Source of the DNA: Pyrus communis
Lineage: Eukaryota; Streptophyta; Magnoliopsida; Rosales; Rosaceae
Length of the DNA: 64,000 nt
Assembly: GCF_963583255.1 (NCBI RefSeq)
Contig: NC_084805.1
Location: forward strand, 5,411,060-5,475,059
Reading direction: 5' to 3'
Part shown: positions 1 to 64,000 of the stretch, piece by piece
Layout: each line of letters starts with the position of its first letter
Numbering within the stretch: the first letter of the stretch is position 1
Notes under the pieces: generated by a model
Told to the model about the DNA's origin: nothing
The model's database searches: none
What the model saw: only the letters and a program-made list of their open reading frames with translations
Position numbers and translations under genes: made by a program

Positions 1-526
1 GATAACACATTCATGTATGACCTTCATGCAATAGAAAATACGAGAAGCTTTTGACACATAATTATTTGTTCTATTGGCATTTTTATTCTGCACTCCACTC
101 TGTTTAGAACTTGAATATCACGACAAGATTTATTCAATAATCTATGCTATTAGTTAAATAACTAGCCTTCATACATGCGTTCATGCGCGTACAAAAGGTA
201 TTTTTTGAATCACGACATGCTACAAGCAACTTACATGTTTTAAATGTATTTATATGCGTAAATTGACAAAAGAAAAGTCAAATATTTGAATTAAATGAAT
301 AATTTTAGATCATGCTAGAATAAACCCCTCATAAACCAATTAAAACAGTTGAATTTACATAATAAAATCGGTCTTTATAGAATTTACATTAAGAATAAAG
401 AAAATAATATTTAATAAACAATTGATTGAATTACATTATTGCTAGCCTATTGTGAGGCTAAGCCCACGCTCATCCCCCTTAGTTTAGAGAATATCGTTTA
501 TTTAAAAAAAAAAAATCATTTGACAA
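1..526. other. AT-rich intergenic DNA
   Basis: No coding signal is visible. Positions about 395-470 are a diverged copy of a repeat that recurs at about 1258-1335 (inverted) and about 37585-37625. It carries the phrase 'gctagcctattgtgaggcta'. Confidence 0.5.
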
Positions 527-534
527 TTAATTTA

Positions 535-661
535 GGGGTGTGATATCCACACACCCCATTTTACTTCTCACACATTTTTTTTGATTTTCAACCGTCAAAT
601 CGGATGAATTGAAGAAGATCAACATAAATAAATTATCAAGGGTGTGTGGATAACACACTCC
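535..661. mobile_element. 127-bp hAT-like MITE
   Basis: The ends are inverted repeats of about 22 bp (left begins GGGGTGTGATATCC, right reverse complement begins GGAGTGTGTTATCC). They are flanked by a perfect 8-bp direct repeat TTAATTTA at 527-534 and 662-669. An 8-bp duplication is the size made by hAT transposases. There is no coding capacity. A diverged relative without a clear duplication lies at 38764-38900. Confidence 0.7.
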
Positions 662-689
662 TTAATTTAATCACATTATTATCCGTGTG

Positions 690-1388
690 CGGAAAACTTT
701 TTTTTTATAACCGGCATTACACGTCTCTTAAGATGTTTTGAACGTGTTTAAAAATAGAGAAATTGAATCACATTATTACTAGCATATTGCGAGGCACTAA
801 TTAAAAAAAATATACCAAAAAATTAATTATTAAAAAAATATTATTAAAATGATGAAAATGCTCTTGCTAAGTTGATGCATTATTTTGAGATGCTTTGATT
901 TTTGTCCAAATATTTTTGTTGAAGCTTGGTGACACTAAAAGCACCATTCACCTTTTGTGTTTGTTTTATATATGAGATCACTATGCCACTTTTATCGATA
1001 GTGCTATTATACCATTTCACTTGTCATATTTTTCCACTCATTTTTTACTATAAATGTTTATGAAAAATCTTTATATATAAAGCTAGGATGCCCTTTTGGG
1101 ATCCCTGGTTCCACTAAAAATTTTAGGACAAAAGTACATTTCAAACAAAAAAGTTCAAAAGCAATTCAAAATAATGCAGAGGTATTTTCATCATATAAAT
1201 TATGTTTTTTTTAATAATTAATTCTTTTTGTACTGTACTTTTTTTTTTTTTTAAATTAGTACCTCATAATAGGCTAACAATAATGTGATTCAATCAGTTA
1301 TTTATTAAATATTATTTTCTTTATTTTTAAACACGTCCAAAATATCTTAAGAGGCGTGTAATGCCGGTTATAAAAAAAAGTTTTGCGC
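690..1388. repeat. Foldback (long inverted repeat) element
   Basis: The arm 690-965 is repeated as its reverse complement at about 1085-1388 with many substitutions and small indels. The spacer is about 120 bp. Shared landmarks are the 'ataaccggcattacacg' block, the 'gcctattatgaggtacta' block and the 'attaattattaaaaaaa' block. No transposase is seen, and no target duplication could be fixed because the right arm runs into the tandem repeats that start at 1366. Confidence 0.55.
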
Positions 1389-1680
1389 ATGCGCATAATA
1401 ATACATTTAAAACGTGTAAGTCTCGTGTAGCACACCGTGATTCAAAAATGTCTTCTGCACGCGCTCACTGGTTATAAAAAAGGTTTTTCGCACACGTATA
1501 GTAATACATTTAAAACGTGTAAGTCGCGCGTAGCACGTCGTGATTAAAAAAATGTCATTTGCACGCGCTCACCGATTATAAAAAATAAAAGGTCTTACGC
1601 ACGCGCATAATAATACATTTAAAACGTCTACGTCGCATGCAGCACGCCCGTAATTCAAAAAATATCTTCTACACGCGCAT
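1366..1680. repeat. Tandem repeat, 104-bp unit, three copies
   Basis: Units start at 1366, 1470 and 1574, each at the phrase 'g(g/a)ttataaaaa'. Each carries 'aatacatttaaaacgt', a CpG-rich stretch (cgcgcg/cgcatgcg) and ends near 'gcacgcgctcac'. The first unit overlaps the outer end of the foldback arm, so the array seems to be an amplification of that terminus. Confidence 0.65.
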
Positions 1681-1686
1681 AAGCGC

Positions 1687-1788
1687 GTGCTATTACATAT
1701 AAAGTGAGTAAAATTATAAAACAAGTGAGTGATTACGTGCGTGCTAGTACATATAAAGTGAGTAAAATTATAAAACAAGTGAGTGAAC
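1687..1788. repeat. Tandem duplication, 54-bp unit
   Basis: Two near-identical copies begin at 1687 and 1741, sharing 'acatataaagtgagtaaaa' and 'acaagtgagtga'. They directly follow the 104-bp array. Confidence 0.65.
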
Positions 1789-2378
1789 CTAGCAGCATCT
1801 TTTATGAGATGAGTTTATAATAACTTCACTAAAATTACTACATTAATATTATGCACTTAACCATCCTCTCTCCCTAAACTAACGCCGTCATCATCTCTCT
1901 CTTACCTTATTAAAAATGCTGACAAGATATTATGGCTTGTTCGGTATTTTATTTAAAAAGTTTAATTGTTCATGACATCAATTTTCAAAGAAAATCTCTT
2001 AAACTTTTTTTTTTTTTTGTAAATCTCAAAAATTAAAAAACATGTTCGATTAAAGTTTCGAAAATAATTTTTCTTAGTTAAATTCAAACTACCTTGATTA
2101 GAATTTGGAAGAGAGAGAGAAAATCGGGGAATGGAGGGGAAGAAAATAATGGGCGAGGAGAGAGAAATTGGGAACAGGAGGTGATGAGAGAGAGCAAAGT
2201 TAAGACAAAAAAAAAAAAAAAAAAAAAAATCTAAAACTCGCTCATGGTGTTTTTAAGAAATAGCACATATTTTAAAGTTAATTTTGAGTCTAGTCTTAAA
2301 AAAGGAAGTGACTTGATTCCTTAAAGTATATGTGATCATTTAGTCATCTAACTATATAAAAACATATAAACAAAACCA
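1789..2378. other. AT-rich intergenic DNA
   Basis: No gene is supported. The stretch contains homopolymer runs, including a poly-A run near 2207-2228, and a purine-rich stretch near 2110-2190. Confidence 0.4.
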
Positions 2379-2387
2379 TTAAAAAAA

Positions 2388-2775
2388 GAGTTTTTATCAC
2401 AAAAGGTCATTGAAATTGAACCACTCAATCAAGATGGTCCACGAAATTGTAAATCGATCAATGTAGTACTTGAAAATGGATGTCGCAAATCAATGTGATC
2501 CTTCCGTCACAACTTTGTTAAATATTATGTTATGTGATGATGTATCGCTTAGCTGAGTCCCACAAATATAATTAAATATTGTCATATAAATTAAAAATAT
2601 TTTAATAATGAAATAACAATTTTTATTTTGTATAATTAAAGACTTTTTTCTTTTTTCTTTTTTCTTTTTTTTTTTAAAAAAAAGCAAAGAAAATCATCAT
2701 CTTGACACTCCAAACAATCTAGTCGCCCGTGTAACTCCTGAGGAGCTCAACGCTGCCGAGCCAAACACCTAAAAT
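2388..2775 (+). repeat. Left long terminal inverted repeat of the MULE
   Basis: It matches the reverse complement of 19455-19841 throughout, for example 'aacaaagttatgatggaag' on the right arm against 'tccgtcacaactttgttaa' here. Its inner 80 bp encodes part of PNGase A on the minus strand. Confidence 0.65.
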
Positions 2776-2896
2776 CCGATCAATTGCCTCCCTTTGCAGG
2801 TGGCTTTGCACTCTAGGAAAATTTTGGAAAAAGTTTTAGATGGGCAGTACGAGGGAGGGGTATAGTAGCAAAGACTGGAGCTTTGCCGTATGTGTA
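2690..2896 (-). pseudogene. PNGase A gene fragment, downstream half of the split exon
   Basis: Read on the minus strand from 2896, the frame continues YGKAPVFATIPLPRT, then (after indels) DRILGVWLGSVELLR. This matches the conserved block of plant peptide-N4-(N-acetyl-beta-glucosaminyl)asparagine amidase A, the secretory-pathway enzyme that removes N-glycans from glycopeptides. It is the direct continuation of the fragment at 19213-19379, from which it was separated by the gypsy insertion. A stop (TAG) follows the LLRSYTGD stretch, and an IVW-like block follows that, so the copy was already decayed. Only this conserved block survives, so it cannot encode an enzyme. Confidence 0.7.
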
Positions 2897-3793
2897 TGTA
2901 GACATGTAAATTTCGTTGCATACAAATGATGCATCACAAAGCTCCACATGACATATGACTCATCACAAATGGACAAGTCATCAATAACATGCTCAAAAGC
3001 ATTCCTAAAATTCGGCAAAGGGGAAGAAATCTCCTTAAAATCGGCAAGGGGCCTAAATTGCTCCCAAAACCAGAAAGAAAGCTAAAGCATCTTCACAAGA
3101 CAAGCAAGAATTGAAGATTGCTCACAAAATAGGCAACAAGCCCTATAGATTTTTGGCCAAGCAAGGAAAAGTGGCTGAAAACAAGACACAAAATATGCCT
3201 AAATTCTCCCACGGACGAATCAAGACACAAATCAAAGCTAAATCCACCCAAAGGCATGGTTTTGGAAGTTTATAAATACAAGGTTCCAAGTCAAGCATAA
3301 GTGTCGACAATTTCTACATTGAAGGGCCGAAATTCTCACAAAAGGAGAACCTCTGCCAAATCTTTGAAGACTAATATGCTGCCCAAGCTCTCTTCGATGA
3401 ACGTACAACCAAAGCCGAAGCATTCCCTTGAAGAATCAACAAGCACTTGTGCCGATTCCTTCAAGACTTTGTTGCAAGCTTAAAACTTGTAACGACGTTC
3501 AATTCAAGATCAAGTCACCAAGACCCTTGAATAAACAAAATCTCATATCAACATCACCTTTGCCGCAAGTCATACGCAAACCTAGAGGTGAAGACTATCC
3601 ACGCATTGTTTCAAGTTCAAAACTTGAAGCAATCCTTCAATCGTTCATCCGAGATCAAGTCATTGCGATCCTTGGATCAACAACCTATCCACCTACATCA
3701 AATTTGGAGATTGTAACCCTATAAATTCATCAATACAAATTTACTTTGTACACGTGTTCTCGTTTCATTCATTATAGAATTTTCGTGTTTACA
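2897..3793 (+). repeat. 5' LTR of gypsy A
   Basis: It begins TGTAGACATG right after the GTGTA duplication and ends with gtgtttaca. From about 3013 on it matches the 3' LTR (for example 'agcaagaattgaagattgct'). The first about 115 bp has no visible match at the head of the 3' LTR, so the two LTR heads differ. A degenerate primer-binding site (TAG instead of TGG, then catgcccagtgagacc) starts at 3798, four bases after the LTR. Confidence 0.7.
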
Positions 3794-3859
3794 AATTTAG
3801 CATGCCCAGTGAGACCTATCTGCTTCTCATCTCTGTCTTCAAATCCATAAGAAACACAC

Positions 3860-4992
3860 ATGGCATCAGGAAACGATCAAGTTATTCCTGCCACGGGAAG
3901 AACAAGAACGTCCTTACCGTAAATGGTGGCACTTTGGGCATCACAGCCTGAAGCAAGGCAATAGCTCTCTTTGTTATGCCTTCCACCCCTACATCAACTC
4001 TACTGAAAGAGCAAGAACACCTGAGGCACGAGCGCGGGTTCACCCTGGCCTCACTAAGAACGCCAAGGGAAGAAAGTCCGATGAGGTACGCCGAGTCGTT
4101 GACTTCCCATGCCGACTCAAGCAGCAACTCGTATCCCGTAGCCATACAAATCGTGACTACTGGTGCAACTTCAATCAAGAAGCGTGAAGCAATCGCAAGG
4201 CTGACAAATACCGTGGAAGAAAAGAACTTGCAGATTGCTACACTCGTTAATCGTCTGGAGGCGCAGCACAACAAGAAAGTTAACCCAAAGGTTGATCAAC
4301 CAAAGAAAGAAACCGACGAAGAAGATGAGCCTTTGGTGGAGAAAGCCGATAAGAAGCTGGAGGTGGACTGAGCTACCACACTCATGAGATCTCTCTCTAT
4401 CCAATAGCTGCAAGAGATGATCACAAACACCATCAAGGCGTAGTACGAAATGAGCTCACATGACTCTGTGCTATACTCAAAACCCTACTCCAAGAAGATT
4501 GATGCCTTGAGGATGCTAATGGGTTATTATCCGCCCAAATTCATGCAATTCGATGAAAAGGGCAATCCTAAGTAACGTATTGCCATTTCAATGAAACCTG
4601 CAACAATGCTAGGACTGAGCAAGACTACCTCGTCAAACAATTTGTGCACTTGCTAAAAGGTAACGTCTTTGACTGGTACACCAACCTCAAGCCCAAATCT
4701 GTCAACAGCTGGGATCATCTTAAAAGGGAATTCCTCAACCGCTTCTACAACACATTCCGCATCGTAAGCATGCTGGAGCTGACAAGTACGAATCAATGGA
4801 AATATGAACCTATCGTCAACTACATCAATAGATGGCGTTCATTAAGTCCAGATTGTAAAGATCGGCTTTATGAAACCTCTGCCATTGAGATGTGCGTTCA
4901 AGGCATGCACTAAGGCCTACATTACATCCTTCAAGGCATAAAACCAAGAACTTTTGAAGAATTGGCAACTCGATCCCATAAGATAGAGTTGA
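3860..4992 (+). pseudogene. gag of gypsy A, 5' part
   Basis: An ATG at 3860 opens a gag-like region, but the frame is soon interrupted. Readable pieces are 3976-4371 (charged, coiled-coil-like: EEKNLQIATLVNRLEAQ) and 4644-4913. The latter shows the Retrotrans_gag signature: FDWYTNLKPKSVNSWDHL followed by an F-N-RFYNTFR segment. Gag would form the particle that packages element RNA. The coding text continues to KPRTFEELATRSHKIELS at 4991, where the solo LTR interrupts it, and resumes at 7458. Several in-frame stops and shifts make it a pseudogene. Confidence 0.7.
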
Positions 4993-4996
4993 GTAT

Positions 4997-7452
4997 TGAT
5001 GCGTGTTTTATACACGCACAAATTAAACCCTCGTTTGACAATTGTAGTAGAATGGATAAGTGAGGGATCGTTCTGGACCGGGGATTAGGAGGGATTGTTA
5101 ATCACTTGGATTTGACTTAAAAACGTAAAAACATAATATAAAACACTAAACTAGACGCAAAGAATGTAAAACTAAACTTTAAAACACTAAAACAAATCAA
5201 AAGACTCAAAATGCTTTTAAAAACACAAACTAAAATGCTATACTAAACTCGAAGAATTCAAAACTAAAAATAAGAAAGATTAAGACTAAGACTTAAACGA
5301 AATATGGGGGGATTGATTTTGGACGAATTTAAACTAAAATGGATAGATTGTAAAGAAAACAAATTGTAAATATGAAATTGACGGAAATGAATGGATGGTA
5401 TGGCTAGCTAAGGGGTTCATCTCCATACATGTTACACTTGCATAATAAAATGATTTCCAATTGCATTTCAATAAACCATGAATTCTCAACACCCCGGGTT
5501 AATTAGGTCCGCTTAAATTAACCGTCAAGTTTTCCTTAAGTTAATGAATTGGATGATTGCATACGACAACCCAAAGCATTCCTCACAAGTTCCCTATATG
5601 AATTGCATAATAGAGAAACAAGCAAGAATCATTAAGCATCATGAAAACTATAAGTGTTGACGAGGCATTCGTTACTATGATTGCATGAAACTTATGCCAA
5701 GAATTCGTTTAACGCGATTGTTTATAAGCAACCTCCACTACTTGTGAATATAAGTTCATAACGATTAGGTGAAACTCACTTATATTCTAGCGTCATATTC
5801 ATGCATGAAAATTAAGCGCGCATTCTTAATAAACATACATAAATAAGTTATCAATCAAACGGTTAAACAAATTGAATCCACAACTTATGAAACGCAATTA
5901 GAAGTAATCAAATCAAAATGCAAGCATAAACATATATTTCGAATCCCCCCCTAGCTAAAGGGGGGTTTAGTTCCTCATACAAAACAAAGAGAATTGAAAT
6001 TAAACATTGAAATCAAAGAAACGCCTAAACATTCCAACAACTCAAACTTGAATTGTATGAACGTTTAGGCCCTCTTCTCTTCCTCTTTATTGTAGCATAA
6101 GGTCTAGGGATAATTGGTTTGGGGGATGGAAGTGTGGAATGGAAAAGGAGTGGTGGAGAAGTGGAAGGGGAATGGAAAAATGGTTTTGGATTCTAAGGGG
6201 ACTCACGGCAAAGAGAATGAATGGAAGTGTTTGTGGTGTGTTGTGTATGAAATGAGATGTGAGATGTGATGAATGAATGAATGCTAGGGTATTTATAGGG
6301 GTAGTGGAGGGAACATATGGCTGTTTGTTTAAGCATTTGTGTGGAGGAATGATGGAAAAACAGCTAGGACACATGTGAAAACTGGAATTGCACAAAGGGG
6401 AGCAAAGGGAACCCACGGCATGGATGGATTTGCATGTGTGTGCTGAAAATGGTGTGTGTATGCATGTGTTTGGGAAGCTTTCTTGCTCATTTTCTGGATG
6501 CAATGATGAAAAGTTTAATAATTAATGCATGTAGGTGGCTGAAATGATGAAGAATGAGTGGTGGAAATGAAAGGGAAAGCTAGAAAGACATGTGAAGATG
6601 CTGGAAATGCAATGGAACTCACGGCACAAGGGTTCTTTGGTGATGAATGTGGTTGATTTAATGGAGGAACAAGTGCATGTGTTGAATTGGTGGTGCATGT
6701 GATTAAAGATGGAGAAGGTGGTGTAATGATGAAGTGGAATGGCTGAAAATGCAAGGGGGAGTGAAGGCCACGACAAAGGTGTTTTGGTGCATGTGTTGGC
6801 TGTTTTGTTTGTTGGTTAAAGCTTGTGTTTGCATGTGAATGTTGTTTGTGTGAAGTGTGTGTGAATGTGCATGTGTTTTAAAGAATGAATGGTGGTATAA
6901 TGATGAAGTGTGATGAGTGATAAGTGTATGATATGTTGAGTGATATGTTGAGTGGTAAGTGAATGATAAGATAAGTGATAAGTGAATGATATGTTGAGTG
7001 ATAAATGAATGATATGTTGAGTGATAAGATAAGTGGTTATTGATATGTAGATGAATGAATGATATGATAAGTAATAAATGAATGATATGTGGTGATGATA
7101 AGATAAGTGTATGATATGATAAGTGGTGAATGAAGGAGTGGAATGTTGGAATGTTATGCACGACTAAGGATATAGGAAAGGTTTAAATATCCTAAAACTA
7201 AAGGGAACAAGGTTCCAACACTTTGGTCTTCAATTAGGTTTTCAATTTCGTCCAACACTTTGGCTCCAAGCATAAGCTTTCCATCCTTAGCCCAAAAGTG
7301 CTCCAAAAGTCTCCAAAATGCATCTTTTTGCTCCTTTAGCCCTTTCGACCTACAAACACACGAAAATAGCTTAAAGTACTAAAATAACTAAAGAAACATA
7401 ACGTAAATGCACGAGAACAAGCCATTTAAGTCGCATGAATATGCTCCTATCA
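4997..7452 (-). mobile_element. Solo LTR, family S, copy 1 (2,456 bp)
   Basis: The insertion is bounded by TG...CA and a perfect 5-bp duplication AGTAT (4992-4996 and 7453-7457). On the minus strand it begins TGATAGGAGCATATTC and ends at TGCGTGTATAAAACACGCATCA-like sequence. A TATA box (TATAAATA, 6297-6290 minus) shows that the LTR promoter points to the minus strand. It lies inside gag of gypsy A. Copy 2 at 54827-56738 shares both ends and has its own duplication, so both are solo LTRs left by recombination. The long minus-strand open frames rich in His and Thr are low-complexity products, not genes. Positions 6890-7140 are a minisatellite-like run of 'gataagtgaatgatatgttga' variants. Confidence 0.75.
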
Positions 7453-7457
7453 AGTAT

Positions 7458-7991
7458 TGCCAGTCATGGAAAGAAAAAGCTGATCACCAACTTCAAAAAG
7501 GATAAGGTGTTCGCTCCAAAGGTAGACAAGACTGGGAAAAGGTTGCTAATGAAGTTTTTGTCGTCCATACTACCTTCATCAGTACCTCATCCGCGCTCAT
7601 CACGATCTCCTCCAAAAACAAAACGAAGGAGATGAAGAGAGGTGAGCATTTTCGAACCCAAGATAGGTACAAAAACACCTTGAGGGAACTGGAGCAGAAA
7701 ACGTACCCTTTTCCTGACTCTGATGTGGCTACAATACTAGACGACTTGCTAGAAAATAGGGTAATTGAGTTACCTGAATGCAAACGTCTCGAAAAGATGA
7801 ATCACGTTGACGATCCTAGGTACTGCAAGTATCATCGTATCGTAAGTCGTCATGTTGGCAAGTGCTTCATCCTCAAGGAGCTCATCATGAAGCTAGCACA
7901 ACAAGGGCAAATTGAACTCGACCTGGAAGACACGGCTGCAACACACACTACCACGATTGTGTACAGATCCTTCGATCCCGTGCCTCTCTAA
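7458..7991 (+). pseudogene. gag of gypsy A, 3' part
   Basis: This resumes the gag frame broken by the solo LTR. The segment 7632-7991 contains YPFPDSDVATILDDLLENRV and then RYCKYHRIVSRHVGKCFILK, the C-x2-H...H-x4-C type motif also present in gag of gypsy B (YCKYHNSNKHATNNC). It is followed by a region with many stops up to the protease. Confidence 0.65.
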
Positions 7992-8629
7992 GTGATGCAT
8001 AACCATTCCCGTCCATGCTCAAGCCACACGACACATTTTGTACAACCATCACTTGGGGTAAGCGACCAAAATGCGTCTACCGATGATGAAGAATGATGGA
8101 CACTAGTGACCTACAAAAAGACAAGGAAGCCAAGACCACAAGCCACATGGCCAAAGGTGGAACACAGGAGAAAACACCACCTCCGCAACAGTAGGAAGCC
8201 CAAAAGGAGTGTAAGAGCTGCTAAGTCAACGTACGTAGGGGAACTTATGGAGAAAGAACCGTGCATTCATCTTTCCTTGCACGAGTACTTCCCAAATGAC
8301 TTCTTCCAACAGTGCACTACCGCTACCTGTCACATGGTTGAAGTGGAGATAGAAGAGCCCTCGAAAGGCAAAGTTATCGCCATGGAGGAAGAGAATACCC
8401 TCATGCCCAAAGAAAGCTTACCAGCACACTTTAGCATCGAGGAAGCACTACGATTGCCCAAGGAGATACGAAAAACACTAGTAGCAGTCTTGGCGAGTCC
8501 CAACGACCACGAGATGTAAGTAAGCAAGGATGAAAGCTTGAAGCTTTAGCCACATGAATATGCCACATGCTGTGCCGCCTATGACATAATCAACTTCATT
8601 GATGAAGACTTACTACTAGGGTTAAAGCC
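7992..8629 (+). pseudogene. gag-protease linker of gypsy A
   Basis: A basic open segment at 8106-8519 (KKTRKPRPQATWPKVEHRRK) corresponds in position to the basic linker before the protease in related elements. No domain is recognised. Confidence 0.4.
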
Positions 8630-8990
8630 TCACAACCATCCTCTCTTTATCTCTGGATACGTGAAAGAGAACAAAATTAACCCTATGCTTGTGGATGGTA
8701 GGTCAGCTATAAACATTATGCCAAAGTCAACAATGACCACAATCGGCATCAAGGTGGATGAACTATCTCGAAGCCGCCTCCTAATCCAAGGTTTTAACCA
8801 AGGAGGACAAAGAGCGATAGGCATGATCTGAGTGAAGATGACCATTGGTGAACTCAAATCAAGCATGTTATTCCACGTGATTGATGCAAGAACTTCCTAC
8901 AACTTACTCTTAGGAAGGCTTTAGATGAACGAGAATCGAGTAATGCCGTCCACCCTTTATCAATGCTTAAAGTTTTACCGAGAAGGAATA
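8630..8990 (+). pseudogene. Aspartic protease remnant of gypsy A
   Basis: The plus strand reads LVDGRSAINIMPKSTM near 8685 and SYNLLLGRL near 8900. These are the two landmarks of gypsy proteases (the D-[ST/G]-G-A-type active-site loop and the LLGRDW-type block). Here the loop reads VDG and in-frame stops are present, for example TGA at about 8830 and TAG at about 8920. It is inactive. Confidence 0.65.
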
Positions 8991-10430
8991 AAGGTGATAC
9001 AAGGCGACACCAAACCATTCATTGAAGCTGAATCATACTTCGCGAATGCCAAGTTCTACATGGATGAAGACATAATGCTTAAAGATCTTCCAAAATAGAT
9101 CAAAACCACAGGCAAAGTTGTACCTAAGAAACATGAAGGGCAAACCGTGCCCAATGAGCAAAAGTGGGAAGCCATGCCATCTTCAAGCAAAGACGACAAT
9201 GAGCCTGCTAAACCCACAACAACCAAAGGGAGTGGGACGTCCTTAAAAGGACCAAACACACCCGTCTTCTGATATATCTTAATATCAAGAAGAAAGAATG
9301 GGCAATCCCTATTCGAAACTCGAACAAGCAAAGCCGACACACAACTACACAGGGACGATGTAAAGTTACTCAAGACAAATGCAGTTTTACCTCTGACTCA
9401 GTTAGGCAACGCTAAAGTTTCAAAACCACTGCAAGGTTTCATAAAACCCCTACCAAAGGTGCCAAAACCAAGTTCTCTTCCAACCAAAAGGACTGAAGAA
9501 GGCTTCAACCCAAATGCCTACAAACTCATGTCAAAGGCTGGGCACGATTTTGCCTCTTCTTCAAACCTTGGAAAGAAGAATGCAAACACCGTAAATGATA
9601 AAGAACGTGACCTCACAGAGACTCAAAACAAGTTGAAGGAGCATGGTTATGAAGTTTACAACAACAAAGCTGGACTTGGCTTCACACTAAATACATCCGT
9701 GAAGATTTCAAGCAAAGCGAAAAATGTTAGCGCTCAACACATTAGCGTGAGCGTCAAACAAAATTAAGATGAACCTAAACCCGCCCATTGAACGTTAGTT
9801 TTTGATAGGCTGAATCGTTCAAAACCTAGAATTTCGGCACTTGATTCCATTGGTGGTCAAGATCGAACTTTCGTCTTCAAGTGGCTTAACACGCCAACAC
9901 TCTTAAAGCTCTGTTTTTGAAAAGTTATCAAAACTTGAGAAACAAAGCAACACGACTAGCTCTCTTCCATGATGGTCGACCTTGGAAATACTTGAAGAAA
10001 CCAAGCAGCCTTCTAGAAAGAGGAAGACAATGCCAAAAGAAGAAAGGCTCGACGGTCTAGCAGCAAAGGATAACGTTCGAAGTTCGATTCTTTCAAGGAT
10101 GAAGAGCCAAACAACCTTGGAAGTTGACATAAAAGGATAACTAAAGGTAAAGATGCGCACCATCATCCACATTGGCCAATCTTCACGCTTACAAGCCTAA
10201 GAAGACAGCACTGAAAATGAGGTCTAAGATGTCTTCCACATCACAATCCAAGAAGACAAAGAAGATGAAATCCCCGAGGAAGATGCCACTGTTGCGCCAC
10301 CACAGCTCGAGGATAGGAGGCAAGCCATGGTTGATGATCTCAAGAAGCTCCACTCAGGCACAAGCGAGGAACTGAAGCCTATCTTCATAAGTGTACTACT
10401 TAGTGTGGACGAGATCTAGGAGTACTACCA
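8991..10430 (+). pseudogene. Protease-RT spacer of gypsy A
   Basis: The sequence is broken into short frames, one of 102 codons at 9459-9767 (Lys/Asn rich). This matches the long variable linker upstream of RT seen in the intact element. No domain was recognised. Confidence 0.35.
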
Positions 10431-11300
10431 ACTGCTAATGGAGTACAAAGACGTCTTTGCTTGGACCTACAATGAAATGCCCGGCCTTGACCCTTCCATC
10501 GCCGTGTATCGTCTTGCAGTCAAGCTTGGAACGCGACCGATAAAGCAAACTCAAACACAATATCGATCCGAGCCCACAAATTGAGGCTGAGATTGACAAG
10601 CTAATCGAAGTAGGCTTCATTCGAGAGGTGCAATACGCTAAATAGATTTCCAACATCGTCATTGTCCTTAACAAATTTGGACAAATACGTGTTTGCGTAG
10701 ATTTCCGCGACCTCAACGATGTTTGCCCAAAAGATGACTTTCCCTTGCCAATCATCCAAATCATGGTGGACACAACCACTGGCCACAAGGCACTATCATT
10801 CATGGACGGCTCTTCTGGATGCAATTAAATCCGTATGGCTCTTGAAAATGAGGAATTAACAGCCTTTCGCATTCCAAAAGGTATTTACTATTACAAGCTA
10901 ATGCCCTTTGGCTTGAAGAATGTTGGAGCAACATATCAACACGCAATGCAAAAGATCTTCAATGACATGCTACACAAAAACGTAGAATGTTATGTAGATG
11001 ATGTATTTGTCAAGACCAAGAAGAGATCTGATCACTTGAAGAATTTCCAAATGGTGTTCAACAAACTACGGCACTACAACCTCAAAATGAACCCATTGAA
11101 GTGTGTATTTAGCGTCACTTTTGGGAAATTCCTCTGCTTCATTGTCAAGCACCGTAACATTGAAGTAAACCAATCGAAGATCAAGGCCATTCAAAGCATG
11201 CCTAAGCCAAGGAACCTACACGAGCTGAAAAGTCTGCAAGGATAGCTAGCCTTCATCATACGCTTCATCTCCAACCTTGCTGGACTCTTTCAACCCTTCA
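10431..11300 (+). pseudogene. Reverse transcriptase of gypsy A
   Basis: Near 10440 the text reads EYKDVFAWTYNEMPGLDPS, the conserved entry to RT in Tat-like elements. The longest open piece (10835-11245) has FRIPKGIYYYKLMPFGLKN and the catalytic YVDD box (CYVDDVFVKTK, about 10987-11019). It then has the LKMNPLKCVF and MPKPRNLHELKSLQG thumb segments. The enzyme would copy element RNA into DNA. Frameshifts between 10560 and 10830 and a stop at 11243-11245 disable it. Confidence 0.8.
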
Positions 11301-12354
11301 GTCAACTCATGAAGAAGGACGCTCCATTCATATGGGATGACGTCTGCTGTATTGCTTTCGAGAGCATAAAACGGTACCTGATAAGCTTACCTGTTTTAGG
11401 AGCACCCATGCTTGGAAAACTGCTCATCCTATACATTGCCACAATGAGGGTTCCATTGAAGCACTCTTGGCATAAGAAAATGATAACCAAAATGAAATAA
11501 CACTCTACTACCTAAGTAGAATTCTCACTGGTGCCGAGCTCAACTACTCACATATCGAGAAAATATGTCTTGCCCTAGTCTTTGCTGTCCAAAAGCTATG
11601 ACACTACATGCATGCTTATACCATCTATTTGGTTATTAAAGTTGACCCGATCAAATACGTCATGTCCAAACTAGTTTTGACAGGACGGCTGACTAAATGG
11701 GTGTTGTTTCTCAATCAGTATGAGATCATCTATGTCCTAGCTAAAGCCATAAAGAGACAATCACTAGCAAACTTCCTTACTGATCATCCAATCCTAGCTA
11801 ATTGGAAAACCTCAAACGACTTGCCTAGTGAAGAGGTGTTCTAGATCGACATATTCCCGACATGTACAATGTTCTTCAATGGATCCACACAAACGGACGG
11901 AGCGGATGAAGGAATATTATTCATATCACCACAAAGACAAGTACTACCCTATTCCTTCCGGTTAAGCGAGCTATGCTCCAACAATGTCGCCTAGTACCAA
12001 GCGTTGTTCCTTGAGCTCCAAATGGCGATCGACATGGAAATCACAACACTAGAAATGTATGGCGACTCCAAACTCAAAATCAATCAACTATTGACTGAAT
12101 ATGAAGTAAGGAAAGATGATCTTGTCCCATACTTTTGGCTAACAACTCAACTACTACAAAAGTTCGAGGCCGTGACGCTAGAACATGTGCCAAGAAAAGG
12201 AAATCATATGGCGAATGCTCTCGCTAACCTAGCCTCAAGTATGAGACTAGAAGAAGACGAAGTTGGGGACATGCCAGTTTGCCAGAGATGCGTGATCCCA
12301 CTTGTTACTAAAAAATACTACTATATGACACAAATATCGTCTCAATACTTCTAG
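11301..12354 (+). pseudogene. RNase H region of gypsy A (RT-linked plus second RNase H)
   Basis: A first RNase H piece covers about 11380-11850 (LNYSHIEKICLALVFAVQKL, then LVLTGRLTKWVLFLNQYEI). A second covers about 11860-12270 (CTMFFNGSTQTDGA, MYGDSKLKINQLLTEYEVRK, EHVPRKGNHMANALANLAS). Two RNase H domains in series are typical of the Tat lineage, whose second copy resembles archaeal/cellular RNase H. Several stops interrupt both. Confidence 0.7.
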
Positions 12355-12359
12355 TCAAC

Positions 12360-13598
12360 ACTGAAGAATTGAGACAGTATTTGATCGATTACTTGGAGCA
12401 TGGAAAGCTTTCAGATGATCGTAGACACCGCTCTGAAATACGTCGACGAGCACCTTGTTTCCTCTACTACAAAGGAGCACTCTACCGACGCTTTTTTTAA
12501 TGAGTACTTCTAAGATGCCTAGGTGAGGAAGAAGCTAATCAAACCATGGAAGAAACACACTCAGGCATATGTGAAGCGCATCAGTCTGGACCAAAGCTAC
12601 ACTTCCAGCTCAAGAGAATGGGTTATTACTAGCCGAGCATGTTGAAGGATTTCCTGGAATACGCCAAAACCTGCCAAGCCTGCCAATTCCACGCCAACTT
12701 CATACATTAACCGCTTGAGCCTTTACACCTTACGGTTGCTTCATAGCCATTTGATGCATGGGGATTAGACGTCGTAAGACAAATCACACCGAAATCATCT
12801 GCAGAAGAAGCCTACATCCTAGCTGCAACAAATTACTTCTCTGAATAGGCTGAAGCAGTACCTCTAAGGGAAGTCAAGAAGGAAACTGTCGTCCGTTTCA
12901 TCAAGGAACACATTATCCACCTATATGTTGTGCCTCGCTACATGATCACCGACAACAGCAAACAGTTCTCCAACCGACTCATTGACGAGCTCTGCGAGAC
13001 ATACAAGTTCAAGCAACACAATTCTTCCATGTATCATGCTCCAACCAACGATCTTGCGGAAACATTCAACAAGACGTTATGCAACCTCCTGAAGAAGGTA
13101 ATCAGCCAAACAAAGAGTGATTGGTACGAAAGAATAAGCGAACCACTTTGGTCATATAGGACGACAAGCTACGCCTTATTCTCTCATATATGGCGTGAAA
13201 GTTGTTCTACTGCTCGAAAGTCAAATCCCCTCACTAAAGATGGTTATACAAGAAGGCTTGATTGAAGAGGAAAACGCAAAGCTACAACTTCAAGAGTTGG
13301 AAACATTCGACGAAATGAGGCTCAAAACTCAACAACACTTGGAATGCTACCAAGCACGGCTATCAAATGCATTCAAGAAAAAGGTCGAATGCCTATTATC
13401 ACAACTAGAGATCTTGTCTTGGCATTACGAAAGCCTATTATCACAACTCACAAGACGAAAAACAAGTTCACGTCAAAATGGGATGGACCTTACGTAATAC
13501 AAGAGGTTTACACCAATGGTGCCTACTTAATCATGGTAGAAAAAGACTTAAAGATCGGCCCCATCAACGGCAGATTCTTGAAGCGCTACTACCCCTAA
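12360..13598 (+). pseudogene. Integrase of gypsy A
   Basis: The zinc-binding H2C2 segment is at about 12565-12705 (CEAHQSGPKLH ... AKTCQACQFH). The catalytic core has an LDVV-type first Asp near 12765, MITDNSKQFSNRLIDEL near 12940 and LAETFNKTLCNLLKK near 13050, giving the D,D,E triad. The C-terminal part (13344-13598) reads WDGPYVIQEVYTNGAYL and NGRFLKRYYP, the usual end of these polyproteins. Stops within the core make it inactive. Confidence 0.75.
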
Positions 13599-13659
13599 AC
13601 CAAACAAGCAAAACTCCTCGCCTGCATGAGCCTAAACTGTACACGGCACAATACTCCTT

Positions 13660-13800
13660 ATTTGCACGAGCCTAAAAGGCGATACTCGACACTTCTTGTT
13701 CACGCGAGTTTAAAAGGCGACACTCAACACTTCTTGTTCGCACGAGTTTAAAAGGAAACACTCAACACTCTTGGCCCACAAAAGTATAAACTGTGTACAG
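13660..13800. repeat. Minisatellite, about 39-bp unit, three copies
   Basis: Copies begin near 13663, 13702 and 13741. Each reads 'cacgag(t/c)(t/c)taaaaggcgacactc(a/g)acactcttg' with small changes. The array lies just after the integrase stop of gypsy A. Confidence 0.6.
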
Positions 13801-13989
13801 CAAAAAATCAAAAAATCAAAAAATCAAAATCAAAATCACCATCAAAACCATAAAAAACAATCCATCACTCATTTGAACTATGTCATGACTTGATCCCTTC
13901 TCAACCGAGGGTATGTAGCCAACTTGAAACTTCAAAACTTCAAGTACAATTACATCACCAACAAAAAAACACAAACACTTTGAAGAATA
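13801..13989. other. Spacer between integrase and the antisense gene of gypsy A
   Basis: Simple 'aaaaatc' repeats lie near 13803-13840. Nothing else was recognised. Confidence 0.35.
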
Positions 13990-16900
13990 AAGAGCTAATT
14001 CAAATGCGAATACTTTATTTCTTTAAAGGAAGAATTTGGCTACAAAGCCTTATTACAAAATGAGTAAAAAAAAACAAAAAAAAAAAGTAAGGCTTAAAGT
14101 ACAAAGAATGGAAGACATTACTTGAAAGCTATGTCCTTAAAACTACTACGACGATTTTCAAGCAAGCCTTCCAAAGTCTTCAAAATCTCCACTTCAATAG
14201 GAGACAAGGTAGGTAACTTCATAGCTATGCTTTTCTCTTGCTCTAGGCATGAAATCTCATCTTAATGTTGAGAAAGTGTAACTTCTTGCTCCTAGAGAAT
14301 ATTTTGAAGTCGTGATGCTTCGACTTCCAACTGCTCTCATTGTCATGCCAACGCTTCTAGACGTGCCTGAACAGAAGCCAAAGAAGTCCATGTGACTTGA
14401 TAATCTTTCAAAGCAGCTTGCTGAGAAGACCGAACTTGGGCAATTGATAAGTCTATTGCCACAAGTTGCTGAGCTCTAACCTTTGGATTCAACTTCTTCA
14501 AAGAAACAACATGCAAAGAAGAATACTCAGTTGAGGTAGCCACAAGTTTGGCAATCTTAACTCTCAAGAGTGAGGTTATCGATCGAAGAAACAAGTTTCG
14601 ATAAGTCTTACTTGAGCAACACAAGGTCTTCCAATAAGCACTTTGAAATCTTCTTCTCAATATGGCTCTTGATATCCATGGTCGCGCGAAGGTTGATGCG
14701 ATGGATAAGCGGCTCAATGCCACTAAGGTTCGGTCCTCTCAGAGAGATCTTAGAGGTAGCTAGCAAAGGTGTTGGACACATGATGCGCCCTTGCATACTT
14801 ACGCTTACACACGGCAAACTTGGGCAACTTGGCCGATTTGTAGCAAGCTCTGCACCAGGCGGATCCCTAATCTCCTTTTCCATGGGTAGACTGCCTCCAA
14901 ATAGCATATTTGTAAAGGAATAAACTCTCATGCTCGTCAAATCAAAAGAATAGGAGTGCCTAGCCTAAAGAAGACAAAGAAAGATGTGAAAAACAAAAGC
15001 TAAACCAATGAAAGCAGAAGAAATCACAAGAAAGAAGGAAATACGTACATCTTTCTCAAGTGACACATGGCCATCAAACTGAGGAGGTCTAAACACTTTA
15101 TTCTTCTTATGACGAAAATTGACATCACTGTCATCCTGAACACCTTCAAATGGTCGCTTATTCAAAACTTTTTGACGCTGCCACAAAACAAGCTCATCTT
15201 CATGCGAGTCAAATTCATCATCCGCCTCTTCAAAAGCATCCAAATGCTGAGAAGATAAACACAGGCGTTGAAGAGCTAAGGCCATAGGTCTATCTTGCGA
15301 AGAAGCCGCACTCGCATAATCGAAAGGTGCTAGTTGCGTAGGAACCGTAAAATAACCCTTTCTTGGGGCATCATTGCGTAAACGAGAATAATTGGTGCCA
15401 CTTGTCGTCCCCAAGTCTTCATTGTGTACCTTTGACCACCAACCTACATAAGCACGGATCACTGGATTGCTCTTGAACTCATCTTTGGCCGACAGGGTGA
15501 TAGAAGTATTTGTGCATGAACAAGTACAAGACTCTCAATGCTTGCTATGTGTTTTCCTTCAGCTTACCTAGCATATGTTGGACAAAACTAAATTGCTTGC
15601 TGAAACGATGAGGGCTATATGGCTGAACAATACATTGATCTCTTTGCCACAAAGAAATATACCCCAAGCAAAGACTTGTAAGATAAGACAAGTCTGAGAA
15701 AAGAAGGTGTTAAACATCTATGAGACCTTGCCGAGCCGAGCCAACCCTTGCTAAATCGTTAATTCTCAAACCTTTATAGCTTCTAAATAATACCTGCGCC
15801 TGCAAATCATCAAGGCTCTTTGCAGAAAACATGCCAGAGTACTTTGTCATCCAAGGCCCCAGTTTGGTCGAAGTTGATGAAGAATGCCCCAACTTGTCTA
15901 AAGTCGACAAAGAAAAATAAATGCCAAAGTACTCACCCAACGTACATATAGTGGCAGAGAAGTACTGCATAACGATCTTCTGTGTTCGCCGAGTTTGAAA
16001 CAACACTCAAGCCATCATAAATATTGGCTAAGACTAGAATAGCAAGGCTGAAAGATTCATCTGCAGTCATCTTGCTAGCCACTTTGAAGACTTCAGGGTG
16101 GATAAAGTTGACGTAGTCTTTGGGGAAAACAAACTTACAAAGCCAACAAGTTAAGAAAAAAGCTAGGTAAGATTCTTCTACGTGCTCTAACGCTACACCA
16201 AGATCCTAAAATGCTTTCAACTCGGCAAGGGCTTGACGCCTAGCTGAACCAATGGCACCTAATGGGTTTGAGTCTCTCTTTGGCTTAGTGGTCTTGTTGC
16301 GGCCATTTTTCTTTGAAGGCTTCTTGTACTTTATGGCACCGCAATACCAAAATCGGATCCATGATGATATCTTCACACCTGACTTACCCTGAGGCTCCTA
16401 GGAAAGCTTATGATACGCTTAAAACAAATAGCGGCAACTCACAAGCAATGATCGGCTGTTGCGATGAGAAAATTCCTCCATGCTAGGAATAACCTCGTCA
16501 TAAAACTTATCCTGGATCGACAAGCCTCATATCTTATAGAGATCCCAAAGTGAAATCGACATCTCCCCTTGTGACATGTGAAATGTGTTGGTCGCTGAAC
16601 GCACAAAGGACGGAAAGAAGGCGATCAAAACTGAACAAAGATGCGTACATAGCGTGAAAAGGGCCCACTTTGGTAAGCACATCTTTGGATTGGCTCAAGA
16701 CATCTTCAAGCCACTCCCAATAAAAATCAGCAAAGACAGCTTCTCCAGTAGTCAACAAGATGCCATTCCAAGTCATAGCTCCGTTACGGATGCAATTACC
16801 AATAAGCTCAAACGAAGCCGGTGGATTGTCACGAACATGGTGCGAATGATTCAAGATAAGAATCCTTGATGTGCATGCCTTCTTCTTCATATTTGGTCGA

Positions 16901-16990
16901 CCAAAATCTATCACCTCCTAAGATACTTCAAAAGACCACGACTTGATATACATCGAGTTGCCTTTCACAGGAAGAACAAGCGCCTTAAGG
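13990..16990 (-). pseudogene. Antisense plant-mobile-domain (PMD) gene inside gypsy A, degenerate
   Basis: On the minus strand, 16914-16534 reads FADFYWEWLEDVLSQSKDVL and YASLFSFDRLLSVLCAFSDQ, then a DVDFTLGSL block. This is the hallmark N-terminal part of the plant mobile domain (aminotransferase-like PMD family). Middle pieces lie at 16140-15710 (FVFPKDYVNFIHPEVFKVAS). A Glu/Asp-rich piece is at 15462-15049 (DDSDVNFRHKKNKVFRPPQF), ending at a good donor (GAT|GTACGT, intron 15048-14965, acceptor TTCTTTAG). The end is a coiled-coil-like stretch at 14940-14340. PMD proteins are plant nuclear proteins linked to silencing and repeatedly found in transposons. Stops and shifts show decay. It occupies the same place and strand as the gene in gypsy B. 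Confidence 0.7.
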
Positions 16991-18219
16991 CCAATCAACG
17001 GCGCACAAAGCTTCAACGTCGTTCCCCTATCTTACGAATCACCTTCCTTTGCAAGAATGGTGATGGTATTGCTCTTAAAGAACTTGAAAAATACCATGGT
17101 TGCAACAAAACAAACAAGACAACATAAGCATAAGAGTGGGGCAGTAAGAAGAAAAAAAAATTACTTCACTAAAGCAAAAGACATGTGAGACAAACCTCGT
17201 GAATGTTGAAGGATGACGATGACAAAATCACAAAAACGAAAAGAAATTAGCCACAAAGCTTAAGTAGCACGGCAAAGAAGGCAGCTACAAGACGGTTCTT
17301 CAAAGCACGTAACAATAGCAAAGAAAATCAAAATGCTACACAATCGCACTACGCAACCCCGCAACGATTACGCAAGCAGTTTCTTGCACTGCACCGCAAC
17401 GTCACCACCGAGGGAAAACTGCGACCAAAAGGCACTACACAGCATAACCCCGCTGCAGTCTTTTGCATAGCCCCACACGGTAAAAAGTGACGCACTGTAA
17501 CAAGCTTCTAGCAGCTACAACTCACGGCAGCAAACAGAGTGCATGGCAAAGATGTGTGGTGATAAGAACACACACCCAATTGTCTTATAAATGAAGGTCA
17601 GTTGCTTCCTAATGCTATAGGGAAGATACATACCAAATAGCAAAAGGAAAATAAAAAAAAGGAAGTCCATTCCAACCAAAAGAATGAAGCAAATTCCAAA
17701 CAAAAAATGGCACGGTGATTTCGGCCACAAAGGGAAAAAAAACATGTTGTTTTTGCAACAAAATTAGCAAAGGAAAAAAAGAAATAAGGAAATGACTTTA
17801 AAATTTCTAAAACATCAAAGGAAAGTACCTTTCCTTGCCAAAATACTAAAGGGAAGCCCTCAAAGGCAATGACAAGTCTTCAAGTTTCCCAAACCAAGAG
17901 GAAAAACACCCCTTGGCCGAAAAAAATGGAAAGGAAAAGGGAAAAAAAAAATGCAAATCCTACTTACCCAAGGACAAGCATTAAATCTTTCCAAAATCTT
18001 GAACGAAATCACTAAAGCTTTCCAACATCTTGAAGGAAATCACCCTCATTACCAAAATTGAAGGAGATTCCTACCTAAGGGAGGAAAAGCAATTTTTTCC
18101 CATACCCATGGGGAAAAAATTCAAGTCCCAAAATACACCAAATGTATTTTGTCAAAAAATTATGGAAAATCAATACGCACAATAAGTATGTGTCAATTTA
18201 TTCATTTTCAAAATTTTCA
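16991..18219. other. Spacer upstream of the antisense gene in gypsy A
   Basis: Non-coding and A-rich. On the minus strand it would hold the antisense gene's leader and promoter. A TATAAAT-like word occurs near 17586, but no firm promoter can be named. The stretch 17640-18170 is dominated by 'aaaggaaa' runs. Confidence 0.35.
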
Positions 18220-18372
18220 TTTAAGATTAAGCCTCTATGACCATTGAAGAAAATTTTCATTTCATTCAAGATTAAGCCTCAATGGCCCTTGAAGAAATGT
18301 TTTGGTCAAGAAATACGCCTTAACGGCCCTTGACAAAATGCATCATTTCCATTCAAGAAATACGCCTCTATG
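18220..18372. repeat. Degenerate tandem repeat, about 45-50 bp, at or before the 3' LTR head
   Basis: Four imperfect copies are built on 'attcaaga(t/a)ta(a/c)gcct(c/t)(a/t)atg(a/g)cccttgaa'. They are absent from the 5' LTR of gypsy A. Confidence 0.5.
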
Positions 18373-18378
18373 ACCCTT

Positions 18379-19212
18379 AAAGGGGAAAAAATCTCCTTAA
18401 AATCAGCAAAGGGGAAAAAATCTCCTTAAAATTAGCAAGGGGCCCAAATTGCTCCCAAAACCAGAAAGAAAGTAAAGCATCTTCACAAAACAAGCAAGAA
18501 TTGAAGATTGCTCACAAAATAAGCAACAAGCCCTATAGATTTCGGCCAAGCAAAGGAAAGTAACTGAAAAGAAAGACACAAAACATGCCTAAATTCTCCC
18601 ATGGATGAATCAAGACACCAATCAAAGCCAAATCCACCCAAAGACATAGCTTTGGAATTCTATAAATACAAGGTCCCAAGACAAGCATAAGTGTCGACAA
18701 TTTCTACATTGAAGGGCTAAAATTCTCACAAAAGGAAAACCTCTGCCAAATCTTTGAAGACTAATATGCTGCCAAAGCTCTCTTCGAAGAACGTACAACC
18801 AAAGCTGAAGCATTCTCTTGAAGAATCAACAAACACTTGTGCCGATTCCTTTTAGATTTTGTTGTAAGCTTAAAACTTGCAACGATGTTTGATTCAAGAT
18901 AAAGTCACCAAGACCCTTGAATCAACAAAATCCCACATCAACATCACCTTTGTCGTAGGTCATATGCAAACCTAGGCGTCAAGACTATCCACGCATTGTT
19001 TCAAGCTCAAAACTTGAAGCAATCATTCAATCGTTCGTCTGAGATCAAGTCATCGCAACCTTTGGATCAACAACTTACACATCTACATTAAATTTGAAGA
19101 CTAAATCAGAGGAAAATTGTAAACAGAGATTGTAACCCTACAAATTCATCAATACAAATCTACTTTGTACACGTGTTCTCGTTTCATTTGTTACAAAATT
19201 TTCGTGTTTACA
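18379..19212 (+). repeat. 3' LTR of gypsy A (part homologous to the 5' LTR)
   Basis: It matches 3013-3793 almost throughout and ends gtgtttaca just before the GTGTA duplication. Its first 60 bp is a local duplication of 'aaaggggaaaaaatctcctt'. The true start, expected to be a TG further left, was not found. Divergence from the 5' LTR is plainly several per cent, in keeping with age. Confidence 0.7.
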
Positions 19213-19379
19213 GTGTACCCAAAGTCGTGCTGGAGAACCAGCTGGGTGCAGGGCTTGGTTTTGGAGAGTTCTATGGATTTGGTTACTTCGAATAAGAGAG
19301 TTGGTGTGGCGTCGTTTTGAGGGTCGAGCTGGGAAAGGAGCTTCGATCTAGGTACTCTGCACAAAAGGTAGAGGCCCAA
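19213..19379 (-). pseudogene. PNGase A gene fragment, upstream half of the split exon
   Basis: The minus-strand frame reads LLFEVTKSIELSKTKPCTQL and then VLQHDFGYT up to the gypsy border. It resumes with YGKAPVF at 2896 on the other side of the insertion. The KTKPC...LVLQHDFGYTYGK block is diagnostic of plant PNGase A. Upstream, at about 19362 (minus), 'cttttgtgcag' may be a relic splice acceptor. Confidence 0.7.
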
Positions 19380-19439
19380 GTTTCATTAAGATTTGAATGA
19401 ATTTGCAAAAAAAAATAGTGGTTAATCTTTCCAAATGCG

Positions 19440-19545
19440 GCGTTGAGCTCCTATCTGGGTATTTGGCTCGGCAACGCGGAGCTTCGCAAGAGTTGCACAC
19501 TTGCACGCCCGACTGGGATTGTTTGGTGTGTGAAGACGAGAAGAA
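19440..19545 (+). pseudogene. Second PNGase A fragment, opposite orientation, in the right MULE arm
   Basis: The plus strand reads GIWLGNAELRKSCT and PTGIVWCVKT, the same region of PNGase A as the left arm (ILGVWLGSVELLR). Two inverted copies of one gene segment inside the two arms show that the gene piece became part of the element's ends. Confidence 0.6.
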
Positions 19546-19841
19546 GATGACCATCATCTTTTTTATTCTTATCCTTTTTTCTAGTTCTTAATTATAAAAA
19601 ATAAAAATTGTTATTTTATTATTTAAATATTTTTTAAATCATATGACAATATTTAATTATATTTGTGGGATCCAGTTAAGTGCCACTTCATCACATAACA
19701 TAATATTTAACAAAGTTATGATGGAAGGACCACATTGATTTGTGACATCCATTTTCAGAGACTACATTGATTGATTTTCAATTTTCAAGGACCATCTTAA
19801 TGGTGTGGGTCAATTTCAAAGACGATTTGTGATAAAAACCC
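19455..19841 (-). repeat. Right long terminal inverted repeat of the MULE
   Basis: Reverse complement of 2388-2775 with substitutions. It ends ...gtgataaaaaccc, followed by the putative duplication TTAAAAAAA. Confidence 0.65.
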
Positions 19842-19850
19842 TTAAAAAAA

Positions 19851-20908
19851 ATTATGAGCCTTTTGTCTATTTACTATTGTTGATTGACTAAACGATCTTA
19901 TCTTTTTAAAGTGGTATGTAACATGAACGATTTCGATTATAAATACGAAATTTTGTGTATTGATCACAAAATATCTTTAGGAGAAAATCCTCCTTGATTT
20001 TAAGGAGCCAAACTATTCTCTTTTTAAAAAAAGTCCTACCAAATATGAATTCAAAGCCTAAAACACAAAAAATGTCTTTTAAGTTTAAAACGTTGAACTC
20101 AAGTAGGATACCAAACAAACCTTTAGTAATCAAAATGGTGGATTCTATATATGCAAACTTTTACTTGTTCTCGAAAATTATAAGATTGTTCAGTTAATGA
20201 TTTTGGCTGCATAAGGAATATAAGAATGTTCTTATATGAATTGTTGTGTTTGTTTGAACTTTCGAATGTTGAATTTACTTAACCGTCCTCTCTCTCACCT
20301 CATTTTTAAAGACACTAGCAATAGATTTAGAAATCATAAAGTTGGATGCAATGCTGCCTTATATGTCCTTGGAAATTTTAAGATGGTTTGGTTGACAGAT
20401 TTTGGTTGCTGAGAATATAAAAATGTTCTTTCAACTTACAAATGCAAAATTTGTAGTGTAATTGAGCAAAATCACTACAAAAAGTATTGAGCTCAGACCT
20501 AAACCACCGAACTGCCAGGAACAAATCGCCCGCTAGTGGTTTGGTTTAGTTTGATTTCTCCTTTCAATTTAAGCTCAAATCAAACCAAACCGTTTTGTTC
20601 AACAAGTTGGTTCAACCACGATTTAGAGGTAAAACGGATATAAACCACGACGGGTACATAAAATCTAAAATACATATTAATAAAACTTTTTTTGTCAACT
20701 AAAAGAGGGTGAAAAGACTATTTAGTCTTCTATCACTACAAAAAATGTAAGAGCGGTAACTTAATTTCACAAAACAGAGTTTTGCTATTTTTTATTGAAA
20801 CCTCACCTACAAGTGATTTTAACATCTCTAATTTTAAAATATTAAAAACTTAAAAAAATAAATAAATAAACCTCTCTCCCTTTCTCCCCATTCCCACGTT
20901 CTCTCTTA
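19851..20908. other. Intergenic DNA with degenerate repeat pieces
   Basis: No gene is supported. The word CACTACAAAAA, the usual tip of CACTA elements, occurs at about 20474 and 20735, but no matching partner was found. The stretch 20177-20250 is loosely repeated at 20378-20440. Confidence 0.35.
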
Positions 20909-21846
20909 TGGTTCATTTACTTACCTGTAATCAAAATAGAAGAAATTGAATTGAGGAGGAGTTAAAATGAGGAAAAGTCAGAATCAGATTTATGTGGAGG
21001 CTGTTTACTTAAATTGACTGGAATCAGAGTAAAATTGAAACTGAATTTATGTACGTTGTTTACTAATTCACCTAAATCGGAATATAAATGAATAGAAGTA
21101 CTAAAATACCCTTTTAATAATAAATTATTTTATGGTCTAATTTTTTCTATTATTTTATATACTAATTAAATTATTCGTATATAATTAAACTTTAATTAGT
21201 TTTATTCATTTTTACCTATGTATTTCATCGTTTATGGTCTCTTTTTTATTAGTAAATAAATTATTTTATAGTCTAATTAATATAAACATTAATTAATTTC
21301 TTATGAAGAGAAAAATAAAAAACAAAAGGATTTGCCAAACTTATATCTTACCGTAGCACTCTCCCTCTCTCTCTCTATATTTCCCACCGTCACACTCTCT
21401 CTATTCCCCCACCGTAAAACTCTTTGTCCAGTGTATCTCATTGCAACTCCTGATAAGGAATTGAAGAACCACCACACCGTAACTCTCTCTCACTTCCAGT
21501 TTCTGATTACAAAATTCTCTAGAGACAAATAGAGAGAGATGGTTGGGAGTGGTTGCAATGGGTATGAGATGTGGCCCTGGGCGGGGGTGGGTGTGGTGGT
21601 GAGGAGATGAAGGGCCATCTCGGAATAATAAAAACCAACTGAGGACACAATTTGGAAAATAAATTCATTTTGATTACCCACTTCTTCCGTAATCCAAATC
21701 CTCCAAAAACAAGAATTGGATTCCAGAATTTGGATGAGACCCACATAAATTTTGATTCTTCCATATTAGGTAAATAAAGAAGTGTCCTGTAATCGGAATT
21801 TAATTCCGAATTTTGATTTTGATTATGGGTACGTAAACGTGCCATT
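20909..21846. mobile_element. Possible non-autonomous DNA transposon
   Basis: The left side reads ...tcatttacttacctgtaatcaaaat. The right side, in reverse complement, reads ...cgtttacgtacccataatcaaaatc. The 'aatcaaaat' and 'ggaatcagatt'-type words recur in both halves. No clear target duplication and no coding domain were seen. Pyrimidine-rich runs lie at 21360-21410. Confidence 0.3.
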
Positions 21847-21940
21847 ACTCTTTTCCTTCCTTTTTTTTTTTTTTCAAATCTCTCTCTCCCTCAATTTAAA
21901 AAACAAAAATAAAAAATTTCATACGCACTATTTTTATTTA

Positions 21941-23405
21941 GGTTAATCTTAGTTTACTACCCTCAATTTTCGTGGTTTTCAACATTTAGTACATGAAGTT
22001 TTTTTTCATCCGAGTCATACCTAAAGTGTTAATTTTAGAACAATCTCATACATCTGTTAAGTTTTCCGTTAGAACTTCTGTTAACTGATGATGTGGTGCC
22101 CACGTGGACAATTACTGGGTGTCATGTGTCAATATGGGCCAACTTCAATATTAAAAAATAAAAATAAAAACACAAAAACAAACAAACAAACAAACATCCG
22201 TACCCACCTTCTCCCCCGCACCCTTTCCCTAAAAATAATTCGACCTAAACCCTAAGCCACAGGGACAAGCGGCTCTGAAAGGTCGAATCAGGTTTTTCTC
22301 CCTGTCGAATTACAGGGACTGCATGGCGGTGCAGGTTTCTGAGAGAGAATGGGCTAAAATTCATGGAGATCAACATCGACGTGTATTCGAATCGCGAGAA
22401 GAAGCTGGTGGAGAGGATAGGTAACTCGTATGTACCTCAGATTTTATTCAACGAAAAACCGTTCGAAGGACTGGTGGCGTTCAACTCGCTGAGGAATAGC
22501 GGCAGATTTGACCAACGGTTGAAGGAGATGCTTAGCTCAAAATGTCCCAACGACGCGCCTCCGCCGCCAATTTACTGATTCGACGATCTAGATGAGGATG
22601 AGTTGACGGACCAGATGATGGGTATAGTTAGGGTGTTGCAGTTGAAGTTGCTGATTCAGGACTGTCTGATAAAGATGAAGATCGTCAAGAATCGCTTTGC
22701 TGGGAGCAAGATGGTGGAGATCCTCATTCAACACTTGGACTGCGAGCACCCAACGATCTATACTCAACCCACCTCCATCCTCTTCACCTCCCCTCACTTC
22801 TCTCTCCTCCATCCTTTTCACCTTCACCCTTTTCACCTCCCCTCCCTTCTCTCTCCTCCATCCTCTTCACCTCCACCCTTTGCAAAAACCCTAATCCCCC
22901 AAAATAGGGGTTTGGGTCAACTGGGTTTTTGATAAATTTTAGAAATTAGATGGGTTTCTTGTTGAATTGGAATTCCTTTGGGTGGGATTTTGTTGGGTTA
23001 GGTGTGCAGGGAGGGTGGGTACGGCTTGCAGAGGAGAGAAGGGAGGGTGGTGGTGCAGGTGCAGAAGAGAGAAGTAAGGGAAGGGGTGCGGGTTGCAGAA
23101 GAGAGAAGGGAAGGAGAGGGTGCGGGGGAGAAAATGGGTACTGATATTTGTTTGTTTGTTTGTTTGTTTTTTTTTTTTTTTTTTTTTTTTTTTGGTGTTT
23201 TTTGTGTTTTTGTATTTTTTTAAATAGGTAATTATCCACATGGCCGCCACATCATCAGTTAACAGAAATTTTAACGGAAAACTTAACACATGTATGAGAC
23301 TGTCCCAAAATAAACACTTTAGGTATGCCTTTGGTACGAAAAAAAACTTCATGTACTAAATGTTGAAAACCACGAAACTTAAGAGTAGTAAACTGAGATT
23401 AACCA
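21941..23405. mobile_element. Pack-MULE-like element carrying a glutaredoxin-DEP fragment
   Basis: Inverted ends of about 170 bp: the left begins GGTTAATCTTAGTTTACTAC, and the right in reverse complement begins GGTTAATCTCAGTTTACTAC. Both continue through 'ttttcaacatttagtacatg' and 'ctgttaactgatgatgtgg'. The same 9-mer TTTTATTTA flanks both sides (21932-21940 and 23406-23414, with one extra A at 23405 on the right). Long inverted ends and a 9-bp duplication fit Mutator-like elements. The cargo is a host gene piece; no transposase is present. Other internal pieces are a poly-T run at 23169-23193 and CT-rich minisatellite-like runs at 22760-22880. Confidence 0.65.
22357..22740 (+). pseudogene. 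Captured glutaredoxin-DEP (DUF547-type) gene fragment
   Basis: The first frame (22363-22578) reads MEINIDVYSNREKKLVERIG, then VPQILFNEKPFEGLVAFNSL and RFDQRLKEML. This is the C-terminal half of a glutaredoxin fold, including the cis-Pro loop (VPQI). After a stop it continues DELTDQMMGIVRVLQ and KMKIVKNRFAGSKMVEILIQ, the start of a DEP domain. This order is that of the plant glutaredoxin-DEP-DUF547 proteins. The active-site Cys region and the DUF547 part are missing, the frame is broken at 22576-22578, and homology stops near 22740. It cannot make a functional protein. Confidence 0.7.
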
Positions 23406-23522
23406 TTTTATTTAATACGATTGTTATTTGACGGTCAAATATAATTTATGTGAATATATGTAACTTATACAATCATCATATGACCATTGAGATGGTGATT
23501 ATATTAAATATATGTAAGTATT

Positions 23523-24643
23523 TGTTTGGGCCCAAAATATTATTGCTGGGCCGAGCAGCAGGATGTGCTCGGCCCAAGGAGATGATAAATACTATGGGCC
23601 GAATAATAGGGCCCGGGCCAGCTAACAGGGTCGGCCAAATCTTATCATAAGTAGTCCAGATAAATAGAAAGGTCGAGGAAGTCCTGGTGCAACTAGGATT
23701 CCCGACCAGCAAGGAATGAAGCCCCGAAAAGAAGGAAAATTCAGAATCCCAGTAGGAGTAGGTTTGTTCGAGGAAGAGGCGAATTGGGACAAGGACTCCC
23801 AATCCAAATCGGAGTCGATTTCAGGGAATGGGGCACTATAAATACAAGAAATCATGCAACAGAAAAGGACCTAAAAATCAGCATACAATTGCCCTGCGCA
23901 AAACCTCTCAACACCTTGAGATTTTTTCCTTTTCTTTTCCTGCCGACACACCTTCAGTTTGGATAAACAGCACTGTGGAAGCGCCCGGCGAGCACCTTCA
24001 GTTTGGATAAACAGCACTGCTGCCGCAGAATCAGCCGACCGAGAAGCATCTTCAGTTTGGATAAACAGCACTGCGTCGAGGTCGACCGATTATCTATCCA
24101 AGTCTCGGTCGAGAAAGGTTTTCGAACCTTTGTTGGCAGAGGTCACCTTGCTAGCCTTCTCGGCATAGTTAGGTGTTACGAATTACATTGCTCGGCGTAC
24201 TGGTCGCCGAGTGGTTTTATGATTGGATACTCACAAGTGAGTTTCAGGGTTCGGCATTCCGACGGCCGAACTACGTTTACCATCAAGACATACATCACGT
24301 TCGAGTACTTGTGCCCATACACCTTGGTCTCAATTCGACATGCTTATACTCTCACGAATATAATCACAGTGACCGAATCGGGCTCGGACGATTTGTGAAC
24401 TCCGCAGAATTAGCAGCCTTGTCTTCAGGCTGTAGAACCCAGAGACCGAGAGTGTTCCTTCCTCGGTCCCAATCGCAAGTTAAAGAAGTCAGCGACGCGC
24501 TCAAAGCTACATCAACAAATTTTACTCCTCGGCCAGACTCAGCCGACGAGTTGGCACGCCCCGCATTCGACTGAAGGACGTAGTTAGCTTATTAGTTACT
24601 CGGCCTGCGCGCCACGTAGGTTTTGTAATTTTTAGGGTCAACA
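23523..24643 (+). repeat. 5' LTR of gypsy B
   Basis: TG...CA ends. A TATA box (TATAAATA) lies at 23837-23844. A 25-bp motif (ccttcagtttggataaacag plus cactg) occurs three times at 23951, 23995 and 24049, downstream of the TATA box in the transcribed leader. Confidence 0.9.
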
Positions 24644-24646
24644 TTT

Positions 24647-24664
24647 TGGCACGCCCAGTGGGAC
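24647..24664 (+). promoter_or_regulatory. Primer-binding site of gypsy B
   Basis: It starts TGGCACGCCCAGTGGGAC, three bases after the LTR end. The TGG start complements a tRNA CCA tail. The tRNA species was not assigned. Confidence 0.6.
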
Positions 24665-24689
24665 CATTTGTGCTAAACCTTCGGAGTTC

Positions 24690-26633
24690 ATGACCATTGA
24701 GACACGGTCTACGAAGCAGAAAACAACCATGGAAAAGTCAACGACTGACTTACCAGTGCAAGGCCTTGGGCAGGATTTGCACTCTACAAAAAATCCGATT
24801 ATAATTGCGCCGCCCGAGGCCACAAGTGTAACACGCCGAGAAAATGAAATCTGTCTCGGCGGGCAACCTTACAACCCCGCAGTCCCGAATCAAACAGCTG
24901 GAATGTTCATGGAAGGGATTGTGGAAGATTGTGATGACGATGGTGGGGAAGGTTCCGATCCACCAACTAGGACATTCCTTCGAAGACGACTGGATGAACA
25001 ATATCGTCAGGTCGAGCAGTCGATTGGTCAGAAGATGAATGATTTGCTAGACGCAATACGTAGTAACAGCGATACACAGACCAGAATGCTTGAACTACTA
25101 GTCAGTAAAGCTTTCGAAGATGGCCAGGTCGGCCAACCGCGGCAGCTCCCGACGAATGTGCCCATACCAGCCGAGAGAGGGTCCGCTCGGCCGCAACCAG
25201 TCCCCTTAGAAAGAAGAGGACCAGGAAATAGATCTGAGGGACCAAGCCAGGGAGAAGAAGTCGCTTCCATAAACGTGACCGAAGTCCAGAGAATGATTGA
25301 TTCGGCCCTAAAGAAAGGGCCGAAGTTTCCAAAATTCATTCACCCATACCCGGCTTATGTGGAAAGGTTTGAATACCCACGAGGATTTAAGATCCCCGAT
25401 TTCAGCCTCTTCGCCGGGGAATCATCATTATCCTCACTAGAACATGTGGCTCGGTTCACAGCGCAGTGTGGGGACGTCAATAGTGATTTTTACAAACTAC
25501 GATTGTTTAACTTTTCACTGACAGGCTCAGCTTTCGCCTGGTACATTAATCTTCCACCCAACTCCATGCAGAGTTGGGAAGAGTTGGTCGAAAAGTTCCA
25601 TGAACAATTCTATCGGCCAGGGATGGAGATGTCCGTATCATCCTTGGCCAGGATGGCTCAAGCATCTGATGAATCTCCAATGGAATACCTAACAAGGTTT
25701 AAATCGGCCAGGAATTGGTGCCGAGTGCCACTCCCCGAAGTGGAATTCGTCAGGATCGCCCTCAACGGATTAGACGTGGAATACAAAAAGAAGTTTCTGG
25801 GGGCAAATATTCGAGATATGTACGAACTTGCTCAACACGTCGAACAATATGAGTATCTGCTCCGAGAAGAAAAGATATCAAAGTCACCATCCCGAGGGAC
25901 GTTGTATAAGAACCCCACGGTGAGCTATGCATCGGCCGAAAGTGAAGACCCTCAGTATGCTAGTGTGGATGCGGCCGAGATAATAATAGACAAACCCTAT
26001 GTTTGCAAGGCTTTGGCGCAAGTAAATACCAAAGACGCCAAAACCCGTTTGACCGCCGAGGAAACGGCTAAGTCATCAAAAGTATACACTTTTGATATCA
26101 CCAAAGCTGACGCAATTTTCGATCAGTTATTGGCAGCAAAAATCATCAAGCTTCGGCCGGGGCATACTATCCCTAAGGCCGATGAATTAAAAGGAAAGAT
26201 ATACTGCAAGTATCATAATTCTAATAAGCATGCAACCAATAATTGTGTTGTGTTCCGGGACACAATTCAAAGCTGGATCGAAAAAGGAAAGTTGAAATTT
26301 CCGGAAAAGATGGCGGTCGACGTTAATCCTTTCCCTTCAACAACGATTGGTATGGTGGATGCTCACCTTCCCAAAAACAAAGGGAAAGCCGAATATGTCC
26401 CGGTGCAGCATATCCGTCGACAAAATGGTCGAACAAGACTAAAGCTTGATATCTTTTCAAATGCACCACCAACGGAACAATCGGTGCGACCCGCCGATGA
26501 GCCGATGACAAGGTCAAAATCCGACGGAACTTGTGGATCGAAGGTTTTATGTGACCATTGTAAAACACCAGTCGAACCTGGGAAAAATCTTCAACACCAC
26601 CCACGGCCCTTACAACATCATCAAAGGGATTAG
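24690..26633 (+). CDS. Gag of gypsy B
   Basis: A 647-codon open frame starts at an ATG 47 bases after the LTR. The N-terminal 200 residues are hydrophilic and variable. Residues about 210-390 are a Retrotrans_gag domain (FAWYINLPPNSMQSWEELVE, EQFYRPGMEMSV, DESPMEYLTRF). A Cys/His motif (YCKYHNSNKHATNNCVVFRD) lies near residue 510. The protein would assemble particles around element RNA. The frame ends at 26631-26633. The expected continuation is found in another frame from about 26600, so a frameshift (programmed or mutational) separates it from the rest. Confidence 0.85.
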   Translation: MTIETRSTKQKTTMEKSTTDLPVQGLGQDLHSTKNPIIIAPPEATSVTRRENEICLGGQPYNPAVPNQTAGMFMEGIVEDCDDDGGEGSDPPTRTFLRRRLDEQYRQVEQSIGQKMNDLLDAIRSNSDTQTRMLELLVSKAFEDGQVGQPRQLPTNVPIPAERGSARPQPVPLERRGPGNRSEGPSQGEEVASINVTEVQRMIDSALKKGPKFPKFIHPYPAYVERFEYPRGFKIPDFSLFAGESSLSSLEHVARFTAQCGDVNSDFYKLRLFNFSLTGSAFAWYINLPPNSMQSWEELVEKFHEQFYRPGMEMSVSSLARMAQASDESPMEYLTRFKSARNWCRVPLPEVEFVRIALNGLDVEYKKKFLGANIRDMYELAQHVEQYEYLLREEKISKSPSRGTLYKNPTVSYASAESEDPQYASVDAAEIIIDKPYVCKALAQVNTKDAKTRLTAEETAKSSKVYTFDITKADAIFDQLLAAKIIKLRPGHTIPKADELKGKIYCKYHNSNKHATNNCVVFRDTIQSWIEKGKLKFPEKMAVDVNPFPSTTIGMVDAHLPKNKGKAEYVPVQHIRRQNGRTRLKLDIFSNAPPTEQSVRPADEPMTRSKSDGTCGSKVLCDHCKTPVEPGKNLQHHPRPLQHHQRD

Positions 26634-26647
26634 GTCCACGACGTCAA

Positions 26648-27805
26648 GTGTTTGATCGACTCGGCCCACAAGTACAGCCGAAAAACCAGACCTCGGTCAG
26701 GCGGCGTCTTGATTTCGACGCACCTTTCTATAATGAGGATTATTACTCGCGCAAAGCTAACAGTTCGGGATTACCAGCCGATCGCAAAACTTTCAAACCA
26801 CCAAGGACATCGGATCAACGCTGGTACAGTTACAATTCTCCGACTGGTTTGTATACGGCGCTGTCCAAATCCCAAAAATGTCGTCGTCAACGGATAGATT
26901 GCATGGCTCGGCGACGAGAAGCGCAGGCCAGCCCGGCCAATCAATGGCAACCAAAAAAGGCCGTGGAAGATAGTAGCGAACGGCCAACCCCGACTATCAT
27001 GACCGAGTTAGCCGAAGGGAAGAAAGTAGCGGAGGCTGATTTCGAAACCACCATTGAGGAGGCTGAGAAACGTATTAAGATCATTCACCGGCCTGGGGAA
27101 ACGAGAGCTCGTCTAGAGTACTTTACACAAGAGGCCGAAAGGAAACTTTCTCCGTTACCACCGCGCGAGCCGTTTATCAAAATACGGCGCAACTTACACC
27201 CTCCGTTCCTCGGTGCATCCATGGAATACATGCGAGAATTTCATAAGAAATACTCCGCAAATGACTTGTACGGACTCCCCAAGACATGTCAGGAAGCCCT
27301 CGACTTAGAGCTAACTTGCCCTGATGCCGAGCAAATTATCCAGAAAACTTCTGATCCAGCCATTAAAGCTAGGTTTCAACATATACGGGAGGCTCGGGTC
27401 CTTGGTTTTGAGGTCGATCCTTATACAGATATCGACGCCGCCGAATTACCCTTTTCGCTCGAAGACCTTCAGCATTTACGCTATCATTTCGAAGTCTTCT
27501 CGGCTGTATCGCTCTTCGGCCTCACGGCCGACGAGGAAAAACGGATAACACGATTGGATACCCATTTAGACACGAGGAACGCCCGTATTGCATATGAGGA
27601 ACGAGCCCGTGTAACAAAGGACCAACGGAAATCTTCGGCAGTCCACATCGTCAAAGGACATGGCTCACCCGCACTCGATTTGGTTCCCACGTCTCGGATA
27701 CCGGCTCTTACCGAGGAACTCAAAAGTTTGATCGAGGATTTTCCGACGACTGCTACAGAGGATAGTTTTCCGGAAGACGACGGCCATGACCCAATGGGCC
27801 CCTAG
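26648..27805 (+). CDS. Gag-pol linker of gypsy B
   Basis: An open frame of 385 codons without an ATG (opened by an alternative start). It reads FDRLGPQVQPKNQ and RRRLDFDAPFYNEDYY, then basic and acidic stretches and IKIRRNLHPPFLGASMEYM. No enzymatic domain is recognised. Related Tat-like polyproteins have such a linker between gag and protease. It is closed by TAG at 27803-27805, and the same frame continues directly into protease, so this looks like a single nonsense codon. Confidence 0.6.
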   Translation: MFDRLGPQVQPKNQTSVRRRLDFDAPFYNEDYYSRKANSSGLPADRKTFKPPRTSDQRWYSYNSPTGLYTALSKSQKCRRQRIDCMARRREAQASPANQWQPKKAVEDSSERPTPTIMTELAEGKKVAEADFETTIEEAEKRIKIIHRPGETRARLEYFTQEAERKLSPLPPREPFIKIRRNLHPPFLGASMEYMREFHKKYSANDLYGLPKTCQEALDLELTCPDAEQIIQKTSDPAIKARFQHIREARVLGFEVDPYTDIDAAELPFSLEDLQHLRYHFEVFSAVSLFGLTADEEKRITRLDTHLDTRNARIAYEERARVTKDQRKSSAVHIVKGHGSPALDLVPTSRIPALTEELKSLIEDFPTTATEDSFPEDDGHDPMGP

Positions 27806-27817
27806 GTCCTCGAACAT

Positions 27818-28606
27818 ATGGAGATTAGTATGGTACACGTTCTACCGGCTGAATTCCAACCGAGTACCCACCAGTCAAGCTTTTTGGACGGGGACGTAGT
27901 TGCCGAGGAAGCCACACAAGTAGACTTCGTCGCAAACGACGACGACCGAGAAAACCAGAGCGGAGATAACCTCAAGGCAGCTTTGGCCGAGCTATTTCCC
28001 CGCTCATCCTCGGTTAATCTCCAACACCTGAAGCCGTTGTACGTCACGGCTCACATCGAAGGATTTCCCATTTCTAAAGTATTTGTCGACTGTGGAGCCA
28101 CAGTCAACATTATGCCAATATCCGTCATGAAGGCTTTACGCCGTTCTGATAATGAACTCATTCCGTCAGGGATCACTATGAGCAGCTTTGTTGGTGACAA
28201 ATCTCAGACCAAAGGGGTGCTCCCGTTGGAAGTTAGCATTGCCGGTCGTCAACACATGACGGCATTCTTTGTCATTGATTCCAAGACGGATTATAACGCA
28301 TTACTTGGCCGCGACTGGATCCGCCAAACCAGTTGCATTCCTTCATCATTATACCAAGTCCTCATCTTTTGGGATGGCAAATCGGTCGTAGTTCACCCAG
28401 CCGATAACCAACCATTTGAAACCAACATGATTCAGGCTCGCTATTATGATGATCACGTCGGCTTTATCACCCTCCAAGGCCTTAACGAGGATGGACGGCT
28501 GACGAGAATTTCAGTACAAAAAGTGATTGAGGTCGGCGCCGAGACTGTCCAACAGGATTCGGCGAGACTTGGCTTGGCGAACTTGGTTATCAATGCCGAT
28601 GATTGA
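27818..28606 (+). CDS. Aspartic protease of gypsy B
   Basis: The active-site loop is FVDCGATVNIMPISVMKALR, with Asp-Cys-Gly-Ala in place of the usual Asp-Ser/Thr-Gly-Ala. The ALLGRDWIRQTSCIPSSLYQ block follows, as usual in plant gypsy proteases. The enzyme would cut the polyprotein. It is in frame with the linker upstream but ends at TGA 28604-28606. RT continues in another frame that overlaps it (from 28527), so a frameshift lies between about 28590 and 28606. Confidence 0.8.
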   Translation: MEISMVHVLPAEFQPSTHQSSFLDGDVVAEEATQVDFVANDDDRENQSGDNLKAALAELFPRSSSVNLQHLKPLYVTAHIEGFPISKVFVDCGATVNIMPISVMKALRRSDNELIPSGITMSSFVGDKSQTKGVLPLEVSIAGRQHMTAFFVIDSKTDYNALLGRDWIRQTSCIPSSLYQVLIFWDGKSVVVHPADNQPFETNMIQARYYDDHVGFITLQGLNEDGRLTRISVQKVIEVGAETVQQDSARLGLANLVINADD

Positions 28607-30353
28607 GCACACCACACAAGAACAGCGTCAGGCCGCGGTTTCATCTACAATGGAACGACTGCTGGCCCATTGGTACGCCATTACCAAGCAACCACATTCT
28701 GGCGTCAATTTAATCGAATTTCTGGCCGAAGCAAATAACGGCCCCGTTCTATCTTTCGATAAAGTTCAGGCTGCGCCGGCCGAACTCGAAGACCATCGAC
28801 CTCAAGTCAAGGACCCGTTAGAGGAAGTGAACGTCGGCACGGCCAAGGATCCTCGAACATTGTTTATTAGTGCGTTACACCCACCGTCCATGAAGGTCGA
28901 ACTCCGTAAACTACTCCACGAATTTAAAGATTGCTTTGCGTGGAGTTATCATGAAATGCCAGGCCTCGACCGAAACCTTGTAGAGCATGAGCTACGCATC
29001 AAAGAGGGGTGTAAGCCTTTTCAACAGCCTCCTCGCCGATTTTCAAACGAAGTACAACTCGGCATTAAGGAAGAATTAGTTCGGCTTCTAAAAGCCGGGT
29101 TTATTAGGACCGTTCGGTATGTCGAATGGTTGGCCAATATCGTCCACGTATTAAGGAAAAACGGTGCCCTTCGCATTTGCATCGATTTCCGTAATCTAAA
29201 TCTGGCTACTCCCAAGGATGAATATACGATGCCGATCTCAGATTTATTAATTGATGCCGCAGCTAATCATGAACTGCTATCTTTTATGGACGGTCATGCG
29301 GGTTATAACCAGATTTTCATCGCCGAAGCTGACGTCCACAAGACGGCTTTCTGTTGCCCGGGGGCACTTAGTACTTACGAATGGGTAGTCATGCCTTTCG
29401 CCCTCAAGAATGCCGGCGCCACATACCAACGAGCCATGAATATGATCTTCCACGACATAATCGGTACAATCGTCGAAGTTTATATCGATGATGTGGTCGT
29501 AAAATCCAAACGTCGTCAAACACACCTGGACGACCTGAGGCAAGCGTTCTTTCCCATGCGCAAAAACAACGTCAAGATGAACCCGGCCAAGTGTGCTTTC
29601 GGTGTTTCGGCCGGTAATTTCTTAGGGTTTTTGGTGCACCATCGCGGCATCGAGGTCGACGAAAATAAAGCCCGCGCCATCATTAGCGCCCCACCCCCGA
29701 CGACAAAGAAACAGCTCCAGTCGTTACTCGGGCAGATCAATTTCCTCCGTCGTTTCATCGCCAATTCGGCCGGTAAAATGAAAGCATTCTCTACACTCCT
29801 TAAACTGAAGGAGACCGACCGATTTGAATGGCGCGAAGAGCATCAAGCTGCATTTACGCAAATCAAGGTGGCCCTTTCCACCCCACCTGTGCTCGTCCCA
29901 CCTTGTCGCAACAAACCCCTTAAATTGTACATTTCAGCAGCTGCTGAATCCATTGGGTGCCTACTCGCACAAGATAACAACGTTGGCCGCGAACAAGCTA
30001 TCTTTTACCTTAGCCGAAACCTGAATTCACCAGAACTTAATTATTCCCCTGTCGAAAAACTTTGCTTAGCGTTGTTTTTCGCCGCATCCAAGCTTCGGCA
30101 TTACATGCTCCCCACGGTTACGCAGGTCATCGCCCAAACCGACGTAATTCGTTACATGCTGACTCGGCCTATGGTCAAAGGCCGAATTGGGAAATGGACA
30201 CTCGCCTTATCCGAGTTCAGCTTTCAGTATGTACCACAAAAGGCCGTCAAGGGGCAAGGCCTCACCGACTTCCTGGCACAACACCCATCCCCTTATGGTC
30301 TTGAGGGGGGTGATGTCGACATCGGTTTCGTCACCACACGCGATAACCATTGA
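28527..30353 (+). CDS. Reverse transcriptase and RNase H of gypsy B
   Basis: A 608-codon frame. The RT entry is CFAWSYHEMPGLDRNLVEHE, followed by RICIDFRNLNLATPKDEYTM, HAGYNQIFIAEADVHKTAF and the catalytic YIDDVVVKSKRRQTHLDDL box at about 29480. The thumb reads AFGVSAGNFLGFLVHHRGIE. The RT-linked RNase H follows (LKLYISAAAESIGCLLAQ, YFLSRNLNSPELNYS-like block, MLTRPMVKGRIGKWTLALSE). The frame ends at TGA 30351-30353, exactly where a Trp (TGG) is expected before MHFDGSST, so it reads as a G-to-A nonsense change. Confidence 0.9.
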   Translation: MRSAPRLSNRIRRDLAWRTWLSMPMIEHTTQEQRQAAVSSTMERLLAHWYAITKQPHSGVNLIEFLAEANNGPVLSFDKVQAAPAELEDHRPQVKDPLEEVNVGTAKDPRTLFISALHPPSMKVELRKLLHEFKDCFAWSYHEMPGLDRNLVEHELRIKEGCKPFQQPPRRFSNEVQLGIKEELVRLLKAGFIRTVRYVEWLANIVHVLRKNGALRICIDFRNLNLATPKDEYTMPISDLLIDAAANHELLSFMDGHAGYNQIFIAEADVHKTAFCCPGALSTYEWVVMPFALKNAGATYQRAMNMIFHDIIGTIVEVYIDDVVVKSKRRQTHLDDLRQAFFPMRKNNVKMNPAKCAFGVSAGNFLGFLVHHRGIEVDENKARAIISAPPPTTKKQLQSLLGQINFLRRFIANSAGKMKAFSTLLKLKETDRFEWREEHQAAFTQIKVALSTPPVLVPPCRNKPLKLYISAAAESIGCLLAQDNNVGREQAIFYLSRNLNSPELNYSPVEKLCLALFFAASKLRHYMLPTVTQVIAQTDVIRYMLTRPMVKGRIGKWTLALSEFSFQYVPQKAVKGQGLTDFLAQHPSPYGLEGGDVDIGFVTTRDNH

Positions 30354-30770
30354 ACTATGCATTTTGATGGTTCCAGTACTTCGACCTCGGCAGGTGTCGG
30401 TATCGCAATTCAGTCGCCTGACCTGACCACTGCCGATGGTATTTTTCTCTCAAGTTAGATTTCAGCTGCACCAATAATCAGGCCGAGTATGAAGCCCTCA
30501 TTATCGGCCTCCATGTTTTACACGATCTGCGGGCCCCCCGCGTTCTCGTCCTTGGTGATTCCGAACTTGTGATTAACCAACTGAACGACGTGTTTCGTTG
30601 CATAAGTTGTACTTTAGCTCCCTATCACATGGTCGCCACTTACCTGGCCAAGTCGTTCGACCAAATCACATTTGAACACATTTCAAGTGTCCACAATACT
30701 GACGCCGACGAACTCGCCCAGATCGCCTCCGGAGCACAACTCATGGGGGGCAAACTAAGTCGAATTGTGG
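30354..30770 (+). CDS. Second (aRNH-type) RNase H of gypsy B, frame-shifted
   Basis: It starts MHFDGSSTSTSAGVGIAIQS in the RT frame. It then shifts near 30440 to LDFSCTNNQAEYEALIIGLH and LVLGDSELVINQLN, and ends with the block at about 30690 (SVHNTDADELAQIASGAQ). The D-E-D residues of a cellular/archaeal-type RNase H are present in the two halves. A second RNase H after the first marks the Tat lineage of Ty3/gypsy elements. The frameshift breaks it here. Confidence 0.75.
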
Positions 30771-31978
30771 AAATTGCGAACACGGGTCAACGCTCGTACC
30801 CCGTTTTGATTAATCAGCAAACTCTCCAACGCGCGCACGTAATACGTACAAGGGTGATGTCGCTCCCATCCCTATTAGAACGAGGAGATCCCATAGAAGT
30901 ATGTGCCGTCGAAGTAGAACCAGACGATTGGAGAAAGACGATGTTACGGTACCTCAATAACTCCAATGGGAAACACGACCGAAGAACGAAGGTGCTCGCG
31001 ACGAATTACGTGTCGTATCAAAATGAATTATATCGCAAGGGCGAAGATGGTTTACTACTATTGTGCCTCGGCCCACACGAGGCTGCCCAAGTAATGGCCG
31101 AGGTACATGAAGGAATTTGCGGAGCGCACCAATCTGGACGAAAGATACGTTGGTTGCTCCGACGACACGGTTATTTTTGGCCCAATATATTAAAAGATTG
31201 CATCGGATATGCGCGGAGATGCATATCATGCCAGATTCATAGACCCGTTCAGAGAGCCCCGGCCGAATTGCTACACTCGGTTACTAAACCGTGGCCGTTC
31301 AGGGGTTGGGCAATGGATGTAATTGGCAAAATTACGCCATCATCGGGGGCAGCGAAACACGCATGGATAATTGTAGCAACTGACTATTTCACTAAGTGGG
31401 TCGAGGCAAGGTCATACGCCGAATTAACGGCTAAAGAGGTATGCAATTTCGTAGAGGAGAATATTGTAACCAGATTCGGCGTGCCAGAAACAATCATAAC
31501 TGATAATGGCACTATATTTACGACCGATAGGTTTAGGGAATACGCGGCAAGTTTGAATATCCGACTCGAGCAATCTACGCCGTACTACCCACAGGCAAAC
31601 GGACAGGCCGAAGCAAGCAACAAAGTGTTGATCGGCATCCTTGAAAAAATGGTAAAAGAGAAACCTGGTTTGTGGCATTTGAAGTTAAGTGAAGCATTAT
31701 GGGCATACCGAACTTCACCTCGGTCGGCCACTGGAACTACTCCTTACGCGTTAACTTATGGACACGACGCCATGTTACCGGTGGAATTGAGTATAAGTTC
31801 GTTGCGAGTAATCGAGCAGAGTGATTTGTACAGTATTGAATATAGTCAAGCGATGCGACAAGAGTTAGAAGACTTGGAAGAAAGTCGAATCGATGCAGTT
31901 AACTTGTTAGTCGCACAAAAGAAAATTGCCGAGCGAGCGTATAATCAGCGTGTAAGACAAAAAACGTTCGGCGAATGA
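30569..31978 (+). CDS. Integrase of gypsy B (with the end of the second RNase H)
   Basis: The open frame of 469 codons opens inside the second RNase H. The zinc finger is HEGICGAHQSGRKIRWLLRR ... ARRCISCQIHRP. The core has WAMDVIGKITPSS (first Asp), ETIITDNGTIFTTDRFREYA (second Asp) and YYPQANGQAEASNKVLIGIL (Glu). AYRTSPRSATGTTPYALTYG follows. The enzyme inserts the DNA copy into the genome. It ends at TGA 31976-31978, where Gly is expected (the next words are ELVWQ), so this is another single nonsense codon. The C-terminal part continues in the same frame. Confidence 0.88.
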   Translation: MINQLNDVFRCISCTLAPYHMVATYLAKSFDQITFEHISSVHNTDADELAQIASGAQLMGGKLSRIVEIANTGQRSYPVLINQQTLQRAHVIRTRVMSLPSLLERGDPIEVCAVEVEPDDWRKTMLRYLNNSNGKHDRRTKVLATNYVSYQNELYRKGEDGLLLLCLGPHEAAQVMAEVHEGICGAHQSGRKIRWLLRRHGYFWPNILKDCIGYARRCISCQIHRPVQRAPAELLHSVTKPWPFRGWAMDVIGKITPSSGAAKHAWIIVATDYFTKWVEARSYAELTAKEVCNFVEENIVTRFGVPETIITDNGTIFTTDRFREYAASLNIRLEQSTPYYPQANGQAEASNKVLIGILEKMVKEKPGLWHLKLSEALWAYRTSPRSATGTTPYALTYGHDAMLPVELSISSLRVIEQSDLYSIEYSQAMRQELEDLEESRIDAVNLLVAQKKIAERAYNQRVRQKTFGE

Positions 31979-32191
31979 GAATTGGTTTGGCAAACTGTGT
32001 TGCCTGTTGGGATTAAAGACCCCAGATTTGGTAAGTGGTCGCCGAATTGGGAAAGGCCATTCATCGTTCACAAAGTACTCGGCAAGGGGGCATATCATCT
32101 AAGAGATCGGACGGGTTCAGTTCATAAGTTGCCGATTAATGGAAAGTTTTTAAAGAAGTATTATCCAATTACATGGGAAATGCAAGAGTAA
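31979..32191 (+). CDS. Integrase C-terminal tail of gypsy B, beyond the nonsense codon
   Basis: In frame with the integrase: ELVWQTVLPVGIKDPRFGKW, then WERPFIVHKVLGKGAYHL and NGKFLKKYYP, which is the usual end of these polyproteins. The stop is at 32189-32191. A run of A follows at 32238-32260. Confidence 0.8.
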   Translation, partial: ELVWQTVLPVGIKDPRFGKWSPNWERPFIVHKVLGKGAYHLRDRTGSVHKLPINGKFLKKYYPITWEMQE

Positions 32192-32376
32192 GACAACCAT
32201 TGTATTAATAGCAAAACGACCGTTGTATTGATAACAAAAAAAAAAAAAAAAAAAAATATCATTACAAGAAAAACAAATACAAATACAATGGTGAGATCCT
32301 AAGGGGTCGAAGGGAGGAAAGTCTCAAGAGCAGCTTTCGGCTCCAGCCACTTCGCCTCGCTCAAAATTATCTCAGC

Positions 32377-35300
32377 CTACCGCGTCTTCTTGTTGCACTG
32401 CAGTTGCTGGATACGCCGTGCGCCGGCAGCGAAGGCCGTCAGCCGAGCCTTGTTAGCCTCAAAATCCTTCTCAAGCTCGGAAGAAGCAGCCGACCTTTGG
32501 CGTTGAAGGTCAGAAATCTGGCGCTGGAGGTCAGAGATCTGGCGATCAAACTCGGTCAGCTTTGCTTTCTTTGCCTTGAAAGCCTCCATCTCTACTCGGC
32601 CAGCCTCATGCGCGACCTTGGCCACCTTCAAATCGTCCTCGGCCTGAAGGGCACGCTCGAAGATAAGAAAGTGTTGCCGAGTCCGCTCCAGGAGGTCGGT
32701 TAGGAAAGAGATGCCCTCCGGGCTCAGGTGACCACCGCTGGCGAGGTCATTAAGACACTCTCCAACAGAGTCAAGGCCCTTGCACCGGAGAGCTTGGGAA
32801 GCAGTCAGAGATAGGACTTCGTGCAGCTTCACGAAGACTTCGGCGGGCGTGGCTTCTGCCGATTCGGCCAGAGCTGCAGAGGAGCCGACCTCACCGGTCG
32901 TGCTTTGAAGCAGAGCGTCAAGTTCCACTTCCCACGATGGCTGTGCACATAAAAGGAAAACTGTGAGGGAAAGTAAGACGTGATATAGTGCATAAAGAAA
33001 AAGGGGATTGTTTTAGACCTGCTAAGAGGAGACTTCGGCCATGCCCTCTGGGTCATTGCTCGAACCCAGGGAGCTTAATGGCCGAGCCCAGTGCCTTAGA
33101 CCGCTACGCAATTCACGCGGCCGATGGAGGTTATCTACATTTGATGGCCACGACGGCGGCCAGGAAATATAGACAACGCCCCTCGGCGCGTAAAATTGCC
33201 GGTGAAATGAATGTTCAGGCACCTGACATTTAATATCTTTTAAAAAACATGTGTCACAAAAAACTCAAAACACAAAAGAAACAATACTTACAAAGGCCGA
33301 AGAGACTTCCTGTGGAGGAATGGGAGGGTCTTCGTCCTGCGGGTGGATCGGTGACTCGGCCGTGGCCTCAGGATCGACCATGGGTCTCTTGCCACGATCC
33401 GCCGCAGTAGGACGTGGCCGAGCGGTCGCCTCGATTACCGGAGGAGGATGGACGGGAGGAGAGTTAACTTGTCGACGGCGGCGTTGCAACGGGACCTCGT
33501 CGCTCTCGCTCTCGACATCTTGAACGAAAAGAGAAAACAGTTAGCATTTCGACCAGAAACCTAAGGAAACAAGTGAAAGCAGAATTATACCTCCAAAACG
33601 ACCGTTGGAGAGAAGGGTGCTTCGGCAGGCGCAGCCGACTTCCCCATTGCAGTCGCCACGACCGGCTCCGAAGCTGGAGCGGGTGCGACGATTGGATCGG
33701 CCTGGGAGACGGCTGGAGGGTTCGAGGTTGGAGACGCCGGGGCAGCCGGCACTGTTGGAGAGCCGGCAGGAGCAGGCGTCCCAGTAGTGTCACTGGGGAC
33801 GACATGAATTTCCTGGTCTCCCTTCTTCGCCAATCTCTTGACGCGTTTAGAAGGGCGAGGGATCTCTTCCGCCAGCTCGACCCCTCGGTGGGGGCGTTTG
33901 GCAGGGACCGAACGCTCGGTGACAAGGGTTCTCTTCGTAGGCGCCTTTTTCGCCCTTGCCACCGCGGCGACCACCTCGACCGTCTTCGACCCGCGACCCC
34001 CTGAAATAGCAGAGTAATTAGTAACGAGGACAAGTTTTTTTTTCTGAAAAAGCAAAGTAAACAATATACCTTGGGCCGACTCCTTAGGTTGGGTCGAGAA
34101 CACTGGTCTGGGCCGGTCACCAAACACTTTGCTCACCACGTCCTCGGCCGTGGCACTGAAGAAGTCACCGGTGTACTCATCCCACCAGTCCCCAAAAGTG
34201 TCGGTGCCTAAGGATTCCGGAACGGTTGGCCGAAGACGAAACTTCTTGCACCGGTCCTGAAACTCTTGCTCCATCGTCCGGCACTCCCTCTCGGAAGAAC
34301 CAGAAAGACGTCCCCGGCTCAGGAGGGAATGAGAGACGATCAGGGGTACGGGGCAACCTTGGAGGTAGCCGAGCTGCCGGGCGACAAAATGGGGCTGGTA
34401 GACCTCCCAACCGGCTCGGCGGGCATCGCAACCAAGGGGAAGGTCGCGAGCCAGTACGATTGAGCCCCAGGACTGACGAAGGCCCGCGTCTTCGATCGCG
34501 GCCCAAGTTGCCGTCGGAAGCCCGATTGAAGCAGGGTACTCCTGGCGCCGGCACACCAAGAACTCGTCGTCCGAAAGAACGTCGAGGCTAAAAAAGTGTT
34601 TAAGGACCTCGTCAGCCCGGTGGGGAGGAGCCGGTCGAGAGGCCAGTTGGGGGCCGAGGGCGGCCGAGCGCTGGAAAGCGGGGACCTCAGGCCGAAGAGT
34701 GGAGAAATAGACCTGCAGCCAGAGTTGGAAAACCCAGAGGGGCCCATTCTGGTGCGGGTCAATCTTGTTGATGGTCGTCTCGGCCAAGCAACGAAAGAGG
34801 TTGGCAAGAATAGCCGGGCTAAGCGCCAGAGAGTGACCACTAGCCAGGGCCTGGGCCACTGGCATATTCTCGACCAGGCACTTGTTCGACCTGGTACAAC
34901 AAATAAATTTGTTGTACCAATAGAAGAGGAAGGCTTCATGTTCTCCCTTCCTGAGACTCTCCTCGCCTCGGCCGGCAAAGTGGAGAATCAGTGTGTTATA
35001 GTTGAAGAAGTTCTTATGAAACTTCTGAACTTCTTCTCTGGAAGGCTCTCGATCTCCTCGGCTGAGTGTTTCGACGGCCCGCTCGTCGAAAAGCGCATTC
35101 AGATCAAGGAGGGAGGGGCATCCAGAGAGAGCGGCGTCGATTGGGAGACCGGATGGTGGAGTCTCAAGAATGGCCGAGATGTCGAGGATGGTAGGGCCGA
35201 GGGGTCCGAATGGAAGGACCATGGTGTTGGTGGCCGAACACCATAGGGTCAAGGCCGCCATAAGCAGCTCCTTGTCCATGGTAATTTCCATGGTCGAGAG

Positions 35301-35642
35301 CAGGATGGCATCATAGATGCCGAGGGCTTTCCACTCCTCGCTGAAGAATGATCTCATTCGATCCACCCAGGCGGCCCAGGCTGAGGTGGTCGAGGGCCAA
35401 GCTCCCTGAGGCCGAGCCAAGCATCATTTGGACCAGTCGAACCCTTGAAGCAGGGGTGTTAGGCACTGCTCCTTGAGGAGGTTGGTGATGCACGACGGCA
35501 CTGCATCCCTAAAGAGGGGGCCCAGGATCTGATGAGTGGTGGCCATGTCATTCTCGAAGCGTAGTGTTTTGATCGCATTCCGATCGATGAAATCTTTGCA
35601 TTTGTTAATCTCGTCAGAGAGCTTCGAGATAAAGGAGGCCAT
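32377..35642 (-). pseudogene. Five-exon antisense plant-mobile-domain gene carried by gypsy B
   Basis: Model on the minus strand: exon 1 35642-34070, intron 34069-34001 (69 bp, GTATAT...TTTCAG), exon 2 34000-33591, intron 33590-33511, exon 3 33510-33292, intron 33291-33223 (GTAAGT...GTCAG), exon 4 33222-33019, intron 33018-32941, exon 5 32940-32377. The total is 990 codons and every junction keeps phase. Exon 1 encodes a plant mobile domain (residues about 75-430; landmarks ARPQGAWPSTTSAWAAWVDR and LSTMEITMDKELLMAALTLW). Exon 2 is basic and Pro/Ala rich. Exon 5 is a coiled coil (EFDRQISDLQRQISDLQRQ). Two nonsense codons break it: TGA 35426-35424 and TAG 33024-33022. For exon 3, the nearer acceptor at 33520-33519 would shift the frame. 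PMD proteins are plant nuclear proteins; the role inside the element is unknown. Confidence 0.8.
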
Positions 35643-35792
35643 TAATAGAGATGGTAGGAGAAAATTTGGAAGAGCTGGAGAAAATAATTGCAGAAGGAAA
35701 AACTAGAAGGTTTGATTTGAACGAACAAGGATGAGGAAATTGAGATTTTAGAATTTCTGAAAGCGTAAAAGGCGAATGGCAGAAATATGGGT

Positions 35793-35800
35793 ATTTATAG
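35793..35800 (-). promoter_or_regulatory. TATA box of the antisense PMD gene
   Basis: TATAAATA on the minus strand, about 150 bp upstream of the ATG at 35642, in the sequence context ccTATAAATAccc. It lies inside the element, outside the LTRs, and so would give the antisense gene its own promoter. Confidence 0.6.
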
Positions 35801-36195
35801 GCTTTTCACAATGAATATCAAACGACTGGAATTCGAAATTGGGGGAAAATTTAACCGGGAAAAGTTCCCAATCATTTCGAATATTTTGGGAACCTGCGAA
35901 GAGGGGATCGAGGAGTCGAAAATCCAGGATGCACGATTGCGTGCGACGCCAGTTTTAAGGCATTAATAAGGATAAGACGTTCCAGTTAGTGCACGGTTTC
36001 GAGGCCCACGATTGAAAGTTTTAAGAGCGGCGGAGAATCGACACGTGGCCACGCTTTGGGGGCAACGAGGAAAGTGCAATCATGCCTCATAAATGCGCAG
36101 GAATAACGGTCATTAAGTAAAGTTCAAAAAAGCAATAAACGTTTTCGCTTCTTCAAGGTCGAGGCCCGACCAAGAGTTAACGGTCGGCGACCTCA
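35801..36195. other. Upstream region of the antisense gene / 3' untranslated region of gypsy B
   Basis: No coding signal. It would be shared by the antisense promoter and the end of the sense transcript. Confidence 0.45.
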
Positions 36196-36210
36196 GAAGC
36201 GAGGGGGCAA
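36196..36210 (+). promoter_or_regulatory. Polypurine tract of gypsy B
   Basis: gaagcgagggggcaa lies directly before the 3' LTR. It is purine-rich with one or two interruptions, in the place where plus-strand DNA synthesis is primed. Confidence 0.6.
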
Positions 36211-37332
36211 TGTTTGGGCCCAAAATATTATTGCTGGGCCGAGCAGCAGGATGTGCTCGGCCCAATGAGATGATAAATACTATGGGCCGAATAATAGGGT
36301 CCGGGCCAGCTAACAGGGTCGGCCAAATCTTATCATAAGTAGTCCAGATAAATAGAAAGGTCGAGGAAGTCCTGGTGCAACTAGGATTCCCGACCAGCAA
36401 GGAATGAAGCCCCGAAAAGAAGGAAAATTCAGAATCCCAGTAGGAGTAGGTTTGTTCGAGGAAGAGGCAAATTGGGACAAGGACTCCCAATCCAAATCGG
36501 AGTCGGTTTCAGGGAATGGGGCACTATAAATACAAGAAATCATGCAACAGAAAAGGACCTAAAAATCAGCATACAATTGCCCTGCGCAAAACCTCTCAAC
36601 ACCTTGAGATTTTTTTCCTTTTCTTTTCCTGCCGACACACCTTCAGTTTGGATAAACAGCACTGTGGAAGCGCCCGGCGAGCACCTTCAGTTTGGATAAA
36701 CAGCACTGCTGCCGCAGAATCAGCCGACCGAGAAGCATCTTCAGCTTGGATAAACAGCACTGCGTCGAGGTCGACCGATTATCTATCCAAGTCTCGGTCG
36801 AGAAAGGTTTTCGAACCTTTGTTGGCAGAGGTCACCTTGCTAGCCTTCTCGGCATAGTTAGGTGTTACGAATTACATTGCTCGGCGTACTGGTCGCCGAG
36901 TGGTTTTATGATTGGATACTCACAAATGAGTTTCAGGGTTCGGCATTCCGACGACCGAACTACGTTTACCATCAAGACATACATCACGTTCGAGTACTTG
37001 TGCCCATACACCTTGGTCTCGATTCGACGTGCTTATACTCTCACGAATATAATCACAGTGACCGAATCGGGCTCGGACGATTTGTGAACTCCGCAGAATT
37101 AGCAGCCTTGTCTTCAGGCTGTAGAACCCAGAGACCGAGAGTGTTCCTTCCTCGGTCGCAATCGCAAGTTAAAGAAGTCAGCGACGCGCTCAAAGCTACA
37201 TCAACAAATTTTACTCCTCGGCCAGACTCGGCCGACGAGTTGGCACGCCCCGCATTCGACCAAAGGACGTAGTTAGCTTATTAGTTACTCGGCCTGCGCG
37301 CCACGTAGGTTTTGTAATTTTTAGGGTCAACA
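36211..37332 (+). repeat. 3' LTR of gypsy B
   Basis: It is nearly identical to 23523-24643. The differences seen are mostly transitions, for example C/T at the third copy of the 25-bp motif and one extra T in the run near 36611. Confidence 0.9.
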
Positions 37333-37337
37333 GTATT

Positions 37338-37894
37338 ATAATGAAATATTTTTTTTTTCACATGATGACATTGAGATTAAGGGTCCATTAAACTATATAA
37401 TGAGCCGATAATAATTTAGAATCGAATTATTTGTTTATAAACTTTGAATATGAGATATTCTAATTATAATTTGACAGAAATACTAGTTGCATTTTAAAGC
37501 TACACTCAAATGATTTAGTTAAATACTGCAATTTTTTTTTAACTAACGATATTATCTACATTAAGGCAGTGAGAGAGTGGGCTAAGCCTCAAAATAGGCT
37601 AGCAATAATGTGGTTCAAATTCATTTTTGGCAATAATCGAACTAAGACCTCTCACTTACAAGTGAAGAAGAATATCACTAGATCTTAGTGCTAAGTGACA
37701 ATACTACAATATATTAAGTACGTGCTAATAGTTTATAACAAATAAATACTCGAAAATATTGTACTCATTTTCACCCTACTAAGATTTTCAGATTGGAAAA
37801 CTAAATACAGTACCTTACCTATCTAGTTGTCCGGTTTTGCACAATGTCATATGGAAAATTAAAATTAAAACAAAACCGAATATTAGCTAGACCG
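37338..37894. other. Intergenic DNA
   Basis: No gene. The stretch 37585-37695 is a dispersed repeat (gcctcaaaataggctagcaa ... gaactaagacctctcactta). Its first half matches 420-470 and 1258-1300, and its second half matches 63130-63230. Confidence 0.45.
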
Positions 37895-37903
37895 TATTGA
37901 ATT

Positions 37904-38053
37904 GGGAAGTGACTTTCACACTTTTTTTTATTAACTTCTCACACATTTCTTTTTGTTTCTGGTTATCAGATTGAAAATGTTAAATAGAATAAACGGCCAA
38001 AATTAAGCAAATATTTGCAAAAGGCTAAAACTGGTGTGTGTTTATCATTTCCC
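37904..38053. mobile_element. 150-bp MITE with a 9-bp target duplication
   Basis: Ends GGGAAGTGACTTTCACAC and (reverse complement) GGGAAATGATAAACACAC. They are flanked by a perfect 9-mer TATTGAATT at 37895-37903 and 38054-38062. A 9-bp duplication suggests mobilisation by a Mutator-type transposase. Confidence 0.7.
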
Positions 38054-38109
38054 TATTGAATTTTGATGGATCTTGCAAAGCTAAACCCAGAATCACGAGG
38101 CTGGATCAA

Positions 38110-38319
38110 GGAAAGAGATCCTCTCCAGATCTCTCCCTCCAAAGTCTAGGGATCAAGTGATCCAAGCCTTTAAAATTTGATCAAACAGCTAAAAACAGAT
38201 GAAGTAAAAACTTTTAAAAGCTATAATAATTTTTAGTCGTTTAATGAAATTTTAAAGGCCTGGATCACTTGATCCTTGGATTTTGGAGGGAGAGATCCGG
38301 AGGGGATCTCTTTCCTTCC
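38110..38319. mobile_element. About 210-bp inverted-repeat MITE
   Basis: The arms are about 85 bp each: ggaaagagatcctctccaga ... ggatcaagtgatccaagcct, against its complement ending ggggatctctttcc. The spacer is about 40 bp. It can fold into a near-perfect hairpin. No target duplication was recognised. Confidence 0.6.
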
Positions 38320-38374
38320 GAACTATTCTATGCATATTATGCATCCTTTATTTATTTGTTTATTTTTCCCTCTA

Positions 38375-38553
38375 TGTCACATCCCGGTCTGGGGCAGATC
38401 ACTTCCCGGGACGATGTGAGATGTCACAATCCACCCCCCTTAGGGGCCCGACGTCCTCGTCGGCACACTTCCGGCCAGGGATTGGCTCTGATACCAATTT
38501 GTCACATCCAGGCCCGGGGCGGATCACTTCCCGGGACGATGTGGGATGTCACA
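38375..38553 (-). mobile_element. 179-bp LTR retroelement (miniature TRIM)
   Basis: Two 54-bp LTRs (38375-38428 and 38500-38553) have TG...CA ends. The internal region is only 71 bp. The duplication CTCTA is perfect (38370-38374 and 38554-38558). On the minus strand the 5' LTR begins TGTGACATCCCACATCG. After it, TGGTATCAGAGCC (38496-38484) matches the 3' end of initiator tRNA-Met. Just before the other LTR is the purine-rich AAGGGGGGTGGAT (38441-38429). It is thus a structurally complete LTR element without genes. The LTR tips resemble those I remember for Cassandra-type TRIM elements of this plant family, but the 5S-like core is missing. The LTRs differ at about five positions. Confidence 0.85.
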
Positions 38554-38763
38554 CTCTAGCTTTATTTATGTATTTTTTTTCTCTAGCTTACTTGTTAGGT
38601 GAGCAAAAAGCCGATTGGACCGGGATGAAACCAATTCAAGAACTTGGGTTAGGTTTATATGCTAAAGTAATTTGATTTTGAACGAAACTGAATCAACCGC
38701 GTCATATTAAGTTTGGTTATCAAACCAAACCGCATATATTTCAGCTTAATGTTATATAACAAA

Positions 38764-38900
38764 GGGTGGTACTATCCAGACACCCATTATTACATGCTAC
38801 ACATTACTCTCAATTTCGCCTGTTGAATTGAATTGATTAAATAACAAAAATTAATATAGTGTGTATGAAAAGTAAAAATAGGTTTGTGGATAGCACCGCT
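38764..38900. mobile_element. 137-bp MITE-like element
   Basis: Inverted ends GGGTGGTACTATCCAGACACC and (reverse complement) AGCGGTGCTATCCACAAACC. It is a relative of the 535-661 element. The target duplication was not resolved. Confidence 0.45.
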
Positions 38901-39404
38901 TTTTATAAATAAAAGCTTTTTTTAGTTTCTTCCATTTGTTAGTTATCTTATTCCCTCCCAAACTTTGACATCGAGTTATAAACCATGCATCTCTCTTTAA
39001 ATTCCTCTTTTTTCTCGTTATGAAGTTCATCAGTACTGTTCAACACAAAATTGAAGTTCCTCTTGACTTATATATGTTATAGAATAAAGAGTATTCTCTT
39101 AGTTGTTTGTTTAAGGAACATTTACAACCCGGCAATTTACTATATTAATTTCGTTTGGTTTGATTATGCAACTAATTTGATGTTCATAGTTTGTTTTTGT
39201 CGATTACTCGTTTTTGTATCAGTTCACTTTTTCGTGCGTCGTCAATGTTTTTGTTGCAATCTACGTACTACATATCATTTGCGTTGGTGATTTTCATTTG
39301 CCTTCAAGACTAGAGAAGGATTTGAGTAGAAAGGGTTGCCATGTAATGGTTTTTCAAACTAATCATATATTGTTTGTGTGAACCACTTGAAACGTCGCTA
39401 GAAT
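38901..39404. other. Intergenic DNA
   Basis: No supported gene. The right part (about 39290-39404) may be internal sequence of the LTR remnant that follows. Confidence 0.35.
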
Positions 39405-39756
39405 GGCAACCTTGATACCAACTTGTCACACCCCGATTTTCAATCTTCCTTTTTCGCTTAAGGGTGTGAAAAAAATAAAAAAAATAAAAACTACAGCTCA
39501 AGGAAAACTAGATGGGAAAAAATCCAGAGAGAAACTTTGATTCAAACAAAAGTAAATTGCATGGTACCATTACAAGAAAAGTAAAGGAAAAGAAACAACA
39601 CATTCTCAACTTATTTTTTTTTCACAAGGCCAAGTGTAAACATTTACAAGAAGATCTTGAAGTTTCTGGACCACGGACTAAACTTCCGGTTGAAACCCTG
39701 CAACAAATTCATAAAGGGCGAGCCCTAAAAACTCAGCATGGGTCCTTTTTCTAACA
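39405..39756 (-). mobile_element. LTR retrotransposon remnant (one LTR plus primer site)
   Basis: On the minus strand an LTR of about 333 bp runs from TGTTAGAAAAAGGACC (39756) to GGGGTGTGACA (39424). Three bases later comes TGGTATCAAGGTTGCC (39420-39405), a tRNA-Met-like primer site. The rest of the element is missing. Confidence 0.5.
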
Positions 39757-39832
39757 TATTTTATTATTACATAAGAGATAAACTGCATGGGTCCTTTGTC
39801 TAACATATTTTATTATTACATAAGAGACAAAT
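39736..39832. repeat. Tandem duplication, 49-bp unit
   Basis: Two copies begin 'gcatgggtccttt(t/g)t' at 39736 and 39785, and share 'ctaacatattttattattac' and 'ataagaga'. Confidence 0.65.
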
Positions 39833-40060
39833 TAACTCAAGATAAAAAAGAAAATTATATATTATCTTAATGAATATTATACATTTTTTTTAAAACAAAT
39901 ATAAAGATTAATTTAACCTTGTAATTATGTAATTAAATGTTAAAAAATTGTAGGGTTCCAATTCATTGCTGTGGAAGATTTGTTTAAGTAGCAGCAACTT
40001 TTCCTAAAGGACATCACTAATGGATGGTACAAATCAAATAAAAATAACAATCCTTAATTT
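39833..40060. other. AT-rich spacer
   Basis: Nothing was recognised. Confidence 0.35.
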
Positions 40061-40210
40061 TTACATTAAAAAGTCAACTAGAGAGGGACCCAAGAAACCA
40101 TAAACGGTGCTTCCAAAGACCAACTCGCCACCAAGGGCTGCGAGCTGCCAGAGGCGATAGTGCTTATATGCAATAACTGAGGGGTAAAAGCTAGTTGTGT
40201 TAGTCAAGCA
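40061..40210 (-). pseudogene. Exon-like fragment of unknown gene
   Basis: The minus strand reads VIAYKHYRLWQLAALGGELV and FGSTVYGFLGPSLVDFLM. It is preceded by a good splice acceptor (tttacccctcag at about 40185-40174). The composition looks like a real membrane-protein exon, but I do not recognise the family and no other exon is visible nearby. The 'tgcaataa(c/t)tgagggg' word around the acceptor is duplicated 44 bp away, so it may be a decayed piece. It could also be chance. Confidence 0.3.
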
Positions 40211-40493
40211 TATGCAATAATTGAGGGGGTGGCTGGAATAATGTTGCAATTGCTTTGCTGTGTTCAACAATTACTCCGCTGAATTTTATTTGAATGAAAG
40301 TAATCAATGCGTTTAATGAATGAAAGTAAAGAACTTGTAGTGTCATTCACATCCAATTACAAACATATCTTTCGAGACAAATAAGACGATTTTTAGAAAC
40401 TAATGATGCATTTAAGGAAATTTGTTTACAAAATTTAGAAACTTGGTTCCTACGTTTTCTGATTCGTCTGTTGAATTTGAAGGTTTTTGCAGC

Positions 40494-43400
40494 TCACCAA
40501 AATCTAGTTTTCCAAATAACATCTAGAACACCAGATTTTGTATTGCTTGATTCAATCTCTTTGGAAGAACCTGCTACATTAGTTTCTACTTCTGTTAATC
40601 CATCATTTGCATTTAATGGTTTTAGAAGCTCATGAATATTACCTTCTGAAACTTGCTTTAGTGCAGCATCAGTAGTGATAGTTTCTGGAACAGACCTTGA
40701 GTTGCTTGATTTAGTCTCGGGATTAGAACTCATTGCATTAGTTCCTACTTTTGTTGATCCATCCTTTGAATCCAATGGTTTTGATAGCTCAACAATATTC
40801 TTTTCTGAAACTTGTTTTGACGCTGTATAAGTAGTGATAGTTTGACTCACTACATCAATTCCTAGTTTTTCATATCCATCCTCTGACAATTTTGTTAGCT
40901 TGCCAATATTACCTTCTAATATTTGCTTCAAAGCCATATGAGTAGCAATAAATTCTTGAACACCAGGCCCTGCATTGCTTGATGTAACCCCTTTTGTAGA
41001 ACCCGCTGCATTAGTTCCTACTTTTGCAGATTCGTCCTTTGAAATCGGTGGTTTTGGAATCTCACTCACATTTTCTGAGACTTGGTTCACAGAAGTACGA
41101 ATAATGATAGTATCTTGAACACCAACTTTTGTATTGTTTGATGCAATGTCCTTGGCAGAACCCACAACATTACTTTCTACTTTTGTCAATTCATCATTCA
41201 AATCCGATTGTTTTGGTAGCTCACCAACTTTACCTTCTGAGACTTGTTTTAAAAAAGTATCAATAGTTATGGTTTCTTGAATACCAAAATCTGGATTACT
41301 TAATGTGATCTCCTTGGTAGAACCCAATGCATTCGCTCCAAGTTTTGTCGATCCATCCTTCAAATCCAATGCTTTTGGTAGCTTACCAACACTACCATCT
41401 AAGACTTGTTTCAAAGCAGTATTAGTAGTGATAGGTTCCGCGTTGCTAGATCTTGTATTAGTTGATGAAATCTCCTTGGTAGAACCCAATGCATTAGTCT
41501 TTACTTTGTCTGGTCCGTCCTTCGAAGTTGATGGTTTTAGTAACTCACCAACATTAGCTTTTGAAACTTGCTTCAAAGAATGAGCAGTGATAGGTTCTTG
41601 AACTCCAAGTTCTGCATTGCTTGATGCAAGCTCCTTGGAAGAACTCGCTACAATGGTTTCTATTTTCGTCAGTCCATTCTTTAAATCTAATTCTTTTGGA
41701 AGCTCGCCAACATTACCTTCTGGGACTTGCTTCGAACCAGTATTAGTAGTGATAGCTTTGTGATCACCACATTCTGAATTGGTTGATACAACTTCCTTGA
41801 TAGAATTTATTACATTGATTCCCCTTTTTTTGGGTTCATCCTTTGAATTTGATGATTTTGACAGCCCACTAGCATTTCCTTCTGACACTTGCTTCAAACC
41901 CGTATGAGTAATCATAGTTTCTTGAACACCAGATCTTGTATTGTTTGATGCTACCTCCTTGGTAGACCTAACTGCATTAGTTCCTACTTTAGTCGATCCA
42001 TCCTCTGAATCTGACGGTTTTCGAAGCTCACCAACATTACCTTCTGAGACTTGCTTCAAAGTCATATGAGTAGTGATAGTTTCTTGAACACCAGATCCTA
42101 TATTACTTGATGCAACCTCTTTGGTAAAACCCACTATATTTGTTCTTACTTCTGCAAATCCATCCTTTGCATTTGATGGTTCTGTAATATTACCAGCATT
42201 CCTTTCTGACACTGGCTTCATAGCAATATCAATGGTAGTTTCTTGGACACTAGATCTTGTATTGTTTGATGAAATCTGCTTGGTAGATTCCATTGCATTA
42301 ATTTCCATTTTTTCTGATCTGTTCTTTGAATTCGGTGATTTTGGCAGTTCATCCACATTACCTTCTGAAATTTTCTTTGATGCACTATTCGTAGTGACAA
42401 CTTCTTGAGCACCAAATCCTGTGTAACTTGATGTAGTCTCATTTTTAAAACCCACTGCATCATTCGCATTTGATTGTTTTGGTAGCTCACTCACATTACC
42501 TACGGATACCATCTTTAAACTAGATTTAGTAGTAACAGCTTCTTGAACACCAGACCCTATATATCTTGATGCAGTCTCTTTTTTAGAACCTACTGCATCA
42601 TTCGCATTTGATTGTTTTGGTAGCTCACTAACATTACCCATGGAGACTAACTTCAAACTAGATTGAGTAGTTAAATTTTCTTGAGCACTAGATCTCATAT
42701 TTCTTGATGCAATCTCCTTGGTAGAACCCATATCATTAGTTTCTACTTTTGTTAACCCATCATTCGAATCAAATGGTTTTGGAAGCTCACCAACATTAAC
42801 TTCACAAACTTGCTTCGAAGCAGTATAAGTAGTGGTAGGTTCTTGAACACCAGATTCTATATTGCTTAATGCAGATTTAGAAGGCACTGAAGATAAATCT
42901 GTCAAACTAGGGTCTTGAACATCATTAACTTCCCGTATTTTCACATCCTGAATTGTACTTGAATCCTCTTTGGATACCAACAAGATGGAAGCTGGTTCCT
43001 AAAATATCAAAGAAGCCATGATTTAGAATCTTATATAGATTTATATAGTTTTCAGTATAAATTTCCAAAATCGAGTATAATTGTGACTTCACATGAATGT
43101 CAAACTAAATGATATGACCAAACCAAAATAATTGGTTGATATAAGAATTTTCAGATGCATAGATAGTCAAATATGCTTGCACTACAAAATGTGGATGCAA
43201 CAAACCATGGAAGGTGCATAAACATATCATGTAGTGAGACATGCATATATCCAGAATCTCTTAATATTGATAAATCAACAATACAAATTCCATGAGAGCA
43301 TTATGTATGCCGCATGTGAAGAAAATTACTTGGACATGCATATCAATTAAATTGAGAAAAATAGAAAGAAAAAAAATATATCGATATGCACGGCTTGACG

Positions 43401-45953
43401 TTGCCCTCATGCACAATTAGGTGGTTTACAGAGACATTTTGCTTAGAACTTTCACTTTGATAGCACTAAAAAAGAACAGGGCAACTTGATGTCAAAGGAA
43501 AAATTTGGCGTTTGACAACAATAATGGCATGTTGTAGATCATTCAAAAGGTACTTAAGTAAACCATGTGATCAAAAGACATACAAACCTACAAAAGTTGA
43601 TTAAGGAAACAAGTTTAAACATTCTCTAACACATAGTGCTTAGGTAACTTACAGTAAGTGGCTTGTGATCATCAAAATGCGGTTCAACCATTGATTTATC
43701 TGACCAGGATAGGTGTTTCTCTTGTTCTAATGGTGGATTTTCTTTGGAAGAAACATATTGATAACTAGAATTTGAAGAAGCTTCATTCTCGTCCAAATTC
43801 TTAAAGCGATTGGTATCCGAGTTTGAATTTGATATCAGTTTAGATATGTCTGCTCGAATGTCTGAAGAAATGGAGTCAAAGGAAAGGGCATTTTCAGATG
43901 CTGAAGGGCTTGAGTCATAGATTGGATCATAGATTGGCTCTTTATGTTGATTGTCATCCACCATACCGCTCGTAAAGTGGACTTCTGAATCCCCAAGTGG
44001 AGGTTGTGGTGAAACTGTAACCTTCATAACGAGATCACTTCTTGATTTGGAACTTGATGATCCACCTTTCCTCCCATCTGAAATCTTTTCATCCACTTTT
44101 GACAATGATGACAAGCTTAACTCATCATTCATTTCCATATGAGTAGCATACCCTCCTGTACCCAACAAGCTTGGTTTCGAATTTTCCACTTTGCCCAATT
44201 TTATCTCTAGTTCACCATGTTGAACAGTCATTTTTTCATCATGTTCCATTATTTCCAGATAATCTACATCTTCGGATGATTGACTTCCATGGCCAACAAG
44301 ATCATAAGATTGGTAAATGTTGGAGATCACTTCTACTTCTTTAGCAAAGTCTTGCTCACTGAACTTCCTGTCATCCATATTTGCTGCAGAACTAACTGAT
44401 TCAGTATCATAACTAGAACTCAACTTCAAATCACTAGCACCGCTTGATTGTCTTTGTAATGAGGAACAGTTTGCTCCTTCTGGAGCTAACTGTTCTAGTA
44501 CAAAAAAAGGCCTCCACTTAAACTCTTGCCTCTCTTGCTTAGCATCCCTTATGCTTAACGGTCCTAAATTGAAGCTTTCATGCCTATGAAAAAATGCTTC
44601 CTTGGGTTGAGATGTCATAAAGTATTGTTGAAAATGGTCTCCCTTGGCATGATCAGGCTTATTTTCATTTAACTCATAAGGAAAATGAAATGGGTTTTTT
44701 CTTGGCAACAAAATCGATGGAGCAGAACCAGGAATAGGTGGTAAACCCATGTTATCATATGAACTATCATATTGAGGATCAAACGGGTTGTGCCTTGTTG
44801 TCGATATTGGTGTAACATTAAAGGGATTTTCAGAACTATCTAAATCAATTAGATTCTTCTCGGCTGGTAAACTGAAGCTTTTCATTGCTCTTCTCCTCAC
44901 AATAGTCTCTAGGCGTTGGTTCCTTTCAAGCTCCAAATTCCCTAAATCCATGAGATTCTTTTGGTCATCATCTGTCCATTTGATTGCAAATTCATCTTCC
45001 TTTCCACCATGTGCTTCTTCTTCATCACCATCATTATCATCAACCCCGTCATCTTCTACTTCTCCACCCTTGTTTCGAATATCCTCATTCGACTCATTAC
45101 TGCCATTGTTACTTCTATCAGACTTAGAATCAGACTCATCATCAGCAAGCTGTGGAGCTTCTAAGTCTAAAAGAGGGCATAGCTCATCAAGGATTGGAAA
45201 AATGTCAGCGATTGATCCATCTGGTGATGAACTCTCTGCCTTCTCTAACCCATAATCTGAAGCCTCATCATCGTTAGCATCAACATCACCACCACTAAGC
45301 TCCAAGTAGTGATCACCCTTGTGAGCATTAACCGAATCTCGGTTCTCATCTCCTACCTTTTGAACCAAAGAATGCCGCTTCTCATCAATTCTCACTTCCC
45401 TTGTCATGCCTTCATGCCTCGCTTTCTCCTTTTCAACATTTCGCCGGCTTTCCAACTCCTTACTATCTAATTCTCTACCCACCTCGGTCAATCTCTTCCC
45501 ACTCAGAATGTTCTGCAAGCTCTCATTAATAAGTGGCATATATCCAACTGAACCTTCATAATCATCAACCTCACTACTTTCTGCAGTGTCCCTAGACTTT
45601 CGCGAACGCCTTCCAGTGGGAAAGCTCGCCTCTGTCTCAACAAAAATGTCCTCCCTCGAAACTTGAGTTCTAAGAGAAGCAATGGCACGACTAATCTTCT
45701 GTTCCTTTTCGGTTTTGGGTATGTCGGACTGGCCAAAAATCAAAAGGGTCCCAAGAAGAACAACGGAGCAGACAAACACAGGGAATGCATACACCAAAAG
45801 AGAAAACACAAAAGGAAATTCTCCATGCAGAAATAACAAGAAAAGCAGCATTCCCGCAAGAAATGGATGATTGCAAACTGATATATAACATGTTCTGATT
45901 GAAATGCTCACATATTTCATGATCTTAACTCCAATTTTTAACACTAATCCCAT
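40494..45953 (-). CDS. Membrane-anchored protein of unknown function (At5g17910-like), two coding exons
   Basis: Exon 1 45953-43653 (767 codons), intron 43652-42999 (GTAAGT...TTTTAG), exon 2 42998-40494 (834 codons with stop). The phase is 0 at the junction, giving about 1,600 residues. Residues about 28-75 hold two hydrophobic segments (LAGMLLFLLFLHGEFPF and FPVFVCSVVLLGTLLIFG), a likely hairpin anchor. The rest is hydrophilic and acidic. Conserved words are GLPPIPGSAPSILLPRKNPF and the FHRHESFNLG region (residues about 405-465), shared with the plant family often labelled 'cardiomyopathy-associated' or 'uncharacterized', for which I know no proven function. Exon 2 is almost wholly 54-residue repeats. 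The start was chosen as the first ATG after a 5' leader intron (46253-45990, donor CTG|GTGAGT, acceptor ATGCAG). Confidence 0.8.
40510..42940 (-). repeat. About 15 tandem copies of a 162-bp (54-residue) coding repeat
   Basis: Within exon 2 the protein cycles through a unit like SGVQETITT-x-x-LKQVSEGN, VGELPKPSDSKDGSTKVGTN, A-x-GSTKEIASSN. Copies differ by substitutions and a few codon gains or losses, but all stay in frame. Confidence 0.8.
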
Positions 45954-45989
45954 GATTACTTCCGCTGAATTATAATTTTAAGCTCCAAT

Positions 45990-46253
45990 CTGCATGAATA
46001 TATATATATATAATTAATTAGACAAAACAGTCATTTGAGTACCCAATAAATTAAAATTAAAAGCAGGAAATTATGAAAAAAATAACAAAACATACCACCT
46101 CAGAAGTTGAACCAAATGAAAATTCCAAGAAAATTAGATGAAGATGGACCCAATACCTGGAAGCAAGAAATTGAAATAAAAGTTGAGGCTTTTGGAAAAA
46201 AGAAGAAAAAAATGGAAATGAAAAGTGGTTGGAGAGAAAATGAAAGGACTCAC
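45990..46253 (-). other. Intron in the 5' leader of the membrane-anchored protein gene
   Basis: Donor CTG|GTGAGT at 46253 and acceptor TTCATGCAG ending at 45990, with a T-rich interior, 37 bases upstream of the ATG. Inferred from consensus only. Confidence 0.5.
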
Positions 46254-46439
46254 CAGAAGAAGAAAATGGCACTGCAAATATCAGAGAAACTTGCATTTTG
46301 TTATTGGTAGCCATGCAATTGCAATTTTGCAATGCATTCTCTGATTAATTAATTATATTTGCTGATAAAATTATGCCTGAATTAAGAATGTTTGATGGGT
46401 AATGTGAGTGGAAGGGATGATCACTGCGAACCATGGACG

Positions 46440-46857
46440 ACGGCAATTGAATATCCATTTTTTATTTATTTATTTTGATTATTTTGTTTTGTTTTGGGTT
46501 TGGTCGGAAGTTCAAAGTCTCACCGCCTCAAACAACGGATGCTATTCACGTAAAAGGTGCTTTTTCAGATTCAACATTGGTATTGAACCTATATGGGCTT
46601 TGACCAGATTTTTGAGTGATTACGATTAACTTCGTCAATTTTTCTATTTATAAAGTTGCATGTGATTCGCACATAATATTTCAAAACGAATGCGTATTAG
46701 TATTTCAGAAGTCACAATATCTTTCAAAAAGATCACGTGCGAGTCGTGCAACTTTTCCACAGAGAGAGTTATAAGGATATTGGACAAGTATACAATTAAC
46801 ACCATTAAAAGATTTTGCTTTGTTCACCACCTTCAACCAGCATAGTACCTAATACAT
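46440..46857. other. Intergenic DNA between two minus-strand genes
   Basis: This is the promoter side of the membrane-protein gene and the 3' side of the kinase gene. No feature can be named with confidence. Confidence 0.4.
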
Positions 46858-50454
<3,597 letters not shown>

Positions 50455-50984
50455 GCTCTTGCAATTGTGGTGCTCTGTGCTTTTAGCTCTACTGGGATAA
50501 GTGATGAGGGGACAGAAGGAGCAGCCTTTCAATTGGGACTCACATGAATGAACTTGGGCCTATTTTTCGGTCCCCTTTTTGGGCCTTTGGTTCTCCTTGT
50601 TAAATCGTTTTGTTTTTCACTTTTTCTCATATCATTTTGTCTTAAGGAAAATAATAAATACACACCATTTTTAAGCATAACGTGAAGAGAAACGCAAAGG
50701 TATCGTTCCAATGTCAAGAAACGAATTGTAATATATAACTCACAAAATTCAATTTATTTTGAATGAGAAACGAATGTCAGCTTCTAGACTTTGTGCAAAT
50801 TGAAATGAGATGATGAATTTTCATAAAGAAAACTTATGATTTCAATCCTCCCATTTTTTAGGGATTTTGAAGGGATTAAGTGAAGCATTCCAAACAAAAA
50901 GTATGGAAAAGTGTCTAGAACTTCCCCACCCGGACCAACCCCAACCTAGAATAGCTAGGTGAGGAATTCGTGGTAAGAATGGGT
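50455..50984. other. Upstream region of the XK-1-like gene
   Basis: The first about 80 bases (to about 50540) are probably the 5' leader. Beyond that, nothing was recognised. Confidence 0.4.
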
Positions 50985-51335
50985 TTTGGCTCTAGTGCCC
51001 AAAAATAAAATTCTAAAATTGTTGTACATTCTCCGTTACTTGTGTGGAGAAGGCCTATGGTACAGATTATATAAGTTCTTGCAATTATGCACTCTTCGAA
51101 TAAGAATCCATTTTCTGAAAGATCCCCGCTTTTGTGCTTTGGTGGGTCTCCAAGATCCTTTCAATGACGTATGTGTTAAAGGGATATCTATATGATTCGA
51201 TCGATTGCGTAAAGCCCATAGTAGCAACGGAACTAGGGAAAGTATATAGAAAAGACTATTATTTTCTATTACATTAGCATTTTCATTAGTACTAGATTAG
51301 TATTAGTTAGTGATCTTGGCTCAGTGAGTCATACG
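50985..51335 (+). other. Nuclear plastid DNA insertion (NUPT)
   Basis: The run from 'gtacagattatataagttct' through 'aataagaatccattttctga', 'gggtctccaagatcctttc', 'gatcgattgcgtaaagccc' and 'tagtgatcttggctcagtga' matches what I remember of the plastid inverted-repeat spacer between rps12 and trnV-GAC. Most differences from the remembered plastid text are G-to-A or C-to-T, as expected of old methylated nuclear copies. No functional plastid gene is included. The borders are approximate. Confidence 0.7.
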
Positions 51336-53869
51336 TGTTCTTCATGATTAATACATCCATCACATAAATAAATAGATAGACATCCCCTTTCTCCTCGTTT
51401 CATATAAAATCTAGTAAATTATCTATTTCAATCCAATTATTATACCAAATGAAGCAAAGAATTCTCATGTGACAGATCACAAAAATAAAAAAATATACAA
51501 AAAACAAAGTATGGATCATTGAAGCAATACTTAATATATTTTTAATAATTTAAAATGAAAGATCTTCGATTTAGTAAGTACAATTATCTTGTATAGGATT
51601 TGATGACATGACACAAATGAGATTGAACGTGGGGATCTTCTTGTTTCGGAGTATGATTCTCTCCCTTCCTATTATCATCATCTTCCATCCCTTCCTTTCA
51701 CATTTTTCTTTTTATCTTATTCTCTATATAAAAAATTCAAAACAAAATATAGACGTAACGTAATCGCAACAGTTTAAATAAAAATAAATAAAAAAGAAGA
51801 AAGATTAGGATGTGAGAGAATCACACTCTTCTTGTTTAAGCTATATATTGATCCGATTTAGATTGATAATTTTACGCTGAAAAGTGAAAACAACAAAAAG
51901 GAGAAGAAAATAAGAAACAATGGAGCCCACGTGAGCAAAAGGCCCCAACTGCACGTGAGTGAGGAGGGTATTTGAAGAACGTCAGAGAAAAAAGTGGGGA
52001 AAGGTGAGGGTGAGGGCGACAGGACAGCTGAGTTTAGATAGCTTCTCTTTTCCTCAAGGTCACTCCACTCAAACACCTCTAAAAACGGGACCACACAAAC
52101 ACCAGAAACAAAAAGATTTTGCAAATGCATTATATTTATATTGGTTTTGGCAAATTTCAAGCCCTCCAAGAACAAATGAGTGCCAAATTATTTGTATTCT
52201 TGCATCGTACCCGAAAATGTATGATTTAACCTGAGCCAGAGAATGAAAGAAGCACAAGACCTTTTTATTGAATTGTCTCTTTTTTTTTCTTTTTTAGTAA
52301 GAGTGATATTTTATATTAAAACTATCTTCAACTCTTGAATTAAAATATAATATCTTTAATCCAGAAAATTTAGGTTTTGATTCAAAAACAGTTTTTTCTT
52401 CTCCAAGTCTTCTGAGTTTAATTTTTTTTAAATTATTAATCGTTGAATTCAATGAATTTATAAATATAAAACTAAAAAAAAGTACACGTATATGGTGTGG
52501 GTCAGCGCACTAACCCAAGGGGAAATTATAGGCTAAATTTGCCCCAGAAATGAATTTTGAGTTAAAACTCATATTTGGTCCAATGGTTGAAACAAGTTGG
52601 AGTAGGTTTAAAACCTAAAATTTAAGTTTTACTCCAGGAGTTGGAGTAGGTCTAAGAGGGGTTAAAACCCAGTGCGCACTGAATTAAAGAGAAAAACTTT
52701 GACCACTAGGACAATCCATTGTTTACCTCAAACGACTATTTTTGAATAACAAAATAAAAATGCGACTCCACCCAAATGAAGAATGGTAGTTCCACCATTG
52801 TCAATTATGTTTTGTAATACTATACTATAAATGCACATGAACCACTAACACTAGCAAAAGACACTTAAAATAGTATTCTTGTATTCTTTCATGACAAAAC
52901 AATTAATGAAATGTAAAGTGCAAGACAACTATTTTGAAGTGTTAAGTCATTGGTGTTAGCCTAGTGGTGAAAGATGGGTATGAGAATGTGCAGAAGTATG
53001 TTATGGTTCGAAACTTTTCGGTATAAAAAAAATGAAAATTGTGTTTAGCCAAGTTTAACATGTTTTTATTTGTTCTTAGTTTATTCATCTTTTTTTTTTT
53101 TTCAATCGAGAATAAAGAGTGTGCCATGCTAAAAGAATAAGCTTTTTATTTAAATTACATCATAGTCTTTTTGTTTTTCTGCCAATAGTTAAACAATAGT
53201 CGAGGTTATCAATTGTATATCATCTCTATAATAGCAAGTCAAACTCAGGAATGTATAAAACTTACCATTTTATTATTTAATTAATATAAAGTTGTTATAT
53301 AATATTCAATAGTACAAAAATGGCTTTAAGACACAACTCCAACACCCACACGTTGATGGTAGACTAATCCCCTCCTCATGTAGCCCGACACCACATGAGG
53401 CGGTAATGTGCTTTGGCTCTAAAATGGTACATCAAAGCAGAACCGAAAACCCAGTGTGAGTTCAAATTCGGGTTGAGACTTCCAAACATTTGTTTGCTTT
53501 CCACTAGACCAACCCCTTGGAGTTTGAGGATTGATACACGAGACATCTTATGTTTCAACATATTGAAAGACAAGTATGACTAAATTAAAAGCTATTTGAA
53601 AACTCATTCGTTTGTTAATTATTCAATAAACATAGTCGTCCACTAATCATTCTACGTACCAAACTTAACTTCAAATAACAACAACAAAATATTAACTATA
53701 TAATTCCAAAACCAAAGATTAGATAACCCCACAATACAGGTAGCATCCAAATGTATTCTTTCTAGCATTTGTTTTTGTTAACAGAACTTACATGATTAAT
53801 GATTTGAAAAACCTAAATATACAATAAAAAACTAGTAAACTAATGAAAATGACATATGCTCACTCCTCG
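51336..53869. other. Intergenic DNA, AT-rich
   Basis: No gene is supported. Patches that look repetitive but have no defined ends: 52515-52670 (gttggagtaggt-type words repeated), 52945-53020 and 53340-53530. Poly-T or poly-A runs lie at 52280-52300 and 53089-53102. Confidence 0.35.
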
Positions 53870-54714
53870 GGCTGGACCGCTACAATGACTGCAGCGGTAA
53901 GGTTCGTCCGGCCGTTGCGTTGAGCCGCGAGGAGCAGCGGCATGGGGTCATGTTATGGTTGTCGATACAAATTTCCACCGTTTTCAATGTCAACAAAAAT
54001 GCACTTGCAAAACAATCAACACTTTTGATTAAGGATCAAAAGCCTCACGCACCCATGATGAGTTGAGGGTTTGACAAATGGATCTCTAATGCTAAGTTAG
54101 TCTCTCTGAAAAGAGTGGGTGTTTAGCGTAATCTATGTATAGAAAAGTTTCACTTGTTTTTTTGTGGAGAATTAGGGTATTTATAGGGAGAGTAGCCGAT
54201 TTTTAGTGTAGGTTTTGGTGAGAATATTCACAAGATATTGTGTAAATAAATCTTGGAATAATTGTGAAGATATTCCAGAATAAATGTGATTGAGACTGCT
54301 TACTTTATAGGGTTTGTCTTCAATTGTGAGTGTATTAAATGTAGGATTTAGTAATTAATTCTATATCTAATGTCTTTGACTTTTCCTTGCCATGAGAAGG
54401 GTAGCTTTGAGTAGTCATAGTTAGTTGCTTGAACTTCCAAGGATGATGAGTTGTGTGTGGGAGTATCTGAGAAGTTTGCCCATGTAATGAGGGCAATCTT
54501 GTCTTTCTCAGGCAAAAGTCTATGTGTCGCCTTGTGGATTTTTGTGGTTATTTTTTGCTCCACTTGGTCTCCGTCCTCCGATCTGTATCCTTGAACATAG
54601 GGCGTTCCATTCGTCATGGTTTCAAAATTTTCCACCATCGTATCCTTTCTTCCAGGGCTAATCAAATACTTTTTTAAAAAGTTCAGTGGCTAGGAGCATG
54701 TGAGAAATTTACGT
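53870..54714 (-). mobile_element. Probable LTR-type fragment, minus orientation
   Basis: On the minus strand a 105-codon frame (54665-54348; words LPEKDKIALITWANFSDTP, LPFSWQGKVKDIRY) is followed by a TATA-like TATAAATA at 54186-54179 in the context ccctATAAATAccc seen in the solo LTRs here. The segment 53870-53960 is GC-rich against its surroundings. No ends or duplication were found, so the class is uncertain. Confidence 0.3.
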
Positions 54715-54826
54715 AACAAAAAAGTCTAAAAGTTTCAACAAATCCTCATTTTATTTTTCAAAAAATACTAATGCTCAAACTAGAAACGATATTGTGAATG
54801 TTTTACATATTCAACATAAAACTACC
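54715..54826 (+). mobile_element. LINE A (L1-type), 5' fragment left of the solo LTR
   Basis: In one frame it reads KSKSFNKSSFYFSKNTN, then RNDIVNVLHIQHKT. This is the RT segment just upstream of the KYLGIH block that continues at 56744. The element is 5'-truncated, as usual for LINEs. Confidence 0.65.
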
Positions 54827-56738
54827 TGATGCGAGAATTATACGCACACAAATTAAACCCTCTTTTTGACAATTGTAGTAAGTATGTAAGTAGGGATCGT
54901 TCTGGACCGGGGATTAGGAGGGATTGTTAATCACTTGGATTTGACTCAAAAACGTAAAAACAATATAAAACACTAAACTAGACTCAAAGAATGCGAAACT
55001 AAACGTTAAAACACTAAGACAGAATGTAAATATGAAATTGATGAAATGGTGTTGAAGTTTTCCTTCTTCGTGCTAGAATATTTTTAGTATAATGGCACAA
55101 ATAAGGGTGTCGAATCCACATGGACTAATTGGACCTAAACAACTACTTGTTTTGCAAAAACTCTATAAGAGAAATAAAACTAATCAATTTAGGCAGATTT
55201 GTTGTTGTAACTTGAAAGCACAAGAAAATAAAGTAGACACAAATAAATGAATCAACAACTAATGAAATGAGATAGCACAAATAGAGATGTAGCTAGAGAT
55301 TCGATTTCACCATTGCTAAGCCCAAGTCCATGCTTGTTAAGTCAGATTATACTCATCCCTCTACTTATTTCTTGGGTTTGTTTTACTTAGATATGATCAG
55401 CCATATGATGTGTGGACTTGATCAAATGTCCCTAATCATGAACCTAATTGTGATGTGCAACTTTGGTTCCTAATCAAGAATATGTAGTTCATAAGAAACT
55501 TTCACAAAACCAAAGGGAACACTCGGCAGGATGTTTGCAAAACATTCCCTTCATTCATTCACATATCCACCAAGATTATGCATGATGTGTGCTTTAATCT
55601 TGGCTAAACAACATGTGGTTAATTCAAATGATGATCAAGCACTAAAATTAACACACTAAGTCACAATTAAATCGGAGAATGAAACAAGAAATAGATAGAT
55701 TAAATGAGAATTCTGAATTAACTACATGGCACTCTTGCAAGGCTACATCGAATCCCTAGAGAGAGATTAGTTACACTTCATGTTTACAAAAGGTTTGACA
55801 TAAAAATATATAACATGAGTGAACATAGGATTAAGAAGAAAGAACCCTTGAAGCAAAACTGATGTCGAAAGAGGAAGTTCCTCATGGTACAAAACAAAGA
55901 GAATCAAAGAAACACCTAAACATTCCAACAACTCAAACTTGAATTGTATGAACGTTTAGGCCCTCTTATCTTCCTCTTCGTCGTAGCACAAAGTCTAAGG
56001 GATGTTGTTGGTGTGTTGCATGGATTGGGGAATTATGGAAATGGATGAGGAGTGGTGTTTGGATTATAAGGGAAGATTGGATGTGTTTGTGGTGTGTTGT
56101 GTATGAAAATGAGATGTGATTTTTGTGTATGAATGCATGGGTTTTTATAGGGGGAATGGGAGAATATGTGGGTGATTGTTTAAGAGTGAATGTGGTTGTT
56201 ATGATTGAGAGTGCATGTGGATGAAATAATGATGGAAAAAGAGCTAGGTTGTTGGTGTGTGAATGCATGTGTTGAATTTGTGATGCAATGATGAAAGAGT
56301 AAGTGCATGTGTGTGTGAATGGTGGTGCAATGATGAATGGTGGTGCAATGATGAAAGAGTAAGTGCATGTGTGTGTGAATGGTGGTGCAATGATGAAATG
56401 ATGAAGTAGGAAGGTGGAAATGCATGTGGCTAAGGGTTGTTGATTGGGCTAGAGGTTTTGCATGGCTCAAAGGATTGTTTGATTGGGCTAGGCCCTTTGT
56501 TTTATGTCCAAAGTGCATACAAGGCTTTCAAATTCGTCCAACACTTTGGCTCCAAGCATATGCTATCCATTCCAAGCCCAATTTTGCTCCAAAATGCTCC
56601 AAAATGCATCTTTTTGCTTCCTTAGCCATATGAACCTAAAAACACACGAAAATGGCTTAAACTACTAAAACAACTATGAATTAACAACATAGATGCACGA
56701 AAACAAGCTAAGTAAGTCGCCTAAATATGCTCCTATCA
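54827..56738 (-). mobile_element. Solo LTR, family S, copy 2 (1,912 bp)
   Basis: It has the same ends as the 4997-7452 insertion (TGATGCG...CTCCTATCA on the plus strand). The 5-bp duplication CTACC is perfect (54822-54826 and 56739-56743). The segment 55070-55860 has no counterpart in copy 1, while both outer parts match, so the family varies internally. A TATAAAAA-like box lies at about 56149-56142 on the minus strand. It splits the coding region of LINE A. Confidence 0.75.
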
Positions 56739-58607
56739 CTACCATCGGCAAATATCTGGGCATTCATAATATTTTGTTTTGGAATGATCCAATGAATGAA
56801 TGCGAATTAATCAAAAGAGTTAAGCAAAAGCTTGCTGGGTGGAAGGCTAATACTCTCTCTAAGGTAGGAAGACTAACCCTCATTAAGTCCAACTTATCTG
56901 GTATGCTGAACCATATCATGTTTTGCTTTAAATGTCATATTCGAGCTTAAACAATGAGTGTAGGGACTTCTTTTGGGGGAGAGATAGGAAGTTAAAAGCT
57001 ATGGCTTGGAAAAAAGTGTGTACTTCTAAGGACTAGGGGGTTGGGTGTAAGAAGAGTGGATCATTATAATAATGCATGTTTGGCTAAGATAGGATGAAAA
57101 GTTTTAAAGGATGAAAATAATTGGTGGGTGCAAATTGTTAAAAGAAGGTACTTAAAGAATGATGATTTTTTTAGTTGCAAAGTCAAACAGAACCACTCTT
57201 TGGCTTGGAAAGGATTTTTGAATAGTAGACATGTTATTCACAGGGAAATTAGATGGGTTGTGGGTAATGGTGAGGATATTTTTTTTTGGACCCATCATTG
57301 GGTTTTTCCTTATCCATTGTTCCAGCTAATTCCTGAAAATCAAAGACAGAACATGAATTGGGACATTAAAGTGAGTGAGTTTATTGATAATAAAAGTTGG
57401 GATAGAGTTCGTCTCTCCTAAGTGTTAGACCTGGATGTTGTGAAGAAAATTTGTATGGTTCTTATTTCCCTTCAAAATAAAAGTGACAATTTCGTGTGGG
57501 AGCACTCCTCTACTGGTGAGTTCTCAATCAAGTCAGCGACTTGGATTTAGAGTAACAATAATCAAGAAGTTAAAAGGCAGAAGCTCTTTAAGAAGATATG
57601 GAAGTTAATGACCTCTGAAGGTAAAAAATTTTTGCATGGCTTTTTACTCATGAAAAACTTTATACTAGGATGAGATTGAGTAAATTTATTCAAAATATTG
57701 ACAAATTGTGCCCTATGAGTGGCAATGAGGATGAGACTCAAAATCATCTTTTTCTTAATTGTGAGCATGCTAAAGAAATGTGGAATCTCTCTCCGGTAAG
57801 TCTTTGGAAGAATAAATTGACTCAGTTTAATAATGTGTTAGATTGGATGGAACTAATTGACAATGTTGAATGCAATGATTTGAGTGATCTTAGTAAGGCT
57901 ATTTTGCATTGTTGGCAAATATGGAATGAAATAAATAATAAAGTTTTTAGAAGTATGATTCCTAATCCGGTTAGGAGTATCTGCATTGCCGCAAGTGTAG
58001 GCTTATCTTTTTTTAAGGTTAATTGTAAGAAGATCTCTAGGGGTGATCATTGCCACCAACACCCTATTTGATGGCGTCCTCCTCCACATGGCTTTATGAA
58101 ATTAAACTTTGATGGGTTAATTAGTTTGGATCACTTTGCAGCTGCTTTTCTTCTTAGAAATGAGGAGGGGCAACCTGTTGGTGCGGGGGCATTGAACCTT
58201 GATGGCCCAACCATTTCGGTTGCTGAGGCCGTTACTTTAAAGGAAGGGCTTTTGTTTGCTAGGAGCGGAGGTGTGAAGAAGTTGATCGTGGAAGGGGATT
58301 CTAAGCTTGTCATCCAGATGGTGCAAGATGTTTGGATGCCCCATTAGCATCTTAAACCTATCATAGAGGACATCAAATGGTTGGCTTCTGAATTTCAACA
58401 TATTAGTTGGAAGCATATTTATAGGGAGGCTAATTTCGTGGCGGACGCATTAGCTTATGTGGGCCTCACTATTGCCAACCCACATTTTTGGGATTTTTGT
58501 CTACCAACTTCGGCTATGGAGGCTTTTAATTTTGATTGTATGGGTAACAGTTGTATTAGAGGTTTTAAGTTTTAATAAATTTCTTCTTCATAAAAAAAAA
58601 AAAAAAA
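56739..58607 (+). mobile_element. LINE A (L1-type), 3' part with RNase H and poly-A tail
   Basis: It continues the RT with TTIGKYLGIHNILFWNDPM and KQKLAGWKANTLSKVGRLTL. It then has a zf-RVT-like segment (ENQNHLFLNCEHAKEMWN-type, near 57730). The RNase H domain spans 58095-58570 (MKLNFDGLISLDHFAAAFLL, KKLIVEGDSKLVIQMVQDVW, WKHIYREANFVADALAY). It ends in a poly-A run at 58591-58605. Stops at about 56948, 57419 and 58345 show it is dead. The ORF2 protein of such elements nicks DNA, reverse transcribes, and here also carried its own RNase H. Confidence 0.8.
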
Positions 58608-59012
58608 TCCATGAAAATAGTTCAACGAAATTTCATCTTCCATACATATATAAATTCATAATAGTATATATTTTGACATATATAATACCTGCAACATAAA
58701 TTAGTTAACGCAGTTAACTTGTGATTAGAAGTAAGAAAAAAGAGACACAATATTTAATTTTTATATTTAATCCTAAAATTGAGTAAAAGATGAACCTATA
58801 AATAAGGAATGACATTTATCATAATTTAATAAATAGAAAATGAAAAAAACTAATGTCAACAATTAGTGAATGGACTTGACCCAACAAACTAGACTAAACC
58901 CAATAATGACTCACAAAATTTAACTCATATCAAGTCTACTATTTTTTAACCTGCCTAGCTCATTTCATTTCTCAATTTATTCATCGATAACATATAAAAC
59001 TGATTTGTTCTC
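58608..59012. other. AT-rich intergenic DNA
   Basis: Nothing was recognised. Confidence 0.35.
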
Positions 59013-59015
59013 TTA

Positions 59016-59683
59016 GGGGGTGTTTGTTTGCCTTCTTTAGCTCTCACTGGATTGACTTAGGTTAAAAGTTAGTGCAATCCGTGTTTGGTCACTGGCGGGA
59101 CTAAGTTAAATGGGACAAAGGAGGACTTGCCTCGACTAAATCCCTCACTAAGAGGTCTTAGCGAGCCCCCCCCCCCCCCCCCCCCCAAAAAAAAACAACG
59201 GGATTGCTAATCCCATCTCCCTTGTCTACGAGCAGCATCCTACGAACCCACATGAGTAGCATCAGCCCCTATTCTCTAGTGACCAAACCAGAAACGGTTG
59301 TCGCCGATCTCCATTGTCCTGCAAATCCATCGCCCTTTTGGCATCTGGGTCGGTGCTTTGGGATCTTTTGCCATCTGGGTCAACCCGAACGACGAAAAAG
59401 AAGAAGGAGAAAGAGAATATTTCTTGCCTTTTTCGTTTCAATGACGCATACTGAAACAGCAACCTCCTCCTGGGATTTCTCACAATCTGAAGTCTCGACT
59501 CTCGCAGCGGACGATGTCATTTTACAGTGATGATGAACTGGCAGAGAGTGTTGAAGTCCGTGCAGGCCTTAGCGGCCCATAACCTCCTCTTCTCCTTTAT
59601 GCTACTGCTTGTCCTCAAGCTATATGGCGTCGCTGCCTCTTACTATTGGTGGCCCGTTTACTCTCCCTCCCTCCCTCTCTCTT

Positions 59684-59720
<37 letters not shown>

Positions 59721-60158
59721 CCTCAGTTTTTCAGCTCTAACTTTTGTTTAATTTGAATGGAATTGTCAAATTTTAGGGTGGGAAAGTTTGGGAATTTTGT
59801 TGGATTGATGAGGCAGGTGATGGGTTTTGTTTGGTTTGATGGAAAATTGGTTTGCATGTGAACTGTGTATATTTGTGATTGAGAAGAAAAGGAAAAAGCA
59901 GTTGGACGGGAAAGGAAAATGGAAGAGATGGAGAAAAAAAGAGGAGAGATAGTTTGACCTAAGAAAAGGAAAAGACATATAGAGTTCTTTGTTTTTGGAA
60001 AAAAAAAAAAAAGGAAAATTAATTTTTATCCTGCTTCTTAGTCCGATATTGCACCAAACACTTCACTAAGCTAATCCAGCTTAGTCTAGTCTAAGCTAGT
60101 CCAGCTTAGTCCCTGAAGCTAGTCCAGTCCGAGATAGTCCGGTGCAACAAACACACCC
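59016..60158. mobile_element. Harbinger-like non-autonomous element with captured exon
   Basis: The ends GGGGGTGTTTGTTTGCC and (reverse complement) GGGTGTGTTTGTTGCACC are flanked by TTA on both sides (59013-59015 and 60159-60161). TTA is the duplication of PIF/Harbinger elements. Subterminal repeats 'gtccagcttagtc' cluster at 60075-60145. The inside has a C run at 59168-59186, a CT run at 59685-59713 and a host exon. No transposase is present. A 3-bp duplication is weak evidence on its own. Confidence 0.5.
59533..59652 (+). pseudogene. Captured first exon of a TMEM185-like (transmembrane Fragile-X-F-associated) gene
   Basis: The frame reads MNWQRVLKSVQALAAHNLLF and SFMLLLVLKLYGVAASYYWW. From memory this is close to the N-terminus of the plant transmembrane Fragile-X-F-associated proteins, with one membrane segment. 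The next residues of that family (a second hydrophobic segment) are missing, and the sequence passes into CT-rich DNA. It is only a fragment. Confidence 0.55.
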
Positions 60159-60161
60159 TTA

Positions 60162-60317
60162 AGTTCTTAACCTTTAATTATTTATAACCTAATAAAGGAA
60201 AGTGATTTTTACACTCTCTTTTTAACCTCTTAAACTCTCTTGTTATTTCAATTGTTGATTCTGTTTGACTTGTTTACACTGATGGTCTTAAATAAAGAAA
60301 AGTGTGTGATAAACGAA
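60162..60317. other. Short AT-rich spacer and target duplication of LINE B
   Basis: Positions 60301-60317 (agtgtgtgataaacgaa) resemble 61425-61441 (agcgtctgataaaccaa), 14 of 17 matching, and are a likely target duplication. Confidence 0.45.
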
Positions 60318-61424
60318 TAAACTCCGTTTCTTTATTTGGAAGGCGTGTAGGAAGGCTTTGGCGGTTAGGCACAATTTGGAGTGTCGACGGATTAGTGTGG
60401 TGAATAAATGTGATTTATGCGGCGCGGGTGATGAAACAGAGGCTCATTTTTCTTTGATTATGAATTTAGCGGTGCATTTTGGTTTGGGACGTCATTACAA
60501 ATTAATATGGTGGCAATGGGGGACAATGAGTTCTTAGAGGGATGGCAGCGGATCGTGCAGCGAATGGAGAATGAGGTGGATGCCGAGGTGATGATGTAGC
60601 AGACGGTGTTTGGATTTTGGCGTATTTGGAAATGCAGGAATGAGGTGGTTGTCAAGGGGCTGTGGATTTTACCACATGTGGCTGTTGATTTATGGCAGCG
60701 GCAAATGGTTGAATTTAGGGATGCCATGGGGGACACGGTGGGGGAGGGAGAGGAACATAGAAGGGCTAGGACGTCTGGGGTGAGGAGGTGTCTAGGGGAG
60801 GGTCATGGGGAAGGCATGGGGATTTGGGAGAGGCAGCAGATGGGGATGGAGATTGGGTAGAGAGTGGGGGAATGGCAGGAACCGGTATTTGGAGTGTTGA
60901 AATTGAACTGTGATGCGGCATGGAGGAAAGACATGAAGGATGGAGGGGTTGATTGGGTGCTTCAGGATTTTGCTAGGCTTCGAAAGCTTGCGGGAGGGGA
61001 AGGAGGGGGCGGTTTGAGACTGCAATTATGGTGGAGGCAGAGGCAGTTCGTCAGGGGTTGGAGGTGGTTTGTGGGGAGTGATATGGGGGCTAGTTCTAGG
61101 TTAGTGGTTGAATCGGACTCTAAGGGATTGATTTAGATGATCAATAAGGAGATCGCTGTTGATGTGACTCTCGAGATTTACCTCCAAGATATTTGGAGAA
61201 TGGCAAGCTCATTTCAGTTGGTGAGGTTTTACTTTACCCCTCGTCATTGTAATCATGCAACCCATTCGATAGCGACGTACATGGTTAAGTATGGCGGAAT
61301 ATTTGGCTGGGATGAGTTAGGATCAGAGTTTCTTTTTAATATTTTAGCAGAAGATGCACATGTAATAGTTCATATTTAAGTCTAACAAAATTTCTATCTT
61401 TTGAAAAGAAAAAAAAAAAAAAGA
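60318..61424 (+). mobile_element. LINE B, 5'-truncated L1-type element with RNase H
   Basis: It begins in a zf-RVT segment (WKACRKALAVRHNLECRRIS, KCDLCGAGDETEAHF). It goes on with FGFWRIWKCRNEVVVKGLW, then an RNase H domain at 60895-61290 (LKLNCDAAWRKDMKDGGVDW, SRLVVESDSKGLI). It ends in a poly-A run at 61408-61422 with a likely 17-bp duplication. Stops and shifts are present, for example TAG at 61134-61136. Confidence 0.7.
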
Positions 61425-61441
61425 AGCGTCTGATAAACCAA

Positions 61442-61764
61442 AAAAGATGTGCAAAATCAATCCTCTAATAAATAAATGATTCTACAAAGTTTTTATTTAT
61501 TTATTTATTTTATTTTTATTTATTTATTTTTAACTCCAACTACAATTTTTTGTTAGATATCTCCACTATGATTGGTGTTGGTCGGAGAAACTTGAATCTT
61601 TGCAGAACAAGTCTGATTTTTCATATTTAAGTAATTCAATGCATAAAAAATAAAATAAAAAAGAGGAAAATAATAGAGGACGGCATTAAAACATCTTTTA
61701 TGTTGTTTTTAAGGCATTGTTGTCAAGCGTAAGTATATACACTGAAACACGTCGTTTTACCTAC
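61442..61764. other. AT-rich spacer
   Basis: A (TTTA)n-like run lies at 61493-61530. Nothing else was recognised. Confidence 0.4.
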
Positions 61765-62040
61765 CGTTTGGTACGTGGACGGGACGGATGTTTGGTGCGC
61801 TTAAAACGGGTGGAACGAGCTGTTCCACGGGACGAGTTTTGGATGAATTTTCGTTTCACCTCACCCCTTGGAACGACTCGTTCCACATCCGTGGAACACA
61901 AAATTATAACCTCTCCATCTCCCTCTTCTTCCTTCTTGTTTCCATCCGAGGGCATCTTTGCTCCCGCTCCGTTCCTTTCCGTCACGTCCCGTTCTGTTCC
62001 GTTCCGTCCCGTCCCGTCTGCATACCAAACGATACCTAAA
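61765..62040. mobile_element. GC-rich MITE with inverted ends
   Basis: The left end reads taccgtttggtacgtggacg and then ggacgg. The right, in reverse complement, reads gtatcgtttggtatgcagac and then ggacgg. The centre has the palindrome 'ggaacgagctgttcc' and runs of 'ccgttc'. It is much richer in GC than its neighbours. The target duplication is not clear. Confidence 0.5.
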
Positions 62041-63520
62041 TTCCCCACGCCTAATTTTTTAAACCTTTTAATTTGGCCACAAGTTTTAGCTTTCATGGAG
62101 TATAACTACAAACCCCCATTAAATCTAGCTAGATAGTCAACTTAACATTCAATTCATTTTAAATTTATATTTAAATTTCTCTGCATGCATATTTTTATTA
62201 GAGTCAAATATGGCAAACATTAGTTACAACCACTCACATTAACCATCTAGTTTAGTAAAAATAATTACACCAAAAAACCAATTAAATTAATTAAATAGAA
62301 AAGATTAGGCATTGACCCATGTTCGTTCAACTACCTAAATTAACTTATTATATCCCGCTGCTAATATTTTGTTAAAAGATTGACGCTAAACATAAAAGGA
62401 TTGTGCTGGCACCAATTTTGCGTACTTATTATAACTTGCTAATAATTGCAGATGCCTCACTTATCGTTTATTTGTACTAAAACTCATGCTACGTCGTAAT
62501 AATTGACTCTTGAAGCCATTGAACATTAACGACTACAATAACACCAAACACATACATGTTGCACAAGCTAGCACAAATCATTGAATTCAATATAAAGATA
62601 AAAAGAATATTCACTTCTCTCACAACTAACGCAAAGCTAAAAACTCACACAATAACATGAAGTTAAGAACCTATATGGTAACTTCTTCTCAAAAAAAGGG
62701 AAAAAAAAAAAACCCACATGGTAACAAAATTTTAAAGACCCACATGTGCATGTAAGTTTGACGAATTGGTCAGAGCAGTGTCCATCTCTTTGCACTGGAG
62801 TTCAACCTTCATCTCCTAAAGTTATAAGAACATCTTCAATTGAGAAATATAAAGTTTATATATTATTTTACATTTTCGGGAGGTATAAATGTTAATTCTA
62901 TTCCAATAGGAGAGATATAAATTTAGGATTCCATTTATTGTTGTCTTTGATTGCGCAAGCCACCTCCAAAAAATGTAAAAAAAGAAGCAAATTTGTATTT
63001 TTATTATAATTTTTCTGGCGAAGAAGAATATTTTACATTCTGCCATGGAGTGTTTTCTAGCCAGTCATAAATATGAGCGTTAATATTAAGACATTTTACA
63101 TCTTTTATTAGAGATGCCCTAATAATATATTTTTCTTGAACGAACGAGGTTCAAATTCCTTTTTGATGAGAATCCAACCTAAGACCTTTCACTTACAAAT
63201 AAAAAAGAATACTAGTAAACCATAGAACTAAATGACGCCCTCATAATTTATTTACATCGCAATTATAAACAGACAAAAACAAAATAATTAACAATAATAT
63301 TAATTTTGGCCTCTATATAAACTTGTCCTAATCGGCGGGCCGCTGTTATTTTCCCGCTCATTCGCAGCGTATTTTATTTTTCAAAGTCCCGTTTTTAATA
63401 CGCGCGGCTACCCTCCTGCTAATTTAAACCACCTCGCCACGTCACCACAGTAATTAATTATCTATTTTTTTTCAAATTTTATGTTTTTTCATCCACTACC
63501 GTCGTTCTCACCTCTCACCT
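62041..63520. other. AT-rich intergenic DNA upstream of the kinesin gene
   Basis: No gene is supported. A poly-A run lies at 62699-62710. The stretch 63125-63235 is a dispersed repeat related to 37607-37695. The last about 200 bases change to higher GC as the gene is approached. Confidence 0.4.
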
Positions 63521-63874
63521 CTCACCTCTCACCGGTTAGTCGTCCCTCTCTCTCTCTCTGCAACTCTCACTTTGCCTTTAAGAAGAAGAAACTCTCTCTC
63601 TAGCTCCCATTGTTTCTCTCTCTAGTCGCACACTGGAGAAAAATAGTAGCAGAAATATTTGATTCATTTTAAATAATTATTAAATAAATAAAAAAGGGGA
63701 AAACAATGCTCGTCGCTTTCGGTTCGCGAGCCATGTGACCGCTCTGACATATTCTCTTCCTCTTTGCTCTTCTTTTACTTCTCCTTCTTGCTTCTCCCAT
63801 TTTTTTGGTTTTTTTATTCGCTACATTTTTTCAAATCTCTCTCACCGAGTCACTGTCCGAGTTGACTCAGCTGG
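63521..63874 (+). promoter_or_regulatory. 5' leader / promoter-proximal CT-rich region of the kinesin gene
   Basis: CT microsatellite runs at 63547-63561 and 63591-63602 are typical of plant core promoters and leaders (Y patches). The transcription start cannot be placed. Confidence 0.45.
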
Positions 63875-64000
63875 ATGGCCTCATCCTCACGAGCCCGCAG
63901 CAGCTCGCCTTTCTCCTACCGGAAGCCATCCAGTCCCTACTCCTCGACCTCTTCATCTTCTTCGTTGATCAACGGTCGGATGATTCCGCGCTCCTGCTCG
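63875..64000 (+). CDS. KIN-7-type kinesin, N-terminus (cut by the window edge)
   Basis: The first 42 codons run from ATG at 63875 to the window end and read MASSSRARSSSPFSYRKPSS then PYSSTSSSSSLINGRMIPRS. This Ser/Arg/Pro-rich leader is characteristic of the organelle-associated KIN-7D-like subgroup of plant kinesins, in which the motor domain follows about 100 residues later. The motor domain lies beyond the window, so the assignment rests on the leader alone. An upstream frame at 63735 is a different frame and is not favoured. Confidence 0.6.
   Translation, partial: MASSSRARSSSPFSYRKPSSPYSSTSSSSSLINGRMIPRSCS

Follow-up and report, generated by a model that had tools for sequence, protein, structure and literature searches.

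A 179-bp LTR element in pear, probably a dead-end miniature of Cassandra

Background

The closest described systems to the element analyzed here are Cassandra (PbrCassandra in pear), a TRIM with a 5S rRNA-like LTR, and the SMART elements of grasses. A 5S rRNA-like promoter region in the LTR marks an element as Cassandra 'by definition' (PMC10853983), and the RNA of Cassandra is described as running from the 5S part of the 5' LTR to that of the 3' LTR, its two ends sharing about 18 bp (PMC10886601, 2024). In pear, 252 complex Cassandra elements with three to five LTRs were reported in 2015 (PMC4668562). Template switching has been proposed for TRIM and Cassandra arrays in a paper that also discusses multi-LTR Cassandra (PMC7215508). 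Among the SMART elements, FRetro129 is 292 bp long and has LTRs of 85 bp (PMC3281118, 2012); the value of 292 bp, repeated in 2024 (PMC10886601), is the smallest LTR element size that we found in print in the open-access literature.

The element reported here lies in a stretch of 64,000 nucleotides of Pyrus communis DNA, referred to as the window. It shares with Cassandra an interior that is identical at 69 of 69 nucleotides to two full copies (L003 and L005), the LTR ends, the primer-binding site (PBS), the polypurine tract (PPT) and a 5-bp target-site duplication (TSD), but its LTRs are 54 bp long rather than 284 bp and lack the 5S-like core that defines Cassandra. The interior and the LTR ends are those of Cassandra, but with the 5S region missing the window element does not itself count as a Cassandra under the definition of PMC10853983. 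Like FRetro129, the window element is very small and non-coding, with TG...CA LTRs and a 5-bp TSD; FRetro129, however, belongs to a multi-copy grass family (PMC3281118), whereas the window element is a 179-bp single derivative of Cassandra sequence. The Cassandra-like TRIMs of Carduoideae also combine a Cassandra-related interior with an LTR that has no 5S promoter, but they are described as carrying other LTR sequences and a TATA box (PMC10853983), whereas the window LTR is simply a full Cassandra LTR with a deletion. The tandemly arrayed TRIMs and multi-LTR Cassandra elements, too, are rearranged Cassandra insertions with TSDs; it is the number of units that changes in them (PMC4717578, PMC7215508 and PMC4668562), whereas in the window the LTR itself is shortened. 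Since multi-LTR Cassandra and template switching have already been discussed, this kind of error was to be expected. The new part is the two-sided product without a core, and earlier notice of such forms in the pear Cassandra literature is possible.

Results and discussion

Anatomy of the window element

An earlier note on this DNA had described a structurally complete LTR element of 179 bp with a PBS motif, a polypurine tract and a perfect CTCTA TSD, and all of these features are present (Table 1). The element spans positions 38375-38553, is composed of 54 + 71 + 54 bp and has TG...CA ends. Its sense strand is the minus strand: the LTR at 38500-38553 is the 5' LTR because TGGTATCAGAGCC lies next to it, and AAGGGGGGTGG adjoins the LTR ending at 38428, which is the 3' LTR in element sense. 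The 13-nt PBS is presumably a match to the initiator tRNA-Met. With direct LTRs, TG...CA ends, PBS, PPT and a 5-bp TSD, the anatomy is that of TRIM and SMART elements, and a span of 179 bp would leave no room for a coding region. Between the two LTRs there are 5 differences in 54 sites, four of them transitions. A BLAST comparison of two full copies with the window found no other Cassandra pieces in it. An empty version of the insertion site was sought in the genome that contains the window by way of the right flank, which has no second copy there except repeat pieces (best 40 of 146 candidates scored).

Table 1. Features of the short Cassandra-derived element in the window (strand as in the element; positions are those of the window)
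Feature	Position	Strand	Basis
TSD, left copy, CTCTA	38370..38374	.	sequence
3' LTR (element sense), 54 bp	38375..38428	-	sequence comparison
Deletion junction zone in the 3' LTR: single remaining repeat, here GGGAAGTGATCT; GGGAAGTGATCC in the full copy L003	38396..38407	-	
Non-coding interior, 71 bp	38429..38499	-	69 nt from PBS to PPT as in full Cassandra copies L003 and L005
Polypurine tract AAGGGGGGTGG (one T), adjoins the 3' LTR	38431..38441	-	sequence inspection
Primer-binding site TGGTATCAGAGCC, 13 nt	38484..38496	-	motif
5' LTR (element sense), 54 bp	38500..38553	-	sequence comparison
Deletion junction zone in the 5' LTR: remaining repeat GGGAAGTGATCC	38521..38532	-	
TSD, right copy, CTCTA	38554..38558	.	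sequence

Descent from full-length Cassandra

The genome search space comprised 487 Mb in 29 contigs. Among the best 40 of 2,136 candidates scored, a 189-bp query matched only itself at full length; all other scored matches cover at most 140 bp and end inside the LTR, and the best of them are 94-97% identical over 134-140 bp. Chance or low complexity as the source of the stretch was rejected, as it matches Cassandra copies genome-wide. Control scans with backward patterns gave no matches at fixed length, and the gapped scan described below gave 5 control matches versus 104 real ones.

Seven loci read from the match list (L002-L008) are ordinary Cassandra. Six of them (L003-L008) are simple elements of 284-71-284 bp; identical 5-bp TSDs flank five of these, whereas at L005 the two ends differ by one base. 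The seventh locus, L002, is a multi-LTR array. The Cassandra-like origin suggested in the earlier note is borne out by the 69-nt stretch from PBS to PPT, which is identical to that of L003 and L005, and the internal deletion said to be shared by both LTRs is equally clear, each 54-bp LTR being a full 284-bp LTR minus 230 bp.

The layout of the full LTR accounts for the missing part. Repeat 1, CCCAGGGAAGTGATCC, lies at positions 18-33, the 5S-like region at about 73-184, and repeat 2, CCCGGGAAGTGATCCG, at 249-264; the offset between the two repeats is exactly 230 in full LTRs. The 54-bp LTR is made up of the outer parts of the full LTR joined at the direct repeat GGGAAGTGATCC, one copy of which is kept, and the 230 bp that are gone correspond to the 5S-like core with one copy of the flanking repeat. 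Of all exact direct repeats, the core-flanking one is the longest in each of the six full LTRs compared, with 12 bp in two of them and 8 bp in the other four. In shuffled LTRs the longest repeat averages about 7.4 bp and goes up to 11, such that only the 12-bp form exceeds them, and 8 bp is often reached. Rfam matches to 5S in both LTRs of the full copy L003 span the whole model, but at 29.6 and 29.0 bits they do not reach the gathering score of 38; the same search found no 5S match in window positions 37000-40000.

Short LTRs across the genome

Pattern scans of the genome, combined with the reading of loci, identify 14 LTRs of 54 bp with the repeat junction, located at 10 places; the pattern scans also count 7,144 full LTR starts and 3,752 LTR-PBS joints. 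This census relies on patterns, and mutated short LTRs are therefore missed; the length of '54 bp' is from ungapped comparison, in which no insertions or deletions are allowed, and a gapped scan served as the length check. The ten places are: the window (short-short, TSD CTCTA); an insertion at C11 with three short LTRs and two interiors (TTTAC); one at C16 in which a core-keeping LTR without its first bases stands between two short ones (TAACA); a solo short LTR at C7 (AAGTC); a full-short element at C1 (TTACT); a short-full-full element at C4 (ATCTC); a second place at C4, where a short LTR is followed by a longer array, read only partway and not to its end; short LTRs inside arrays of full LTRs at C5 (TTAAT) and C6 (AGAAC); and a short LTR inside a damaged array at C9. 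All of these TSDs except that of the window were read by eye. At seven of the ten places (C1, both at C4, C5, C6, C7 and C9) the short LTR is solo, one-sided or inside an array, and at three (the window, C11 and C16) the repeat junction is found at both ends together with intact TSDs.

Some of these loci, and one related to them, have features of their own. The solo 54-bp LTR at C7:10411308-10411351 (L013) lies, as judged by eye, inside an apparent retroelement polymerase reading frame. The insertion at C16:20278702-20279180 (L016, L020) has three LTRs, the outer two short and the inner one 5'-truncated, with interiors of two subtypes; its outer LTRs share GGATATGACA, whereas the LTR between them lacks GGATATGACA but keeps the core. 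At C2:5870610 (L021), a Cassandra 5' LTR contains an inverted 5S core and itself ends in the short junction, while the other LTR is ordinary and the TSD, read by eye, is CTTAC. L021 is not among the 14, as its junction sits in a longer, inverted-core LTR.

The gapped scan covered LTRs of 42-71 bp and left length and junction free. Apart from palindromes and unrelated stretches, the 100 of its 104 matches that were listed include 11 rows for 54-bp LTRs with the repeat junction, one row for L021, and seven non-palindromic, short LTR-like rows of 45-59 bp with other junctions. Four of the latter were read (L041, L044, L047 and L067), and three are represented by scan rows only (C4:24404900, C10:1806607 and C13:13121961). 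L044 (C1:27444985) and L067 (C3:28747860) have a 5' LTR of 50-55 bp and a long 3' LTR, with TSDs GCAAG and CCACA, respectively; L047 (C1:36943274) is a 45-bp solo LTR with a near-TSD; and the start of L041 is damaged. A scan for LTRs of 71-101 bp found three, one inside an array and two in which only the 3' LTR is short (L082 being one-sided), and this is a low count since the scan was stricter than the gapped one. LTR shortening uses several junctions, of which the repeat junction is the commonest and the sole kind seen at both ends. The existence of one-sided short LTRs with other junctions indicates that shortening is confined neither to the core-flanking repeat nor to both ends of an element.

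Origin of the two-sided short form

During LTR reverse transcription, both LTRs of the cDNA are made from the single U3-R-U5 of the minus strand. One deletion in the minus strand is therefore enough to shorten both LTRs within a single round, and the template need not be short. On balance, we lean towards the view that the window element is a dead-end miniature of a full Cassandra element, generated when the first strand transfer went wrong and led from the U5 repeat to the U3 repeat. The placement of R on which this rests is that of PMC10886601: if the RNA starts and ends inside the 5S part, repeat 1 would fall in U3 and repeat 2 in U5. Synthesis of the minus-strand strong-stop DNA would start at the PBS, copy about 35 nt of U5, including the U5 repeat at about 21-36 nt from the PBS, and halt in the GGGCCCGGG block. 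The nascent strand would then pair with the U3 repeat at the opposite RNA end and thus bypass both R and the core, and completion of the cycle would place the shortened U3/U5 into both LTRs, giving 54 bp each, before the short cDNA integrates with a 5-bp TSD. Since the 5S-like promoter region is gone from the product, and R too if R lies there, propagation by the Cassandra route is unlikely. The three short LTRs at C11 are not given by one slip of the reverse transcriptase alone and need an extra step, such as unequal exchange.

The version put forward in the earlier note, in which transcription, reverse transcription and insertion all started from a copy that was short already, appears improbable. 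Several short-LTR insertions with different TSDs do exist, and the C11 insertion, with its three short LTRs and two interiors, could be read in the same way. The earlier note had proposed a search for copies with different duplications, and this did turn up other 54-bp-LTR places with seven other TSDs, but none with the window junction. Its letters, GTCCCGGG, are found nowhere else: among 12 matches at up to three mismatches genome-wide, only the two window LTRs carry GTCCCGGG and the other ten do not, leaving the claim that the shrunken form was copied unsupported. The short copies differ from one another in junction letters and interior subtype, and wherever an interior is kept at the other short places, its subtype is not that of the window, which makes these places look like separate origins. 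A multi-copy lineage of the TRIM or SMART kind is accordingly not seen among the 54-bp-LTR places, which differ from the window in junction and, where present, in interior subtype. The loss of the 5S-like promoter region, and of R as described in PMC10886601, also speaks against a mobile short form. There is no evidence that the short window form multiplied. What stands of the earlier interpretation is the Cassandra origin, the shared deletion and the TSD, but not the short form as a template; likewise, the proposed lower size limit applies to the making and integration of an element and not to its use as a template.

A wrong transfer has a stronger rival in loss of the core in place after insertion, from one LTR by repeat-mediated recombination or replication slippage and from the second likewise or by conversion, although we regard this as rather unlikely. 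Such losses would account for the one-sided short LTRs with TSDs at C1 and C4, for the 54-bp LTRs inside the arrays at C5 and C6, and for the one-sided short LTRs with other junctions (L044, L067 and L082). They are less easily reconciled with the number of two-sided insertions. If LTRs lose the core independently, 0.0034 adjacent short pairs are expected among 3,500 pairs and 0.0048 among 5,000, an estimate that takes its rate from seven single cases versus 7,144 full starts and ignores differences in repeat length between copies; three short-short insertions (the window, C11 and C16) are observed against this genome-wide expectation of only 0.003-0.005 for two independent losses. Moreover, both window LTRs have the rarer form of the junction, with C for A, which occurs in 3 of the 14 short LTRs, and in both it is preceded by the same T; at C16 the two outer LTRs agree with one another but differ from the one they enclose. 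The shared junction form in the window and the match at C16 are compatible with the outer LTRs being copies of a single intermediate. In-place loss combined with LTR-to-LTR gene conversion is nevertheless a possible alternative to the wrong transfer.

The divergence of the window LTRs bears on the same question, since LTRs that look older than the interior favor in-place loss. The two LTRs differ at 5 of 54 positions, whereas for six close full relatives the corresponding positions give 6 differences in 324 (Fisher p 0.012); relative to the interior, which is unmutated, the figures are 5 of 108 versus 0 of 69 (p 0.16). The LTRs look older than the interior, and this sits uneasily with one simple age. 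Gene conversion between the LTRs, or exchange with other copies, could be the source of the excess differences. Substitution rates for LTR dating are 1.3e-8 and 6.5e-9, and with these the 5/54 divergence (95% CI 3-20%) corresponds to 3.9-7.7 My, a range too wide to use.

We also considered, and rejected as very improbable, that the 54-bp LTR is the ancestral form that predates insertion of the 5S region, the repeats being a fossil duplication and the window element a survivor. The repeats do flank the 5S-like core, Cassandra-like TRIMs without 5S are described in some Asteraceae (PMC10853983), and SINE3 insertion into an LTR has been put forward as a speculative origin (PMC10886601). The window interior, however, does not differ from that of L003 and L005, which are full copies of the present day, and the remaining short copies belong to other interior subtypes, so the short forms are nested among the full ones.

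Palindromic mini-LTRs

A different class of short LTR also came to light in the gapped scan. Among the 100 of 104 matches listed, 24 are palindromic mini-LTRs of the form TGTCACATCCCGGCC...GGCCGGGATGTGACA, consisting of two inverted U5 ends, and 21 of the 24 are 49-51 bp long. Examples are C2:15856384 (L050), C1:27080261 (L042) and C5:17765889, in addition to 21 other places. Five decayed look-alikes (L040, L068, C6:22325350, C6:28480813 and C13:22805239) were left out of the count, and the leading TGT is assumed in the 17 palindromes for which no locus was read. The palindrome is on the PBS side in six of the seven loci read, a placement for which the query required a PBS; the seventh, L045, is unplaced. 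The clearest case is L050, with the palindrome as its 5' LTR, a full 3' LTR and a perfect TSD, GTAAT. A 5-bp match at a doubtful end is found at L052, the TSDs of L063 and L058 are one base off, and none was seen at L042 and L055.

To judge from their sequences, the palindromes seem to have their turning point in the U5 block GGGCCCGGG as well. In their case, the strand would have copied U5 up to this block and folded back on a second U5 pass, leaving the 3' LTR full. Both classes of short LTR might then be brought together, tentatively, by regarding GGGCCCGGG, which lies some 35 nt inside U5, as a hot spot for minus-strand stops: a jump to the U3 repeat on the first pass would give 54-bp LTRs without R at both ends, a snap-back on the second pass would give palindromic 5' LTRs of 49-51 bp, and about 12 nt of fortuitous U5/U3 homology would replace R and suffice for strand transfer, second-strand synthesis and integration, down to an element of 179 bp.

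One of the palindrome loci has a further feature. On the reverse strand of L052, at about 1548-1630, the stretch that follows the palindromic LTR resembles, by eye, a degenerate copy of initiator tRNA-Met ending in CCA. A whole tRNA copy in L052 was considered and not used, as neither ARAGORN nor Rfam reports a tRNA there.

Implications

If the wrong-transfer reading is true, these fossils show that one round of reverse transcription and integration can do without R, the promoter and about 80% of the LTR, and that a short repeat shared by U5 and U3 can stand in for R when the first strand transfer takes place. How small an LTR element can be would then become a question for the bench, with ready-made constructs. 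There is also a warning for annotators: the LTR finder of the SMART study is described as requiring LTRs of at least 50 bp and a distance of at least 100 bp between them (PMC3281118), and at these limits elements like that of the window are borderline or lost.

In the left flank of the window element, positions 38108-38317 contain a 210-bp fold-back that is 81% self-complementary and has a sub-threshold Rfam match to MIR7533 on both strands; this fold-back is probably a MITE.
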